NCBI GenBank assembly: GCA_009760855.2
Contig: WPIO01000034.1
Coordinates: 1,565,001-1,629,000, forward strand
Length of the DNA: 64,000 nucleotides
Origin: Cristatella mucedo
Lineage: Eukaryota; Bryozoa; Phylactolaemata; Cristatellidae
Reading direction: 5' to 3'
The translations under genes and the position numbers were made by a program. The notes beneath the pieces were generated by a model. That model was not told the DNA's origin, searched no databases, and saw nothing but the letters and a program-made list of their open reading frames with translations. Shown piece after piece: positions 1 to 64,000 of the stretch. Positions within the stretch are counted from its first letter, which is position 1; every line of letters starts with the position of its first letter.

Positions 1-474
1 CCGATGCGATCCCGGTAAACCGGGTTTGGCCCAAAGGAAAAAGCACATTCCACGACCCGGGTCATGGGCTCGAGTCCTGCAGCTAGTTAATCTAATTTTG
101 CTTAGTTTACTCTGGAAGCGATCAATTGTCGCTATATGATGGCCAATATTCATTCAGCCGACCATTACCTACTTTACTGGGTCTTCTCAGCAAGTCATGG
201 CTGCTATGATTTTGTCGACTTGAAGCTGTCCTGTGATTTACGAATCGCAAACCAAGAACACTTGCTATATTTTTCATACTTGAGATTGCCATTTGTTATC
301 AATTCAGAACGAGCCGCAGTTCAAGCGAGCGCTCTGCCAGTGTACCTATCAGACTGTTTCCTCAATAAGGCCCCGGTGTTTCACTCGGCATAATATACTT
401 TTAAGAGAATGCTCTGTACCATTAAGAGATTATCAGGAGGAGAGGAAAGAGGAAAATCAGCAGGGAGAGAGAGA

Positions 475-550
<76 letters not shown>

Positions 551-1648
551 CTGCATCTAACTCTCATCTAACTCCCCCTCTGGCTCCTTGTCCTATCTCC
601 CAGCAAAATAAGAGCATAAGTCTGGGCAAAGGAAGTAAATGTTCAAAGGGAGGCCCAGAGGGCTTGTGGACTGTTGTAGCTTCAGCAGTTGGCCGACCCC
701 CGCAGCACCTCACCAATCTAAAATATGAAAGACGACATATTGGTTTTTATAATACCCCTGATGCTTTCCTAATGCTGCTCATGAGAAGGCTACCGACAAG
801 GGAGGCGATTGCCTAAGCCATGCACAAATCTAGTTGCTGCATACAAGTAAGAAATTGGCAGAGCAGGCTTGCATTAGCAAGCTGGTGATCGAAAGAGCAG
901 GGAGAATTCGAGGACACATTCAACATGCTGGTGTAAGTACAAAGTGTGCCACTAAAATCAGCTGTTTTGAAACGGTGCTCAAAATATCTTCATAGAAGAC
1001 ATCGTGGTGTGGCCATAGCTTGGCAGCCCGATCTAATAGTGCAGATTGCAATAAGTTGAGGAGACAGTTACACCAAAGAGATGCCTTAAAGTCAAAGGTT
1101 TAAGGGAAGCCAGTGTCTCATATGTGAGGAATGCTTGCACACATCCTACCTAACATATGAGACAGAGAATCAGGTGCTGAGCCGATTTCTAATGCTCCTG
1201 TCGGCTTCGAGTTCGACTGATCGCTATTTGCAGGGAATTTATGAGGTAGCCTTGGCGTCATCACCGCTTCCTGCACACGAATGGGTAACTAGATTGCAAC
1301 ACGATTGAATGCTCACCCACGAGGTTGCACCGACGATCACAGAGTGGTTAAAAAAATACACAGCTGCCAAATTTCTCGGTAGTGGCAGTGTGTTGGCATC
1401 AAGACGTTCCTGTAAGCCATCAGTGCTATATCGAGCATGAAGCAAAAGGCCAGAAATTGGAAGGGATTGGAAGGAACAGAACGGGCCACAGTGAGCTGCT
1501 GCTCTGTTGCTCGGAGTTCAAGATTCATGGGGCTGTGCACTTGTGACAGCGGAAGTGGACAGCCGTTCTGGTAACCAGACACTTGCACCAACAGACATTC
1601 GCCTCATGCACGACGAAAGTGCTCAGTAGCTTCAGCTACGATGCATGT
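1..1648. other. Intergenic stretch downstream of COMMD5
   Basis: No coding region could be supported here. It holds a (GA)n microsatellite at about 465-546 and a possible tRNA-like B box (GGTCATGGGCTCGAGTCC, about 60-78) that may be the end of a SINE starting before the window. The short open frames running through the GA tract are repeat artefacts. Confidence 0.5.
465..546. repeat. (GA)n microsatellite
   Basis: An almost pure GA dinucleotide run of about 80 bp. It generates Arg-Glu repeat open frames that are not genes. Confidence 0.95.
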
Positions 1649-1654
1649 TTTATT
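1649..1654 (-). terminator. Likely COMMD5 polyadenylation signal
   Basis: AATAAA on the minus strand, about 325 bases past the COMMD5 stop codon. It is the first canonical hexamer I noticed in that direction. The cleavage site itself is not visible. Confidence 0.4.
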
Positions 1655-1978
1655 GGCCGATCTCATATCCCGAAGTATGTAACACGTAGTATGTAATATT
1701 TACATCACAGCACATGGTAGCAGCATAGTTCCAAAAATCAATCGGCCAGCCGAACCAGAGCACTAAGGCTGGTCGAACTGTATGCATGAAAACGTCATGC
1801 AATTTCATACTCTGGTATCTAGAGCTCCAAGGGAGTTATGGCTACAAACAGCATGGCCAAACTAACAGGCTATCTATCCATAGTTGGTAATGACTTTTGA
1901 ACTTGATATCTTGCTAGCAGATTGGAAACTTAGCTTTAGTCAATCATGCTGGGTTGTTATACAAATGCATCTGCACAT

Positions 1979-8340
<6,362 letters not shown>

Positions 8341-8952
8341 GAGCACGCGTCGCTTAAAATGATCGAGGGCACAGAGACGCCCGAGGAGCGGCGCAATAAA
8401 AGAAAAAACAGACAGAGCGGCGCTGCACGAGCAATTCCAACGAGAGAGAGAATGAGAGAGAGGCAGTCGACAAAGGGGCGCACCGAGAGCGCGCGCGCCT
8501 CACGAAGGGAGCCGAGCAGACGTCTGGCGGCGGCCGGCGACAGGCAGACGCAACTTACGCTGCAGAACTTTGCGGAACGCGGCATGGCTTGTAGCCTTTA
8601 GCGCTTTGCAAAGCTCTTTAATCTCGTGAGGGACACGGAACCCATAGAAGGGTGTACGGTCCGCGGCGGGTTTCAAATGCGGCTTCGTCACGGGGTGACC
8701 CTGAGACATGAGAAGCGAGGACAGTACCGACGCAAACCCCCCCGGAAACCGGAGCTCCTCCCGGAACCACGGACGCCCCTTTCTATTTGGACCTTAGATG
8801 CTGAACAGATTAGTTATCCATAATATCTGCTGGCACCATTACAATATTTATAAACTATTATTATATAAAATTTAAGGATTATGGATTTGCCACTGCTGAT
8901 GTCCGTCGTCCGCTTATAAACTCTGTATCCACGCCCATTGAGTTCCTGCAAC
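8341..8952. promoter_or_regulatory. Bidirectional promoter interval, COMMD5 / VMA21
   Basis: 612 bp separate the two divergent start codons. The COMMD5-proximal half is GC-rich with short GAGA tracts and no obvious TATA box; the VMA21-proximal part is AT-richer. It should hold both transcription starts and 5' UTRs. Confidence 0.55.
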
Positions 8953-8984
8953 ATGGCCGAACAGGATTTTAACTCACGTATGAG
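8953..8984 (+). CDS. VMA21: VMA21 exon 1 (coding)
   Basis: Encodes MAEQDFNSRM plus two bases, with donor ATGAG followed by GTTAGC. Phase 2 fits exon 2 and would make residue 11 Arg. The residues are not conserved in the family, so the assignment rests on position, start context and phase only. Confidence 0.62.
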
Positions 8985-11900
8985 GTTAGCCGGTTGGGTG
9001 GCCATACACGACTTTTTTTTTTTTTCTAAGACGCTAAGACGTGCGCGGTTGCGAGCTCGTAGATTTTCAGCTGCAGTTCTCGTCTTCTCTCCGTGAATGG
9101 CCATGCCTATCAGGCATGTTACTTTGAAACGAGGCTTTTACTGCCTCTAAATTTTTTCATGTGCATCGAACGTAAATAAAGAGCTGTCGTGCGGTGGGTG
9201 GTAACAACTTAAGCGATCATGCTTAAGTGCATCCTCTGAGAGCAGATAGAGCGCTTTTAAATCTCTGCCAACTGCCCTTTCGGTAAGAGGCGGTGTACGT
9301 AGGTCCGGGGCTGAATCGGACAGGGACGATGGCTGTCTCACAGGCATCGCTGGCACTCATCTTATAGAGCCCAGGAACGAATCAAGTCGGTATTGAGCGC
9401 CGGGGATCGAACAGATTCGCACGCGTTATGTTTTGCTAGACGACGCGCACAGATCACGGCCAATGGTACAGCTTGCTGAGCAATAAATTAGTCGCAAGAT
9501 GTGTAAAACGGAGCGAACGATCGGGACGGCCCGTTCTTTTCTGTCTAGCTCACGACTTGCAGTGCAGGTACGTTGGCATGACAGCAAATGCCCTTTTGCT
9601 TTTGACTCGAGGCAGCCGATTCGATCGGTGGAGCCTGACTAAACCTAAGTGGGTTCACCTTAGTGGGTCTGTTGTCCTGGTGATGCTTGTGGTGGTAAAA
9701 ACCAATTTTTTTCTTTATAGAAACCAGTGTGTGCACCGCTCGTGCTCCGTCTGCGACTAGCACGTTTTTTTTCTCCAAATTCACACGGTGCGATCCAATA
9801 CGTTGCATGCCTGCTTAGTTTGTGGAAATGTTGGCGACGATGAGCCGATTTCCGATTTTCGAAGGAAACGAAATCGATTCGGGTTTCCGAGACATCCGTT
9901 TCGCAGGTGCAGTGCTGGCTGGATCCAGTGGCTAAAGTGCTCGCCTCGAACCAAGGTTAAGGCGAATGTTTTCGATGACTGAGGTCGTGGGCTCGAGCCC
10001 CGTGGCATATGTGAAGTGCCTGAATAGAGATTAAATTCTCTTAGGGTAGGGTGCTGTACAAATGAATTATTTATTGCATTGTACAGGTATATGATTTGTA
10101 ATCCCTTGTCGTTTTGGATTATTTCACTTACTCGAAGCAAAATATCAGACGATTCATGAAATCACTGTGTTCTTTCAAATCCCTGTGTACAAAATTGGGG
10201 ATGCTGGCCACCTAGCACTGTGCAATCACCAAGCTTCTGGCAAGCTATATATTTTAGACCTGCTTCAGGCTAACTATGTGAAATGCAGTCCTTTCGTAGG
10301 ACTGCCAGAACCAGGGCATTATGTTTAGCAAAATAAATTATTAGTGGTATAGCATACCGAGGCTATTGCCGACCTACTTATTAAGACTTATAAAAACTGT
10401 TGTACCATGGCCACTAAATGGGCCATGCACAACCTAATTGGTAGTCGTGATGGAACACACTCACCTGGGGGCCGGCTATTCTGGGAACTCCCTTTAGAGG
10501 GGCCTTCTGCTGGAAAGAAGTGCCCCTGGCTGAGCATGATGAACACGTGGAGGAGAGGGCAGAAGCAAGCAGTACAGCAAGCCGTGCATTTATAATACTC
10601 CTTTCTCATTCTGTCGAAAGCCGGTCGACAGTGCGCAGGCTTTTTGGAATTCCTGTTGCCTATATGTAATGCTGTTTAAACGACGACAGGCCAACGAAAG
10701 TTCTCAGAATAGTAATCAATGTATGCATTAGTGATGCTGTGGCATTTACGAACCAATGAGCCATGCATATGCTAGTTGTGATCAACAAACTCTTCTTTTG
10801 TTCAGTGACGACAGGCCTCTTTGTCCGATGTTATACTTTGCTGAACGATCGAGTAGAGACGTCATAATTTCAAGGAACTATCTAGATTTTTGTTTGACGG
10901 CTTCGAAAGCAGATCGTCTGTCGACGTTTCTTTTTATGTTTGCCATGTCCTCTGCACAATGCCCTTCGCTGCAGCGTCAGCCGTGTCGTCGTGCTGAGTG
11001 CCTATTTGTCTTGTGAGGAGCCTGCGCGTCATCTGACTGCAGCGCACTCGTGCTCGTGTGCAGGCTGAAAGATAGCAGCAGTGAAGGCAGTGTGATGAGG
11101 ACCATGCTATTATTTACGGCAATGATGGTCGTCTTGCCAATATCGTCATACTTTTTCAGCAAGCATTACATTTTTGAAGGTATGTCTACGTGAGGCCGGC
11201 TCTTGCAGGCCATGCCGCCATAGATGAGAAGCATGCCAGAAACTGTGGCGGTGCCATGGCCATTTGCAAGCGACCGCATTGTAGCGCTGGCTGTGCGCTA
11301 CCTTCCTTACTCGCATGTCAATCGCCTGCTCCACTTATATTTCATAGGCACACTAATGGTGAGCCGTGATGGCACACCATAGGTAAGGCGGTTGCTTTCA
11401 CGATGTCGATCCTGAGGTCGTGGGTTCGATTCCTGCGGTGGGCGATCACTTATCGCCACTGAAAGCGGTGGTGATAGCCGTAAAGGCTCTTCTGTCGCTA
11501 TACAAAAAGAGGCTGTTTAATCAGCTAGGATTTATTATTTATTTATTTGCACATTTTCACCGAATTAACAGAATTTTTGAAGCAGCCAGAGCTTGTGGTT
11601 GCACAATGGAGCCCCATGATTGAGGGCGCTAGTTGAACTCCAACACACATCTTTCGGTCATTGTTATTAATGCCACCAGTCAAGTTTCCTTGTAAGCTGT
11701 ACGTTAGGATTTATGTTTGGGTAGGCAAAGTTTTACAGCATCAGAGGAGTCATAGTAGATCAGAGACCTCGACAGGTTTTCTGATTACTAATTCCCAAGA
11801 ATCATGCAGCCCTCGGTTTGAAATGACACCGGGTTCAAGGATGCACGGTCATACATTCGTTTTCTTTTTTCAGCACTAGTCTGGTGTCGCCTTTTCCCAA

Positions 11901-12947
11901 CGTCCTTTGCCCACAGCTTGTCAACTATTGTGCCAGTTCCTTTTTCCGCCGAATTCGTGCCACTGCTGGCGATCTGCTGCAGTCAGGTCTGCTCTTGCTG
12001 TGTATTCTTGCGGCATCGACAGAGCAACAATATGCAGGGGCAGATCATTCACCCCCTCCAGCATGTGGTGGTGCTGCACTTAGTGTGTGTATCGCTAGGC
12101 GCTAGTGCCTGAGGTTTGACGGATTATTGCACACTGCAAGTGGCGGTGGTAGCCATGTAGGGCCCTTCTGCCACTATATGATTGTGAGGCTGGTCGATCA
12201 GCTAGCCTTTGTTGCCCATGTGTCTTAGCGTAGGTGCTTTATGGGTAGGTGCTTGCAGCTCTTGCGTAACTCAGAAGCCCGGCTTGTCTGTCGTGAGCAT
12301 AGCAGTTGCCACATCAAACTGCGTCTCGCCGACCTGCACTGGCTCCCAATCAAGCAGCATATCGACTTCAAGATTCTGTCACTTATTATTAGGTTCCTTT
12401 ATTCTCTGGCTCCAGCCTGCATATCTGAACTACTCCCCCCCCCCCCACTAGGTCAAGAATCGTACCACCCACTGTTCTGACTCGAATCGTTTAGCCATAT
12501 CTAGCAAGAACCGTAAAATCGTCGGAGACCATGCCTTCAGTTCCTATCCTATTATTTTATGTATTATTATTATTGTATTATGTATTTCTTATGTATTGTT
12601 ATTATTTGCAACACGCGCAGGCTGAATTCCTTCCAGCAGCTACTTGATCAACGCCTTATGCCACCATGCTGTGGTCAATGCTGCTCTGAGTCACGATTAG
12701 ACCAACTTCTTGTCTGTGTCTCTGTGTTGGTTCCTCGTTTTCGTTTGCTCTCTCTTTATCTGTCGATGACTGAACGCCTGACGACAGCACTACTATGTTT
12801 TTTGTTGTAGGCATGCTCGGAATCAAGGAAGCGTATGTGCACGCAGCCGCCGTGGCCGTGATCACCGTGCACGTCGTGCTTGCCATGTTCGTGTACGTGG
12901 CCTGGACAGAGGGCCAGACGCCGGAGAAGGAGACCAAGCGAGAGTGA
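8953..12947 (+). CDS. VMA21: VMA21, V-ATPase assembly factor (complete, 3 exons)
   Basis: VMA21 is a small ER membrane chaperone that escorts the V-ATPase Vo sector out of the ER. Exons are 8953-8984, 11064-11179 and 12811-12947, 285 nt in all, encoding 94 residues plus stop (human 101). Phases agree (2, then 1). There are two membrane segments: about residues 22-42 (MRTMLLFTAMMVVLPISSYF) and 57-81 (AYVHAAAVAVITVHVVLAMF). KHYIFEG between them matches human KSYIFEG, and HVVLAMFVYVAW matches human HVVLALFVYVAW. The C terminus KETKRE is basic-acidic with Lys at -3 and -6; the family usually ends in an ER-retrieval signal, but a classic KKxx is not present. Exons 2 and 3 are certain. Exon 1 is the only upstream ATG exon found with a strong start context (CAACATGGCC) and the right phase. 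Confidence 0.88.
8985..11063 (+). other. VMA21 intron 1
   Basis: About 2.1 kb, containing a SINE-A copy (9917-10080). The stretches 9010-9900 and 10090-11050 hold nothing I can name. Short open frames with donor-like ends (for example near 9565) lack an in-frame ATG. Confidence 0.6.
9917..10080 (+). mobile_element. SINE-A: tRNA-like head with LINE-B tail
   Basis: An A-box-like start (CAGTGGCTAAAGTGCTCGCC), a B box (GGTCGTGGGCTCGAGCC), then AAGTGCCTGAATAGAGATTA, ATTCTCTTAGGG and an AT-rich end. That second part is the 3' end of LINE family B. Similar copies are at 56457-56600 and 59817-59985, both reversed. Confidence 0.78.
11064..11179 (+). CDS. VMA21: VMA21 exon 2
   Basis: The acceptor is CGTGTGCAG and the donor is TTTGAAG followed by GTATGT. 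It carries LKDSSSEGSV and the whole first membrane segment through SKHYIFE. Phases are 2 and 1. Confidence 0.9.
11355..11545 (+). mobile_element. SINE-B copy
   Basis: The best copy of this family: CCATAGGTAAGGCGGTTGCT, B box GAGGTCGTGGGTTCGATTCC, and the tail GTAAAGGCTCTTCTGTCGCT followed by ATACAAAAAGAGG. It lies in VMA21 intron 2. Confidence 0.78.
12110..12215 (+). mobile_element. SINE-B 3' fragment
   Basis: Only the tail half survives (GGTGGTAGCCATGTAGGGCC, CTTCTGCCACTATATGATTG, GATCAGCTAG), clearly related to the end of the copy at 11.4 kb. Confidence 0.6.
12225..12600 (+). mobile_element. LINE-B 3' fragment (CR1/L2-like RT end)
   Basis: The shifted frames read ...LLRNSEARLVC..., [19 protein letters not shown] and FLYSLAPACISELL. 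These are the thumb/3' part common to CR1- and L2-like reverse transcriptases. Frameshifts show it is dead. It ends in an ATT-rich tail, in VMA21 intron 2. Confidence 0.75.
12811..12947 (+). CDS. VMA21: VMA21 exon 3 (terminal)
   Basis: The acceptor is TTTTTTGTTGTAG. It encodes residues 51-94, including the second membrane segment and FVYVAWTEG, and ends TGA at 12945-12947. Confidence 0.93.
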
Positions 12948-13244
12948 GGCTTGCCTGCCCTCGCTTGCGTCACGTGCTCGCACGGCTCGAGCTGTGTGTT
13001 GCACTATCACTCAGTGCGCCTCCGTGAGGAACACCAGGTGATAGTGCCCTCGAACCGGGGCGCCCGAGCGCACGACGGGCAGGAAGCCGTAGCCAGCCTG
13101 CACCAGCCATCGTCGCCATTTTAATACTGCCTATTATGGGCAGTGTCTTAATGGGCGAGTACTGCCAAAGTAATGATGCGCTCGCTAACAGACTCGATAG
13201 GGACGGGCCTGCGCTGCCCAAAAAAAGTGCAACTAACACGATCG

Positions 13245-13307
13245 TTTATTCAATGAGTAGACACTAGTGCAGTTGACAAATCGTTTATTCAATGACTAGA
13301 GAATAAA
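13245..13307. terminator. Interleaved polyadenylation signals of VMA21 and AMDHD2
   Basis: The plus strand has AATAAA at 13302-13307 (for VMA21). The minus strand has AATAAA at 13289-13284 and 13250-13245 (for AMDHD2). The two minus-strand copies sit in a short direct duplication, AATCGTTTATTCAATGA-TAG. No earlier canonical signal was seen for VMA21. Confidence 0.5.
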
Positions 13308-13588
13308 AAAAAACTACGTTGCGGCACCGAATTGCATGCAGCCTGTGCCACACCGGCATTGTGCTCTCCCCGGGACAAGATGTGTGCGCGTGCGTGCTGA
13401 GATTAAGTGCTCCGCCGGAAGCAACTTGTGCAGGTGCTGAGTGGGTGAGTGCTAAGTGCTGCTCGCGACAGGAGTGGGGAGCAGCAGCTGCGCTGCCGAG
13501 TCCATCGCTGGGCATGCGTGCGCAAGCGTTGTCGAAGCACACGGTTGCACATCCCCGCCGGGCGCTGCAGCTCCGGGGCTGCTTTTGC

Positions 13589-13767
13589 TCACGGCTGGGG
13601 CCACACTTGCCGACCTGCAATGCACGTGGCTTGCACGTTCAAGCTGTCGTCCAGCATGACGAAGTCGGCATCTCTGCCGTAATCCAGCGTTCCTTTTCTG
13701 CCGCTGATGCCGAGCACCTGCGCCGGATGCAGGGAGGCAGCCTCCAGCGCTTCCACCGTGCTGCATT
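13589..13767 (-). CDS. AMDHD2: AMDHD2 exon 9 (terminal)
   Basis: The acceptor is CGATTGTAG. It encodes [39 protein letters not shown] and ends VWPQP then TGA. It forms the C-terminal part of the barrel and the small beta-sandwich. Confidence 0.96.
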
Positions 13768-16563
13768 CTACAATCGACGTCGAAGAACCGCTACGGCCAT
13801 GCGACGGGCGCAGGGCAGGGCAGATAGCGCAGGATACCACTAACATTGTGAGGTAGGGCAGGCACGCTTGCTTGCTCGAATGGCTTCAGGGTGCACCCTC
13901 ATTGCATACAAGGCATGTGTTCTGACACTGCGAAGTGAGTAGGCAAGTGCGCAAAACTCCGTCGAAGGAGCTGTGCCAAGACAGCAGGTGTGCTGAGTTA
14001 CAGTACGCGCACACGCGAGTTAGGGTAAACTCACTCGCCTTAAGCTAGTGCGCTAACACTGTTGACGCAGTCGGCTCCGACTCGCTGGCGACTTCCTTCC
14101 GGTTTAGGCTTCGGATCATAAAATCTTGGGCATAGGGAGGAGCCCAACCGGCCGAGTGTCAAGAAGGTGAAGCAGCTCCTGCTTAAAGTGTCCTCGTTGT
14201 ACCAGCAGACGACCAAACACAACCCTGGGGTGCATCGAATACACTCGCAACAGAAACGGCTCCCACTCGAAACTATCGATACGTTGCGGGGCATGTCCCT
14301 GTTTATGGAAAGTGTTGTTGCCACACGCTTCACCTACTCCTACCAAGAAGACCCGCACGTCTGCATGAATGATGCAATCACGCTGTTAACCATGCACATC
14401 GCTAAACAGTCTACATTCAAATCTTTCTTACATGCTTAACATTCCTTTTCTTTTCCTCCCCACATTCGCTGCTGCAGTGATGACTGCAGCAGCGAACTCA
14501 ATTTCAGCAGGTGTCACGGCCGGCAGCTTCGGTTACAAGTGTCTTACACAGCTTCCTGCATTAGAGCATGCGGTTGTGGGAAGGACAAAGTCAGCCATAA
14601 ATTTTCCCGCATCAGCAATGTAAGCACTCTAACTAGGAAAAGTCGTCGTCGGTGAGGTGGAAAGCCGACTTCGAAAATGCAGCTCTTAGGAGACTCAAAA
14701 GAGACACGAAGCAACTGCTTTGCAAAGAGCAGGCGCCAGTGATGGCTTGCTGCTTAGCTAGTCGTGGGGCGGTGGCCACAGCTTAGCAGCATCATGAGCT
14801 CAACTCGGTGCGAACGGATTGCATTGCCTGAAGCCACATGTGCACAGATCTGCACGAGACTCGGGATGCAAGTTTTACGGGCTACGAGCCTAGACCACAG
14901 CTGTGATGTAACTAGGAGGCACTCTCTTGCAAATACTTAAGTGCCAGTGCCGTACTTCAGCATTAGCCGACGAATGACATCCATTGCACACAGCTCCCCC
15001 TATTGAGGGTGATACGTGTGTGCATATATATTAACTTATTTATTTAGCCTGACTTTTTCAAGACCGAAGAAAATAAGTCGAGAGGTATTATTCGGGAAAG
15101 CTCTTGCAATAAAATTGCTGGGATGCTATGTCAAAAAACGAAGTCCTAACGAAATTACTAAATATCGTGCAGACAGACGTGCAGGCTTCGTTCAATATAA
15201 TGTAATGTAATGTATCTCCTTCAGTAACTCCACAAAGTCATAAAGACCATGTGGGTGTTACGCAAGAGAGTTTTTTATAGCGCACTCACAGCCTAAGCGG
15301 CTTTCGGTACGCATTCGGTACCCAACAGACTTCGTCTCACGCGACAAAGAGAAAGTGGGAAGCATAGCAGAGTTAGGAGAGCAGTTGAGGTAGTGAGGAG
15401 CATAGAAGTAGCACTTGTTCAGGACCGCTGAAAAAGATGTGCCATAGTCGGCAGTTGGAGAGTAGGTGTCGTTGCGTAAGAATAATGCAGCCGTGTCGGC
15501 TGCAGCTTGTGCCAATGGGAGGAAGTGGGACTTGAATATATCTGTACATTATTAAGTAATTGGCAGCGATGTAATGACCATTTGGGCATGCGGAAACACC
15601 AAGCAGATGATAACTCGCGATGAGTTCTGCTGCTAGAGACTGGCAAATGCAACTCGAGGCAAATGTGCGCAAAAGCTCGACACTCTTCGAGCTCGTTCGA
15701 CCAGTTTCTATCAAAAGGAAGCTATCGAAAGCCACAGGTTAGCTTGATCACTGCAGCCGGCTTCACAGAGTGCTGACGCAGCAATCCAGAGCGATTGCAG
15801 CGAGGAGCCACAGTGTGCAGCCCACGATCGGTGGACAGCACAGCGGAAGAGGCAACGACCAGCTATAACTTGCAATCGCTACAAGTTCTGCTCAGTCAGA
15901 AGCCAAAAGCACCCCCCTGCTGGGCATAGCTCGATGAAGTGAGACCAGCAGCACCTCATTACAGCGCCTCACCTGTGGCTTCAAATAGGCGTTGCACACA
16001 CTGGTTCATATTAGCGATGCTGCAAAAGACAGATGCATTCTTGCACTTCTTTACAAGAACAAAATATAATAATCACAGTTGGCTCAGCAAATTGAACGTA
16101 AAACGCATACCCCGGAAGCTAGTGCACGTATGTGCACATGCATGCACTCACCTGTCTATGCATGCAGGCACACACACACGAGCACATACATGCTCACCAT
16201 GCACATACATGCTCATACGATGCACATACATGCTCACCCGCAGTCATGCCTGAAGGCATGCATACCTGTTGGTGGGCACGCACACACTTGGTGCGCAAAT
16301 AGCACCAGTGGGTTGGTCTGAGGCCGGGGTTCTCACTCTAGGACCTTTGCACACGTGACCGAACTCATACAAGATCAGACAGCTCACACTCAGGGCCGAT
16401 CAAACAGCCAACTCTTATGACTATACATGCAGTGTCATAGCCATGGTACCTCGTGCCATTCACAGAGGTCGGGCTGTGGTAATAATATAAAAAATTATAA
16501 TACATTTTGTACGATGCTTTGAACTAGATCTTCAGATCTCTTTCAATGCACGTCACATTGGAC

Positions 16564-16604
<41 letters not shown>

Positions 16605-19600
16605 CCGTAATAATGACAGCTCACTCTCTCTCTCTTCTAATAATAATGTAGCTTAATGTATGTAATGTATTTTCGTCTGTAAGTCCACAACTATCTTCGT
16701 CTGTAAGTCCACAATAATAATAATAAGAATGCATCGACATAGCGCCTTCAGAGAACTCAATCTGTCTAGGCACTTAACTATAAAGGAAAGGAAGGGAGTA
16801 AATTTGTGAAGGAAGCGAGCCGATACGGTTAGTGTTAACATACACAATGTCAGCAACCATAAGCACAAATAGGAAACCCACAACGACCCAGAAAATTCGG
16901 CGGGGATCAGTTGCATCTTTAGCTTCTTTTTAAATGTCAAGCCACGGGGTTGTTATGAGTTCGGTCGGAAGCGAGTTCCAGGCTTCGGTAGCATTCAAAC
17001 ATAAGGCATAGTCTTCGATGCATGTGAAGTTGGTTAGAGGCACATGTAAGCTACTTGAGTCAGAAGAGCATGTAGTACGATGCTTTTTTTGATTTAGGAG
17101 TAGTGCTGATTAGTAGGTTGAAGTAAGAGAATGAAGGGACCTAAAAGTGAGTGACAAAACCTTGAAGTCAATGTGCTGCTTGATGGGAATCCAGTGGAGG
17201 TCGGCGAGAAGTAGTATAATGTGGCAACCGCGAGGCTCAAGACAAGCCAAGCTGCAGAATTGTGCACCAGCTGTAAGAGTCTGACTGCATAGGCTGGAAG
17301 ACCCACAAACAGAGATTCAATGCCGCTACACTATCTGAAGCATAGGAAATGGTGTCTCTTCCACATCATTTTTGCTTCTATGATCAGGACAATGATTAAC
17401 TTGTAATCAGCCCAGTTCCATTGAGTAAACTGACAAAGTCGATTATTGTGCCTCTACACTTAGAAAGAGCAGCAAATGAATCAAACTAAATAAAAATAAA
17501 TGGAATACATCGTATTTATTCAAAAGTAATCCCAAAAAATGACCACCTATACGGGTTCAGAAATGAGTCTACGTTCTTTATTTACAGCCACACTGGAATC
17601 CCTTTCTCGAAGAAGACCCCAAACATAGAACCTGATCATGTTTTCTTTATACTGTCCCTGGTACCGACGTTCGATGTGCCGTAAATTCTGCAGTATATCG
17701 TGATGAAAGAGCCTGCGTGGCTCCTCTTTGATCCAGTGACCTCTTTGTATTTATCAAGATGAAAAAATCACGGAGCCAAAGGGACATTCTGCATTCCATT
17801 TTGACATAGTTTTTTAATGAGAGCCTGAGCCAGCTGCTCGTAGGGTTTTACCAGCCTCGTGATCGCCCACAAACCATAAGCTACTGCAACAAAATTGTTC
17901 CAAGCTACTGTCTCCATCCAGTCTAGCTTCTTTAGCAAATATGTCACACCCTGCAATCTTTCTTCTGTGGTCCAACAAAGGTACTAGCTTGACTTCTGAT
18001 TTCGACAGCTGTACAAAGTCATGTTAGGTATACTTGAAAACTACTGAATCAGTGTCTAGAGCCATGAAAAATGGCTTGATAAAGCCTAACTTGATACGCA
18101 ATCATGGCAACTTGATATGCATGATAACTTGACATCCAATCATGGAAAAAGAGCACTTTCACAGAATTGTTCTTCCCTATAGAGAACTCGGTTTGCTCTG
18201 GCTAGTCCCTTTTGTGATTGTTCAAATAGTGCCCCGGCTCCTCCACAGGCAAATAAACAAGTAGGTTTTGCTAAACCACCTAGGAGGCCCAAAATAATAT
18301 TAATAATGATAATAATGCATTTGATATTGTGCCCTCAGAGAATCCAGTCTCTTTCTAGGCACTTTACATGCTGCAACAGATGCAGGATCGACTGGTTAGT
18401 GGTAGCATGCTCAATCAACAACAAGAATAACATGGTTAAGGGTGACATGCACAGGGTCAGCATGCAAGTATGGTTAGTGGCAGCATGCAAAAGTGTCAGC
18501 ACGCATAAGCACATAAAAAACGAATCACAGGGACCCACTAAATCCTGTGATAAATGCGTTTTTAGTTTCCTTTTAAATGTGGTCAAGTCAGGAGATGTCG
18601 CGACCCAAGTCGGAGGTGAGTTCCAGGCTATGGGAGCATACGAACTAAAGGAACAGTCTCCAAAGGATTTGGGGTTTGTACGAGGTGTAGGTAAACGATT
18701 AGATTCGAAAAGCGGGTGGTACGATGCTTAGCATGGTGGTGGAGTAGATCTGATAGTTAGGCTGGAGCTAAAGAATGAAGGGACCTAAACGTGAGTAACA
18801 AAACCTTGAATTCAATGCATTCCTTGCCTGGGAGCCAGTGCAGGTCGGCAAGAAGTGGCAAGATGTAGCAAGTGCAACGCTTACGACAGACAAGCCTAGC
18901 TGCAGAGTTCTGCACCAGCTGTAAGCGCCTGATTGCACAGTCCGGTAGACCAGCGAGCAGCGAGCTATTGAAGTCAAGACGGATGGACCAATTTAGATGT
19001 GACATCTCTGTCTAAACAAGCCCGAATTTTAGCTATGTCATGTAGTAGAAAGAAGGCAGACTTCCCATCATGAATGACACCATTTTGAAGTCGTGAATGA
19101 CCTCCCATCCTATAATGGCAATATTTAAACATACTCAGCAACATCTTGACACTGGCGTAGTCCTCTCCGAGGTGCACAGAGTGAGTCACAGGGAGGGACA
19201 GGTACAAAGGTCACTGCTATAATTCAGCACAGCTCCTGAGGCTCCTGAATGAACTATCTATGGACAGGTGCCATTCACTCGTGCTACAAGTGATTCTCAA
19301 ACTCTCAAATAGACCGAGCACATTGCTGTGGAAGCACAGTCTAACTTGCCAACTGAAAAGGTCAGAAAACAGTTGGTGGTGCTTTCTGATCTGTTACTTT
19401 CACAGTTTCATCCTACAAGTTCAACTCTTTGAGCCTAGGATGACAGAAGCTCAGCGTTGGCTTTTTTCTGGCTGAGAAAGCATGGCTGTCTCTCCTCAGC
19501 TTCTATCTGTGAAATCAGAGTCCGAATCTGCAATACTCTCCTCGCTGTCTGTCTTGCTGTTCTCTCGTGAAGATGGCTGATCTCTTTCCGGAGGAGTGGG

Positions 19601-22600
19601 GATGGGGAGCTCAGTATGGTACTGAGGAAATGTATGAAGGATGATGCGTGGATGCACGATGGAAGGCTCACTCTTGCCAGTTCGACGTTTGGAAGGGTTT
19701 GCCCTGCAGAAGCAGCAGTTGTATGAGTGATATGTCGGTTTCAGCTAAGTTATTGTGATAGCGAGCTACATTGCTCACTTTTGTCTCTTGTACTGGCCTG
19801 TCAATATACGTCAAATAGATGAACTTACAAATGACATTAAACATATCACCTGATACTGTGCGAGAACGCTCGCCTTTATCATACAAAAATTGCATAGCGA
19901 TCGCATGCGAACTGAGGTCCCCAGAGCATGTCTTGAATGTCGACAGGAATGCCAAGTACACTTTGTAGGCCACATACTTCTCATAAGATGCTTTCACAAG
20001 AGTAGTTTTTTGCTAGCCTTGATACATTTTCCACACATAAAACAAATGCATCTGAGAGGCGCAAGCAACCTATTGAGGCTACTCAAAAATAGGTATTCCC
20101 TATTCTCTGATGACTCAGCTGCATACAACTAAACTCTCAACTAAAACTAATCTCTAGTTGTCAGCTCTTATCAGAGCTTACCATGGTCGTGGACCTGCCA
20201 CCAGTATACCACACAACGTCATGTCCGTGACCGTTTTGAGCATGCAGGTCTAGAGAACTAGGTCATTCGAAAAGAATAAACGACACTGTTGATGGCCTTA
20301 CATTCTAGTGACAAGCATGCATTGTAGTTTCATTTATGCCCGAATGTGCTTGCTGCAGGGCCTTACTTCCAGGTGGCACTGCTCTGGCATACAACTATTG
20401 CCAAACCTTCTTCAAGCTGGCCGACATCATGCCTGCATTCTGTACCAGGTCAATAAAACCAAAGTTGCTAAAGATGTCTTTGCTTGATTACATGCTCAAG
20501 CCGACTGGGTGAAGATCTATATACTTTTTTAAAGATGAATAAATTCTCTGCTGAGGCTTAGAAGAATCAGAACTCGGGTGCTTATTGAATATCGATATTT
20601 ACAATACAAGATTATGGAACTATCTCAATTACAGACATCTTAACAACATTATAACTACTCCAACAGACCCGTTGACACATAAGCATACTAGCAATACTTG
20701 TCTTGCCATTACATAAGTTTGAACCTTGTTCGGATAGGACGCATAATTAACGAACGTATTTATAAAAAAATCTTAGTATAAATTGCTGTTTTAGACCTAG
20801 AATATCAAGACAAGTACCCGGTCTTGGGGGGCCTCCATGTAAGCCCAGGTTTTATAGCAGCTAGCACACTACGATCATTCCCATTCTTTTCCGCTAAGCT
20901 AGGAAACGTTTTCAACGGGAACATAAAAATGCACTACCCAGTACTCACCTGCCACAAAGTGTGTTCGTCCCACTAATGACGGCGCGGTCTCCGATAATCT
21001 CCACTTGCTGCGCTCCTATAGTGTGCCGACCACATGCAAGACCCATAGCTGGCACTGCATCAGTAACGATCACCATCCCTGCAAGTACGACAATATAACT
21101 CAATAACTCAACATTAGTGGTCCCAGTGGACAGCTGAGGTGTTCAACGTCATTCATGGAATACCATTAAACAACAGACGTAACTGATAAAGTGTTGTATC
21201 GGAAAGCAGTATTGATTTACCTTCATGTCTACGGGCATACAGCTAGGAGCAGACAAGCACCAGAAGGAAGTAAGCAGCTAGCAATAAGACGTTTTCTCTA
21301 CATTATATGGCTACCGACAAGCAGTGCTCAAAGTGCACCATACTAGCAGAAGTGCTAGAAAATCGACCAATTTAACATGTACCAACGGTGCCATATTTAA
21401 AATCCACACATATCTTAAGATTAAGGCCTTTTAGAAAATAATCGGGACCATTTTTATGTGGGAGAAAGTGTTAAGGATTCCAAAGATATACTCACTCACT
21501 TATTCAGCTGTCTCAACGGCAGCTGGCACTGCTGTGCCATCATGTTGAAAAGGAATTGAGGCCTGTTCGATAAAGGCACGTTGGTAGCACATCATAATCA
21601 AGGAGTTGGCAACATAAATAACGCTCGTCTTCTTAGCATGAGGGAGTGGAATTTAAGGGGAAAGCCAAGGGGGCTGGGAGCTATGCCTTTACCTGATGGG
21701 ATTTAGCTCCCCTGACAGCACATTTAGTGATATCTCTCAAATACCAATGGAACGATTGCCATTCAAATCGGCACAAACAACAAGGGTAACATAATCTATC
21801 TTTTAGTGTAACTATAGATACATGAGGACCTTCTGATGACCTGCAAGTCACGTTTTCCACTTATGTACGCCTGGAAGGGTTCGAGTCAAACCAGTGTAGC
21901 CTGCTGATCGCTAAACCAGAAGTCGCAGGCCGACGAACGTCACTGAAAGAGCGGCACATTGCCATCTAAAGCCTAGATAGCACAGCTCCCACGGGAGCTG
22001 TGAGCAACTACAGATAGCCAACAAATGCTGACTTAGTCGACTTGCATTACTGTGAGCAACCTTTGTCTTCTGGGGCAGAAGGCCAGGTGGCCGAATAAGC
22101 ACTGGTTTGGCCCAAAAGGTTGAGGTGTTCGCGTTTAAGCCTTTAGCAATCGAGTAAATATTGTCACGCATCGTGTGCCACGTATGCACCCCACCCAGCT
22201 CTGTGAGTATCACCCTCAAGTCCAGCGACAGACCCAGGCAGCCATATTTTTGGGGCCGGGTGCACACACCAACCCCCCCCCCACCACCGACGACCCGAGT
22301 GCATGTCACACGGACTCGACATTCGCTGACAGAAAGATAAATAGTAAGGCAATCAGTGGGTGAATGGCTGGCTGTGCAGTAGTAAAGGACAATAGTAAAT
22401 TTCTACTAACACAGGGTCCTAATGAGTACCAACGTCTACAATGTCTGCATAGAAATGAGGTCGCTTAGATATCTTAGATATAGCTTATCTTGGATATATG
22501 CTTTTGATATTCCTACTGCTAGGCTGACTCGGCGAATGATGGCGTACTCGGTAAAGGTATTTCGTCCAGGTGGGCATGGTTTTCTGGGTATACATGTGCG

Positions 22601-22628
22601 TACACACACATGTACACAAGTTAGCTGC

Positions 22629-22664
<36 letters not shown>

Positions 22665-22808
22665 ATATATGTATATATATATATATATATGTATATATAA
22701 ATATATATATACATAAGTATATTATAGTTCAAAGTGCATTATCCGTACTGCGATGGCATGTTAAGCAAAGGCCTGAGCGGTGCTAGTTATGTATGTATAT
22801 ACATACAC

Positions 22809-22893
<85 letters not shown>

Positions 22894-25800
22894 CACACAC
22901 ACACACTGTGGTGGCAGTAAATTCGTTCGGATAAGGACGAGTTCACTGTGAAACCATGCATACTTAAGTTAGGCAAAGAATGGGAAAATATTTGTTGACA
23001 ATCCAAAAATAAGCAAATATGCTTTTGACGTGCATGCTTTTGGTTTAGCTTCTTCCTACCAAGAATCTGTAGACTGCCCTTGCCTGGTCAGAAATAGAGG
23101 CTGCCAGCTTCTGTGTTGCTGTAGCCCATTTCAAAGAGCCTGAATTTTACTGGAAAGGTCGGATACTTGGGTAAGGTCGAACACCCGGCCTCTGCTGCCA
23201 GTCGATATTGGTCCAACGTATTTGCATAAGGTTCAAATCAGGCGGCTGGCTGAGCCACTGCACCACAACCAAACCAGGATTGCTCAAAAGATAATTTACT
23301 CGAGTCATCTTTGGTCAAGAAAAGTGGATTGCAAGGCTCAAATACTCTGTTTGAGGGTCGTCACCCTTGGCAGCACGACGGTGGCATACTTTGTGACGAA
23401 TCCTTATCGTGCGGCAAAGTAGGAAAGCAAATCTACAATGGCCGGAGAAAACCTGCGGCATCCTCAGACCGGTGGGATGGAACAAATTTTAGCCTCGGTC
23501 AGCTTTTTCTCAGAGGGCATAGTTGGCCATGATGGCGATTTTTCCCTCCGAGTAATGCAGGGTGTGCCGAAGCCTGGCTGCTGCTTACTGCGGCCGAATC
23601 TGGCCACCGTGGCTCCCCCAAAGCAAACACCGTGGCTACACGTGGCCCACGATCAGGCTACTGCTCGAGCGGCTACTGCCTACACGTCCATCTGAGTCTG
23701 CAACTGCACAAGGGCACGGAGAGTTTGGTGGGTGTTGCGCTACAGGGTTTCTCTATTGAGCAATCAAAACACAAGTGGCTTTCGCTGTGCAGAAGGTAGC
23801 CAGCAACAGCCTACATATTAACGCACCAAAGAAAGAAACGAGAAGTGCAGACAAATCGGCAGCAGGATAGTCAAGCAAGTGAGCAGCATAAACAAACAGC
23901 GCAAGACGCTTGGAAAGAATGCACTCTAGTCGGTGGTAGCAGAAGACGTCGTTCCAAAAGAATAGCAGACGATATGTTTCGCAGCCTAGAACTCGCGAAG
24001 CAAAAGCTTCTGCTGCCAACGGCCCTCGAGTAAATGACTGACACGGCTAAGTTTTTATTGTCCATAGAGCACTAGAGAGCACGACGATGCTGAGACTAGG
24101 GCAGTAGTTCAGCTAGTAGTGTCGACCTGTCAAGCTGGATGACACCGGAAGCCGGGGCAGCATGTGACACGTATGCCCATGGCTAGCTGGGTTGCAGGCA
24201 CGGTGCCGAAAGACGGCGGGCAGTTGCTGCCACTAGCTGCCTCCGTCGAAGCAAAGTTTCGACCTCCAGTCACGAGCTGCGAGCGGATGAGAAGGTGGAA
24301 GAAGCAAAGCATGCCACCAGCTCCTGAACCCCTCTCCTCCCACACGCAGGGCTGCGGAGGCGGCGAGGCACAGTCGTGTCACCGCAGCCCTGGTGGGTGG
24401 CACTCCTGGGCAGCAACTGGACCTGAGTAACATATCACCAGTCTCGCGATACCTCACTGGTAGTACTACGGACATGTTGCTGCAGAAAAAAAAATACTAG
24501 CTGATTTAACAGCCCCTTTTGTATAGCGACAGAAGAGCCTTTACGGCTTTTACCACCTCTTGCAGCGGCGATAAAGGATCATCCACTGCAGGTTTCGAAT
24601 CCAAAAAGGACAAGCCGGAAGTAGCGAAAAGACAAGCCGCCGAACACTGCAAGCATGCGGCCGCTGGCGGCGCCTGGCGGGAGCGATCCCATGCCACAAC
24701 CTGCCGGGTTTACTCGGTGTGCAATCCTCAGACTCGCCGGATGCGTGTGTATGCCATCTGTTATCATGCCGTAGTAAATCGACCGGTCTTTCGGGATCCT
24801 GTAACTGGTCAGCAGACCGACAAGGCCCGGGTCGCGATGATGAAACTACAAAAGTGGCCATGGTGGCTTTTGCGGGAAAAAGGAACACGGCAGTCGCCAC
24901 CCTCTCGCAGCGATGCACCTCTAGTCGATGGCTTCGTGGCGAGAGGATGCAATGAAGGTCAAGCGAGCGATGGCTGCCATCTGAGCAGTAAGAAAAAAGA
25001 GAAAAGAAAATGAATAAAAATAAAATGAAAATAAAAAAAAATAAAAATAGAAAATGCGAGCAGACATAAGAAAAGCGTTTTTGACAGGTCTCGATAAACG
25101 ACAAGCAGAGCAACGAACGAATGGCAAAACAGCACTAACACACCCACCGCCTAAATGAGGCACGTGGTCCCTGACAAGGAACGGCAGAGAGCTCAAGCTT
25201 GAGGTGTGCATTCATCCTTTACTCGTTTTTGCTGCTGATCCTGCGCGCAAGCCGAAACTCAGAAAATCCTCACAAGGCCTAGCAAGACGGCTACTGTGAA
25301 GGCGTGGTCACCGTGTGACGGCAGGGCTGAATGATCCAGCCAAGCGTGGGCCTACGAAGCGTAGAGGACTGGAAACTCTTTTACATTTACATGTTACGAG
25401 CTGCTACGATGGCAGCGCTTGACAGCAGCCACAGTGCTCAGCGGCAGCAGCCGCCCGGCCAAGGACCGAGCCACTCAGCTAAGCCACTATGCAGCCAAAG
25501 CAATAGCTGCTCGGGGCCTCGTCATCTAGCCAGTTTGGTGCCAGCCACCCTTCCGGCTCCAGATGGGGGAAGATATGTCTGCTCAGACTCTCTTGCAGCA
25601 GGCATTGCTGCCATTCATGCTTGGATAATGGCAATAATCATCGCACTAATAGTGATTATAATCATCGCACCAATTCTAATGATGATACAACGATAATGAT
25701 AAAACATTGACATAGCACCCTTAGAAAACATCTCTTTTTAGGGACATGACGTAGAAGATCGTTAAAATGGATAAAAATTGAGCTAAAAAGGAAGCGCATT

Positions 25801-26746
25801 AAATAGTTAAAATTAATAATACATTTATATGGTACTCTCAGAGAACTGAATCTCTTTAAAGATGCTGTTTGCATGTTGTCTGTGATGCCTAAGCAAGACG
25901 ACAGAGACTCGAGGAGTTAGTGACTAATGGTATCAAAAGCAGTAGAGAGATTCAGCCAAAACTAGAGGAGAGACTCGACTCAAGTAAGCATTACTGAGAA
26001 GGTCGTTATACCCTGGCATCAGTGATGACTTCGTTGAGTGATTTGAGTCAAGACCTGACTGGAACTTACTTTATCAATTTAAAGTTTTGGGATATGTGTT
26101 TAAATGGCCTGATGCTACTTTTTCCAGTGCCATTGATGACAACAGCGAGACTGGGCAGAAGCTGCTCAAGTTGTCCAGTATCGACTAGTCAGTGTCCTCA
26201 AAACAGCCTCTTTGAAGAGATGCAGGGACAAAAGAAGAGGCTAAATACAATTTACCGTGCTTGTATACAGAACAGCAGTAAAGCCAGGCATCTCGGGAGG
26301 AGAGCCTTCTTGGACTGGAAGATCGGGGCACTTTGAGATGAGAGCAGCAGAGGCAAGCTTTTTAAGGTGAGCATTGCTGAGATAGAGCAAAGGAACTATG
26401 GTTAAAGACTCCAAGGAGGATGTCACCTTGGCGATTGACTCTGATATTTTCTACCTTGATGACAAAGAAGCAATAAAAAACGTTCCAAAAAAAATTCAAG
26501 GATCGCTTGGAATGGTGATGACTGTGCTGCAGTGAAGCAGATGAATAGCGGTCGTCATCAGCCTTTTTGCATTGTGAGCTCGTGTAACTCTACTATAATC
26601 CTCTACAAACCAAACTTGGCCTTACCCGGGATAGATTGGCAGAAACTAAAATAGCCCTCAAGTATGTAGCAGCAGTCGATCAGTCCTGATCGTTTGCACG
26701 TTTTTTAAAGCTTACGCTTAGCTTAGCAGTCCTGTCTGCCTCTGTT

Positions 26747-26837
<91 letters not shown>

Positions 26838-26870
26838 TTATACACACACACACACACACACACATATATG

Positions 26871-26905
<35 letters not shown>

Positions 26906-29900
26906 TTATATATATATCCTTCCTTGCTTACTCTGCCTCAATCATCTCTCAACCATTTCTCTTAACTTCTGTCTCCATTCTGTTCAACTGTGACCACGCT
27001 TCAAGTTGGGAGAGAGATCGGCCTTTCTCTTGGGAACTTGCCTCTGTATCTGTCCGGCGGTTTTCGCTGTGAAGCTGCCCGATATATTGGTGGATGACAG
27101 GGGGTGCTAGCAGTAGCTTCGACACAAACGTAGTAAAGACATTCCAAGCAAGTTCTTCACTTTCCCGGGCTAGTCATCGAGTATCTATGGAACGCACTGC
27201 AACATGGCAGTCCACCTCCCAGTGCACCCCCAGCACCCAGGCAGGCCACCGGGTGACACTGCAGCCTAGGCACGGCTGAAAGCTTAGAGCACTTCGCTGC
27301 GACCACTCACGGGCAGCATGGCGTTGAAGAGGTGAGTGATGAACGAGGCGCCAGCACGGACTGCCATCTCGCCGTCCTTTAGCGAACCCGTGGAATGACC
27401 TTAGCAAAAAATAAAACAAGCCCAAAATGTAAAAACAAAACGGCTGCTCGGCAGCCAGCAAACGAGAAGATTGAGAGAGAGAGGGGAGAGAGAGAGAGAG
27501 AGAGAGAGAGAGCAGATTTGCAGAGCTGGGCAACACGTGTGTTCCATGCACGAGACAGACAACACAGGCACTGCCGGCCGCTTCCAACCCGGCTTTGCGA
27601 CATGACGGCAGCAGAGCACAAAACTAGACTGCAATAACGGCATTTGCCATTAATTCACACAGCAGGTCTGGGTTTAAATCCTGAAAGAATCCAACCATAT
27701 CTTGGCATTGAAGACCAGATGCAGGTTGACAGCCACAAGGCTGATGACATATTGAGACACGAGTCATGATTTTCAGGTTAAACCGGGCCATTCCTGTGGC
27801 CAGCTGGTTTGAGCCGACACGGAACTCTGTGTGATTCCGTGCCAGAAGTCTGCTGGTAGTAGCATTTCTTGCCAGTACGCTCATTTGTGCAGCACTACCG
27901 GTTCGTCGCAGCCGGGAGGGGGGCACAAGCCACTGCTCCTATGCTTGCGCTACCAATGCAGCTTACTCGGTCTCAAGTCAAGTAAGTTCAAGCATATCCC
28001 GAAAATGCCTTTGGCAAGCGGCAGAAGCAGAAGAGCATAATTGTCTAGATTTTGTTGTTCCAAGATTTGGTTGTCGTCCAAGTTAAATTGATCCTAGTCC
28101 GGCTTTTTGCTCAGCTATGCTGACAGATTTAAATGTTCATTAAAATTAATGAGCAATTACTAAGTCTTTGCATGGTACCCCAAGAGAACCGAATCTGAAA
28201 TCGGCACTTTGTAGCTCAATGAAAGGATATCAAAAACTCTTTCAATCACAAGTAAGATATCCAGCTTGGAGAAGCATCTACAAAAGTGCCGCTGCCCCAT
28301 GCCCAGAAAGGCGTGCAAAAGCACACACGAAGGTACTTAGGCCTGCCGGAGGTAAGTTGGATTCCAAGCCAGCCATACCCTTCATGCATAGGCAAGCACT
28401 CTATGCATACAAGAAAAATACAAGATCACATGGGAACTAAACAAGGACGTTGATTGCTATTGCCCTGAGTCAAGATGCACACAGTTTTGTAATGAAAGAG
28501 CACAGAAGAGAATAAATAACAATATATCAATAGTAATAGGTCGGTTGTATAGTGCCCTAATTTCTATCCCGGCACTTTACAACTAGCTGCAAAAGAATCA
28601 ATACCCATAGGGTTAGTGACATGCACGGTATCATACAAGGAACCGGAAAAAGTATCAAGCTTAGGCCAACATGCTGAAGCAAACTTGAAGACACTTACGG
28701 TTACCGGTCAGTAAAACCTCTGGTCCCACCTGCCGAATCAGCTAGCCCTGAAAATGCACTGAATCGTGCACAGGGCAAACCATATTGAATAAAACGACAA
28801 GGTTACTGCAGCAAATGGAAATCTGACCTGACAAGATGCATCTTAAGCATGAAAAATGCCAGGTGCATGAAATGAAAGTGTGGTTTTGTTTATGTATACC
28901 GCAGTCTGTGACAGCACCTAAATGTTGTTATCTGCCAGTACTAGGCTGGGTTGCCCTCCTGGCCACCGGCTAGCAAATCGGAGCGCAGCTAGGCGTTGGC
29001 AATGGTGCCAACGAATGAGAGCGCAGCGTTCCAGTACTGCAGAGAAGCTGGCGAACATCTGCAGCAGGCAGTAGCGCTTCCGCCGGCTGAGTGTGTAGAG
29101 GAAATAAACTGGTGGTGTTCCTCGTCGGCTAGCGTGCTGTGCCGCTCGCGACGACAATTCAGATTACAGAAAGAACATGAAAGATGCAAGGTCATTTCAC
29201 CGTAAACATAGCCAGAAGCGAGTTCTGGACTTTTGGTGAATACAATTTGAAGGACCTATCACCAGGAGATTTCAATTTACGTGAAGGACGACCAGATGAC
29301 TAGACGCTGAAGAGCGCTTGATGCAAGAGCACACTACAGTTCACTCGGACAGAGCAATTGAAGCTGCACTAGGAAAGACATCTGGGAGGGCACGTTTCTA
29401 GATGACACGGTTACGGTACAGCGACTGCTATATTCCCCCTTACTGCCACATCTTTCTTTTCAGCCAGGTCCATCCCTTTCGGCTCAATACAAAGCATGTT
29501 ATTAAATGTCACGACCGACAGTTGTCCCGCTCAAAGCAATCGATTGACCAAGATGCAAACACTGGTGACGACCTAATGCTGACTCGAATCGTCGCAGTCA
29601 AGATAGCTTTACCTCGGCAGACATGAACACTGTATAAGTGAATGCTATCAAGCTTTGTCACTTTAACACAAGCCGTACATTTGCCTACATACACCAGGCT
29701 GAGCACAAACCGTGACTTGCTGCTTCCGACAGATATCAGCCACATGAGCTGACAGAGAGGGCACAGAATGAGAGTGGTTAAGCCAGCATGTTTTTTTTGC
29801 CACTTTGAGGAAGTAGCAACTTAGCTACGACATTTTTGTTCAGGTGGATCTTTGGTGACAGCTGACAGCACGTGTTTGACAGCTTTGAGGAAGTAGCAAC

Positions 29901-32900
29901 TTAGCTACGACATTCTGATCAAGTGGATCTTTGATGACAGCTGCCATCACGTTTTTGACAGCTTTGAGGAAGTAGCAACTTAGCTACTACATTTTTGTTC
30001 AGGTGGATCTTTGGTGAAAGCTGCCACAATTTTGCCAACCACAATTTTGTCAACCACAATAGCCAGGGTTCAGTAATGCAAAGACCACGAACATGTAGGC
30101 AGCTGCATTTTCGCATGGGGGGCTGCAGGTGGCTTACTGGTATTACGGTAATCATGCTTAACGGTCTTTGAAGAAGCCATGCACTGCCGTGCACATGCAC
30201 GAGCTCACCAAAAAAGGTGGCAGAACAAGCGATACAGTGAGCCTGGTGCTGCAACATCAACGGCTGGAGTTGGCTTGAACCCTTTCGTTGCAGTGCACAT
30301 GCACAACATATCAATCGGATACCAGCGACTAACTACAGCGGACGATCACAGGCTGCCTTAGCAGAAAACACTTGGGGGAAGCTGCACATTTGCTTTGCAT
30401 GTACAAAAACAGCACCGCTAATCGCACTGGGCACACTACACACGCTTGAACGGTGCGCATTCCGAGAAGGGTGAATTGAGTGAGCTGCCTTCGGGCAGCA
30501 GACTGCTGCATTGGCCATAGGCGTGAGCTGGACGAGCACGCACACCGACGAGGCAGGCACTCACCGACAGAAACGACGATGTTCCTGCCGGTCAGCTGCT
30601 CAATGACGTCCAGAGCGTGGGGCAGCTCCGGCGCCAGAGTGACTAGGGCGATGTTATCCAGGCTGCCATAGACGCGCTCCAGATCGCCGATGCTCTGCAC
30701 ATTGGACAGGATGAACTGCTCCGGGTGAGCTCCCTTCTTCTCTTTGCTAATGAATGGGCCTTCCACGTGAGCGCCTACACAAATCGCGACCGCAAAAAAA
30801 GGAAGGCAAACAATCGATGTTTCGATCTGAAGTATGGTGCTCGAGAATTGCAAAGGATTATCGCAAAGCTAGAGAGAAAGAAATTGTTGTGTTCTGATTG
30901 GGAGTTACAACTACGACTTCCACCGAATCGAATCCTATCAGCTCAAATATTGAACTGGGCCTCTGCACTCATAATCCTGAAGAGGGTAGAAGGAGGAGGA
31001 AAAGTGGGGAGAGGGAAAGGACCCAGAGGTCAGGCAAAGAGCCAAAAGGAGGAAGTGAGAGATGATGTAAAGGAGAGAGAATAGGAGAGAGAGGACGATG
31101 GAGAGGACGATAGGAGCCGAGGAAAGGGACGGTGGAGGAAACAAGGGTGAAAAGGAAGGTGTATGAAAGGGGAAGAAGAGACATGGGAAGGAGAGTGGAG
31201 GAAAGGAAGTGGATAGGATGAGGTGGGGAAGAAAAGGAGGTAGGAGAGCAGGCAGAGGAGAGGAAGAGGATGGGGAAGAAGAAGTAGAGCAATCAGTAGA
31301 GCGAGGACGATGCGGAGGGATAAGAAGGGAGGAAGACGGTGGGAACAGAAGGAAAAGGAAGAGAAATGGAGAATGAAGCAGAGGAATAGGAAGACAGGAG
31401 CAGAAGCAGAAGCAGAGCCGCGGCAGCATGCTTGCGTTACGACATCTCATGACTTGGGCACATTTAAAAGGTAACTAAAAAACCCATCTATTTATGTAAT
31501 GTAATGTAATGTATCTCCGTCAGTAACTCCACAAAGTCATAAAGACTATGTGGGTGTTACGCAGGAGAGTTTTGCATAGCGCACTCACAGCCTAAGCGGC
31601 TTTCGGTATGCATCCGGTAGCCAACAGACTTCGTCTCACGCAACAAAGAGAAAGTGGGAAGCATAGCAGAGTTAGGAGAGCAGTTGAGGTAGTGAGTAGC
31701 ATAGAAGTAGCAGTTCAGGACCGCTGAAAAAGATGTGCCATAGTCGGCAGTTGGAGAGTAGATGTCGTTGCGCAAGAATTGTGGAAGTGAGTTACACAGC
31801 CTAGGACCTGCAGAGCTAAAGCTTCTGTCACCAACTGTCTTTAAGCAGAGGAATGGGACGGCTAATTTATTGTCCACACCGGACCTCAGGGCACGAACAG
31901 GCTGAAACTGATGCAGCAGTTCAGCTATTTATCCAGCATCTAGTGGGTTCCTATGATACGTCCTGCATACGCTTATGCATGCTGACACTGTGCATGCTGC
32001 CACCAACCACACTAGCATGCGGACGCTGTGCATGTCACCCCACTAAACCATGTTATTCTCGTTTGTTTATTGAGCATGCTACCACCAACCATCCGATCGT
32101 GCTTCCTTTGTAGCACTTGTAAAGCCCCTAGAAAGAGATTGAGTTCTCTGAGGGTGCTCACTTTATCAAACTTATTATTAGTAGTATTGTTATTATTATG
32201 CTTCTGACACTAATACAGCTGCATTAGCCGACGAGGCAAGCGAAGCCATCTGCTGGTACACTCCATCGCAACGGATTGGTACCGGCTTCGGCAGGGGCTC
32301 GGAGCAGTGGAGCCTCGGAGCTGGGCATGCCTGGGCAGGGCAGGTGCACATGGCACCTAGCTTCCACCTGGCCACCCTTTGCTGCTTCCCCGGTTGCATT
32401 AGGTTTCGGTAAGGCAGCATGGCGCCTAGCTTCCACCTGGCCACCCTTTGCTGCTTCCCCGGTTGCATTAGGTTTCGGTAAGGCCTATCCGCTTACGCTA
32501 TGGCCGATACAAGGGAACAGGGTCCGGCTACTCGGATTTCACGTTAGATTTATCCTTTGCAGTGCGTTGGCTTGCCCATTGCCCGCCGGCTCATTGCTGA
32601 ACTCTCGCGCCCCCCCCCCCCCCCCCCCCCCCCCCGCCCCGTGCAGGCAACCAGGGGAGACAGAGCACTCCTGCTAAAGGCTTAGGATAGCTAGAGATCA
32701 GCCTGAAGTCCGTGTCGAGGCTAGTGAGAGCTAGCTACTGACTGGTACTGACTGGGCAAGTACTCGGCGACCTCTCCTGAGCTGGGGCAGGGCGGATGCT
32801 GCAGACGACGGGTCGACAGCCACTAAACGGGCGGACACTAAAACGCCACATGCGCATCTGAAACACGTTCGGGTAGGAGAGACTGGCTTCTTGCAGATGG

Positions 32901-32953
32901 TTTGACCAGGATGTCACCGGTCCTCGGAATGACTCCAACGGAAAAGAGCCGGG

Positions 32954-33012
<59 letters not shown>

Positions 33013-33829
33013 GCTCTTGCCACCATAGTTTATCTCACTGTCATACGCTTACGCTAGCGCGTTCGCATGACGGACAGCCAGAGCGACATCAGCGCATCTC
33101 AAACGGCTTCCTTCAAGTCTACATATTCGGATTGGTGACCGAAGCCTACTCGCCCGCGGCCTGCTTACCAAGAATGCCGGCTCCCAGAGCACTTCCGTCT
33201 CTTTTTTCATAGTAAGGAAGAACCTGAAACAAACGAAATAGGCCTGCCATACTGGGGCGCGCGAGCCAAAAAGGCGCCGAAAGTCTGCAGCACCTCGATT
33301 CGCCAAGACGAGGCGAGGCGGTTACCTGATGATACAGCTCGGCAGGCGACGTGATGACGGTAGGACAAAAAGAGGTCACTCCGTGAGCGAGCAGACCTTT
33401 AGCGACCAGCTGCAGTCCTTCGGCGACGTTCTTGGCGTTTAAAGAAAAGTCGACGCCGAACGCGCCTGTTGCGGCGGCGGCGATACGAGTTAAGAAAGCC
33501 GCACTTCGCACAGCGAGCGGCTTTCCAATCGATTGTCATTCACAAAAATCACCAGAATCGAGCACTCAACGAACTCTACTGAACCTAGATTCACGCACGC
33601 GACCGCAGCATTTACCATTGATCTGCAAATCTATGAAGCCAGGTGCCAGAATGCGGTTTCCGCAGTCTATCCGACGGTCAGCCGTTCGCTGCTCGTCGAA
33701 AAACAGCTTCTCTGGATTCATGACTTTCCCGTCCCTCACCCAAAGGTCATCCTTTATAATTTCGTGATTTCTCACGATTCGGCAGTTGGCATATTTGACT
33801 ATAAGGTCACGTTCCCCGTCGAGCTGCAT
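13589..33829 (-). CDS. AMDHD2: AMDHD2, N-acetylglucosamine-6-phosphate deacetylase (complete, 9 coding exons)
   Basis: Cytosolic amidohydrolase that converts GlcNAc-6-P and water to GlcN-6-P and acetate, the salvage and limiting step opposing flux through the hexosamine pathway. Minus-strand exons: 33829-33616, 33465-33326, 33223-33169, 30774-30565, 27399-27311, 24845-24701, 21078-20949, 16019-15973 and 13767-13589. They sum to 1,209 nt, 402 residues plus stop (human 409), with all phases consistent and every intron GT-AG. Metal and catalytic residues are all present: HVEGPF (139-144, Glu141), GHS (His208), ITHLFNAM (His229), DGIHTHP (His269) and VTDA (catalytic Asp291). The N terminus matches human from the NCRI motif on, and [12 protein letters not shown] is nearly identical. 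The ORF is uninterrupted, so it should be functional. Introns are packed with LINE, SINE and simple repeats. Confidence 0.96.
14430..14720 (+). mobile_element. Partial copy of the foldback element seen at 40.4-41.5 kb
   Basis: Collinear similarity to 41030-41260: GACTGCAG...GCGAACTCA-TTTCAGC, TTAGAGCA, GGACNAAGT, ATAAATTTTCC, TCAGNATTGTAAGC, TAACTAG. No matching inverted arm was found next to it, so it is either truncated or its ends have decayed. Confidence 0.6.
14467..14494. repeat. Perfect 11-bp hairpin arms
   Basis: CGCTGCTGCAG, six bases (TGATGA), then CTGCAGCAGCG. The arms are exact complements. It lies inside the repeat copy at 14.4 kb. Confidence 0.85.
15196..15530 (-). mobile_element. 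LINE-A 3' end
   Basis: Minus-strand peptide [20 protein letters not shown] and [20 protein letters not shown], followed by the 3' tail seen on the plus strand as TAATGTAATGTAATGTATCT. A single frameshift relative to the other copies. Confidence 0.82.
15973..16019 (-). CDS. AMDHD2: AMDHD2 exon 8 (47 nt)
   Basis: A short exon with acceptor TCTTTTGCAG and donor GCCACAG followed by GTGAGG. It encodes [15 protein letters not shown], matching human IAPMDVCVRHFLQAT. Phases are 2 and 1. Confidence 0.93.
16178..16240. repeat. About 20-bp tandem repeat, 3 copies
   Basis: Units of the form GCACATACATGCTCA followed by 4-6 variable bases, repeated three times. Confidence 0.8.
16567..16603. repeat. (TC)n microsatellite
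   Basis: A pure TC run with a second short TC tract about 25 bp further on. Confidence 0.95.
16690..17335 (-). mobile_element. LINE-B 3' fragment
   Basis: Minus-strand frames read [20 protein letters not shown] with frameshifts, then the family B terminal block (plus strand GCGCCTTCAGAGAACTCAAT, CTAGGCACTTAACT). The 3' end carries AATAATAATAA. Confidence 0.8.
18290..19015 (-). mobile_element. LINE-B 3' end, best-preserved RT tail
   Basis: The minus strand reads [61 protein letters not shown], then the C-terminal [11 protein letters not shown] region, and finally the family B block and ATT-rich end. This is the usual order in CR1/L2-type LINEs. It is 5'-truncated and carries stops. Confidence 0.88.
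20949..21078 (-). CDS. AMDHD2: AMDHD2 exon 7 (catalytic Asp)
   Basis: The acceptor is GTACTTGCAG and the donor is GGCAG followed by GTGAGT. It encodes [20 protein letters not shown] and [11 protein letters not shown]. Asp291 in VTDA is the catalytic residue of the family. Confidence 0.95.
22629..22703. repeat. (TA)n with embedded (GT)n
   Basis: Compound TATA/GTGT microsatellite. Confidence 0.92.
22793..22887. repeat. (TA)n microsatellite
   Basis: A long TA run flanked by ACATAC and ACACAC units, with cruciform potential. Confidence 0.94.
23915..24120 (-). mobile_element. LINE-A fragment lacking its 3' end
   Basis: The minus strand reads [10 protein letters not shown], then [15 protein letters not shown], like the [10 protein letters not shown] and [13 protein letters not shown] of the copy at 31.5 kb. 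The final part of the family is missing. Confidence 0.65.
24495..24620 (-). mobile_element. SINE-B copy, reversed
   Basis: Plus-strand TTTTGTATAGCGACAGAAGA and GCCTTTACGGCTTTTACCAC are the reverse complement of the SINE-B tail. GGTTTCGAATCC at the far end is the B-box side. It ends about 80 bp from AMDHD2 exon 6. Confidence 0.72.
24701..24845 (-). CDS. AMDHD2: AMDHD2 exon 6
   Basis: The acceptor is CTTTTGTAG and the donor is CCGGCAG followed by GTTGTG. It encodes [20 protein letters not shown] and [20 protein letters not shown]. His269 in DGIHTHP binds substrate in the family. Confidence 0.95.
25630..25900 (-). mobile_element. Two overlapping LINE-B 3' ends
   Basis: Plus-strand AACATTGACATAGCACCCTT with AACATCTCTTT, and then a second, similar block ACTCTCAGAGAACTGAATCT about 110 bp on. 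Each is preceded by an AT-rich end. Confidence 0.6.
26749..26918. repeat. Compound (TC)n-(CA)n-(TA)n microsatellite
   Basis: About 86 bp of TC, then ACACAC units, then TATA units. Confidence 0.95.
27311..27399 (-). CDS. AMDHD2: AMDHD2 exon 5
   Basis: The acceptor is TTTTTTGCTAAG and the donor is CTGCCC followed by GTGAGT. It encodes [20 protein letters not shown] then THLFNAMLP. His208 and His229 are the metal ligands of the family. Confidence 0.95.
27474..27512. repeat. (GA)n microsatellite
   Basis: Short, slightly impure GA run. Confidence 0.93.
28155..28240 (-). mobile_element. LINE-B terminal fragment
   Basis: GCATGGTACCCCAAGAGAAC and CGAATCTGAAATCGGCACTT, a diverged version of the family B end block. 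Confidence 0.45.
28515..28740 (-). mobile_element. LINE-B 3' end
   Basis: TGTATAGTGCCCTAATTTCT, CCGGCACTTTACAACTAGCT, and further on TTAGTGACATGCACGGT, matching the order in the 18.3- and 42.4-kb copies. Confidence 0.6.
29803..30045. repeat. 81-bp minisatellite, 3 copies
   Basis: Units start TTTGAGGAAGTAGCAACTTA at 29803, 29884 and 29965. They differ by a few substitutions, for example TTTTTGTTCAG against TTCTGATCAAG. Confidence 0.93.
30565..30774 (-). CDS. AMDHD2: AMDHD2 exon 4 (HVEGPF)
   Basis: The acceptor is GATTTGTGTAG and the donor is GTCG followed by GTGAGT. It encodes [40 protein letters not shown] and IVVSV. Glu141 in HVEGPF is a conserved metal ligand. Confidence 0.96.
30977..31410. 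repeat. Long purine-rich tract
   Basis: About 430 bp in which the plus strand is overwhelmingly A and G, with GAGG, GGAA and GAGA motifs but no fixed period. The complementary strand gives Pro/Ser/Phe/Leu-rich open frames that are artefacts. Confidence 0.85.
31495..31930 (-). mobile_element. LINE-A 3' end, longest intact frame
   Basis: The minus strand reads [54 protein letters not shown], then the stop, GTAACACCCACA and (TACAT)n. The best reference copy of this family in the window. Confidence 0.88.
31950..32200 (+). mobile_element. LINE-B 3' end
   Basis: Plus strand: GCATGCTGACACTGTGCATG, CACCCCACTAAACCATGTTA, AAGCCCCTAGAAAGAGATTG, AGTTCTCTGAGGGTGC, then TTATTATTAG. Back to back with the reversed LINE-A copy. 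Confidence 0.82.
32353..32485. repeat. 69-bp tandem duplication
   Basis: CTAGCTTCCACCTGGCCACC through TTAGGTTTCGGTAAGGC occurs twice, almost identical. Confidence 0.92.
32957..33010. repeat. (GA)n microsatellite
   Basis: Pure GA run of about 54 bp. Confidence 0.95.
33169..33223 (-). CDS. AMDHD2: AMDHD2 exon 3 (55 nt)
   Basis: The acceptor is GTTTGTTTCAG and the donor is ATTCTTG followed by GTAAGC. It encodes [18 protein letters not shown], a variable surface segment in the family. Confidence 0.92.
33326..33465 (-). CDS. AMDHD2: AMDHD2 exon 2
   Basis: The acceptor is CCGCAACAG and the donor is CATCAG followed by GTAACC. It encodes [20 protein letters not shown] and [20 protein letters not shown]. 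Confidence 0.96.
33616..33829 (-). CDS. AMDHD2: AMDHD2 exon 1 (coding)
   Basis: ATG at 33829. The donor is CAATG followed by GTAAAT. It encodes [30 protein letters not shown] and [12 protein letters not shown], which align to human residues from NCRI on. Confidence 0.95.
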
Positions 33830-33977
33830 CTGCGGTCGAGAAAGTGTGCAGCACGCCCACTATTAACCTTGACCTTTCATATCCTTATCTTGGTTACGTA
33901 CGCGCGCGCTGCTGCCGGCAAAGCTTCCGGTCACTGGCCAATGAACATCGACTTGTCCGTCTCTCAGCCTGGGTATT
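33830..33977. promoter_or_regulatory. Very short bidirectional promoter, AMDHD2 / microprotein
   Basis: Only 148 bp separate the AMDHD2 ATG (minus) from the next plus-strand ATG. No TATA box is obvious. GCGCGC and GGCGGCCG motifs are present. Confidence 0.5.
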
Positions 33978-34114
33978 ATGGCGGCCGACCCGTCGAAAGT
34001 GCTAGAGGTGGCGAAGAACGTCGATAAGCATGTGACGAACCTTGCACTTTTCGCTGCTGGATTTACGGTCTTTGGACTATGTGGCATTTATACGGTTAGA
34101 TATTGGCGTAGAGG
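33978..34114 (+). CDS. First coding exon divergent from AMDHD2
   Basis: 45 codons plus two bases, ending at a consensus donor GTAAGT. It contains one predicted membrane helix followed by positive residues. No signal-peptide cleavage motif is evident. Unrecognised family. Confidence 0.62.
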
Positions 34115-35144
34115 GTAAGTAGATAGCTTCGAACTCGCCTCCCCGGCAGCGGTCCTCGACTGCGTCGCGTACAGCGTTGCAAACAGCATTTGCTACGGGT
34201 CTGCAGGCCTGTGTGGACGTTCGATCGTGCTTACCAAGCTCGCAGCCAGCAGCTGAACAACTCAATGAGGACGATGGAAAGCATGCAGAAGGCTCGCGCG
34301 GAGACACATAGGAAAACGTCTCTGAGCTGACCTGTAGCGGACATTCTCGGCCGTGGGATAGATTCGGCCACCTCGCCGCAGTCGAACTGCGGTATATGGT
34401 TGTTGTCCGCGAGCGAGGTTCTAGCGCGCGTCCTGCAGCGATTTTTGGCTAGAGAGGTCTGCACCGCCCGTTGTGAATCGGCTGTGACGTGGCTTTGTGC
34501 GGATAAGTAGCACGGTTTCCATGTAAATGCAGTTTTGATAATGCACTTGCAACCATTTGGCGAGCTTACGATATTTTCTGGTTGAGTGGTCATCATGCTT
34601 GTGCTCACCCACACGTGGTAATCATGACTCCAATATGCCGGCTTTTAATTATTGGCTCCATTTATCGTCTTGCTGTGTGTACAAGCCACAACACACGAAT
34701 GGGTATATCGTCTTTAATGCAAGTCATGGTCGTGCAAGAAGGGGTATTTAAACGGTGGCTGCAGCCCATGGTTGCAGTTTCGGCAGATTGCAATCGCATC
34801 CATCTGTTATCCCGTTGGATTCATTAAGAAAGACCTGTTGTATGGCACCGGGAATGTCAAATGGCTATGAGGTCGCTGGGCTGTCTGTAAGGATACGTTG
34901 GCGATCGTTGACAAGATATCACGTATAACCAATATTATTGACTCGTAATGGTTTGGGGGAGAATTTAAGCTGGCTTCGACCGAATTTGAGATGTGAAGTT
35001 CTGCATAACAAAGTTGCATTGCTGCAGGCCAAAAAATGATATGTCATCAGACTGAATGTGTGGAGCTGGTACTGAATCCCGCCAGGTGTTACAGCCTGAC
35101 TGCATGTGGATGTGTAATTGCTATGGAACGCCATCCCCCCACAC

Positions 35145-35185
<41 letters not shown>

Positions 35186-36818
35186 CACGTTGTGGGCGGG
35201 ACGGCGACAGCTGCATTATACCCAGGTGGGCGAGCGTACATGCTGGTGTTGGATATGGCATCATTTAACATCAGAAACGGTCAGAAGCTGTTACAGTGGC
35301 AAGATTGCATGGATTGGCGTTAGTGCTCATCTCGGAGCACTGAGTACCACAGGAGCAATCAGAACTCCTTCCTGTATTGGAATGTGATTATTTTAGGTGC
35401 CTACTTGAGCCATCTGCAATAGCCTAGAGGGATTAGGCAAGTTAGGGTACCTAAAGAGGATTAAATCTCTTTCTGTGCACCTGACTTATGCTTGAAGTAA
35501 GCATGTGATTAGTTAAGTGATAACGTAGTTTCAGAATGCATCAGCACACCGAGGAGAATGTATGTAGGCAGAGCAAAGGCTTTTAACAACTGGTTTTATG
35601 GCTTCTCTTTGAAAGTTGTCACAGAGTTGTGTAATTCAGTCGTTGGGAGTGATTTTAGGCTGTGGAAGCAAGCCTGCCATATAAAGGCAGTCTCAAAAGG
35701 ATTTAAGATTAGTGGCACCGGTTAAGGATAACTATACATTTTAATATTTATGAGTTTATAATATTGCCAGTCGGTTTCAAGACGAACAAGGATGCAGCTT
35801 ACAATCTGCACACTAAACAGTACCTGAACAGTAATGTTTAATGTGTATTTCCATCTGTAACCACAAATACTTTAGTAGGTGTTATGCAGGAGAGCTTTTT
35901 GCAATACAATCAAAGCCTAAATTACTTTCGGTACACATGTGATAACTTAATCTCACTTAACTAACAGAGTGAGGGTCATAGCCGGGTCAGGAGGGCAGTT
36001 GAGGTATTAAGTAGCATGAAGCTAGCAGCTCAGGGCGGCTGAAAATAATGTGCCACAGTCGGCAGAAGGAGAGCATATGTCAATGCGTAAGAATTGTGGA
36101 AGCAAGTTTACAGTAGGACCTGCAGTGCAAAAGCATCTGCCGCCAACGGTCTAGAAGGAGAAGTGGAACGGCTACCTTATTGTCCATAGAGGACCTGAGG
36201 ACACGAGAATGCTGAAACTGGTGCAGCAGTTTTACTAAGTATGGGGGAGCCAAGCCGTGGCTGGCCCTGTGGGTTAGTTCGGAGAGTTTGACTCTACCGG
36301 TTGATCACTAGGAAGCAGTCGAAGCTGTTTCGGAAAAGGAAACACGGGGCTGAACCTCTGGCATTTGTTAACTAGCCTTGCAGTCATATTCATGACTAGC
36401 TGCTGTGGCCTAATCGTTACTGGTTGCGACTCAATAACTGCTGTAGTCGAAAGAGTCTCGAAGTACGAATATGTGCAATTTTTTAACGAGCAGGCTGAAT
36501 GAAACGTGTTGGCCGAGCCGTTACTTTATTTCCGGGGAGTGCGACCTCTCAAGAGTTGGCAAGCAAAGTCTTCACCGTCTTCACCGTCTTTGGGTCCTAG
36601 TCTGGCAGAAATCCAGTTTTTGAGTGAATAAAACCCGTGACTTTTCTACACTTTCGGATGTGGGCACCGAGGAACAGTGACGGTGGTAGCAATAATGGGT
36701 GGGCTCAAGGAGATCAAAAGACTTTCAGCAGCACGAGGCCAAGAGTGAAGACTAGCTGTGTGTCCGAATGACCGGATGTTTTCTTGTTTTCAGCCGTCGT
36801 TTACGAAGCAAATGGTAG
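33978..36818 (+). CDS. Possible 53-residue single-pass membrane microprotein (2 exons)
   Basis: Exon 1 (33978-34114) starts ATTATGGCGG and encodes MAADPSKVLEVAKNVDKHV, then a hydrophobic helix TNLALFAAGFTVFGLCGIYT (about residues 20-39) and VRYWRR. Its donor is AGAGG followed by GTAAGT. It ends in phase 2. The first strong downstream acceptor I found that keeps an open frame is TTTTCTTGTTTTCAG before 36794. It adds only GRRLRSKW and a stop. The result would be a small tail-anchored or single-pass protein with a basic C-terminal face. I do not recognise the family. Exon 1 looks like a genuine coding first exon (start context, donor, divergent position). The second exon is speculative, and the true gene may splice elsewhere and be longer. 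Confidence 0.4.
35142..35182. repeat. (CA)n microsatellite
   Basis: About 20 AC units. Confidence 0.95.
35440..35835 (-). mobile_element. LINE-B 3' end, diverged
   Basis: GTACCTAAAGAGGATTAAAT with CTCTTTCTGTGCACC, then further on GGCTGTGGAAGCAAGCCTGC and AGTCTCAAAAGGATTTAAG. The order parallels 18.29-18.70 kb. Confidence 0.6.
35840..36290 (-). mobile_element. LINE-A 3' end, extended 5'
   Basis: Includes more of the RT C terminus than other copies: the minus strand reads LTH-ASHGLAPPYLVKLLHQ and MDNKVAVPL before the common 3' part. It links the 61.0-kb fragment to this family. Confidence 0.72.
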
Positions 36819-37429
36819 GCCCAAGTTAACCCTGGGCTTAATATGCTTTCGACCTAGGTCGTGTGTTCCAGGTCAGCAGCAAGGCCAGCCCTCAAAGCCA
36901 CAATGCCAGCTGGAAGCTGGGTTTTGCAAAAAAATACCATGTGGTTGCTGCACAGGCCCTTACTGCAAGATCCTCGGCGGTGCAAGCAGATCGTGAAATA
37001 TTTATCGCAATCCATCAACGGTCATCGAAAGAAAAAGCTGAACTTAAGCTATAAATGAAAGCTTAAGAGACTGCAATGGAAATGGCTATTCACGCTTTGC
37101 TATAACATGATCCCCTGTTAGGGTAACGAAGCTGCCAAAACGTATTTTCTGGAAGAAGGAACTTACAAGAAGCTTGCAAACCACTAAAAGTGAAATGCGA
37201 AGTAAATTCCTAGTTACAAGGGCAGACTTCACTGGATACTTTTAATTCTGCACCAACTAACCTGCCTCTCAAGTGGCTAATGAAGCACAAGCTGCATTCA
37301 TTTTTATCTGCAGGGTTTCTACCGAAAAAATTAAAGTTTTGTAACGAGCACAGTGATTTAAAAAAATATCGACTATATTTTCCAAAGTGATCAAGGAATT
37401 GGCTAATCAGAGTTTCGGTCATTTAAAGT

Positions 37430-37525
37430 AACAATGATAACAATAATGCACTTGATAAAGCGCTTTCAGAGAACTCAATCTCTTTCTAGGCGCTTTACAT
37501 TTGCTGCAAAGGAAACACGATCGTA
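37430..37525 (-). mobile_element. LINE-B terminal fragment
   Basis: GATAAAGCGCTTTCAGAGAA, CTCAATCTCTTTCTAGGCGC and TTTACATTTGCTGCAAAGG, with an AATGATAACAATAATG end. A young-looking copy only about 95 bp long. Confidence 0.75.
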
Positions 37526-37939
37526 AAGTATTGATTGTGATGGCCTATCTTTGTATCGTCAGACATCGGGGTAATTTAAGGCTCATGTCCGTGTTGGTAT
37601 CCGTTCCCAAATTGACCCCGACAGACCTTCCTTGAGAGCCAAAGTGTCAAGGTCACTTTTTCACCTTATTACAACGAAGTGAAGTTGATCTTCTGGTCAT
37701 AGCGACATAACCACTGGGCTTCGAGGCAACCGGCCTTCACATTGGCAACAGCTTCCTCCAGACGAATCGTGTCCGAGGTAAGCCTTTCTGGCAGTAGACG
37801 AGTCTCAGCGGATATAGAGACCAAATAGACCAAACTTCAGAAAGGGCGATTTCAGTGCTGGAGTGCGTACCTGCTGGACATGAAAAATGCAACCTGTAAA
37901 TAGTGTGACCAGCTAGTCCAGTTGGTCTGATCTTCTTAC

Positions 37940-38580
37940 TCGTACAATTTCACGACAACGTGCTCAGGCGTTGCGATGCAACGCAGTGAAATTAGCTGCA
38001 ACGGTCCAGGCCAATACCACAATTCACTACAATCTGTCGCAAAATACTGATTTTGATTACATGTTGAAGAGCTCTCTGTTGAAAGTGCACCCATATCATG
38101 TCAACCCATAATGGGCAAATTATCTGGTAATTTTAGCATTCGATCGAAATCTAAGACAACCCGCTGATAATCGACCAGAAACTCGCTTCGTGGAGCATCA
38201 ATTTAGATTGCATATAACGTTTCAATGTGTTTAAAAGCGACCAAAAACTTCATTTGCCATTTCGCTCATTAGTTTTTGCTCGATGCACAGCATGCAGTCG
38301 ACTGCAATGATCAGGGCCTATACCACAACCCATTACTATCCGTCACAAAAACCGGAAATCGGATGCCCGAAGCTCCAGTTTGAATTTTTTTTATAATATA
38401 CCCTGTTCAAAGCGAAACCGTACAATTTCAAGCCACAGCGCACGCTCTTTCTCGGACGATGTACAGCAATCAACCGCATTGGCGACGGCCAAATCGGAAA
38501 TCACCTCAGTAGGAGACAGCCGGTCTGCATTGGCCTTGGCTCGGTGGCGAAGGTTTTGGCACCTTTCTCTTGGATTTGAC
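37940..38580 (-). repeat. Inverted segment of the cryptic 155-185-bp satellite
   Basis: Plus-strand blocks GGTCCAGGCCAATACCACAA (near 38005) and CAGGGCCTATACCACAACCC (near 38311) are reverse complements of the GGATTGCGGTATTGGCCCGG core found at 41.9-46.7 kb. A weaker block lies near 38455. Spacing is about 305 bp (two units) and then about 150 bp. Confidence 0.6.
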
Positions 38581-39011
38581 TGATAACTTACAGACCGTCC
38601 GTTGGTTCACACATAAGTCTAATGAGTAAACAGTGTTTTGCTAGCACTGCACCTATGACACTGCTGTCTGTATAGAAGATTCTATCGTATGCACCGAACT
38701 CATGGTGGAAAAACTGCGACGAAAAGGAGTCCGCTTTCTCTTGTGGTCGCATTATAGTCCAGTGAAGAATTCTTCACAAGGACTCAAACGTGCAATCTCT
38801 GAAGAACGGTTTATTGTGCGCAATCGTTGGAAATCGTCTGCAGAGAGCATTGCCACACACGATGTCCACAGAAAAAAGAAGTCTTTTCGATATCTACGGA
38901 GGGACAAATAGACGCTACTGAAACGCATGGCTACTCGTGCAACTTGATTTCACTGAGGTGAAGCCAGCACCATTTGGAGAAGTGCCCCATAATGCTTAGC
39001 AAAGGCTTCCG

Positions 39012-39131
39012 ATGGCGTCCGTTCCAAGAATTGGTCGTGCAAGCTCGTATTTAAAGAAGTTCGGTGACCAAGCCGCACCATTCGCTGCCAAGCCAGAGAG
39101 CGGCATTAAAGCAGGGGACCTGGTAAAATGA
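39012..39131 (+). other. Short open frame of 39 codons, uncertain
   Basis: Starts CCGATGGCGTCC, encodes MASVPRIGRASSYLKKFGDQ then AAPFAAKPESGIKAGDLVK and a stop, and is followed by an AATAAA about 80 bp on. An in-frame stop lies just upstream of the ATG. It could be a small exon, a processed copy or chance. Confidence 0.2.
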
Positions 39132-40402
39132 AGATCGCTGCACTGATCGTTGCCGGGCGCCGAGTCGAAGGCTAGTCGTAGTGCCGCTAACTGAATGTCA
39201 GACCAAGTTACAATAAAGCCAATAGATGAAAATATTTTGCTAGGAATTAAATTTGCCTTCAGCGTTTTAAGGAATCCCACAATTTCTGCAAGCAAAACAG
39301 CACGAGAAGATTTCACGCTGAAGTATAGTTGTAGATGGATTATGAAGCAGTAGCTGATTAATTCGAGCCAGGTGTTTGAGCTTGGTTTGGCTTGAGTTTA
39401 GTCTTGCGAAAAAAAGTCTTAACAAAGCGGCTCGTTTGAGCTTGAACAGCTGTGCACAATCGCAAACAGCTCGCTCGTCGTTTGTTAGACAAAAATAATA
39501 ATAACCACAACGATATAACTGGAATTTTCTGAAATAACAATACTAATAGCGATAGCAATCACTTTCTCCATCGTGGATCGTGGGGTAGCAATAACAACAG
39601 TAACAATTACTAAGTGCATTCACGGATCGTGCACAAACACCAGCTCCAGAATGGCTCGTTGAATTTGTTTTGCATTTTCCACATCACAAGCTCGCTTGCA
39701 AAAAAAAGTGAACGAAGATTTGTATCGAAGCCTTTAGTTTATTGCCTATGGTTGAAAAAATTTTACTTGCGGGAAAATTGTGCCGTGCGAGCAAGAGTCA
39801 TTGGGACCAGTGAATTCAATGTATTCGCATGTGCGTTGCATCCATTGGATGTACTGGCCGAGAAAAGGCAAAACAAAGGTAGATAGTTTGAGGGGTCGAA
39901 GATTAAGGAGAGACTCACTGAGTAAAGTGCCTAGCCGAAGCCAATAGCTGTACCGTCGACATCCATCTTGTACCCCGTCGTTGTATGGCGTCGAGATGTC
40001 ACGGCAGTTTATATCCAACGAGCGAATGCGTCGTTTGAGTCGTTCGCCAAGATGGCCGAAAGCAAGTGGTGCAGATAGAGCGAGAGATATAAATAGATTC
40101 GTTGCAAAAGCAATCTCCACTATCACTGCTTCTTGAGTTTATGCGAGTGTTGCTGCCGTTGAAACGATTCATTCTCTTGCTCGAGATGGCCTCATTGGTG
40201 GGGAGTCTCGCTGCATTTCGAAACCGCTTCTACTGCGCCGAGATTATCTCTTTCTCGATGGGTTACCGAGCTGAGACGCATGGAAACCGGTAATCACAAT
40301 ATAGAAGATTTTTTGTGTAGCACCGCCAAAGTGTAAGCAGTGGTGGCAGCGACGAATGAGAGTTTTTCATCTCAGTAATAATAATAGAGGCATTAATTGT
40401 AG

Positions 40403-41482
40403 TCCCTTGGTATAGCCGCCATTTTTTGCTAAAGCAAGCTACAGTAGGCTATGGAGAAGGGGTTAATGAAGATCATCTTTAGTCGGGTGGCCCACTTCAG
40501 TTAGCTGCGTTTACACTTTCGGCTTTCCTCCTAAATCGGCATCGATTTTCGTCCGATTTCTCTCTGGTTTGCAGTACTGCGTCACCATAAATAACTACAT
40601 CTTGGGGGAGAAGCCAAGTCGGCCGACTTTAAAAGATGGTGTTTCAAATTTTTTGGCTCCTTAGAACAGCAGATAGCTTAGAACAGCTCTTAGAACAGCA
40701 GATCAATCAAAACCCCGGGGCGTGTCACGTATGCACTGCGGCCAAAATAAAAAAATGGCTGACTCTCACGGGCTCTAGTTCTAGTGAGGCATTCAGAGCA
40801 GGTCTTTGAACAGGGGATGCTTATGCGTTCTAGCCGCAGTCTAAAACTTTATATGCAGAAGACGCCGCAGATCTTTTATGAAATCCGCCAGCAAATGCGT
40901 TACGGCGCACTATGCTTAGCACAGCACACTCACACACTCATAACGGCGAACATTGCTTACCGTTATGCACTTTCCCGTAAAAGCGTTCTTTTAATACGTG
41001 TATACATTTTCTTTATATTCTTTTCATAGTATTCTTATTCTACTCTACAATGGCGACTGCAGCGCGAACTCATCTTCAGCGGGTGAGGGTTGGCGGCTTT
41101 TTGGGCAGCCTCTTTAATGCCAGCCTTTAATCACGCATTAGAGCAGGGCGCTGCGGGCAGGACTAAGTTGGTCATTAAATTTTCCTAAATCAGTATTGTA
41201 AGCGCCATAACTAGAAGGAAAGTTGGCTGCGAGGAAAGTCAACAGTGCAAACGCAGCTTAAGCGCTGAATTAGCTTCTCCACCCGAAACGCGGCCATGTG
41301 TGGCGACATAGTACCACAAACGAGATGGAAAGCGGACCGAAATCGATGCCGATTTAGGAGGAAAGTCGATAGTGCTAAGGCAGTTTATTAGTGCGGGTCA
41401 CCACAATAAAGATTATCTTTGTTCGCTCATTCTCCTTAGCATAGTGCATCTTGCTTTAACAAGAAATGGCGGCCCCTTTTGG
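40403..41482. mobile_element. Foldback / MITE-like DNA element with long terminal inverted repeats
   Basis: The two ends are diverged inverted repeats of at least 150 bp, up to about 220 bp. From outside in, both read GCCGCCATTT, TAAAGCAAG, GGAGAA, AGATNATCTTT, then CTTTCCTCCTAAATCGGCAT followed by CGATTT. No transposase frame is present, so it is non-autonomous. The outermost few bases and target duplication are not clear. Confidence 0.72.
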
Positions 41483-41572
41483 ACGCCGACTCTCGAGTCT
41501 CCGCGAAGGTGGAGTGGCCAGCTGAAGGCCGGCTCTTCAGACCTCTAAAGAAAGAAAGCAACACCCCATTTT

Positions 41573-41980
41573 GTGAGAGAGTCTGGATCCCGGGACCGAA
41601 GTATCGTCACCCGGCAGCTTCCGCGAACTGATCTTAAAAAGATATCGGCGCTGGCTGATGTTCGCTACGGCCGCTCGAGCTTATATTGTGGGCGTGGCCA
41701 CGCCCTCGATGCTGCTGCGCCCCAGCCGGACTCGCACCACTCCGCCCTGCCAACGGAAGCTCTGAGTAGCGCCTCGTTAGGCGCTGCAGCAGTCGGACAG
41801 CGTCGGTGGACTAAGCAGGATTTAATTGCAGCGGGTCAGCTGCGGTCGCGTGACCCGCTAGTCCTGCAGCGAAGAAACTTTCTGCCTGTGCGTCGGCCTG
41901 TACTCACGTTGCCGTATTTCCCAGGCCGTTGCCTTCGATTGCCGCACATTGCCCTCGCATGTACGTTCAAGATTGGTTGA
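41573..41980 (+). other. 135-codon open frame, probably not coding
   Basis: GC-rich open frame between the foldback element and the satellite. Its last 25 codons lie inside the satellite, there is no recognisable domain, and no splice structure is evident. Listed only so the interval is accounted for. Confidence 0.15.
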
Positions 41981-42374
41981 TAGGATGCGGTTGCACTTTT
42001 ATTACAGCACACTGTTACGCAAGAAAAATGTGATCCTCTCCCGCCAGCTTTGTTTCTAATTGTATTAATAGTTTGCTGTATTGTCTCGGGCAATTGCCGT
42101 CGATTGCCATGGGTTGCCCAAGGTTGAAAGCGAAAAAGGACATCATGTGAGCCGACGGTGAGCGTTATGTAGTTGGATAATTACAAATTCAAACAGCTAA
42201 TTTCCAGAAAATTTGAACCAGATGGCTGCAGAGACCAGACCATTCCCGTCAATTGCCGTGCATTGCCCTCCATTGTGCCTTAGGCGATTGTATAAAAAGA
42301 TTTGGCTGCACTTTTAATGAAGTGTAGGGCAATACGCAAAAAAAATTGGAGCTTCTCTCAGCAACTGTCGGTCC

Positions 42375-42630
42375 ATTGGTAATAATAATAATAAAGCACT
42401 TGATAAAGCGCCCTCAGAGAACTCGATCTCTTTCTAGGCGCTTTACATTTGCTGCAATTTTCTAAGCACTTTACATTAGCTGCAAAGGGAAACGCGATTG
42501 AATGGTGAGTAAAATCATGCTTGATAAACAGCGTGAATAACATGGTTAGGGGTGACATGCACAGGGTCAGTATGCAAATGTGGTTAGTGGCAGCATGCTC
42601 AGTGTCAGCACGTATAAGCACATTTGTAAC
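42375..42630 (-). mobile_element. LINE-B 3' end inserted in the satellite
   Basis: Contains AAAGCGCCCTCAGAGAACTC, GATCTCTTTCTAGGCGCTTT, an internal re-start of CTAAGCACTTTACAT, and AGGGGTGACATGCACAGGGT. An AATAATAATAATAA end precedes it. Confidence 0.82.
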
Positions 42631-43629
42631 TGTCCGTTATGGATTGGCGCATTTCCCCGGTCAATGTCGTCGATTGCCGTGAGTTGCCGTCGATTGAACG
42701 CGAACCATGGGTGAAAATTAGGCGCGCACACAGTTACACGTTACGTGGAATGAGAGTTGCAGTTTATTGCGGCCAATCTTTTCAGTTTTCCTTGGATTTC
42801 GCTATCGGCCCCTACCATTGCCTTTGATCGCCGTGCTTTGTCGACCATAAACAAACAAAGCATCTTGAAAATTCCACGGTTTTACTTTGGACGCAGCGGA
42901 ATTTTATATGTAAAGACAAGTGAGGCTACCGCTCTGCCAATTTCTCTTCAATTTACCGGGAATTGGGGTATTGGCCCAGAACATTGCTGTCAATTGCCGT
43001 TCATCGCTTGCAATTGTACGCTCGCGATTGGTTGAAAGGATTTGAATGCACTTTCAACGCAATGGGCTGTGACGATCTTCCGGCAAGCTGTCGAGCATCT
43101 GTCGTCTGCTCACGTCGAACACTTCGCTCACTGGCTGCTGCAGCTGCGGCTCGAGGCAGACGCAGCCGCAGCTGACTGCCGCCACTAGCACGGCGAAACG
43201 GGTACGAGCAGGCTCAGCGATGTGTGGTGTGTCAGCAGTGCAGCCAGAGGCAGGAGGCGCACGCATCATACAGCGCATGGCATCCGGCTTGGCTGGGCTC
43301 TATCTTGTTCAGACTGGGCGCTTGGGCTGCTGGGAGAAAATGTGGCATGACTTTGCCAGTGCCGGTCGGAGTCGTAGCCTCCTCCCTCATGTCCGCCGAG
43401 GTTTACTTGGTATCTGGAAAGCTGTGTGACATGCCTTGACCACCCAGATGCAGGAATGGCTGGCTGTACTCTCACCGAGTTCATTCTTATATAAAATCGT
43501 ACATCGCCTAACTAAAGGTCAGCTGCTCCAACAGCCTCGTTGACATAGCAGCCGAGGAGTCTTCGTGGCTATCACCCTCTTGCAGCAGACAACAGGATTG
43601 ACTGCTGCAAGAACTCGAGCCCACGACCT

Positions 43630-44040
43630 AATGTAATGTATCTCCATCTGTAACTCCACAAACAAGTGGGTGTTACGCAGGAAAATTTTCTATAGAACAC
43701 TCAAAGCCTAAGCGGGTTTCTTTCCCATACTGTAGCCAATTGACTCCATCTCACACAGCAAATAGAAAGTGAGAAGCAAAGCTGAGTCAACAGGGCAGTC
43801 AAGGAAGTGAGTAGCATGGAAGTAGCAGCCCAGGACGGCTGGAAAAGATGTGCCACAGTCGGCAGCAGGAGAAAACATGTCGTTGTATTTAAGTTGTGGG
43901 AGTGAGCTCCTCCACAGTTAAGGACCGGCAGAGCAAAAGCTTCTGTCGCCAATGGTCTTAAGCGTAGGAATGAAACGGCTAATCGATTGTCCATTGAGGA
44001 CCCGAGAGTTCGAGGATGCTAAAACTGCTGCAAGTCGTAA
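43630..44040 (-). mobile_element. LINE-A 3' end inserted in the satellite region
   Basis: TAATGTAATGTATCTCCATC, GTGGGTGTTACGCAGGAAAA, then the reversed RT tail with several frameshifts; MDNRLAVSFLRL at the far end. A B-box-like GGTCGTGGGCTCGAG on the minus strand abuts it. Confidence 0.8.
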
Positions 44041-44239
44041 AGTTTGAGCACCTTACCCTAGGTTAAGACTAGTGGAGGAGGCATGCGGACTTTAAACCGG
44101 CCTTTTTAACGGTCGACTGTCCCGACTGCCTTTTGGTTTTTTGAGTATACTTGTTACCTGGTGTGTCTATTGTGAAGCCGTCAGTGCCATCTTAAGTATT
44201 TAAAGTAGCCTGCTGGCAGCAGCATGATTGATTCTTCTG

Positions 44240-44244
<5 letters not shown>

Positions 44245-44317
<73 letters not shown>

Positions 44318-44620
44318 CCTCCCTCCCTCCCTCCCTCCCTCCCTCCCTCCCTCCCCCTCCCTCCCTCCCTCCCTCCCTCCCTCCCTCCCTCCCTCCCTCC
44401 CTCCCCTCCTTCCCTCCCTCCCTCCCTCCCTCCCTCCCTCCCTCCCTCTCCCTCCCTCCCTCCCTCTCTCATCCGTCCATCCATCCATCCATCCATCCAT
44501 CCATCCATCCGTCCGTCCGTCCGTCCGTCCGTCCGTCCGTCCGTCCGTCCGTCCGTCCGTCCGTCCGTCCGTCCGTCCGTCCATCCATCCATCCATCCAT
44601 CCATTCATCGATATATCTAT
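44245..44620. repeat. Compound (TC)n-(TCCC)n-(CCAT)n-(CCGT)n-(CCAT)n block
   Basis: About 68 bp of TC, 155 bp of CCCT, 40 bp of CCAT, 70 bp of CCGT and 25 bp of CCAT. It gives long Ser/Pro/Leu and Asp/Gly/Arg repeat open frames that are not genes. Confidence 0.96.
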
Positions 44621-45130
44621 ATTTATCTCTCACTGTTTTTTTATTTTGGCCCAGTCACTTTACAGTGATTTGCGATGGACCATAATGGATTGCCGTATTT
44701 GCCCGAGCCATTGCCGTCTGTTGCCATGCATTCCCCAAGATTGAACGGTCAGAGCTGGTTGAATGGTTTGAAAGTATGTGCTCGAGCAGTGAGATGTTCC
44801 GTGGAATGAGAATTGGATCTTGGTGCAGCCGATCTCTCGTCGATTCGCCACGGATTTTGGTATTGGTCCCTGCCATTGCTGTCGATTGCTATGTATTGTT
44901 GACAATTAATTTGCAAAGTAGCTTGAAAGTCCTACGGTTTCACTTTTAGCACAAAGAAAATGGGAAATGCGATGACAGTCGGCACTTCGTGCAGCCAATT
45001 TAGTGTCAACTTGCCACGGATTGTTGTGGATTGCTGCTTGGAGCCGAGCAGTTGCCGTAGATTGCTGCGCATTGCCCGAGATTGTACGAGCGCAATTGCT
45101 TAAAATGATGTGGTTGACTTTAACCAGTGT

Positions 45131-45399
45131 TTCTTACGCAACGACATCTACTCTCCAACTGCCGACTATGGCACATCTTTTTCAGCGGTCCTGAACTGCT
45201 ACTTCTATGCTACTCACTACCTCAACTGCTCTCCTAACTCTGCTATGCTTCCCACTTTCTCTTTGTTTCGTGAGACGAAGTCTGTTGGCTACCGAATGCG
45301 TACCGAAAGCCGCTTAGGCTGTGAGTGCGCTATACAAAACTCTCCTGCGTAACACCCACATGGCCTTTATGACTTTGTGGAGTTACTGACGGAGGTACA
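45131..45399 (+). mobile_element. LINE-A 3' end with perfect 10-bp target duplication
   Basis: TAACCAGTGT stands immediately before (45121-45130) and after (45400-45409). The insert reads [20 protein letters not shown] and [20 protein letters not shown], then GTAACACCCACA and GGAGGTACA. It is a 5'-truncated insertion of only 269 bp. Confidence 0.92.
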
Positions 45400-46839
45400 T
45401 AACCAGTGTGCTTTGTAACATGCATTAAAAATAGAAGCATTGCGAAACCGATTTCAGGGCACTGTGCATCGGATTGCTGTAGGTTGGGGTGTTGGCCCGG
45501 GATTTTGCATTAAATTGCAATGCATTACTGCCGAATGATCTAGGAAATTGTAGTGAAATTGTGGGATTACATAATAACCAAACATTAGAGCAACATGCAA
45601 ACACTGTTAGAGCTTTAAGTGTACGTATTCTGGTCGTTTTTCGGCGGGTTTCGGTACATTGACATACTGGCACTGGTCCGGCAGTTGCAGTCGATTGCAA
45701 TGCATTGCTACAGAATTGCCGAGGCAAAAACATTGAAGTTATGCGAGTACTCAATAAACAAAGATTAGAGCAGCGTGCAATCATAATTAGAGCTTCTAGT
45801 GTACGCGTTCGGGTCGCTATGTGGCGGATTGCAGCGGATTTCAGCGGATTGAGGTATGGGACCGGGTCATTGCAGTTGATTGAAATTCATTGCATGAGAA
45901 TGCGTGTGCATAATGGAGCGAAATTTTGTGGATGCACTTTGAACTGAGTGTATTCCTATATGCAATGTCAATTAGAGCTTCGCGATGGCGATTTGAGGAT
46001 GGTTTGCAGTGGAATAGAGTGGATTGCGGTATTATTCTAGGTCATTTCATGCGATTGCCACCCATCGCCACAGTGCGAGTTTGCACAATTTTTTTTTATT
46101 TTACGCGATTGTGCACAAAGCACGGTGCACTTTAATGTGCAATGAAAACTGGAGCTCGGCGAAATGTATTTACATTTTTTATGCGGTGGATTCTGTGGAT
46201 TGAAGTGGATTGTGGTGTTGGCCCGGGCTACTACAGCCGATTGCAGCACATTGCACAAGAACGGCCGAGCCAGTACAAGTGAATTTCTTCCTAAATGCGA
46301 TAGTCGCACAGTGTGCTGTCATATGCAATCGAAAATGGAGCTTTTCGATTAGGATTTCTTTCGTTGCATGGTGGAATGCAGTGGATTGCGGTATTGGCCT
46401 GGGCCACTGCAACCTTATTTCACTGGACTTCGTAAGCGTAAGCGTGAGCGGAATCTCTAGATATTTTCTGCGTACATTGTGCCGTATAGCTTAGTTTGAT
46501 ATTCCAAACTTTTTGGAGCTGTTCGCAGCAGATTTGGGCTGGATTTGACGGGAACTAGAATGGATTGCGGTGGATTGAGGTGGATTGAGGTTCAGCGTCA
46601 AAGCTCATTTGCATAAGTTCACTAGCCTAATTAGAGTGGATTTCGGTAATTTATCGAACCCTAACTATTGGCCACTGGTGAGGCATTTACATTAGTGCCG
46701 AGGCGCTTCGCTACTGACAAAGAAGCAGAAGACGCAGGCGAACACTATAGTTGCATTACAATATGCTATTTCGACTCACATCGTGCATTTAGCCCAGCAA
46801 AGCTCAAAAACCACTCTCTGTAATCCTAGTTGCTACCCG

Positions 46840-47550
46840 AAAGGGGCTACCTGCCTTCGGGGGGCTCGTGAGCGCATGAACGGCTGTAGCGTTCGCCCAC
46901 GCCCCCTCAGCTTGACGGTTGCGAGGGCGACTTCAGCACCTGCAGCATCCTCTCCACCCATGCGGAGAGGGTTTCTGAGCGAGGCGCAAGGCTCAGCAGG
47001 TACTTTTTCACTTGCTTGCTCGCCGTTATCGCTTTCTCGAACACACGGGGAACGACGCGGCTGCTGAGCACTTGACCTTACGTGACTTGTTTCGGTAAAT
47101 ACCCGTACGGAGCAAATTCGCTTGTTTCTTCGACGACGTCGCGTGACCAGAAGTCGCTCAGTCTCGTGAAAGAGAGTGCTGACTCGGACGGCAGAGTTAC
47201 AGGCCACGGCGGAAGAAATCTTTCGCTGAAAGCGGAAAAGCCGATGGGTGTAGCTGGCGAAGTCATGGCTTGTGCTTTTACTCGAGACTGCTGAGCTGCC
47301 GCTGAGCTGGTGTCTGGTAGCCTAGCCTTGCCGGAACGGTGAGGTGGTGTCACGAATGAAGTGTGGCCGTTCTTCGTGCGCCGGTTGTTACCGCTATTGG
47401 CCTGTGACTTTTGTGTCCTGCTTTGAGACTGCTGTTGTGTAAAGTTTTGTTGCGAGGGACTCCTGCTCTGATGCTGGTCAAGCCGCTCTGATCATCCGCC
47501 CCGCGCCGAATACGTTTGCACTCGAGTCACGTGACAGCTGACGACACTCG
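46840..47550. promoter_or_regulatory. CpG-rich promoter region around a minus-strand first exon
   Basis: GC/CpG-dense stretch containing the exon at 47082-47266 and, 260 bp upstream of its ATG, the palindrome GTCACGTGAC (47526-47535). That palindrome is the perfect CLEAR/E-box motif bound by TFEB/MITF or USF factors. Boundaries by eye. Confidence 0.45.
47082..47266 (-). CDS. Likely first coding exon of an unrecognised gene
   Basis: ATG at 47266 in the context AGCCATGACT. It has 61 open codons plus two bases and ends at donor GTCAC followed by GTAAGG. Encodes MTSPATPIGFSAFSERFLPP, LSFTRLSDFWSRDVVEETSE and FAPYGYLPKQ. Composition is protein-like (aromatic and acidic residues, no repeats). Further exons would lie at lower coordinates; I could not find a convincing one. 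No family recognised. Confidence 0.45.
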
Positions 47551-47744
47551 GTGTGCACTCTATGACGATCCGCGTTTCTCCGACGAGCAATGCTCTGATA
47601 TGGACGGTTATGCGTGGTTATGCATGGCTATCCAATGCTTTGCAAGGACTGCGAGGTCTGTATCGTGATTAATGTGCTTCAACAATTCTTCCTGGTACTT
47701 TCATCGATTTGGCCACCGTCTTGTTTTTCAAATATTTTGATGTG

Positions 47745-47920
47745 TCTTCCTGGCTACTTCTAGTTTTATTCGAATGAGATTTAATTTTGGTGAATATATG
47801 GATATCGCTTGTGCAAAACTGCAGAGCGCCAAACCTCTTGTGACCATGCTGCAGTGGCTAGATCGGCATCTCGTAAAAGCAGATGAATTGAAATACCTAC
47901 TTCTCTATACTGTAACTTAA
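47745..47920 (+). other. Possible exon, 48-codon open frame
   Basis: An acceptor-like CTGGCTACTTCTAG precedes a frame reading MRFNFGEYMDIACAKLQSAK, PLVTMLQWLDRHLVKADELK and YLLLYTVT then stop. The amino-acid mix looks coding, but I cannot link it to another exon or a family. Confidence 0.25.
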
Positions 47921-47929
47921 TTGCTCACT

Positions 47930-49215
47930 GAGCTTGAAGAGTCTGTACTTGGAATTACGCTCAGCTGAGAGATATAATGGAAGTTACCCATCGTACTGGC
48001 CAGTTATTCCAACTGATTGACTAGAAAATGACTAGAAATTGACTTGAAGATGCAATTAACTAACCTGATTAGTCGCAGTCGCAATCACTTGTGCAATGAT
48101 GCAAGCAAATTTGCTCCCCCAGTGTGTTCTGCGAATTAACCTTTTCCAAGTTTTGGGATCGAGTCAAGTATCTTACGAGATATGGTAGAAGCAAAAGGTG
48201 TTCAAACGTCTCCAGCTATGTAACCAGGGTTTGAGTTACTTGAACATCAGGTAAGCCAAGGGTCGCGAAGGCACATTGAAGTCCAGCTCAATGCTACGAC
48301 GGCAGGCAGGGATGCAGACGGAGACAAGACAGCTAAAACGACAACTGAGGAGAATGCCCGTGCAAATACTGGTTAGTAATTTATGTTGAAGCCTGACGAC
48401 GTTTCGAGGATGAGCATTTGTCACCTACCATAGATGTTTACGATATATTTCTTGTATTATCCTGGCCGAGGATGTTCTTTGTTTATTAAGTTGCAGTGAC
48501 GCCTGTACATTCGAGAGCGATTAGATCATAAAAGTGGTTGACATTAGTTGTCAATCCTTAATTGTTATACTTATGATACGGAGTTCGTAATATTGTATTG
48601 CGACCGTTAAAAAGCCGGTCTCGAGGGATGGTCAGTCCGTTGCACTTTTGCTTTACAGTGAGTTGCACTTTACGGCTCGACCGGTGCAATGTAGTATCTG
48701 TGGCCTTGGAATAGACGGCTTTCCGGTAACGACGCAGACTTGCGCTTAAGGTTTGGGGACTCTTTTTTACTACCGACTCCTCATGATTCCTGGATGCATC
48801 GGACTCGTTGGCTTCAAGGTGCTGCCTCTACTAGTATCTCGCATTGTCTGTGAGGACTAGTGCAGCGACTAAATGCACTGCATGTGTGGCAAGTACTTGA
48901 TTCAGAAGCCCATAAAGCGCGTTCGTAACATCCCACAATGTTTAACTTATTTGGACTGTTTTCAATATAATAGCAGTATCATCAACCAGTTTATGTACAC
49001 TTGCCGACGGTGGTGGTTGCAAGTTTTTCTCACGGAAGCGCATGAGGTTTTTGATTGGGTGTGATTGCAGGCGTAGGATGCGAAAAGACGTGAACAATGG
49101 AAGAAGCGAAGGCAGGCAGCGCTTTTGAATCTGTATGGCACAGGTGCAAGGCTAATGATCAAGGTACTACAGCTCGTTGCTCGCCAACTCAGACAATGAT
49201 CAAAGCTACTGCTCC
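47930..49215. other. Stretch without recognised features
   Basis: No repeat family, exon or RNA gene could be supported here. Confidence 0.4.
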
Positions 49216-49231
49216 GGCGATGCGGCCACGT

Positions 49232-49378
49232 ATGCAAGGCAGCGAGATTCAATGCAAGGCAGCGAGATGCAATGCAAGGCAGCGAGATGCAATGCAAGGC
49301 AGCGAGATGCGATGCAAGGCAGCGAGATGCAAGGCAGCGAGATGCAATGCAAGGCAGCGAGATGCAAGGCAGCGAGAG
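49232..49378. repeat. Short tandem repeat, GCAAGGCAGCGAGAT units
   Basis: About nine units of 15 or 20 bp, all sharing GCAAGGCAGCGAGAT and with an optional GCAAT spacer. The open frames through it are repeat artefacts. Confidence 0.92.
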
Positions 49379-49745
49379 CCTAAGGGCCGGACTGAGCCGG
49401 ATAGCACGCTCGCTGTTACGGCTTGTATATTCCTTGTTCCCCCAGTGGCGAGTTGTTCGTGGTCTCCTTCCGTGGGCTGGCGCCTTCGGCGAGCTGAGAT
49501 GTACCGTGCTAGTGAATCTCTGCTATTGCAGCCAATGTCGCGCCAATGTCGTTTTGGCTGGTACCTGTGTCGATTGTCGCTCGCACTCAAGATTGCTCCT
49601 GCGCGAGATCGTCCCCCCCCCCGTAGGGAGAGTTAGCCTCGTGTTTCCTTTGCTCCCAGTAGCGTAATGTAACTAGGGTCCCCAGCAGTTTTGTTTGTTC
49701 CCCTGTTGCTGTTGGCGAATGGGATATAATTATTAAGTAATACAA

Positions 49746-49746
<1 letters not shown>

Positions 49747-49831
<85 letters not shown>

Positions 49832-49870
49832 CGAGAGAGAGAGAGAGAGAGAGAAAAAGAGAAAAGAGAG
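49747..49870. repeat. (GA)n microsatellite
   Basis: About 120 bp, with a few A and C interruptions. Confidence 0.95.
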
Positions 49871-49999
49871 GGGCCTTCGTACCTGTGAGGCTGCAGCCTG
49901 CAAGCGCACCAAAACCCCCGCCCTTTCTCGGTGTCGGTGAATCCGCTTCCGGTTTCAGGCGTCGGTTGGCGCCCTTCGCTCAAACTCTTTTTTCGCTCA

Positions 50000-50720
50000 G
50001 CCTTCCCTTAAACGTAATTCCAAGAGGAGATCGTGCAAGGAGGGAGGACGACGGCGACAAGGCGCAGACGCGTCGCAAGACTGCACGGTACGGTCTCCCG
50101 CGGTAATGGCAATGCGAGAGCGAGCGCAGGCTGGCTTAGCTCAGTGGCCACGCCTTCGCCGTGCGAGCCCTCCAAATCGCTCCTGACGCTAGCAGCCGAG
50201 TTTTGCCGACGCAAGTGAACGCACGGCGGCGGCGGTTGAGCTGCTCGCTGCTCCTCCGAAGCCCGGCCGGAGCGCCGTTGCCTAAGCTGGCGAGGCCCAC
50301 GATGCCCACGAGCGTGAGCACTCGCTACGGTTCGCCGGGGCGCCAGCCTCGCTCGTGCATCGATTGTTAACGGGAATCAAACTGACGTTGACGCGTTAGT
50401 ATGCGTCTGTCAATTACGCTAATTAGCGATCAAATACGCAACTTAGCCGGCAGAGAAGAGTGAGTGAGCGACGCGTACGCAGACAAATGATGAGGCAGTC
50501 GCCGCGCCTCTCCGATTACGGTGCCACTTCGGCTCCGTACCCGTCCGGCCGCCGCGCCTCCGCTGCGATTACGCTGCCGCTTCGGCTAGCCGACGGCTGC
50601 GCCGCCGCCGCTCAGCAGTTGGCCGGCGGTGCCATCGCATGCTCACTTCACGGCTTCCGGCCAGTCGGGGTATCGCGTGCCGCCTGAAGACTGGCGTCGA
50701 TCGGAATGTCGCAAACTTCG
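50000..50720. promoter_or_regulatory. CpG-rich region
   Basis: High GC and CpG density without a defensible exon. Either a CpG-island promoter or GC-rich intergenic DNA. Confidence 0.3.
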
Positions 50721-50819
50721 AGACAACTTAGGCTCCGACCGGCGGATATGAGCCGAGCGCCAGTGGGGGGGGGGAGGAGGCGTATGGAAGGAAGCGAGCG
50801 AGACCGAGGAGGAAGCGTG

Positions 50820-50908
50820 CTGGAGGAAGATGGCTGGAGGAAGATGGCTGGAGGAAGATGGCTGGAGGAAGATGGCTGGAGGAAGATGGCTGGAGGAAGA
50901 TGGCTGCG
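50820..50908. repeat. 15-bp tandem repeat, about 6 copies
   Basis: GGAGGAAGATGGCTG repeated with no visible changes, so recent. Confidence 0.95.
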
Positions 50909-51649
50909 GCTTGATCAGAGATCGGCGCAGGAGGGGCGGCGGCGGCTTTGCAGTCTGTAAACGCTCCATGGTAAAAGGCGAAACGGCATGGCTGAAGGTT
51001 GCTCACCGGAAATTCAGTCTGCTTTATGTTTTGCAACTAACGGCAGCTGGCAAATACAACGCAATTGAGCGGCTTCGAAAAAGTGACGTGGCTTGCGAAG
51101 CGATTCAGTACGAGGGGGGCATCTCGGCCAAAGCCGAACGTTCGAACGACGGACTGGTCGCTGGTCGACTGTCGTTCGGCGCTCAGCTTTTCAGATGAAG
51201 CCGCTACTAACAAAAAGAAGTACGACTCTGAATGGCGTCGCGGGTCCTCCACAGTCACGGTGACCATTCAGGTCCAGGATTACTTTCGGCGGTTCGACGC
51301 GTAGGGGCAGGGGCATGCTCGACGAAGTGCTTGCTGCAAAGTTGCCAACGCGTGCTAATTGCTTACAGTCACAGCGGCGGGTCTCGTGAGTTCGGCTGTA
51401 GGCCTACAACCGTCCGTTACTTAGAAGCCGCCGAGTGCAAGCAATCAAGCGTAGCAATATGCCGAGTGATAAAATGTCGCTTTCTGTTGAGTTCTGGACG
51501 TGCGTGCCGCGTTCGCTGGTGTGTGCATGTCTGCTCGCGTGCGCGATAGGCACGATGCGTGAGAGCAACCGTGGATGATTTCGCTTCGAATAAATATCTT
51601 TCGCAGAGACACTGCAGTTGCTACAACTCGTAGCCACTTGTGACGGAAT

Positions 51650-51766
51650 GCAGGTGAAGCATGGCAATGTGAAGCATGGCAAAGTGAAGCATAGCACCGT
51701 GAAGCATGGCAACGTGAAGCATGACACCGTGAAGCATAGCACCGTGAAGCATGACACCGTGAAGCT
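51650..51766. repeat. 14-15-bp tandem repeat, about 8 copies
   Basis: Units GTGAAGCATGGCAAC / GTGAAGCATAGCACC / GTGAAGCATGACACC. Confidence 0.93.
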
Positions 51767-51938
51767 GGTGAGTCACGGCAGCAGCTCCGATTAATAAAGA
51801 TTCATGTGGCTCTAGATTCTGAAACATTAAATTACGGGCAACTTCAACTTTGCGTAGGGAAGGCGGGCCTAATTTTTCAGTGACCCAGTTAGTGAGAATG
51901 CCCCCATACAAAAAGCCCCCATGAAGAATCATTAGTAG

Positions 51939-51941
51939 ATC

Positions 51942-52005
<64 letters not shown>
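51939..52005. repeat. (TA)n microsatellite
   Basis: TA runs with three TGTATA interruptions. Confidence 0.93.
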
Positions 52006-52008
<3 letters not shown>

Positions 52009-52379
52009 CATAAAGACAACGAAAAAGCACACCTTAGAGCACACCCACCTGTTCCACACAGCATTTTCAGCGTCCGCGTGAATTTCTGCTTGAGTGCCTA
52101 GGCGCGATGGCGCAGTGCACGCCAGCAATAACCAATTGACTCGTTTCCTTTTAGGCATAAATAAAGTGGCTAGAAGGAGATTCGGTTCGTTTAGGGTGCC
52201 ATACCAGTATCAAATTTTTACAAATTTACACTGCTTCAGCTTACGATTAAGCGTGACGACGTTATGGACAAAGGAAGAAGAAGCTTCTCTTTGTGGCTTC
52301 AGCTTAATCAGCTGAAGGAGCTGTCGAGCTGCACAAGCTGTCCGGACGATTTTCAGCAGAATGACCGCTTTCGAGCGAG

Positions 52380-53240
52380 CGAGCGAGCGAGCCATCAGCT
52401 TCTCCGAGCTATTGAGGCGGCAGCTCGCTGGGCGCCCAAGGCTGCAGCGACCGCCGCCGCTCCTTCTCGGTCGCTGCTAGAGGCGCGGCGGCTACGTTGT
52501 CCTCCACCGCGGCCACCGGGGGGGGGGGGCGTGCGACAAAACACCAGAGCAGGCGCAGATAAGACGCCAGAGGCAAACACGAGCGCACCGATGGTGCAAA
52601 CGGGACAAGGCAAGCCGCCGCGGCAGCTGCCACCGCCAACTCGGCGAAACGCCATTCGTCGCCTGCCACCGGCTGCGATTCGCGGTCCGCCGAGCCCGGA
52701 GCGCGCGTTCGAGACGCGTTCCGTTGGAACCAGTACCGCCCGCGGGCGCGAAGATAGTGCGGGCGCCTCGCGACAACTGCTGGCCTTCGGAGGACCGAGG
52801 CTCTCGCTCGGTGCCGTCGTGCGCTCGAGCGAAGCTAGCGCCGATGCGCGGCTACCGTGCAAAAGCGAGAAAGCGGAAAGGAAGCGACGACGCCGAGTGT
52901 TTCCGAAATTTCTCTGGCAGCCCAGCGACCAACCGGTCGCTGGGCGCGGGGCGCTCGCCTCGCGCGCGGCAATGGTACGCGGATTTTCCGCGGTGTCGCG
53001 TGCATGGATATGGCACCGTCGACTTCCGACGTGGCGGAAGCCGCGGCTGCTGCCGCTTGGCCGCCGGCTGACTGCGCAGACTGCGCCGCCCGGTGATGCC
53101 GCCGTCAGGTCGGAAGAGTGGGTCGGCCGCTGCAGCCATTTTGCGAAAGCTGGAAGTCGCCGCCGCCCTGGCCGCCGCTTCGCGTGCATAGCGCTTTTCT
53201 CCGACGGCGCCTTCAAGGTCGCTTGTCGGACGCATTAGCT
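52380..53240. promoter_or_regulatory. CpG island upstream of the 53.56-kb exon
   Basis: Very GC- and CpG-rich. Both strands are open over long frames (324 codons plus, 273 codons minus), which is expected from base composition. It ends about 320 bp before the plus-strand first exon, and so is a plausible promoter and 5' UTR for it. Boundaries by eye. Confidence 0.5.
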
Positions 53241-53559
53241 GAGTGAGGGTGCGTCAAGTTCATCGCGCTTTTTTCTACTCGTTCAGCGGAGCTTTGTGTG
53301 AGACGCTCTAGATTTGCTTCCTACAAAAGTGCCCTGTTTAGTGCCTCGTACCGCAGCACTTCCGCACCTTGAATTGCTTCGACTATCCTTAATGCCAAAC
53401 CCACCTTTTCACTGTAGGCGTTGGCGTTCATTCGAGCTTATTGATGTCGCACTTGGAGGAATCGTATCGCAGTACAAGCGGAAGCAGACATTTTATTGAA
53501 AAATAGTGCCCGATACATAATAATTAGTAGCCATCGGTAGGGACGGGCTATTTATTACA

Positions 53560-53710
53560 ATGGCGGACGCAACTCTTGGGTGCCACGCCGTAGCTTATAC
53601 TAATCATTCAACGAGAAAAGATTTAGTTTACTGTATAAATGATTTGACTTCTATAATTTTGGATGCACATAATCATGAGTCCGCTCAACGGAAATCAATA
53701 ACAGTTACAG
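53560..53710 (+). CDS. Likely first coding exon of an unrecognised gene
   Basis: ACAATGGCGG start context, 50 open codons plus one base, and donor TTACAG followed by GTGAGT. Encodes MADATLGCHAVAYTNHSTRK, DLVYCINDLTSIILDAHNHE and SAQRKSITVT. Codon use is AT-rich, unlike the CpG island just upstream, so the frame is not a composition artefact. Later exons must start with two bases completing the codon. One exon-like segment lies near 62455-62630, but its frame is ambiguous. No family recognised. Confidence 0.55.
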
Positions 53711-54204
53711 GTGAGTCTCGCAAACAGTAGTCGCTTAGGGACCTCTAAGGGAGCTCTAACGATATCTAACTACATAGTCCTTAGAAGATACCTGTGCTTG
53801 CGGCTACGAAAAGCATTCAAAGGACAGCTCGCGTCAATGCATCCGAAGAGCTTTGAAGGACTTCCCGCGTGCACTTTAACTTGCCATTTCCGCCCACGAT
53901 AGCGGAATGTCGAGTCCTCCTTCAAAAGAAGACCAGGTAATTGAGCAGCGTCTTTTGTATGGCTTCACAAGTGCCCTTAAGACAATCACCACCGATTGCA
54001 GCGGCGATACGGTATAGCAGGATTATAGCAGGATTCGAACTCACCTCGGGTCCGAGCGCCATTAACCCAGAACTCGAAGCTAGGCGGTCAGTTGAGAGGG
54101 CTCACCAGCTAGGTCATCAGACACTCAAGTCTGCCTTACGGTGCCACGTTTGAGGTTTTCGAGACATTTTCCCGGGGGCTGGGCTAATTTTCATGTCAAA
54201 CCTG

Positions 54205-54263
54205 CGGCTTCCGCCCGCCATTGCGTATCGGCGAGTTTTCACAGCAATGGCGGGCGGAAGCCG
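54205..54263. repeat. Perfect 20-bp inverted repeat with 19-nt loop
   Basis: CGGCTTCCGCCCGCCATTGC at 54205-54224 and its exact complement GCAATGGCGGGCGGAAGCCG at 54244-54263. Very GC-rich stem. An E2F-like GGCGGGAAAA lies about 15 bp downstream. Confidence 0.95.
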
Positions 54264-55204
54264 AGAATCACACAATTGGCGGGAAAAAGGAGCAAAGCAG
54301 AATGGACGCTATTATATCTAGAAGGCCTGAGCATGCAGGAAGAGACTGAAGGAGAGGCCCTCGGTGCTTCAAAGGTGAGATTCAAGCACTCGACTACTCA
54401 GGTATTGAGTCCTTGACCTTGCTGTAGGCCGCGCTCGCCAGCTGAGCAAGGCTCGTCGCCAGGTCGGCGGAGACCCAGGCCAGCATTGTAATGCAGCAGT
54501 GAAATCTCCCTTGGTTTTTCACTAGCACACGCTAGTCTAGCATTACCGTCGCGGACAGCAGCGAGAAAGATAAGCAGCGAAGGAATCAACTAAGCGGCGC
54601 CATGCCCTGCGAAAACTGAGTGGAAATGTCGAATGCGACAACCTCTACGAAAGGAAGAGACTTTATAAAAAGCCATTCAGGAGCGCGGTATAGTCAAAGC
54701 AAAAGCCTCATGTGTGACATTCAACAGCTGGGAGAGACAGAAGGTAAGGTGCGAGCCCTTTACGACCCATGTCGCCGAAGCGAGGCCTTGCTGAAAGTAT
54801 GCCTGGCTCTTCAGTTAGGCCAGCGGATATTCAAGTCCGCATTGCTCTGCAGCACATGGAGTTGACCGCCGACTTGACAGTGGAGGAGCGTGTTCATCTA
54901 ACGACTAGTCGATTTAGACTAGTATGCCTAGATTGCGAGTAGTCGTCACTTAAAAAAGTGGCGTTTGCTTAATCCATTTTAAAGCTTCGGTCTTCAAACT
55001 TACGGATGACGCTAGGTTTACCTATAATTGTTAAGTAAGTCTTATCGTGGTTAATATTTTGGATGTTCGTAGCCATTCCAGTGTGAATTCCGTCGACGCA
55101 GGTCATAGGAGAAGAGAATAAGTGAGTTGGATGAGGAATAAGTCTTGGAAGGGTCGAAGGATTGGTAGAGCTGGGTGTCATTCACATGATCACGCTTCCT
55201 TTAC

Positions 55205-55275
55205 AGCATGCGTAAAGTGCAGACAGAGAGATCAAGTTCTCCGAGGGCGCACTACTAATGTATTAATATTATCGG
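55205..55275 (+). mobile_element. LINE-B terminal fragment
   Basis: GTAAAGTGCAGACAGAGAGA, TCAAGTTCTCCGAGGGCGC, then TATTAATATTAT. Confidence 0.6.
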
Positions 55276-55329
55276 CATAAAAATGAAAGTCGCGGTTTTA
55301 CTTGGCGATGACATCGGTCAGAGGGACAG

Positions 55330-55365
55330 TGTACATATACATATACATATACATATACAGTATAC
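55330..55365. repeat. (ATACAT)n short tandem repeat
   Basis: Five to six ATACAT units. Confidence 0.85.
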
Positions 55366-56235
55366 ATAGGGAAAAGAAGGTCGAAGACCTAAGACTGAAC
55401 CTAAGGCTTTACTCCATACTTTGAGGGCTCACCAGATGACATGACCGACAGCCTTTAACATATGCACTATGACCCCTCTCTGACCTCAAGGTAGGACCTG
55501 ACTCGACGTAGCACTGAGCCAGTCTGCGAGCTGTTCGTCGGGTCTGCGAAAACGCTTGACTTCACGGTCGGCCACTAGTGTCCATAGATCTCGCAGTGCT
55601 CTGAAAAACTGATCGTTGTTTCCAAAAAATGAGCAAACGGAGGTGTTTTTTTTATTCTGACCGTGTGCCCTATTTCACACTTCGAGAGCTCTTGCTAACC
55701 CTGGGGTATTTGAAGGAAATAATACATCATCTCGCTAGTACGTCTTCAGAAGGGCGTCCGAGTTGCAAGGCTACGCTAGAGAGCTCCTTTCCCATCAGCA
55801 CCTATTGTTAGCTATGCCGAAGTGGACTCGCGCGAGATCTTATCCTCGCTAGCGTAGGCAGTGCTATCCAAGCCAGGGCAGCGAAAGGAAAGAGTTGTAA
55901 GGCCAATGCTCACCGCAAAATGAGGTTAGAGGTCAGCGAAAGCAACAGACGCTCTACCCGACCGGCAACCTTTCGCTCGGGTATGCGGCGGAGGCATCTT
56001 AAGCGTCGACAGGGCCTCCTGGGCACTAACTCAAGGGATTGCAAGTGCAGATGCTTCGACGAAGCAGTACGCACAGACTCACTTTGGAACCTCCAGCCAC
56101 AGAAACAGATGCCGTGCCCTACGGGTTGCCTCCTGCCTTCCGACGTCAAACCTTGCGTCAGACTGGGAAAATCTGCATTGATGAGCGAGCGAACTAGGTC
56201 AGTTCAGATTGGTACAGTGCCCAATATTTCGCGGT

Positions 56236-56280
56236 AGCAGCTGCAGTACTCGAGTGCCGCAGCTGCAGTACTCGAGTGCT
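56236..56280. repeat. 22-bp tandem duplication
   Basis: GCAGCTGCAGTACTCGAGTG occurs twice, offset 22 bp. Confidence 0.85.
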
Positions 56281-56456
56281 CCGCCACAAGCAAGCGTGAA
56301 GAGCTCAGGTGCTCATAGAACTACAGACTCGTGACAAATACAAGTGGGCAGCTGCTGCCTCGACACACGCCCGCCGGTATGCCAACAGCAGCAGAGCTCC
56401 ACAGCAATTAAGAGATATGTATATATAAAAAGTCAATGACGTCGATGCCGATGTAT

Positions 56457-56600
56457 TTAAAAATGCGATTCATTAGTAGAGCACCCTACGAGAGCCAACT
56501 GTACATCTAGGTACTTTAAACGAAACGTAGGGCTCGAGCCCACCACCTTGGTCGTTAAAGGCAAGCGCCTTACCCAGTGGCGGTGCCAGGGGGTGGTGAC
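56457..56600 (-). mobile_element. SINE-A inserted in the gypsy-like element
   Basis: On the minus strand: CAGTGGGTAAGGCGCTTGCC, GGTGGTGGGCTCGAGCCC, GTACCTAGATGTACAG and a diverged LINE-B-like tail ending GGGTGCTCTACTAATGAA. It supplies the last 40 or so codons of the gag-like open frame. Confidence 0.72.
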
Positions 56601-56987
56601 ACTTGCCCATTGTTCTACATCGGTCGCCCAATCACTCTTGACATCCTCTAGATTAACTGCAATAAGTTCTCGCCCGCTGCAGTCATTAGCACACTCAATT
56701 TCCAGCCACATATTAGTCTCAGCATTACTCTCAGCTGACTGCTGGTTTTTCTCGACATTTCCGGTAGATATTTCTAGCCCTTGCTTGAGACGTTGGCGTA
56801 CCTCTTCGTTAAGAGTATCCGTAATCTCTAGGCGATTACGTCTAAATGCTGCTCCACGCAGCTCAGTCGCCAGTTCCACCTCGTGATTTCCATTCCGGGA
56901 GCATATTTTCATAAGTCGGTCAGGGTCAGAAGCATAGTCCTCGCCAATTCGAATAATTTTGGCTGAGCACAGCATCAAAATTCGCAC
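56590..56987 (-). pseudogene. gag-like remnant of a Ty3/gypsy-type element
   Basis: An open frame downstream (on the minus strand) of the LTR and primer-binding site. It reads MRILMLCSAKIIRIGEDYAS, DRLMKICSRNGNHEVELATE and NEEVRQRLKQGLEISTGNVE. Charged and helical, like gag, but no zinc knuckle is visible. A SINE interrupts it at about 56590 and no pol domains follow, so the element is dead. Assignment rests on position next to the LTR. Confidence 0.5.
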
Positions 56988-57180
56988 GAGTTCGGCAGGG
57001 AATTTTTCTGAATCCTTAAGTTCGGCACAGCAGTCAGTTATTTTATCGACTCAAGATGGCGTTCGGTTTTTAACTTAAGCATGCCAAGAAAGAAATTCGT
57101 CTTTCAGATTCAACGTTCACCAATTAAGGCACCGGCAGTAAGACTAGCACAAACCGACTTTTAAGGATCCATAGCAATTA

Positions 57181-57197
57181 TCTCACTTCTGACGCCA
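57181..57197 (-). other. Primer-binding site of the LTR element
   Basis: TGGCGTCAGAAGTGAGA on the minus strand, two bases past the LTR end. This closely matches the TGGCGTCAGAAGTGGGA-type sites known from some Ty3/gypsy elements. It fixes the element's orientation as minus. Confidence 0.75.
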
Positions 57198-57199
57198 TA

Positions 57200-57671
57200 T
57201 GTTACAAATGTGATGCGCGGCTTCCGCGTCCGGTCAGGATTAGGTCGAAAACACAGAGCTTACAACGGTGCTAGTCTCAGCCAACACACAATAAATACCG
57301 GCACCGCCTGACCCTTGTAACATGGCTAGTTACTAGTGGGTGCTGCATCAGTGCACGCGGGTATGCCGACAGTAGCAGAAACATCGAAACGACGACGAGC
57401 GCACATACCTTAGCATATCAAGTCCGTATCAATAATGCAGATAGGTATATTTAACGCCTGCGGACGGTTGCAGGCGTTCAACCGCCGCCACGATGTGACC
57501 TATCGGCTCTGTGGCCTAGAGCTCACATCCGTTCCAATGCCTATTTCCGAGTCTCGAACCCCCACTTCCGCTTATCTCAAAGCGCCGACCTTTTATACGG
57601 CATCGGCAATAAACTGTCACATAATAATTAACCATCGTAGTTTGGCTATTTTAGCTAGCCCCGCCGTTACA
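57200..57671 (-). mobile_element. 5' LTR of a Ty3/gypsy-like retrotransposon
   Basis: On the minus strand it begins TGTAACGGCGGGGC (57671) and ends CATTTGTAACA (57200), giving TG...CA ends and 472 bp. A TATAAAA box lies at 57597-57591 in the same orientation. The primer-binding site follows directly. The partner LTR is not in the window. Confidence 0.75.
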
Positions 57672-57884
57672 TTGTCGATTGGATTTTCTTCGAAGGTGTA
57701 AAATGTCAGGGTGGTCAGTTGGACTTTTCTATTCTAATAACGCCAGCAGACTTGCTGTGTCGCCAGCTTTCCTTTCCATATCCAAGCCGCGGCTCTCTGG
57801 ATTTCAGCAGCATCATTGATAGCATCTCTATTAATTAAATCGAGAAAGTCCGTCCGTCCGTCCGTCACGCGGCAAGATGACATA

Positions 57885-58075
57885 AGATTTTCGTGCTGAC
57901 CCTGTGCATGTCACCCCTAACCATATCATTAATTTTGTTTGTTTTTCAAGCATGATTTTACTTACCATTCAATTGCATTTTCCTTTGCAGCAAATGTAAA
58001 GCGCCTAGAAAGAGATTAAGTTTTCTCGGGGCACTTTATCAAGTGCCTTATTAGTATTATTATTAAGATGGCGCA
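57885..58075 (+). mobile_element. LINE-B 3' end
   Basis: CTGACCCTGTGCATGTCACC, CAGCAAATGTAAAGCGCCTA, GAAAGAGATTAAGTTTTCTC, then CACTTTATCAAGTGCC and TTATTAGTATTATTATTAAG. Confidence 0.82.
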
Positions 58076-58079
58076 CCGC

Positions 58080-59040
58080 TGTCTTTTATGGCCATCCTAT
58101 GACTGCTTCTACTATGACTCGGCGAAGTGAGTCCACAGGCACTGAGCTCTCGTCTCAGCATATATCCACTCTAGCGTCAGCGAGAAGCGATTACATTAAA
58201 GAGGAAATGTCCACAGTATCGTAAGCATTGCAGGCCTAGACTGGATGCTGAAATGAAATCATTTTAAGATAGCATTTAAGTTAACCTATCATTTTGAAGT
58301 CGGTGGCTACACTTTCGCCTGCATGCGTCTCATCGGATTCCACTATAAGGATCAAGCGAAAATGATTCTAAAGGCACCAACGAGGAACTTGGTTCTGAGC
58401 AGAGGAGATTAAAATATAAAAACAAAAGCAGCCAAAACAAGGAACTTTGTTGTGAACAGAGGAAATTAAAATATAAAAATAAAAGCAGTCAACAAGGACC
58501 AGCGACTGGTTCGCTGATAGATTCAAATAAAAGTTATAGATAAGGTTAGTCAGAACGGTTAGTGAAGTTTGCATGAACATAGGTGCTAGCCTGTTTGTGT
58601 TGTGTGGGGCTTTCTTTAATGTCATGTTGACATAATCGGTAATCAGCGAGATGCCTTGTAAATCTAATCCTGATCACGCCTCCAGTACGTTCAAAAAAAA
58701 TTCTAGATTGGATTCAACATTGCGTAATCTAATTAGTAATGAAAAGATATTCGGAAGTGTAAAAAATCGGCGGCCGATTCAACAGCCTTGTATGGGCAGA
58801 AGAGCCCCAGTGGCTATCATCGCTGCTTGCAGTTGGGAAATCGTGGTTTTCCCACTGCAGGACTCAAACCTATCATCACGTGGTCCGCGAAGAGCGAACA
58901 CCATACATCTGGCTCCAGTAATGTTCACAGGCCCTCTAGCTATAATGAAGCGGAGTAGCAGGAATCTGCAGAAATTTTAAACTATAAGGTCTCCAGTTAG
59001 CCTACCGTCCTCAGATCTAGAAATCGCCGGTCCAAAAATT
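58080..59040. other. Stretch without recognised features
   Basis: A short A-rich direct duplication (GGAACTT...GAGGANATTAAAATATAA, 58383-58480) is present. Nothing else could be named. Confidence 0.4.
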
Positions 59041-60390
59041 GAGCAGGGGCTCTTTAATCCGCTTCTACAAATGGATAGTTCGCTACGCATTAACACTTCC
59101 GTTTCTTCTGCGTAACTTCATCTTTCTCCTCAAATTGACACTTTCAGCATTCAGCTTCTCGATGGAAACTTCTAACAAGAAATGCGGACATTGGCGACTT
59201 TCAGCGACAGATCCGCGTCTATGTGGATCCTTCAAGCACATCAAACTCTCTCAACTCCCTTGCTGCATGCATTACTGACATCCGCACATAGATGGAAGCA
59301 AACCTTCTCAAATTGAACGACGATAAAATAACCAACTTACTAGTTATGGGCAAGTCTATTGTGACTCGGAAAATGGGAAAGCCTAACCCTTAAAATAGGT
59401 CCAGTCAGAGTATTGCCCATCAGAGTATCATCCGCAGTATCTTAACGAAATCCAAGTGTCCTTTTTGAAAGTCACATTTCTATAGACAATCACATAAGCT
59501 CTAGAGTCGTCTACCTTTTATCGGCAACACAACATTTCGCAAAGTCGGGCTTGATTAGGCAGCGATACTAGATCTAAGTTGGTCCGTGCATTTACGGCAT
59601 CATCCCGTCTGACTTTTGTTATTCAATGCTTGTAGGTCTACCAGCGTGAGCAATCAAGCACTTACAGTTAGTGCAATAATTTGCAGCTAGATTTTTCTGC
59701 TGTGAGCGCAGCAGTTGCTGCATTAACCACTTCCCGCCAACCATCGCTGGTTCCCATCAAGCCGCGTATGTCATTTGAGGTTTTGATGATTTACATCTAA
59801 ATATATGATTATATATGAAATTATATATATGTACATGAGTATAGCGCCCTAAGAGAACTTAATCTCAATTCAGGCGCTTGATGTATGCATGGGCTTGAGC
59901 CCCGACATCGGTCATCAAATGCATTCATCTTGACCTAGGTAATTAAAGGCGAACACCTTAACCAATGGGCCAAACCAACACTCACTTTTAGGTCCCTCGC
60001 TTTTCTGGCTTCAACCTACCCATCGGAACTAATCCCCGCCAGGCTGAGCATAGTGCCACCAACTTTTAGGATTCAAACCGTGTAGCCACACCTCGAACTA
60101 GCCTCAAATCTTTTAAAAACCGTGTTCGTTAGTTCATATTCTCTTAAAGCCCGAAACTTGATACCTACTGACCTCTTGACATCTCCCCTATATTCCAAAA
60201 TTTTAAAAAGTTCAACAACCAGCGGTTTTTCCCAGCATTTGTTGGTTTCTTGTGAGTTGTCCGGTGCACACGTATGCGTGCTAACACTGTGTGTTATCAG
60301 TACCCACACGGTCATGCTTCATTCGCAGCATTTATAAAGTACCCAGAAAGAGTTACAGGTCACTGAGGGCACTTTACTGACGTATAACTA
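59040..60390 (+). mobile_element. LINE-B copy with part of the RT domain, split by a SINE
   Basis: Shifted frames read DIRTWMEANLLKLNDDK and LGVLFESHI-IDNHIS, standard RT palm/thumb motifs of CR1/L2/Rex-type LINEs. The C-terminal part and end block (AAAGTACCCAGAAAGAGTTA, CTGAGGGCACTTTA) follow at 60000-60390. SINE-A interrupts it at 59817-59985. Many stops. Confidence 0.75.
59817..59985 (-). mobile_element. SINE-A copy nested in the LINE
   Basis: On the minus strand: CCATTGGTTAAGGTGTTCGC, GATGTCGGGGCTCAAGCCC, then AAGCGCCTGAATTGAGATTA, AGTTCTCTTAGGGCGC and an AT-rich end. The clearest example of a tRNA head on a LINE-B tail. Confidence 0.82.
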
Positions 60391-60984
60391 CCATCGTGCC
60401 TGCACAGTTCGCAGGCGATTGTTTTAATATCCAATCGTATTTTTAAACCGTAGGAATCAGCTGTTGCAACTGATCAAGTGAATGTTTGCCTCACCGAAAT
60501 CTGACCCTGGATGTCGGAAAATTTCTTTAAAACCAAATGACGATTAAAATGAAGTGTTTTCACCAGATAGCCTAAGCGTGTGGTTGGATTAGAAGGCTTT
60601 GCTTTTTTATTAGGTGATGGTATTGTGCGACCATCACCACGTGCTCGAAATTTAGGTGTCTTCCGAAAGCAGCCTAAATTGTGACAGCTTCATTCTGGAG
60701 ATTGCTTCTACAGCCGGCCATCACGTCCGATCAATATCTAAAATAAGGAACTGTCTCAAACGGTGGTTTTCAAAAAATTGAACTCGCTGCTTAGTTCTGT
60801 CTCGGTTTGTTTATTGTAATTCTCTTTTGGCTGGGATGCCAAAAAACAACTGGGCCACTGCAAATGGCTATGCATGTGGCTGCAAGGCTATTTTTCAAGT
60901 TCAAGGGGTTTTACCATGCGTTTTCTTTGCTAAAACAGTTAGGATTGCTGCCGGTCGATTAAAGGAAAGAGAGCAAAAGTTCCT

Positions 60985-61225
60985 AAGCTGACCCACAAGG
61001 CCAGCCACGGCTTGGCTCCTCCATATTTAGCTAAACTGCTGCACGAGTTTCAGCCTCCTTGTGCCCGCAGGTTCTGTAGGAAAAATAAATTGCTGAGCTT
61101 CGATTGGCGAGCTCTGCCGAGGCCTAGCAGCCGGAACTCAGTCTTCCGATTGGCTAGACAGGGTCAAGAGGAGGCCCCTAGCCTGGTGCTGGCCAGCAAC
61201 AGCATTTTGGCGAGGCACTAATAGA
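60985..61225 (+). mobile_element. LINE RT C-terminal fragment (family A-like)
   Basis: LTHKASHGLAPPYLAKLLHE, FQPPCARRFCRKNKLLS, then a diverged tail ending VLASNSILARH and a stop. The start matches the extended copy at 36.2 kb. Confidence 0.75.
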
Positions 61226-61229
61226 TGGG

Positions 61230-63600
61230 TATGCACGATGAGATCACGTTCTTAAAATCCTTCCCTCCTTACTCATAGGCCTTAAGCAATCAGCTTATAA
61301 AATAAAATACTAGCACGCATAGCATGCAATTGCCCACGGCAGTCTATCACTACACCTAGGTCGCTGCCGAGGCCCACTGATGACACCGTGGCGCGATTTC
61401 TCGAAGCTTGCCTCAATAGTTTTTCAGTGCGACCTTACTCCAACGTAGTCGTCGGGCGCATTTTGCTGCTCTTTCCATTAAGCGCCCGGCTGTTCACCTG
61501 GCTTGTCCGAAAGCGGCCGTCGAGTCATCATTGGCTTCTCAGCTACCATGGCTAGTTAGAGCAGCCCTGGCTCCTTCAACTCCACCTGCCGCTGAGACGC
61601 TGCAGTCACCTGCTCCTCGGAGGTCGCTCGCTTGCGCAGGCACCTCTGGAGCCTGTTCGGACGTTCCTGCCTCTGGCCTCTCCGATTCCGCTGCCTCCAG
61701 CTCTGCAGCGCTATTTTCCTTTGCATAAGTGTCTCCCTCCCAGCTCCCGACATGTTAGCCTCCAAATTTGTGAGCCGATGTTTTGAAAAAAATATTTCTA
61801 TTCAATAACTGAATTAATTAAACAATATAAAGACTCACAACAATCACTAGTGTCGCTATCAATATCCTCTGCATCAGGAATGGTGACGACATCCTGTCCA
61901 TCTTCCTCGTTCATATTACAAGCTTGAATATTGGTGGAGACTAGAATGCGTAATCTTCCGTTCCGTCCAATGCATTTGAAACGCCACCAATGCATTAAAA
62001 ATGCATTCAAATACCGGAGATGCATTCAATGCAGGTACGTCGTTTATTGCAATCTGAAAGCAAAAAAAGTAACCTCCTATTTATAAGCCCCCTCTTCATT
62101 ATCTGACCCCAAATTTTGGTAAAATGAGGCTTCTACACGGTAGTATTAAGTAATTGATGGCCAGGGCTTCAGTAAAGATACATGGGTGGTGATAATGGTA
62201 TAGAGTAGTTTGGCGATCTCACAAATGGTTGGTGGGCGGGATTGATACTGTCGCGTGTAGTGTTGCATGGAAATACACGGCTGTGGTTGATTGGTTACAG
62301 ACAATAAATATAGCGAAACGTTGGCCCGCCTTATCAACCGGGTTGTGACAATTGCGAACGAGTTGTTGTTGACTGCTTAGTATCGATGAGGCAGAATCCC
62401 GGCTGTCCTATGGCCAGAGAATGCGAATGAAAAGGGGTCGTGTTGGTTTATCTCTCAGTCCTAGTGGTCGGACTTCGGGCTTACGAAAGTTTGTGCGGCC
62501 TCCTGGCTTCCGAGTCACTGAAACGCCGCCATCGCCGACTGCTGAGCGTGGAGCTCGGAGGGTTCGTCAAAACGCCGCTGGCATAGAGTCCAACGCATCA
62601 GTCTGGTTCCCGATATTTCAAGTATGCGCATTGGATCATTTTTTAGCAATCGGCAAGATTTTCTGCCACGTGCATATATGTTGATATTGCTGTCTTGAAA
62701 CGTCAGCTGTAGCTAATCGGACTTGGATTACACTAAGAGCATTACCGATTCTTGAAAAGGAGCCACGTGCATCTTAATCTTTACTTTGCATCTTATGCAA
62801 GCCGTGTTAACATGGTAATAGTTCAGTTTTATGTTGAGCCTACCTCTGGAGTGTGGCCGATCGCGTGTAAATTATAGAGCCGGGCACAGTGCGAAAGAAA
62901 GTACGAGGACACCATTTTGAGATGTGGCAATCGTTGCTATTTCCATGCTCCGCTCTCTTAGCGGATCTGTTTCTACGATCGCAGAGCAGGTGCTTGGAAG
63001 CACTAATCCCACCAGTATATATATACATAATTCATTAAATATCTCTAATGTGGCTGTAATGCGACTAGACAATCAATTATGCGAACGGTAATTTTGTGAG
63101 AAAGACTGAATTGAACGGCTATACAAACTAGTAGCATCCGGTGTGAGCAGCAAAAAACTAATGTAAATTTCAAATCACTTTTCACTTCTTCGGAACTATT
63201 TGCATCATTCTTGCTGTCTCGACAGTCTTATTATTTTTAAATGTAGGTGACCGTCGCGAAAGAAGCGTGCCTGCCAATCGAGCTCGTTCATCGGTGTGCA
63301 TGTACTGACCAGAAAAGTACGACTAGGACATTCAGATAGCTAAAACCGAAGCTGATCTGGTTTAAAGTTTATGCACGATTAAAGGCATTGGCGATCGGGC
63401 TGAGAAAACATTGCTAGAAGCTTTAATGGCCAGGCTAAAACAGAGCGCCAATCCGAGTTCGGCTAAGTCGTTCCTGAGACAAAACCAGTGCCTTGACAGC
63501 AGCCTGTCGCCAGAGCTGAGCTGAGAATACAGAGAAGAAAGAGCTTAAGTGTGTTAGTGATCGCAGCTGGAAAGGTCGTACGTGCACTTTTAGTTTTGAC
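61230..63600. other. Stretch with only ambiguous exon-like segments
   Basis: A minus-strand segment near 61845-61940 reads MNEEDGQDVVTIPDAEDIDS before a GTGAGT donor. A plus-strand segment near 62455-62630 follows a TTTATCTCTCAG acceptor and is open in two frames. Neither could be joined to anything or assigned to a family. Confidence 0.3.
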
Positions 63601-63803
63601 AAGCCTATATCCACCGATTGTGGCTTGCCACATTGCGGACTTCGGAGTTTCCGTGTTTATTCCCGGGGGGGGGTCTTAGCCAGGGAAAAGACGATTCCAC
63701 TTGGCGACCCATTTCGGGGGTTCGTGTCCTGTCGTAGATGTTGTGTGCGCCTGTTGCTTCTCGGCCACTGGTGTGTGCCCCGCTCTCGGTTGGTGGTTGG
63801 GAG

Positions 63804-63888
63804 GTTGGCTCGGTGCGGCCTTTGATGTGGGCGGGTGTTTGGGCGGTTGGCTCGGAGCGGCCTTTGATGTGGGTGTGTGGCCGGCCCA
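63804..63888. repeat. 42-bp tandem duplication
   Basis: GTTGGCTCGGTGCGGCCTTT through GATGTGGGCGGGTGTTTGGG, repeated once from 63846 with four or five changes. Confidence 0.9.
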
Positions 63889-64000
63889 CCGCAGTGGCTC
63901 ACCACGGATGCACTCCCTTATCTGTGGTGAGTCAACCCTTAGCTTATATGCATGTACCTGCTGGGGAATAAAGATTTGAGTCTCGTCCACCGCTCACGTT

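What the first reader, a model, noticed from the sequence alone, without database searches (positions are those of the whole stretch)
41890..46680. Cryptic, heavily diverged satellite-like array with a unit near 170 bp
Roughly fifteen copies of a core rich in GATTGC, CATTGC and GGCCCGGG recur every 155-185 bp over 4.8 kb. No two copies look alike enough to be flagged by simple repeat masking. The unit size is typical of animal satellites and close to nucleosome length. LINE-A, LINE-B and a compound microsatellite have inserted since, so it is old. It could be a fossil satellite block or a sequence kept for nucleosome phasing.
Basis: seen in the sequence. Interest (0 to 1): 0.7.

Follow-up and report, generated by a model that had tools for sequence, protein, structure and literature searches.

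The report
Foldback transposon arm built of repeats
The hidden 180-base repeat array is real, but it is one arm of a jumping-gene family scattered through this genome as ready-made blocks, rather than a local satellite block or a nucleosome-positioning sequence.

Summary
The periodicity is real: 6-mer pairs at 155-185 bp are 3.3 times the shuffled expectation (z 9.6, 0 of 300 shuffles). The satellite-block reading fails. Window 41909-46661 is one copy of an interspersed element; at unlinked sites the same ~15-16 non-identical units recur in the same order. In 23 arms, units at the same position in different copies are 88.5% identical (n=2857), units at different positions in one copy 64.5% (n=1634). 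Other copies show a sharp outer end (GTAATTCGTCGAACCC; 240 exact genome-wide, 0 for the reversed control), often an inverted partner arm of variable length, and 9-bp target-site duplications (51 of 108 bases match at length 9, 0 of 5000 flank permutations as high). This is the anatomy of a non-autonomous foldback transposon, probably Mutator-like, closest in form to Tetris, Tm1 and Galileo. The window copy shows no left arm of its own and carries three later insertions and a ~114-bp deletion. No transposase could be tied to the family, so the superfamily is inferred; repeats as transposase-binding arrays is inference from Galileo. A new family of a known kind; moderate interest.

The parts
41909..46661 (+). 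One arm (inner end at 41909, outer end at 46661) of an interspersed foldback-type element; ~2.68 kb by arithmetic once the three insertions are left out
   Evidence: All 39 other full rows start 10-18 bases into a query that began at 41900; right end shared by other copies
46639..46661 (-). Outer terminus (GGGTTCGA..AATTACCG..), which complete copies carry in inverted orientation at both ends
   Evidence: 3 mismatches to the terminal 23-mer, only match in the window, 0 in 100 shuffles; 240 exact 16-mer termini genome-wide
41909..42382 (+). Array piece 1 (units at 41920-42064, 42087-42232, 42235-42376)
   Evidence: HMM hits; 88% to copy L017
42383..42620 (+). Later insertion 1 (~238 bp dispersed repeat)
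   Evidence: 21 of 29 other copies run across without it; related repeats in many fetched loci
42621..43073 (+). Array piece 2 (units 42655-42798, 42815-42970, 42975-43073)
   Evidence: HMM hits; aligned in other copies
43074..44638 (.). Later insertion 2 (1.57 kb; holds dispersed-repeat sequence and the TCTC/TCCG compound microsatellite 44244-44602)
   Evidence: 21 of 29 other copies run across without it; TRF
44639..45130 (+). Array piece 3 (units 44646-44697, 44701-44862, 44867-45036, 45044-45130)
   Evidence: HMM hits; up to 91% to other copies
45131..45399 (.). Later insertion 3 (269 bp), flanked by the 10-bp direct repeat TAACCAGTGT
   Evidence: 26 of 29 other copies run across without it; 93.8-96.6% identical matches to the insert in four fetched loci, two of them one duplicated site; flanks
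45400..46618 (+). Array piece 4, the longest uninterrupted run (units 45390-45490, 45495-45662, 45678-45840, 45861-46031, 46038-46206, 46221-46393, 46397-46571)
   Evidence: HMM hits; 82-86% identity of 45660-46540 to 39 other places
46618..46619 (.). Junction of a ~114-bp deletion seen in the window copy; 46619-46661 is the terminal stretch
   Evidence: Other copies carry a further stretch here before GTCGTTGC..GTAATTCGTCGAACCC
37938..38483 (-). About four units of the same repeat kind in inverted orientation; a much older relative, probably not this copy's other arm
   Evidence: HMM hits E 0.004 to 1e-19; ~60% over 618 gapped columns to family A and to the divergent copy B, 70-82% over stretches of about 135 bp or less (29-bp matches at 93%), against mostly 80-91% for the right arm

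Best explanation
The array is one arm of a non-autonomous foldback DNA transposon, probably mobilised by a Mutator-like (MULE) transposase. A ~175-bp unit was amplified inside the terminal inverted repeats of an ancestral element until an arm held ~15-16 units, which diverged to ~64% identity. The finished arm was later spread by cut-and-paste transposition, so the copies carry the same ordered set of units. SHOWN: dispersal, collinearity, common termini, inverted arms of unequal length, 9-bp target duplications as a group statistic. INFERRED: the MULE enzyme, the order of events in the ancestor, and that the repeated core (GCCCGGGCCATTGCNGTCGATTGCCGTGCATTGC in the unit consensus) supplies many transposase-binding sites, as footprinted for Galileo. 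The window copy shows no left arm or left terminus and is most likely a dead relic.
For: Dispersed collinear copies: 39 other places at 82-86% (40 of 1419 candidates scored) and 39 at 85-90% for the inner end (40 of 811 scored). Unit statistics. Common outer end: 28 of 29 loci share the last ~170 bp and then part; 21 of 27 aligned ends contain GAACC; 240 exact 16-mer termini against 0 for the reversed pattern. Inverted partner arm ending in the same terminus in 4 of 8 left flanks examined (C199, C133, C665, C46) and in complete elements spanning 2.75-6.5 kb. 9-bp duplications over 12 pairs. 59 MULE transposase-domain matches in this genome against 3 for the Merlin domain.
Against: 4 of the 8 left flanks examined show no inverted arm (C177, C11, C221, C139), though two of these partly read N. 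Single 9-bp matches are imperfect (5-8 of 9 in six pairs); L073, C188 and C665 show 1-3 of 9, C332b has palindromic flanks (2 of 9, kept in the count), and L071 and L080 match only after shifting by a G run or one base. No MULE domain lies within 5 kb of the 200 listed of 240 termini; the nearest is 7.8 kb away on C475, about what chance gives. The window copy has no left terminus and no recognisable duplication. 9 of 26 ORFs of L073 were scanned and no transposase found. No binding experiment exists.
Confidence: 0.88

Rival explanations
1. Fossil satellite block: a locally amplified satellite array that decayed in place and was later broken by insertions.
For: Tandem ~175-bp units, strong divergence, later insertions.
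Against: The same ordered units, 82-90% identical, lie at dozens of unlinked places with common ends. Units match their positional counterparts elsewhere best. No run of more than two among the 100 listed core matches; 352 matches were not listed.
Confidence: 0.05
2. A sequence kept at this locus for nucleosome phasing.
For: Unit near nucleosome length; weak 10-bp AA/TT/TA periodicity in the arm of another copy (1.80 against 0.93 in shuffles, 5 of 300 reach it).
Against: The window copy is about as diverged from other copies as they are from one another (85-91% per unit against a mean of 88.5%) and is cut by three insertions and a deletion; the period is shared by copies elsewhere.
Confidence: 0.03
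3. Same foldback anatomy but moved by another transposase: Merlin (8-9 bp duplications and terminal GG, passages of PMC8101967) or a P-type enzyme as in Galileo.
For: Termini begin GGG and duplications are 9 bp, which fits Merlin too; Galileo shows that the foldback form arose outside Mutator (abstract of PMC3688188).
Against: Only 3 Merlin-domain matches, all on one contig, against 59 MULE matches. Galileo is flanked by 7-bp duplications (passages of PMC3573991), not 9. P-type transposases were not searched for.
Confidence: 0.2
4. Segmental duplication or retrotransposition of a non-coding block rather than DNA transposition.
For: The divergent B copies (C26, C80, C186, C568) do lie in large duplicated segments, up to 99% identical.
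Against: Family A flanks are mostly unmatched beyond the ends, complete copies carry the same inverted terminus at both ends, and 9 bp are duplicated.
Confidence: 0.03

Closest known systems
Tetris (Drosophila virilis foldback element with TIR-220 repeats), PMC4079207; abstract, Results part 1 and Discussion part 1 read
   Same: Non-autonomous, long inverted arms holding ~220-bp tandem repeats, 8-10 bp duplications, many rearranged forms, a short MITE-like derivative (DAIBAM); authors suggest Mutator.
   Different: Tetris repeats are homogeneous (87% inside complete elements, 94% elsewhere), few per arm, and grew into satellite arrays. Here ~15-16 units per arm at ~64%, fixed in order, with no satellite growth of the ~175-bp unit seen in the part examined. 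No sequence relation tested.
Tm1 (Meloidogyne Mutator/Foldback family), PMC3169594; abstract and passages seen
   Same: Composite inverted termini of variable length with internal repeats, duplications of 8-10 bp, mostly 9 (45 of 53 elements), MITE-like members.
   Different: Tm1 has members coding a Phantom-like transposase; none tied to this family here.
Galileo (Drosophila), PMC3688188 abstract and PMC3573991 passages
   Same: Long internally repetitive inverted arms of unequal length, ~210-bp internal repeats; transposase-binding sites inside the repeats; chimeric copies without matching duplications.
   Different: P superfamily, 7-bp duplications; here 9 bp.
Drosophila FB and sea urchin TU foldback elements (largely recalled; foldbacks of D. 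melanogaster and sea urchin are mentioned in PMC4079207, the name TU is from memory)
   Same: Inverted arms made of short tandem repeats, including a 10-bp repeat near the end in FB (recalled).
   Different: Sequence relation not testable with the collections on hand.

Membership tests
Foldback DNA transposons (structural class) | Long terminal inverted repeats | tested here: met
   Self-inverted matches of 80-99% over 0.2-0.9 kb in 5 of 6 complete elements (in L070 partly a recent inverted duplication that includes flank); L072 has one full arm and only a short opposite terminus; 15 or more unit hits on each side of L073
Foldback DNA transposons (structural class) | Arms composed of tandem sub-repeats | tested here: met
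   15 units tile one arm almost end to end; units in opposite orientation on the two sides in L068-L071 and L073
Foldback DNA transposons (structural class) | Target-site duplication on insertion | tested here: met
   9 bp: 51 of 108 against at most 33% at lengths 4-8 and 10-15; 0 of 5000 flank permutations as high; 12 pairs, all counted, duplication not visible in 3 and flanks palindromic in 1
Mutator/MULE superfamily | Duplications of about 8-11 bp, mostly 9 (range recalled) | tested here: met
   not exclusive to MULEs (Merlin also 8-9)
Mutator/MULE superfamily | Element or partner codes a MULE transposase | tested here: inconclusive
   59 MULE domain matches in the genome, none within 5 kb of 200 of the 240 exact termini; none in 9 of 26 ORFs of L073
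Merlin superfamily | DDE_Tnp_IS1595 transposase linked to the termini | tested here: inconclusive
   3 matches, all on C3, a contig without any of the 200 listed termini (40 termini not listed)
Satellite DNA | Long, locally homogenised tandem arrays | tested here: not met
   Units in a copy 64.5% identical, same position between copies 88.5%; none of 284 units matches its own copy best
Tetris / Tm1 / FB sequence families | Sequence similarity of termini or units | not testable with these tools
   No eukaryotic repeat library on hand

The most novel reading that the evidence does not exclude
The arm is a selected, deliberately non-homogeneous array of ~15 transposase-binding sites. Divergence of units to ~64% would keep both arms readable by the enzyme while limiting slippage and hairpin loss, so the element travels with a frozen satellite. 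Its terminal 10-bp sub-repeat can seed new minisatellites (59 copies in L073).
Probability: 0.15. Interest if true: 0.55.

Novelty: new member of a known kind. Interest (0 to 1): 0.36.

Why it matters
A cryptic ~175-bp periodic array would easily be filed as a dead satellite or a nucleosome-phasing sequence. Here it is shown to be a transposon arm whose unit order is the same in many copies. It gives a case opposite to Tetris: a foldback element that carried ~15 units without homogenising them or, in the part examined, spilling the ~175-bp unit into satellite DNA. Comparing the two makes the question of when transposons turn into satellites testable. Repeat annotators of this genome gain a family of perhaps hundreds of copies (rough estimate).

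Tried and rejected
Satellite block in place, nucleosome phasing, segmental duplication, retroelement 3' tail: set aside for reasons given under rivals. For a while I took the fixed 3' end with variable 5' extent as a sign of a 5'-truncated retroelement, until one search showed inverted arm pieces upstream. I also took 37938-38483 for the other arm of the window copy; (about 60% identity) speaks against that.

Helitron and P-type ends were considered only by eye (recalled motifs); P-type transposases were not searched. The CzcE match lies in a translation of the 10-bp minisatellite and was dropped. The C475 MULE match 7.8 kb from a terminus was not followed after (fragment of 140 aa; by my own arithmetic about 0.3 such pairs expected by chance). 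A genome-wide count of the 10-bp minisatellite was asked four times and never answered.

Rows left out: L034 and L043 from the end alignment. For duplications, C199 (right end degraded) and C133 and C46 (right end not found in the fetched stretch) were not scored; for C77 (L070) the outer of two left termini was used. L016 is the window copy itself and was left out of comparisons. The unit statistics used 23 arms chosen from those fetched (the window, 21 other loci, L073 with both arms), not every copy. Pfam was run on 10 window ORFs without a match.
Full report
CHECK OF THE OBSERVATION. TRF lists no ~170-bp array in 41.9-46.7 kb, so only a weak-similarity test can show it. Units of the C221 copy aligned in pairs score 95.8 against 48.6 +/- 1.4 for shuffled units; this test was not run on the window's own units. 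A 15-unit profile built from the C221 copy marks 17 units or part-units on + between 41920 and 46571 and four on - at 37938-38483, and nothing else in 64 kb below E 0.05; the reversed window gives E 2.8 at best. Exact GGCCCGGG occurs only twice in the array.

IT IS A DISPERSED ELEMENT. A search with 45660-46540 scored 40 of 1419 first-look candidates: the window itself and 39 other places, nearly all matched over most of the 881 bases, at 82-86% identity. The inner part 41900-42360 behaves the same (40 of 811 scored): 39 other places at 85-90%, every one starting 10 to 18 bases into the query, which puts the inner edge at ~41909. In 29 fetched copies the alignment follows the window array in order, as far as the fetched stretches reach, and skips three stretches of the window: 42383-42620 (21 of 29 copies run across without it), 43074-44638 (21 of 29) and 45131-45399 (26 of 29); the rest do not reach or are rearranged there (the latter with tolerances of up to 60 bases). 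These are therefore later insertions. The last is flanked by TAACCAGTGT on both sides. Other copies continue past 46618 for ~160 bp and stop sharply: 28 of 29 share this stretch, then the flanks are mostly unmatched. Aligned ends finish in ..GTAATTCGTCGAACCC or close to it; 21 of 27 contain GAACC. The window copy lacks ~114 bp of this stretch but keeps the terminus at 46639-46661.

UNIT ORDER IS FIXED AND UNITS ARE NOT HOMOGENISED. In 23 arms chosen from those fetched (the window and 21 other loci, L073 with both arms), units at different positions in one copy are 64.5% identical (n=1634), units at the same position in different copies 88.5% (n=2857), and different positions in different copies 64.2% (n=4046, a subset of pairs). 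283 of 284 units match best at the same position in another copy, none inside its own copy. Caveat: units were taken from collinear alignments above 76% identity, which favours this outcome; the low within-copy identity does not depend on it. So the array most likely arose and diverged first and was spread later as a block. The ten window units that could be mapped are 85-91% identical to their counterparts.

FOLDBACK ANATOMY. Upstream of the inner edge, 4 of 8 examined flanks (C199, C133, C665, C46) hold an inverted, usually shorter arm that ends in the same terminus, separated from the right arm by a spacer; 4 (C177, C11, C221, C139) do not show it, two of them partly reading N. The 16-bp terminus occurs 240 times exactly, 117 + and 123 -, against 0 for the pattern read backwards; 200 of the 240 places were listed. 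Convergent pairs gave complete elements: C42, C54, C77, C95, C144 and C44, spanning 2.75-6.5 kb, plus a 0.49-kb miniature (L080) and the ends of C188, C332 (two) and C570. L073 (C44) has two long arms of tandem units in opposite orientation (19 and 15 unit hits); L072 has one full arm and only a short terminus on the other side; the rest lie between. Within L073 the matched stretches of the two arms are 81-86% identical apart from one of 97%, about as different as arms of different elements.

TARGET DUPLICATION. Over 12 pairs of flanks, matching of left-end and right-end bases peaks at length 9 (51 of 108, 47%) against 25-33% at lengths 4-8 and 10-15; pairing flanks of different elements gives 28 on average, 44 at most, in 5000 permutations. 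Single pairs, unshifted: 8/9 (C332a), 7/9 (L068, L070), 6/9 (L069, L072), 5/9 (C570, more with one indel), 4/9 (L071), 3/9 (C665), 2/9 (C332b, palindromic flanks), 1/9 (L073, L080, C188). By eye L071 reads 9/9 once a run of G is skipped and L080 9/9 after a one-base shift. Imperfection fits old copies; missing duplications resemble the chimeric copies described for Galileo (PMC3573991, passages).

TRANSPOSASE. 9-bp duplications point to Mutator-like elements, where most foldbacks seem to belong according to the Tetris authors (PMC4079207, Discussion part 1). Merlin also has terminal GG and 8-9 bp duplications (PMC8101967, passages). The genome has 59 MULE-domain matches and 3 Merlin-domain matches. 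No MULE match lies within 5 kb of a listed terminus (200 of 240 termini), and 9 of the 26 ORFs of L073 that were scanned show no transposase. The enzyme therefore remains inferred: about 0.7 MULE, 0.2 other, by my judgement.

MECHANISM. Shown: copies at many sites with common ends and, as a group, 9-bp duplications. Inferred: a MULE transposase supplied in trans binds the termini. In the unit consensus 57 of 172 columns are at least 80% conserved, many in GCCCGGGCCATTGC-GTC-GATTGC...CATTGC and around TGCAATAAAAATTGGAGCTT, which could be repeated binding sites, as found in Galileo (PMC3688188 abstract). I did not test these columns against a neutral model. The 10-bp repeat GGATTGCGGT next to the terminus varies from 0 to 4 copies in 27 ends by a simple pattern count and reaches 59 copies in L073.

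COPY NUMBER (rough, my arithmetic). Copies differ by ~11.5%, so if the termini evolve neutrally an exact 16-mer survives in roughly a third to two fifths; 240 exact termini suggest ~600 termini, hence some 300-600 elements and on the order of 0.3% of the genome.

WHAT IS KNOWN. The kind is known: Tetris, Tm1 and Galileo came up in searches of the held library. In those listings and in the abstracts and passages I read I saw no foldback with ~15 units of ~64% identity per arm; most listed papers were not opened, and subscription papers and repeat libraries were not searchable. Novelty is therefore a new family of a known kind, pending Dfam/Repbase.

Noticed in passing
window 37938-38483 (-): Four units or part-units of the same repeat kind in inverted orientation, only ~60% identical to family A or B: a much older relative.
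   Followed up: partly
L005-L015 (C26, C80, C186, C568): Large duplicated segments, about 82-99% identical piece by piece over many kb, carrying a ~75% divergent copy (B) of the arm.
   Followed up: partly
L073:76-675: 59-copy, 96% matching 10-bp minisatellite (ACCGCAATCC) next to the element's terminus, same unit as the terminal sub-repeat.
   Followed up: partly
window 45131-45399; rc relative at 43633-43885: A dispersed 269-bp repeat with 93.8-96.6% identical matches in four fetched loci (two of them one duplicated site) and a 10-bp direct repeat at its ends: likely a fairly recent non-autonomous element.
   Followed up: partly
L080: 0.49-kb miniature element with the family's termini and about two units; a 9-bp duplication (TGAGCGTTC) is visible after a one-base shift.
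   Followed up: yes
L070; L078/L079 (C332): Element ends inside longer palindromes that include flanking DNA (99.5% in L070): recent inverted duplications at foldback ends.
   Followed up: no
L057:399-3400: Retrotransposon frames (RT, RNase H by Pfam; called Gypsy-type from memory, second frame not scanned) between pieces of the left arm of the C46 copy.
   Followed up: no
G000:C475 2700212 and 2708029: A MULE domain fragment 7.8 kb from a right terminus; the nearest such pair, not beyond chance.
   Followed up: no
window 40415-40587 and 41301-41473: Inverted repeat of 175 columns, 76.6% identical, like the ends of another short inverted-repeat element.
   Followed up: partly
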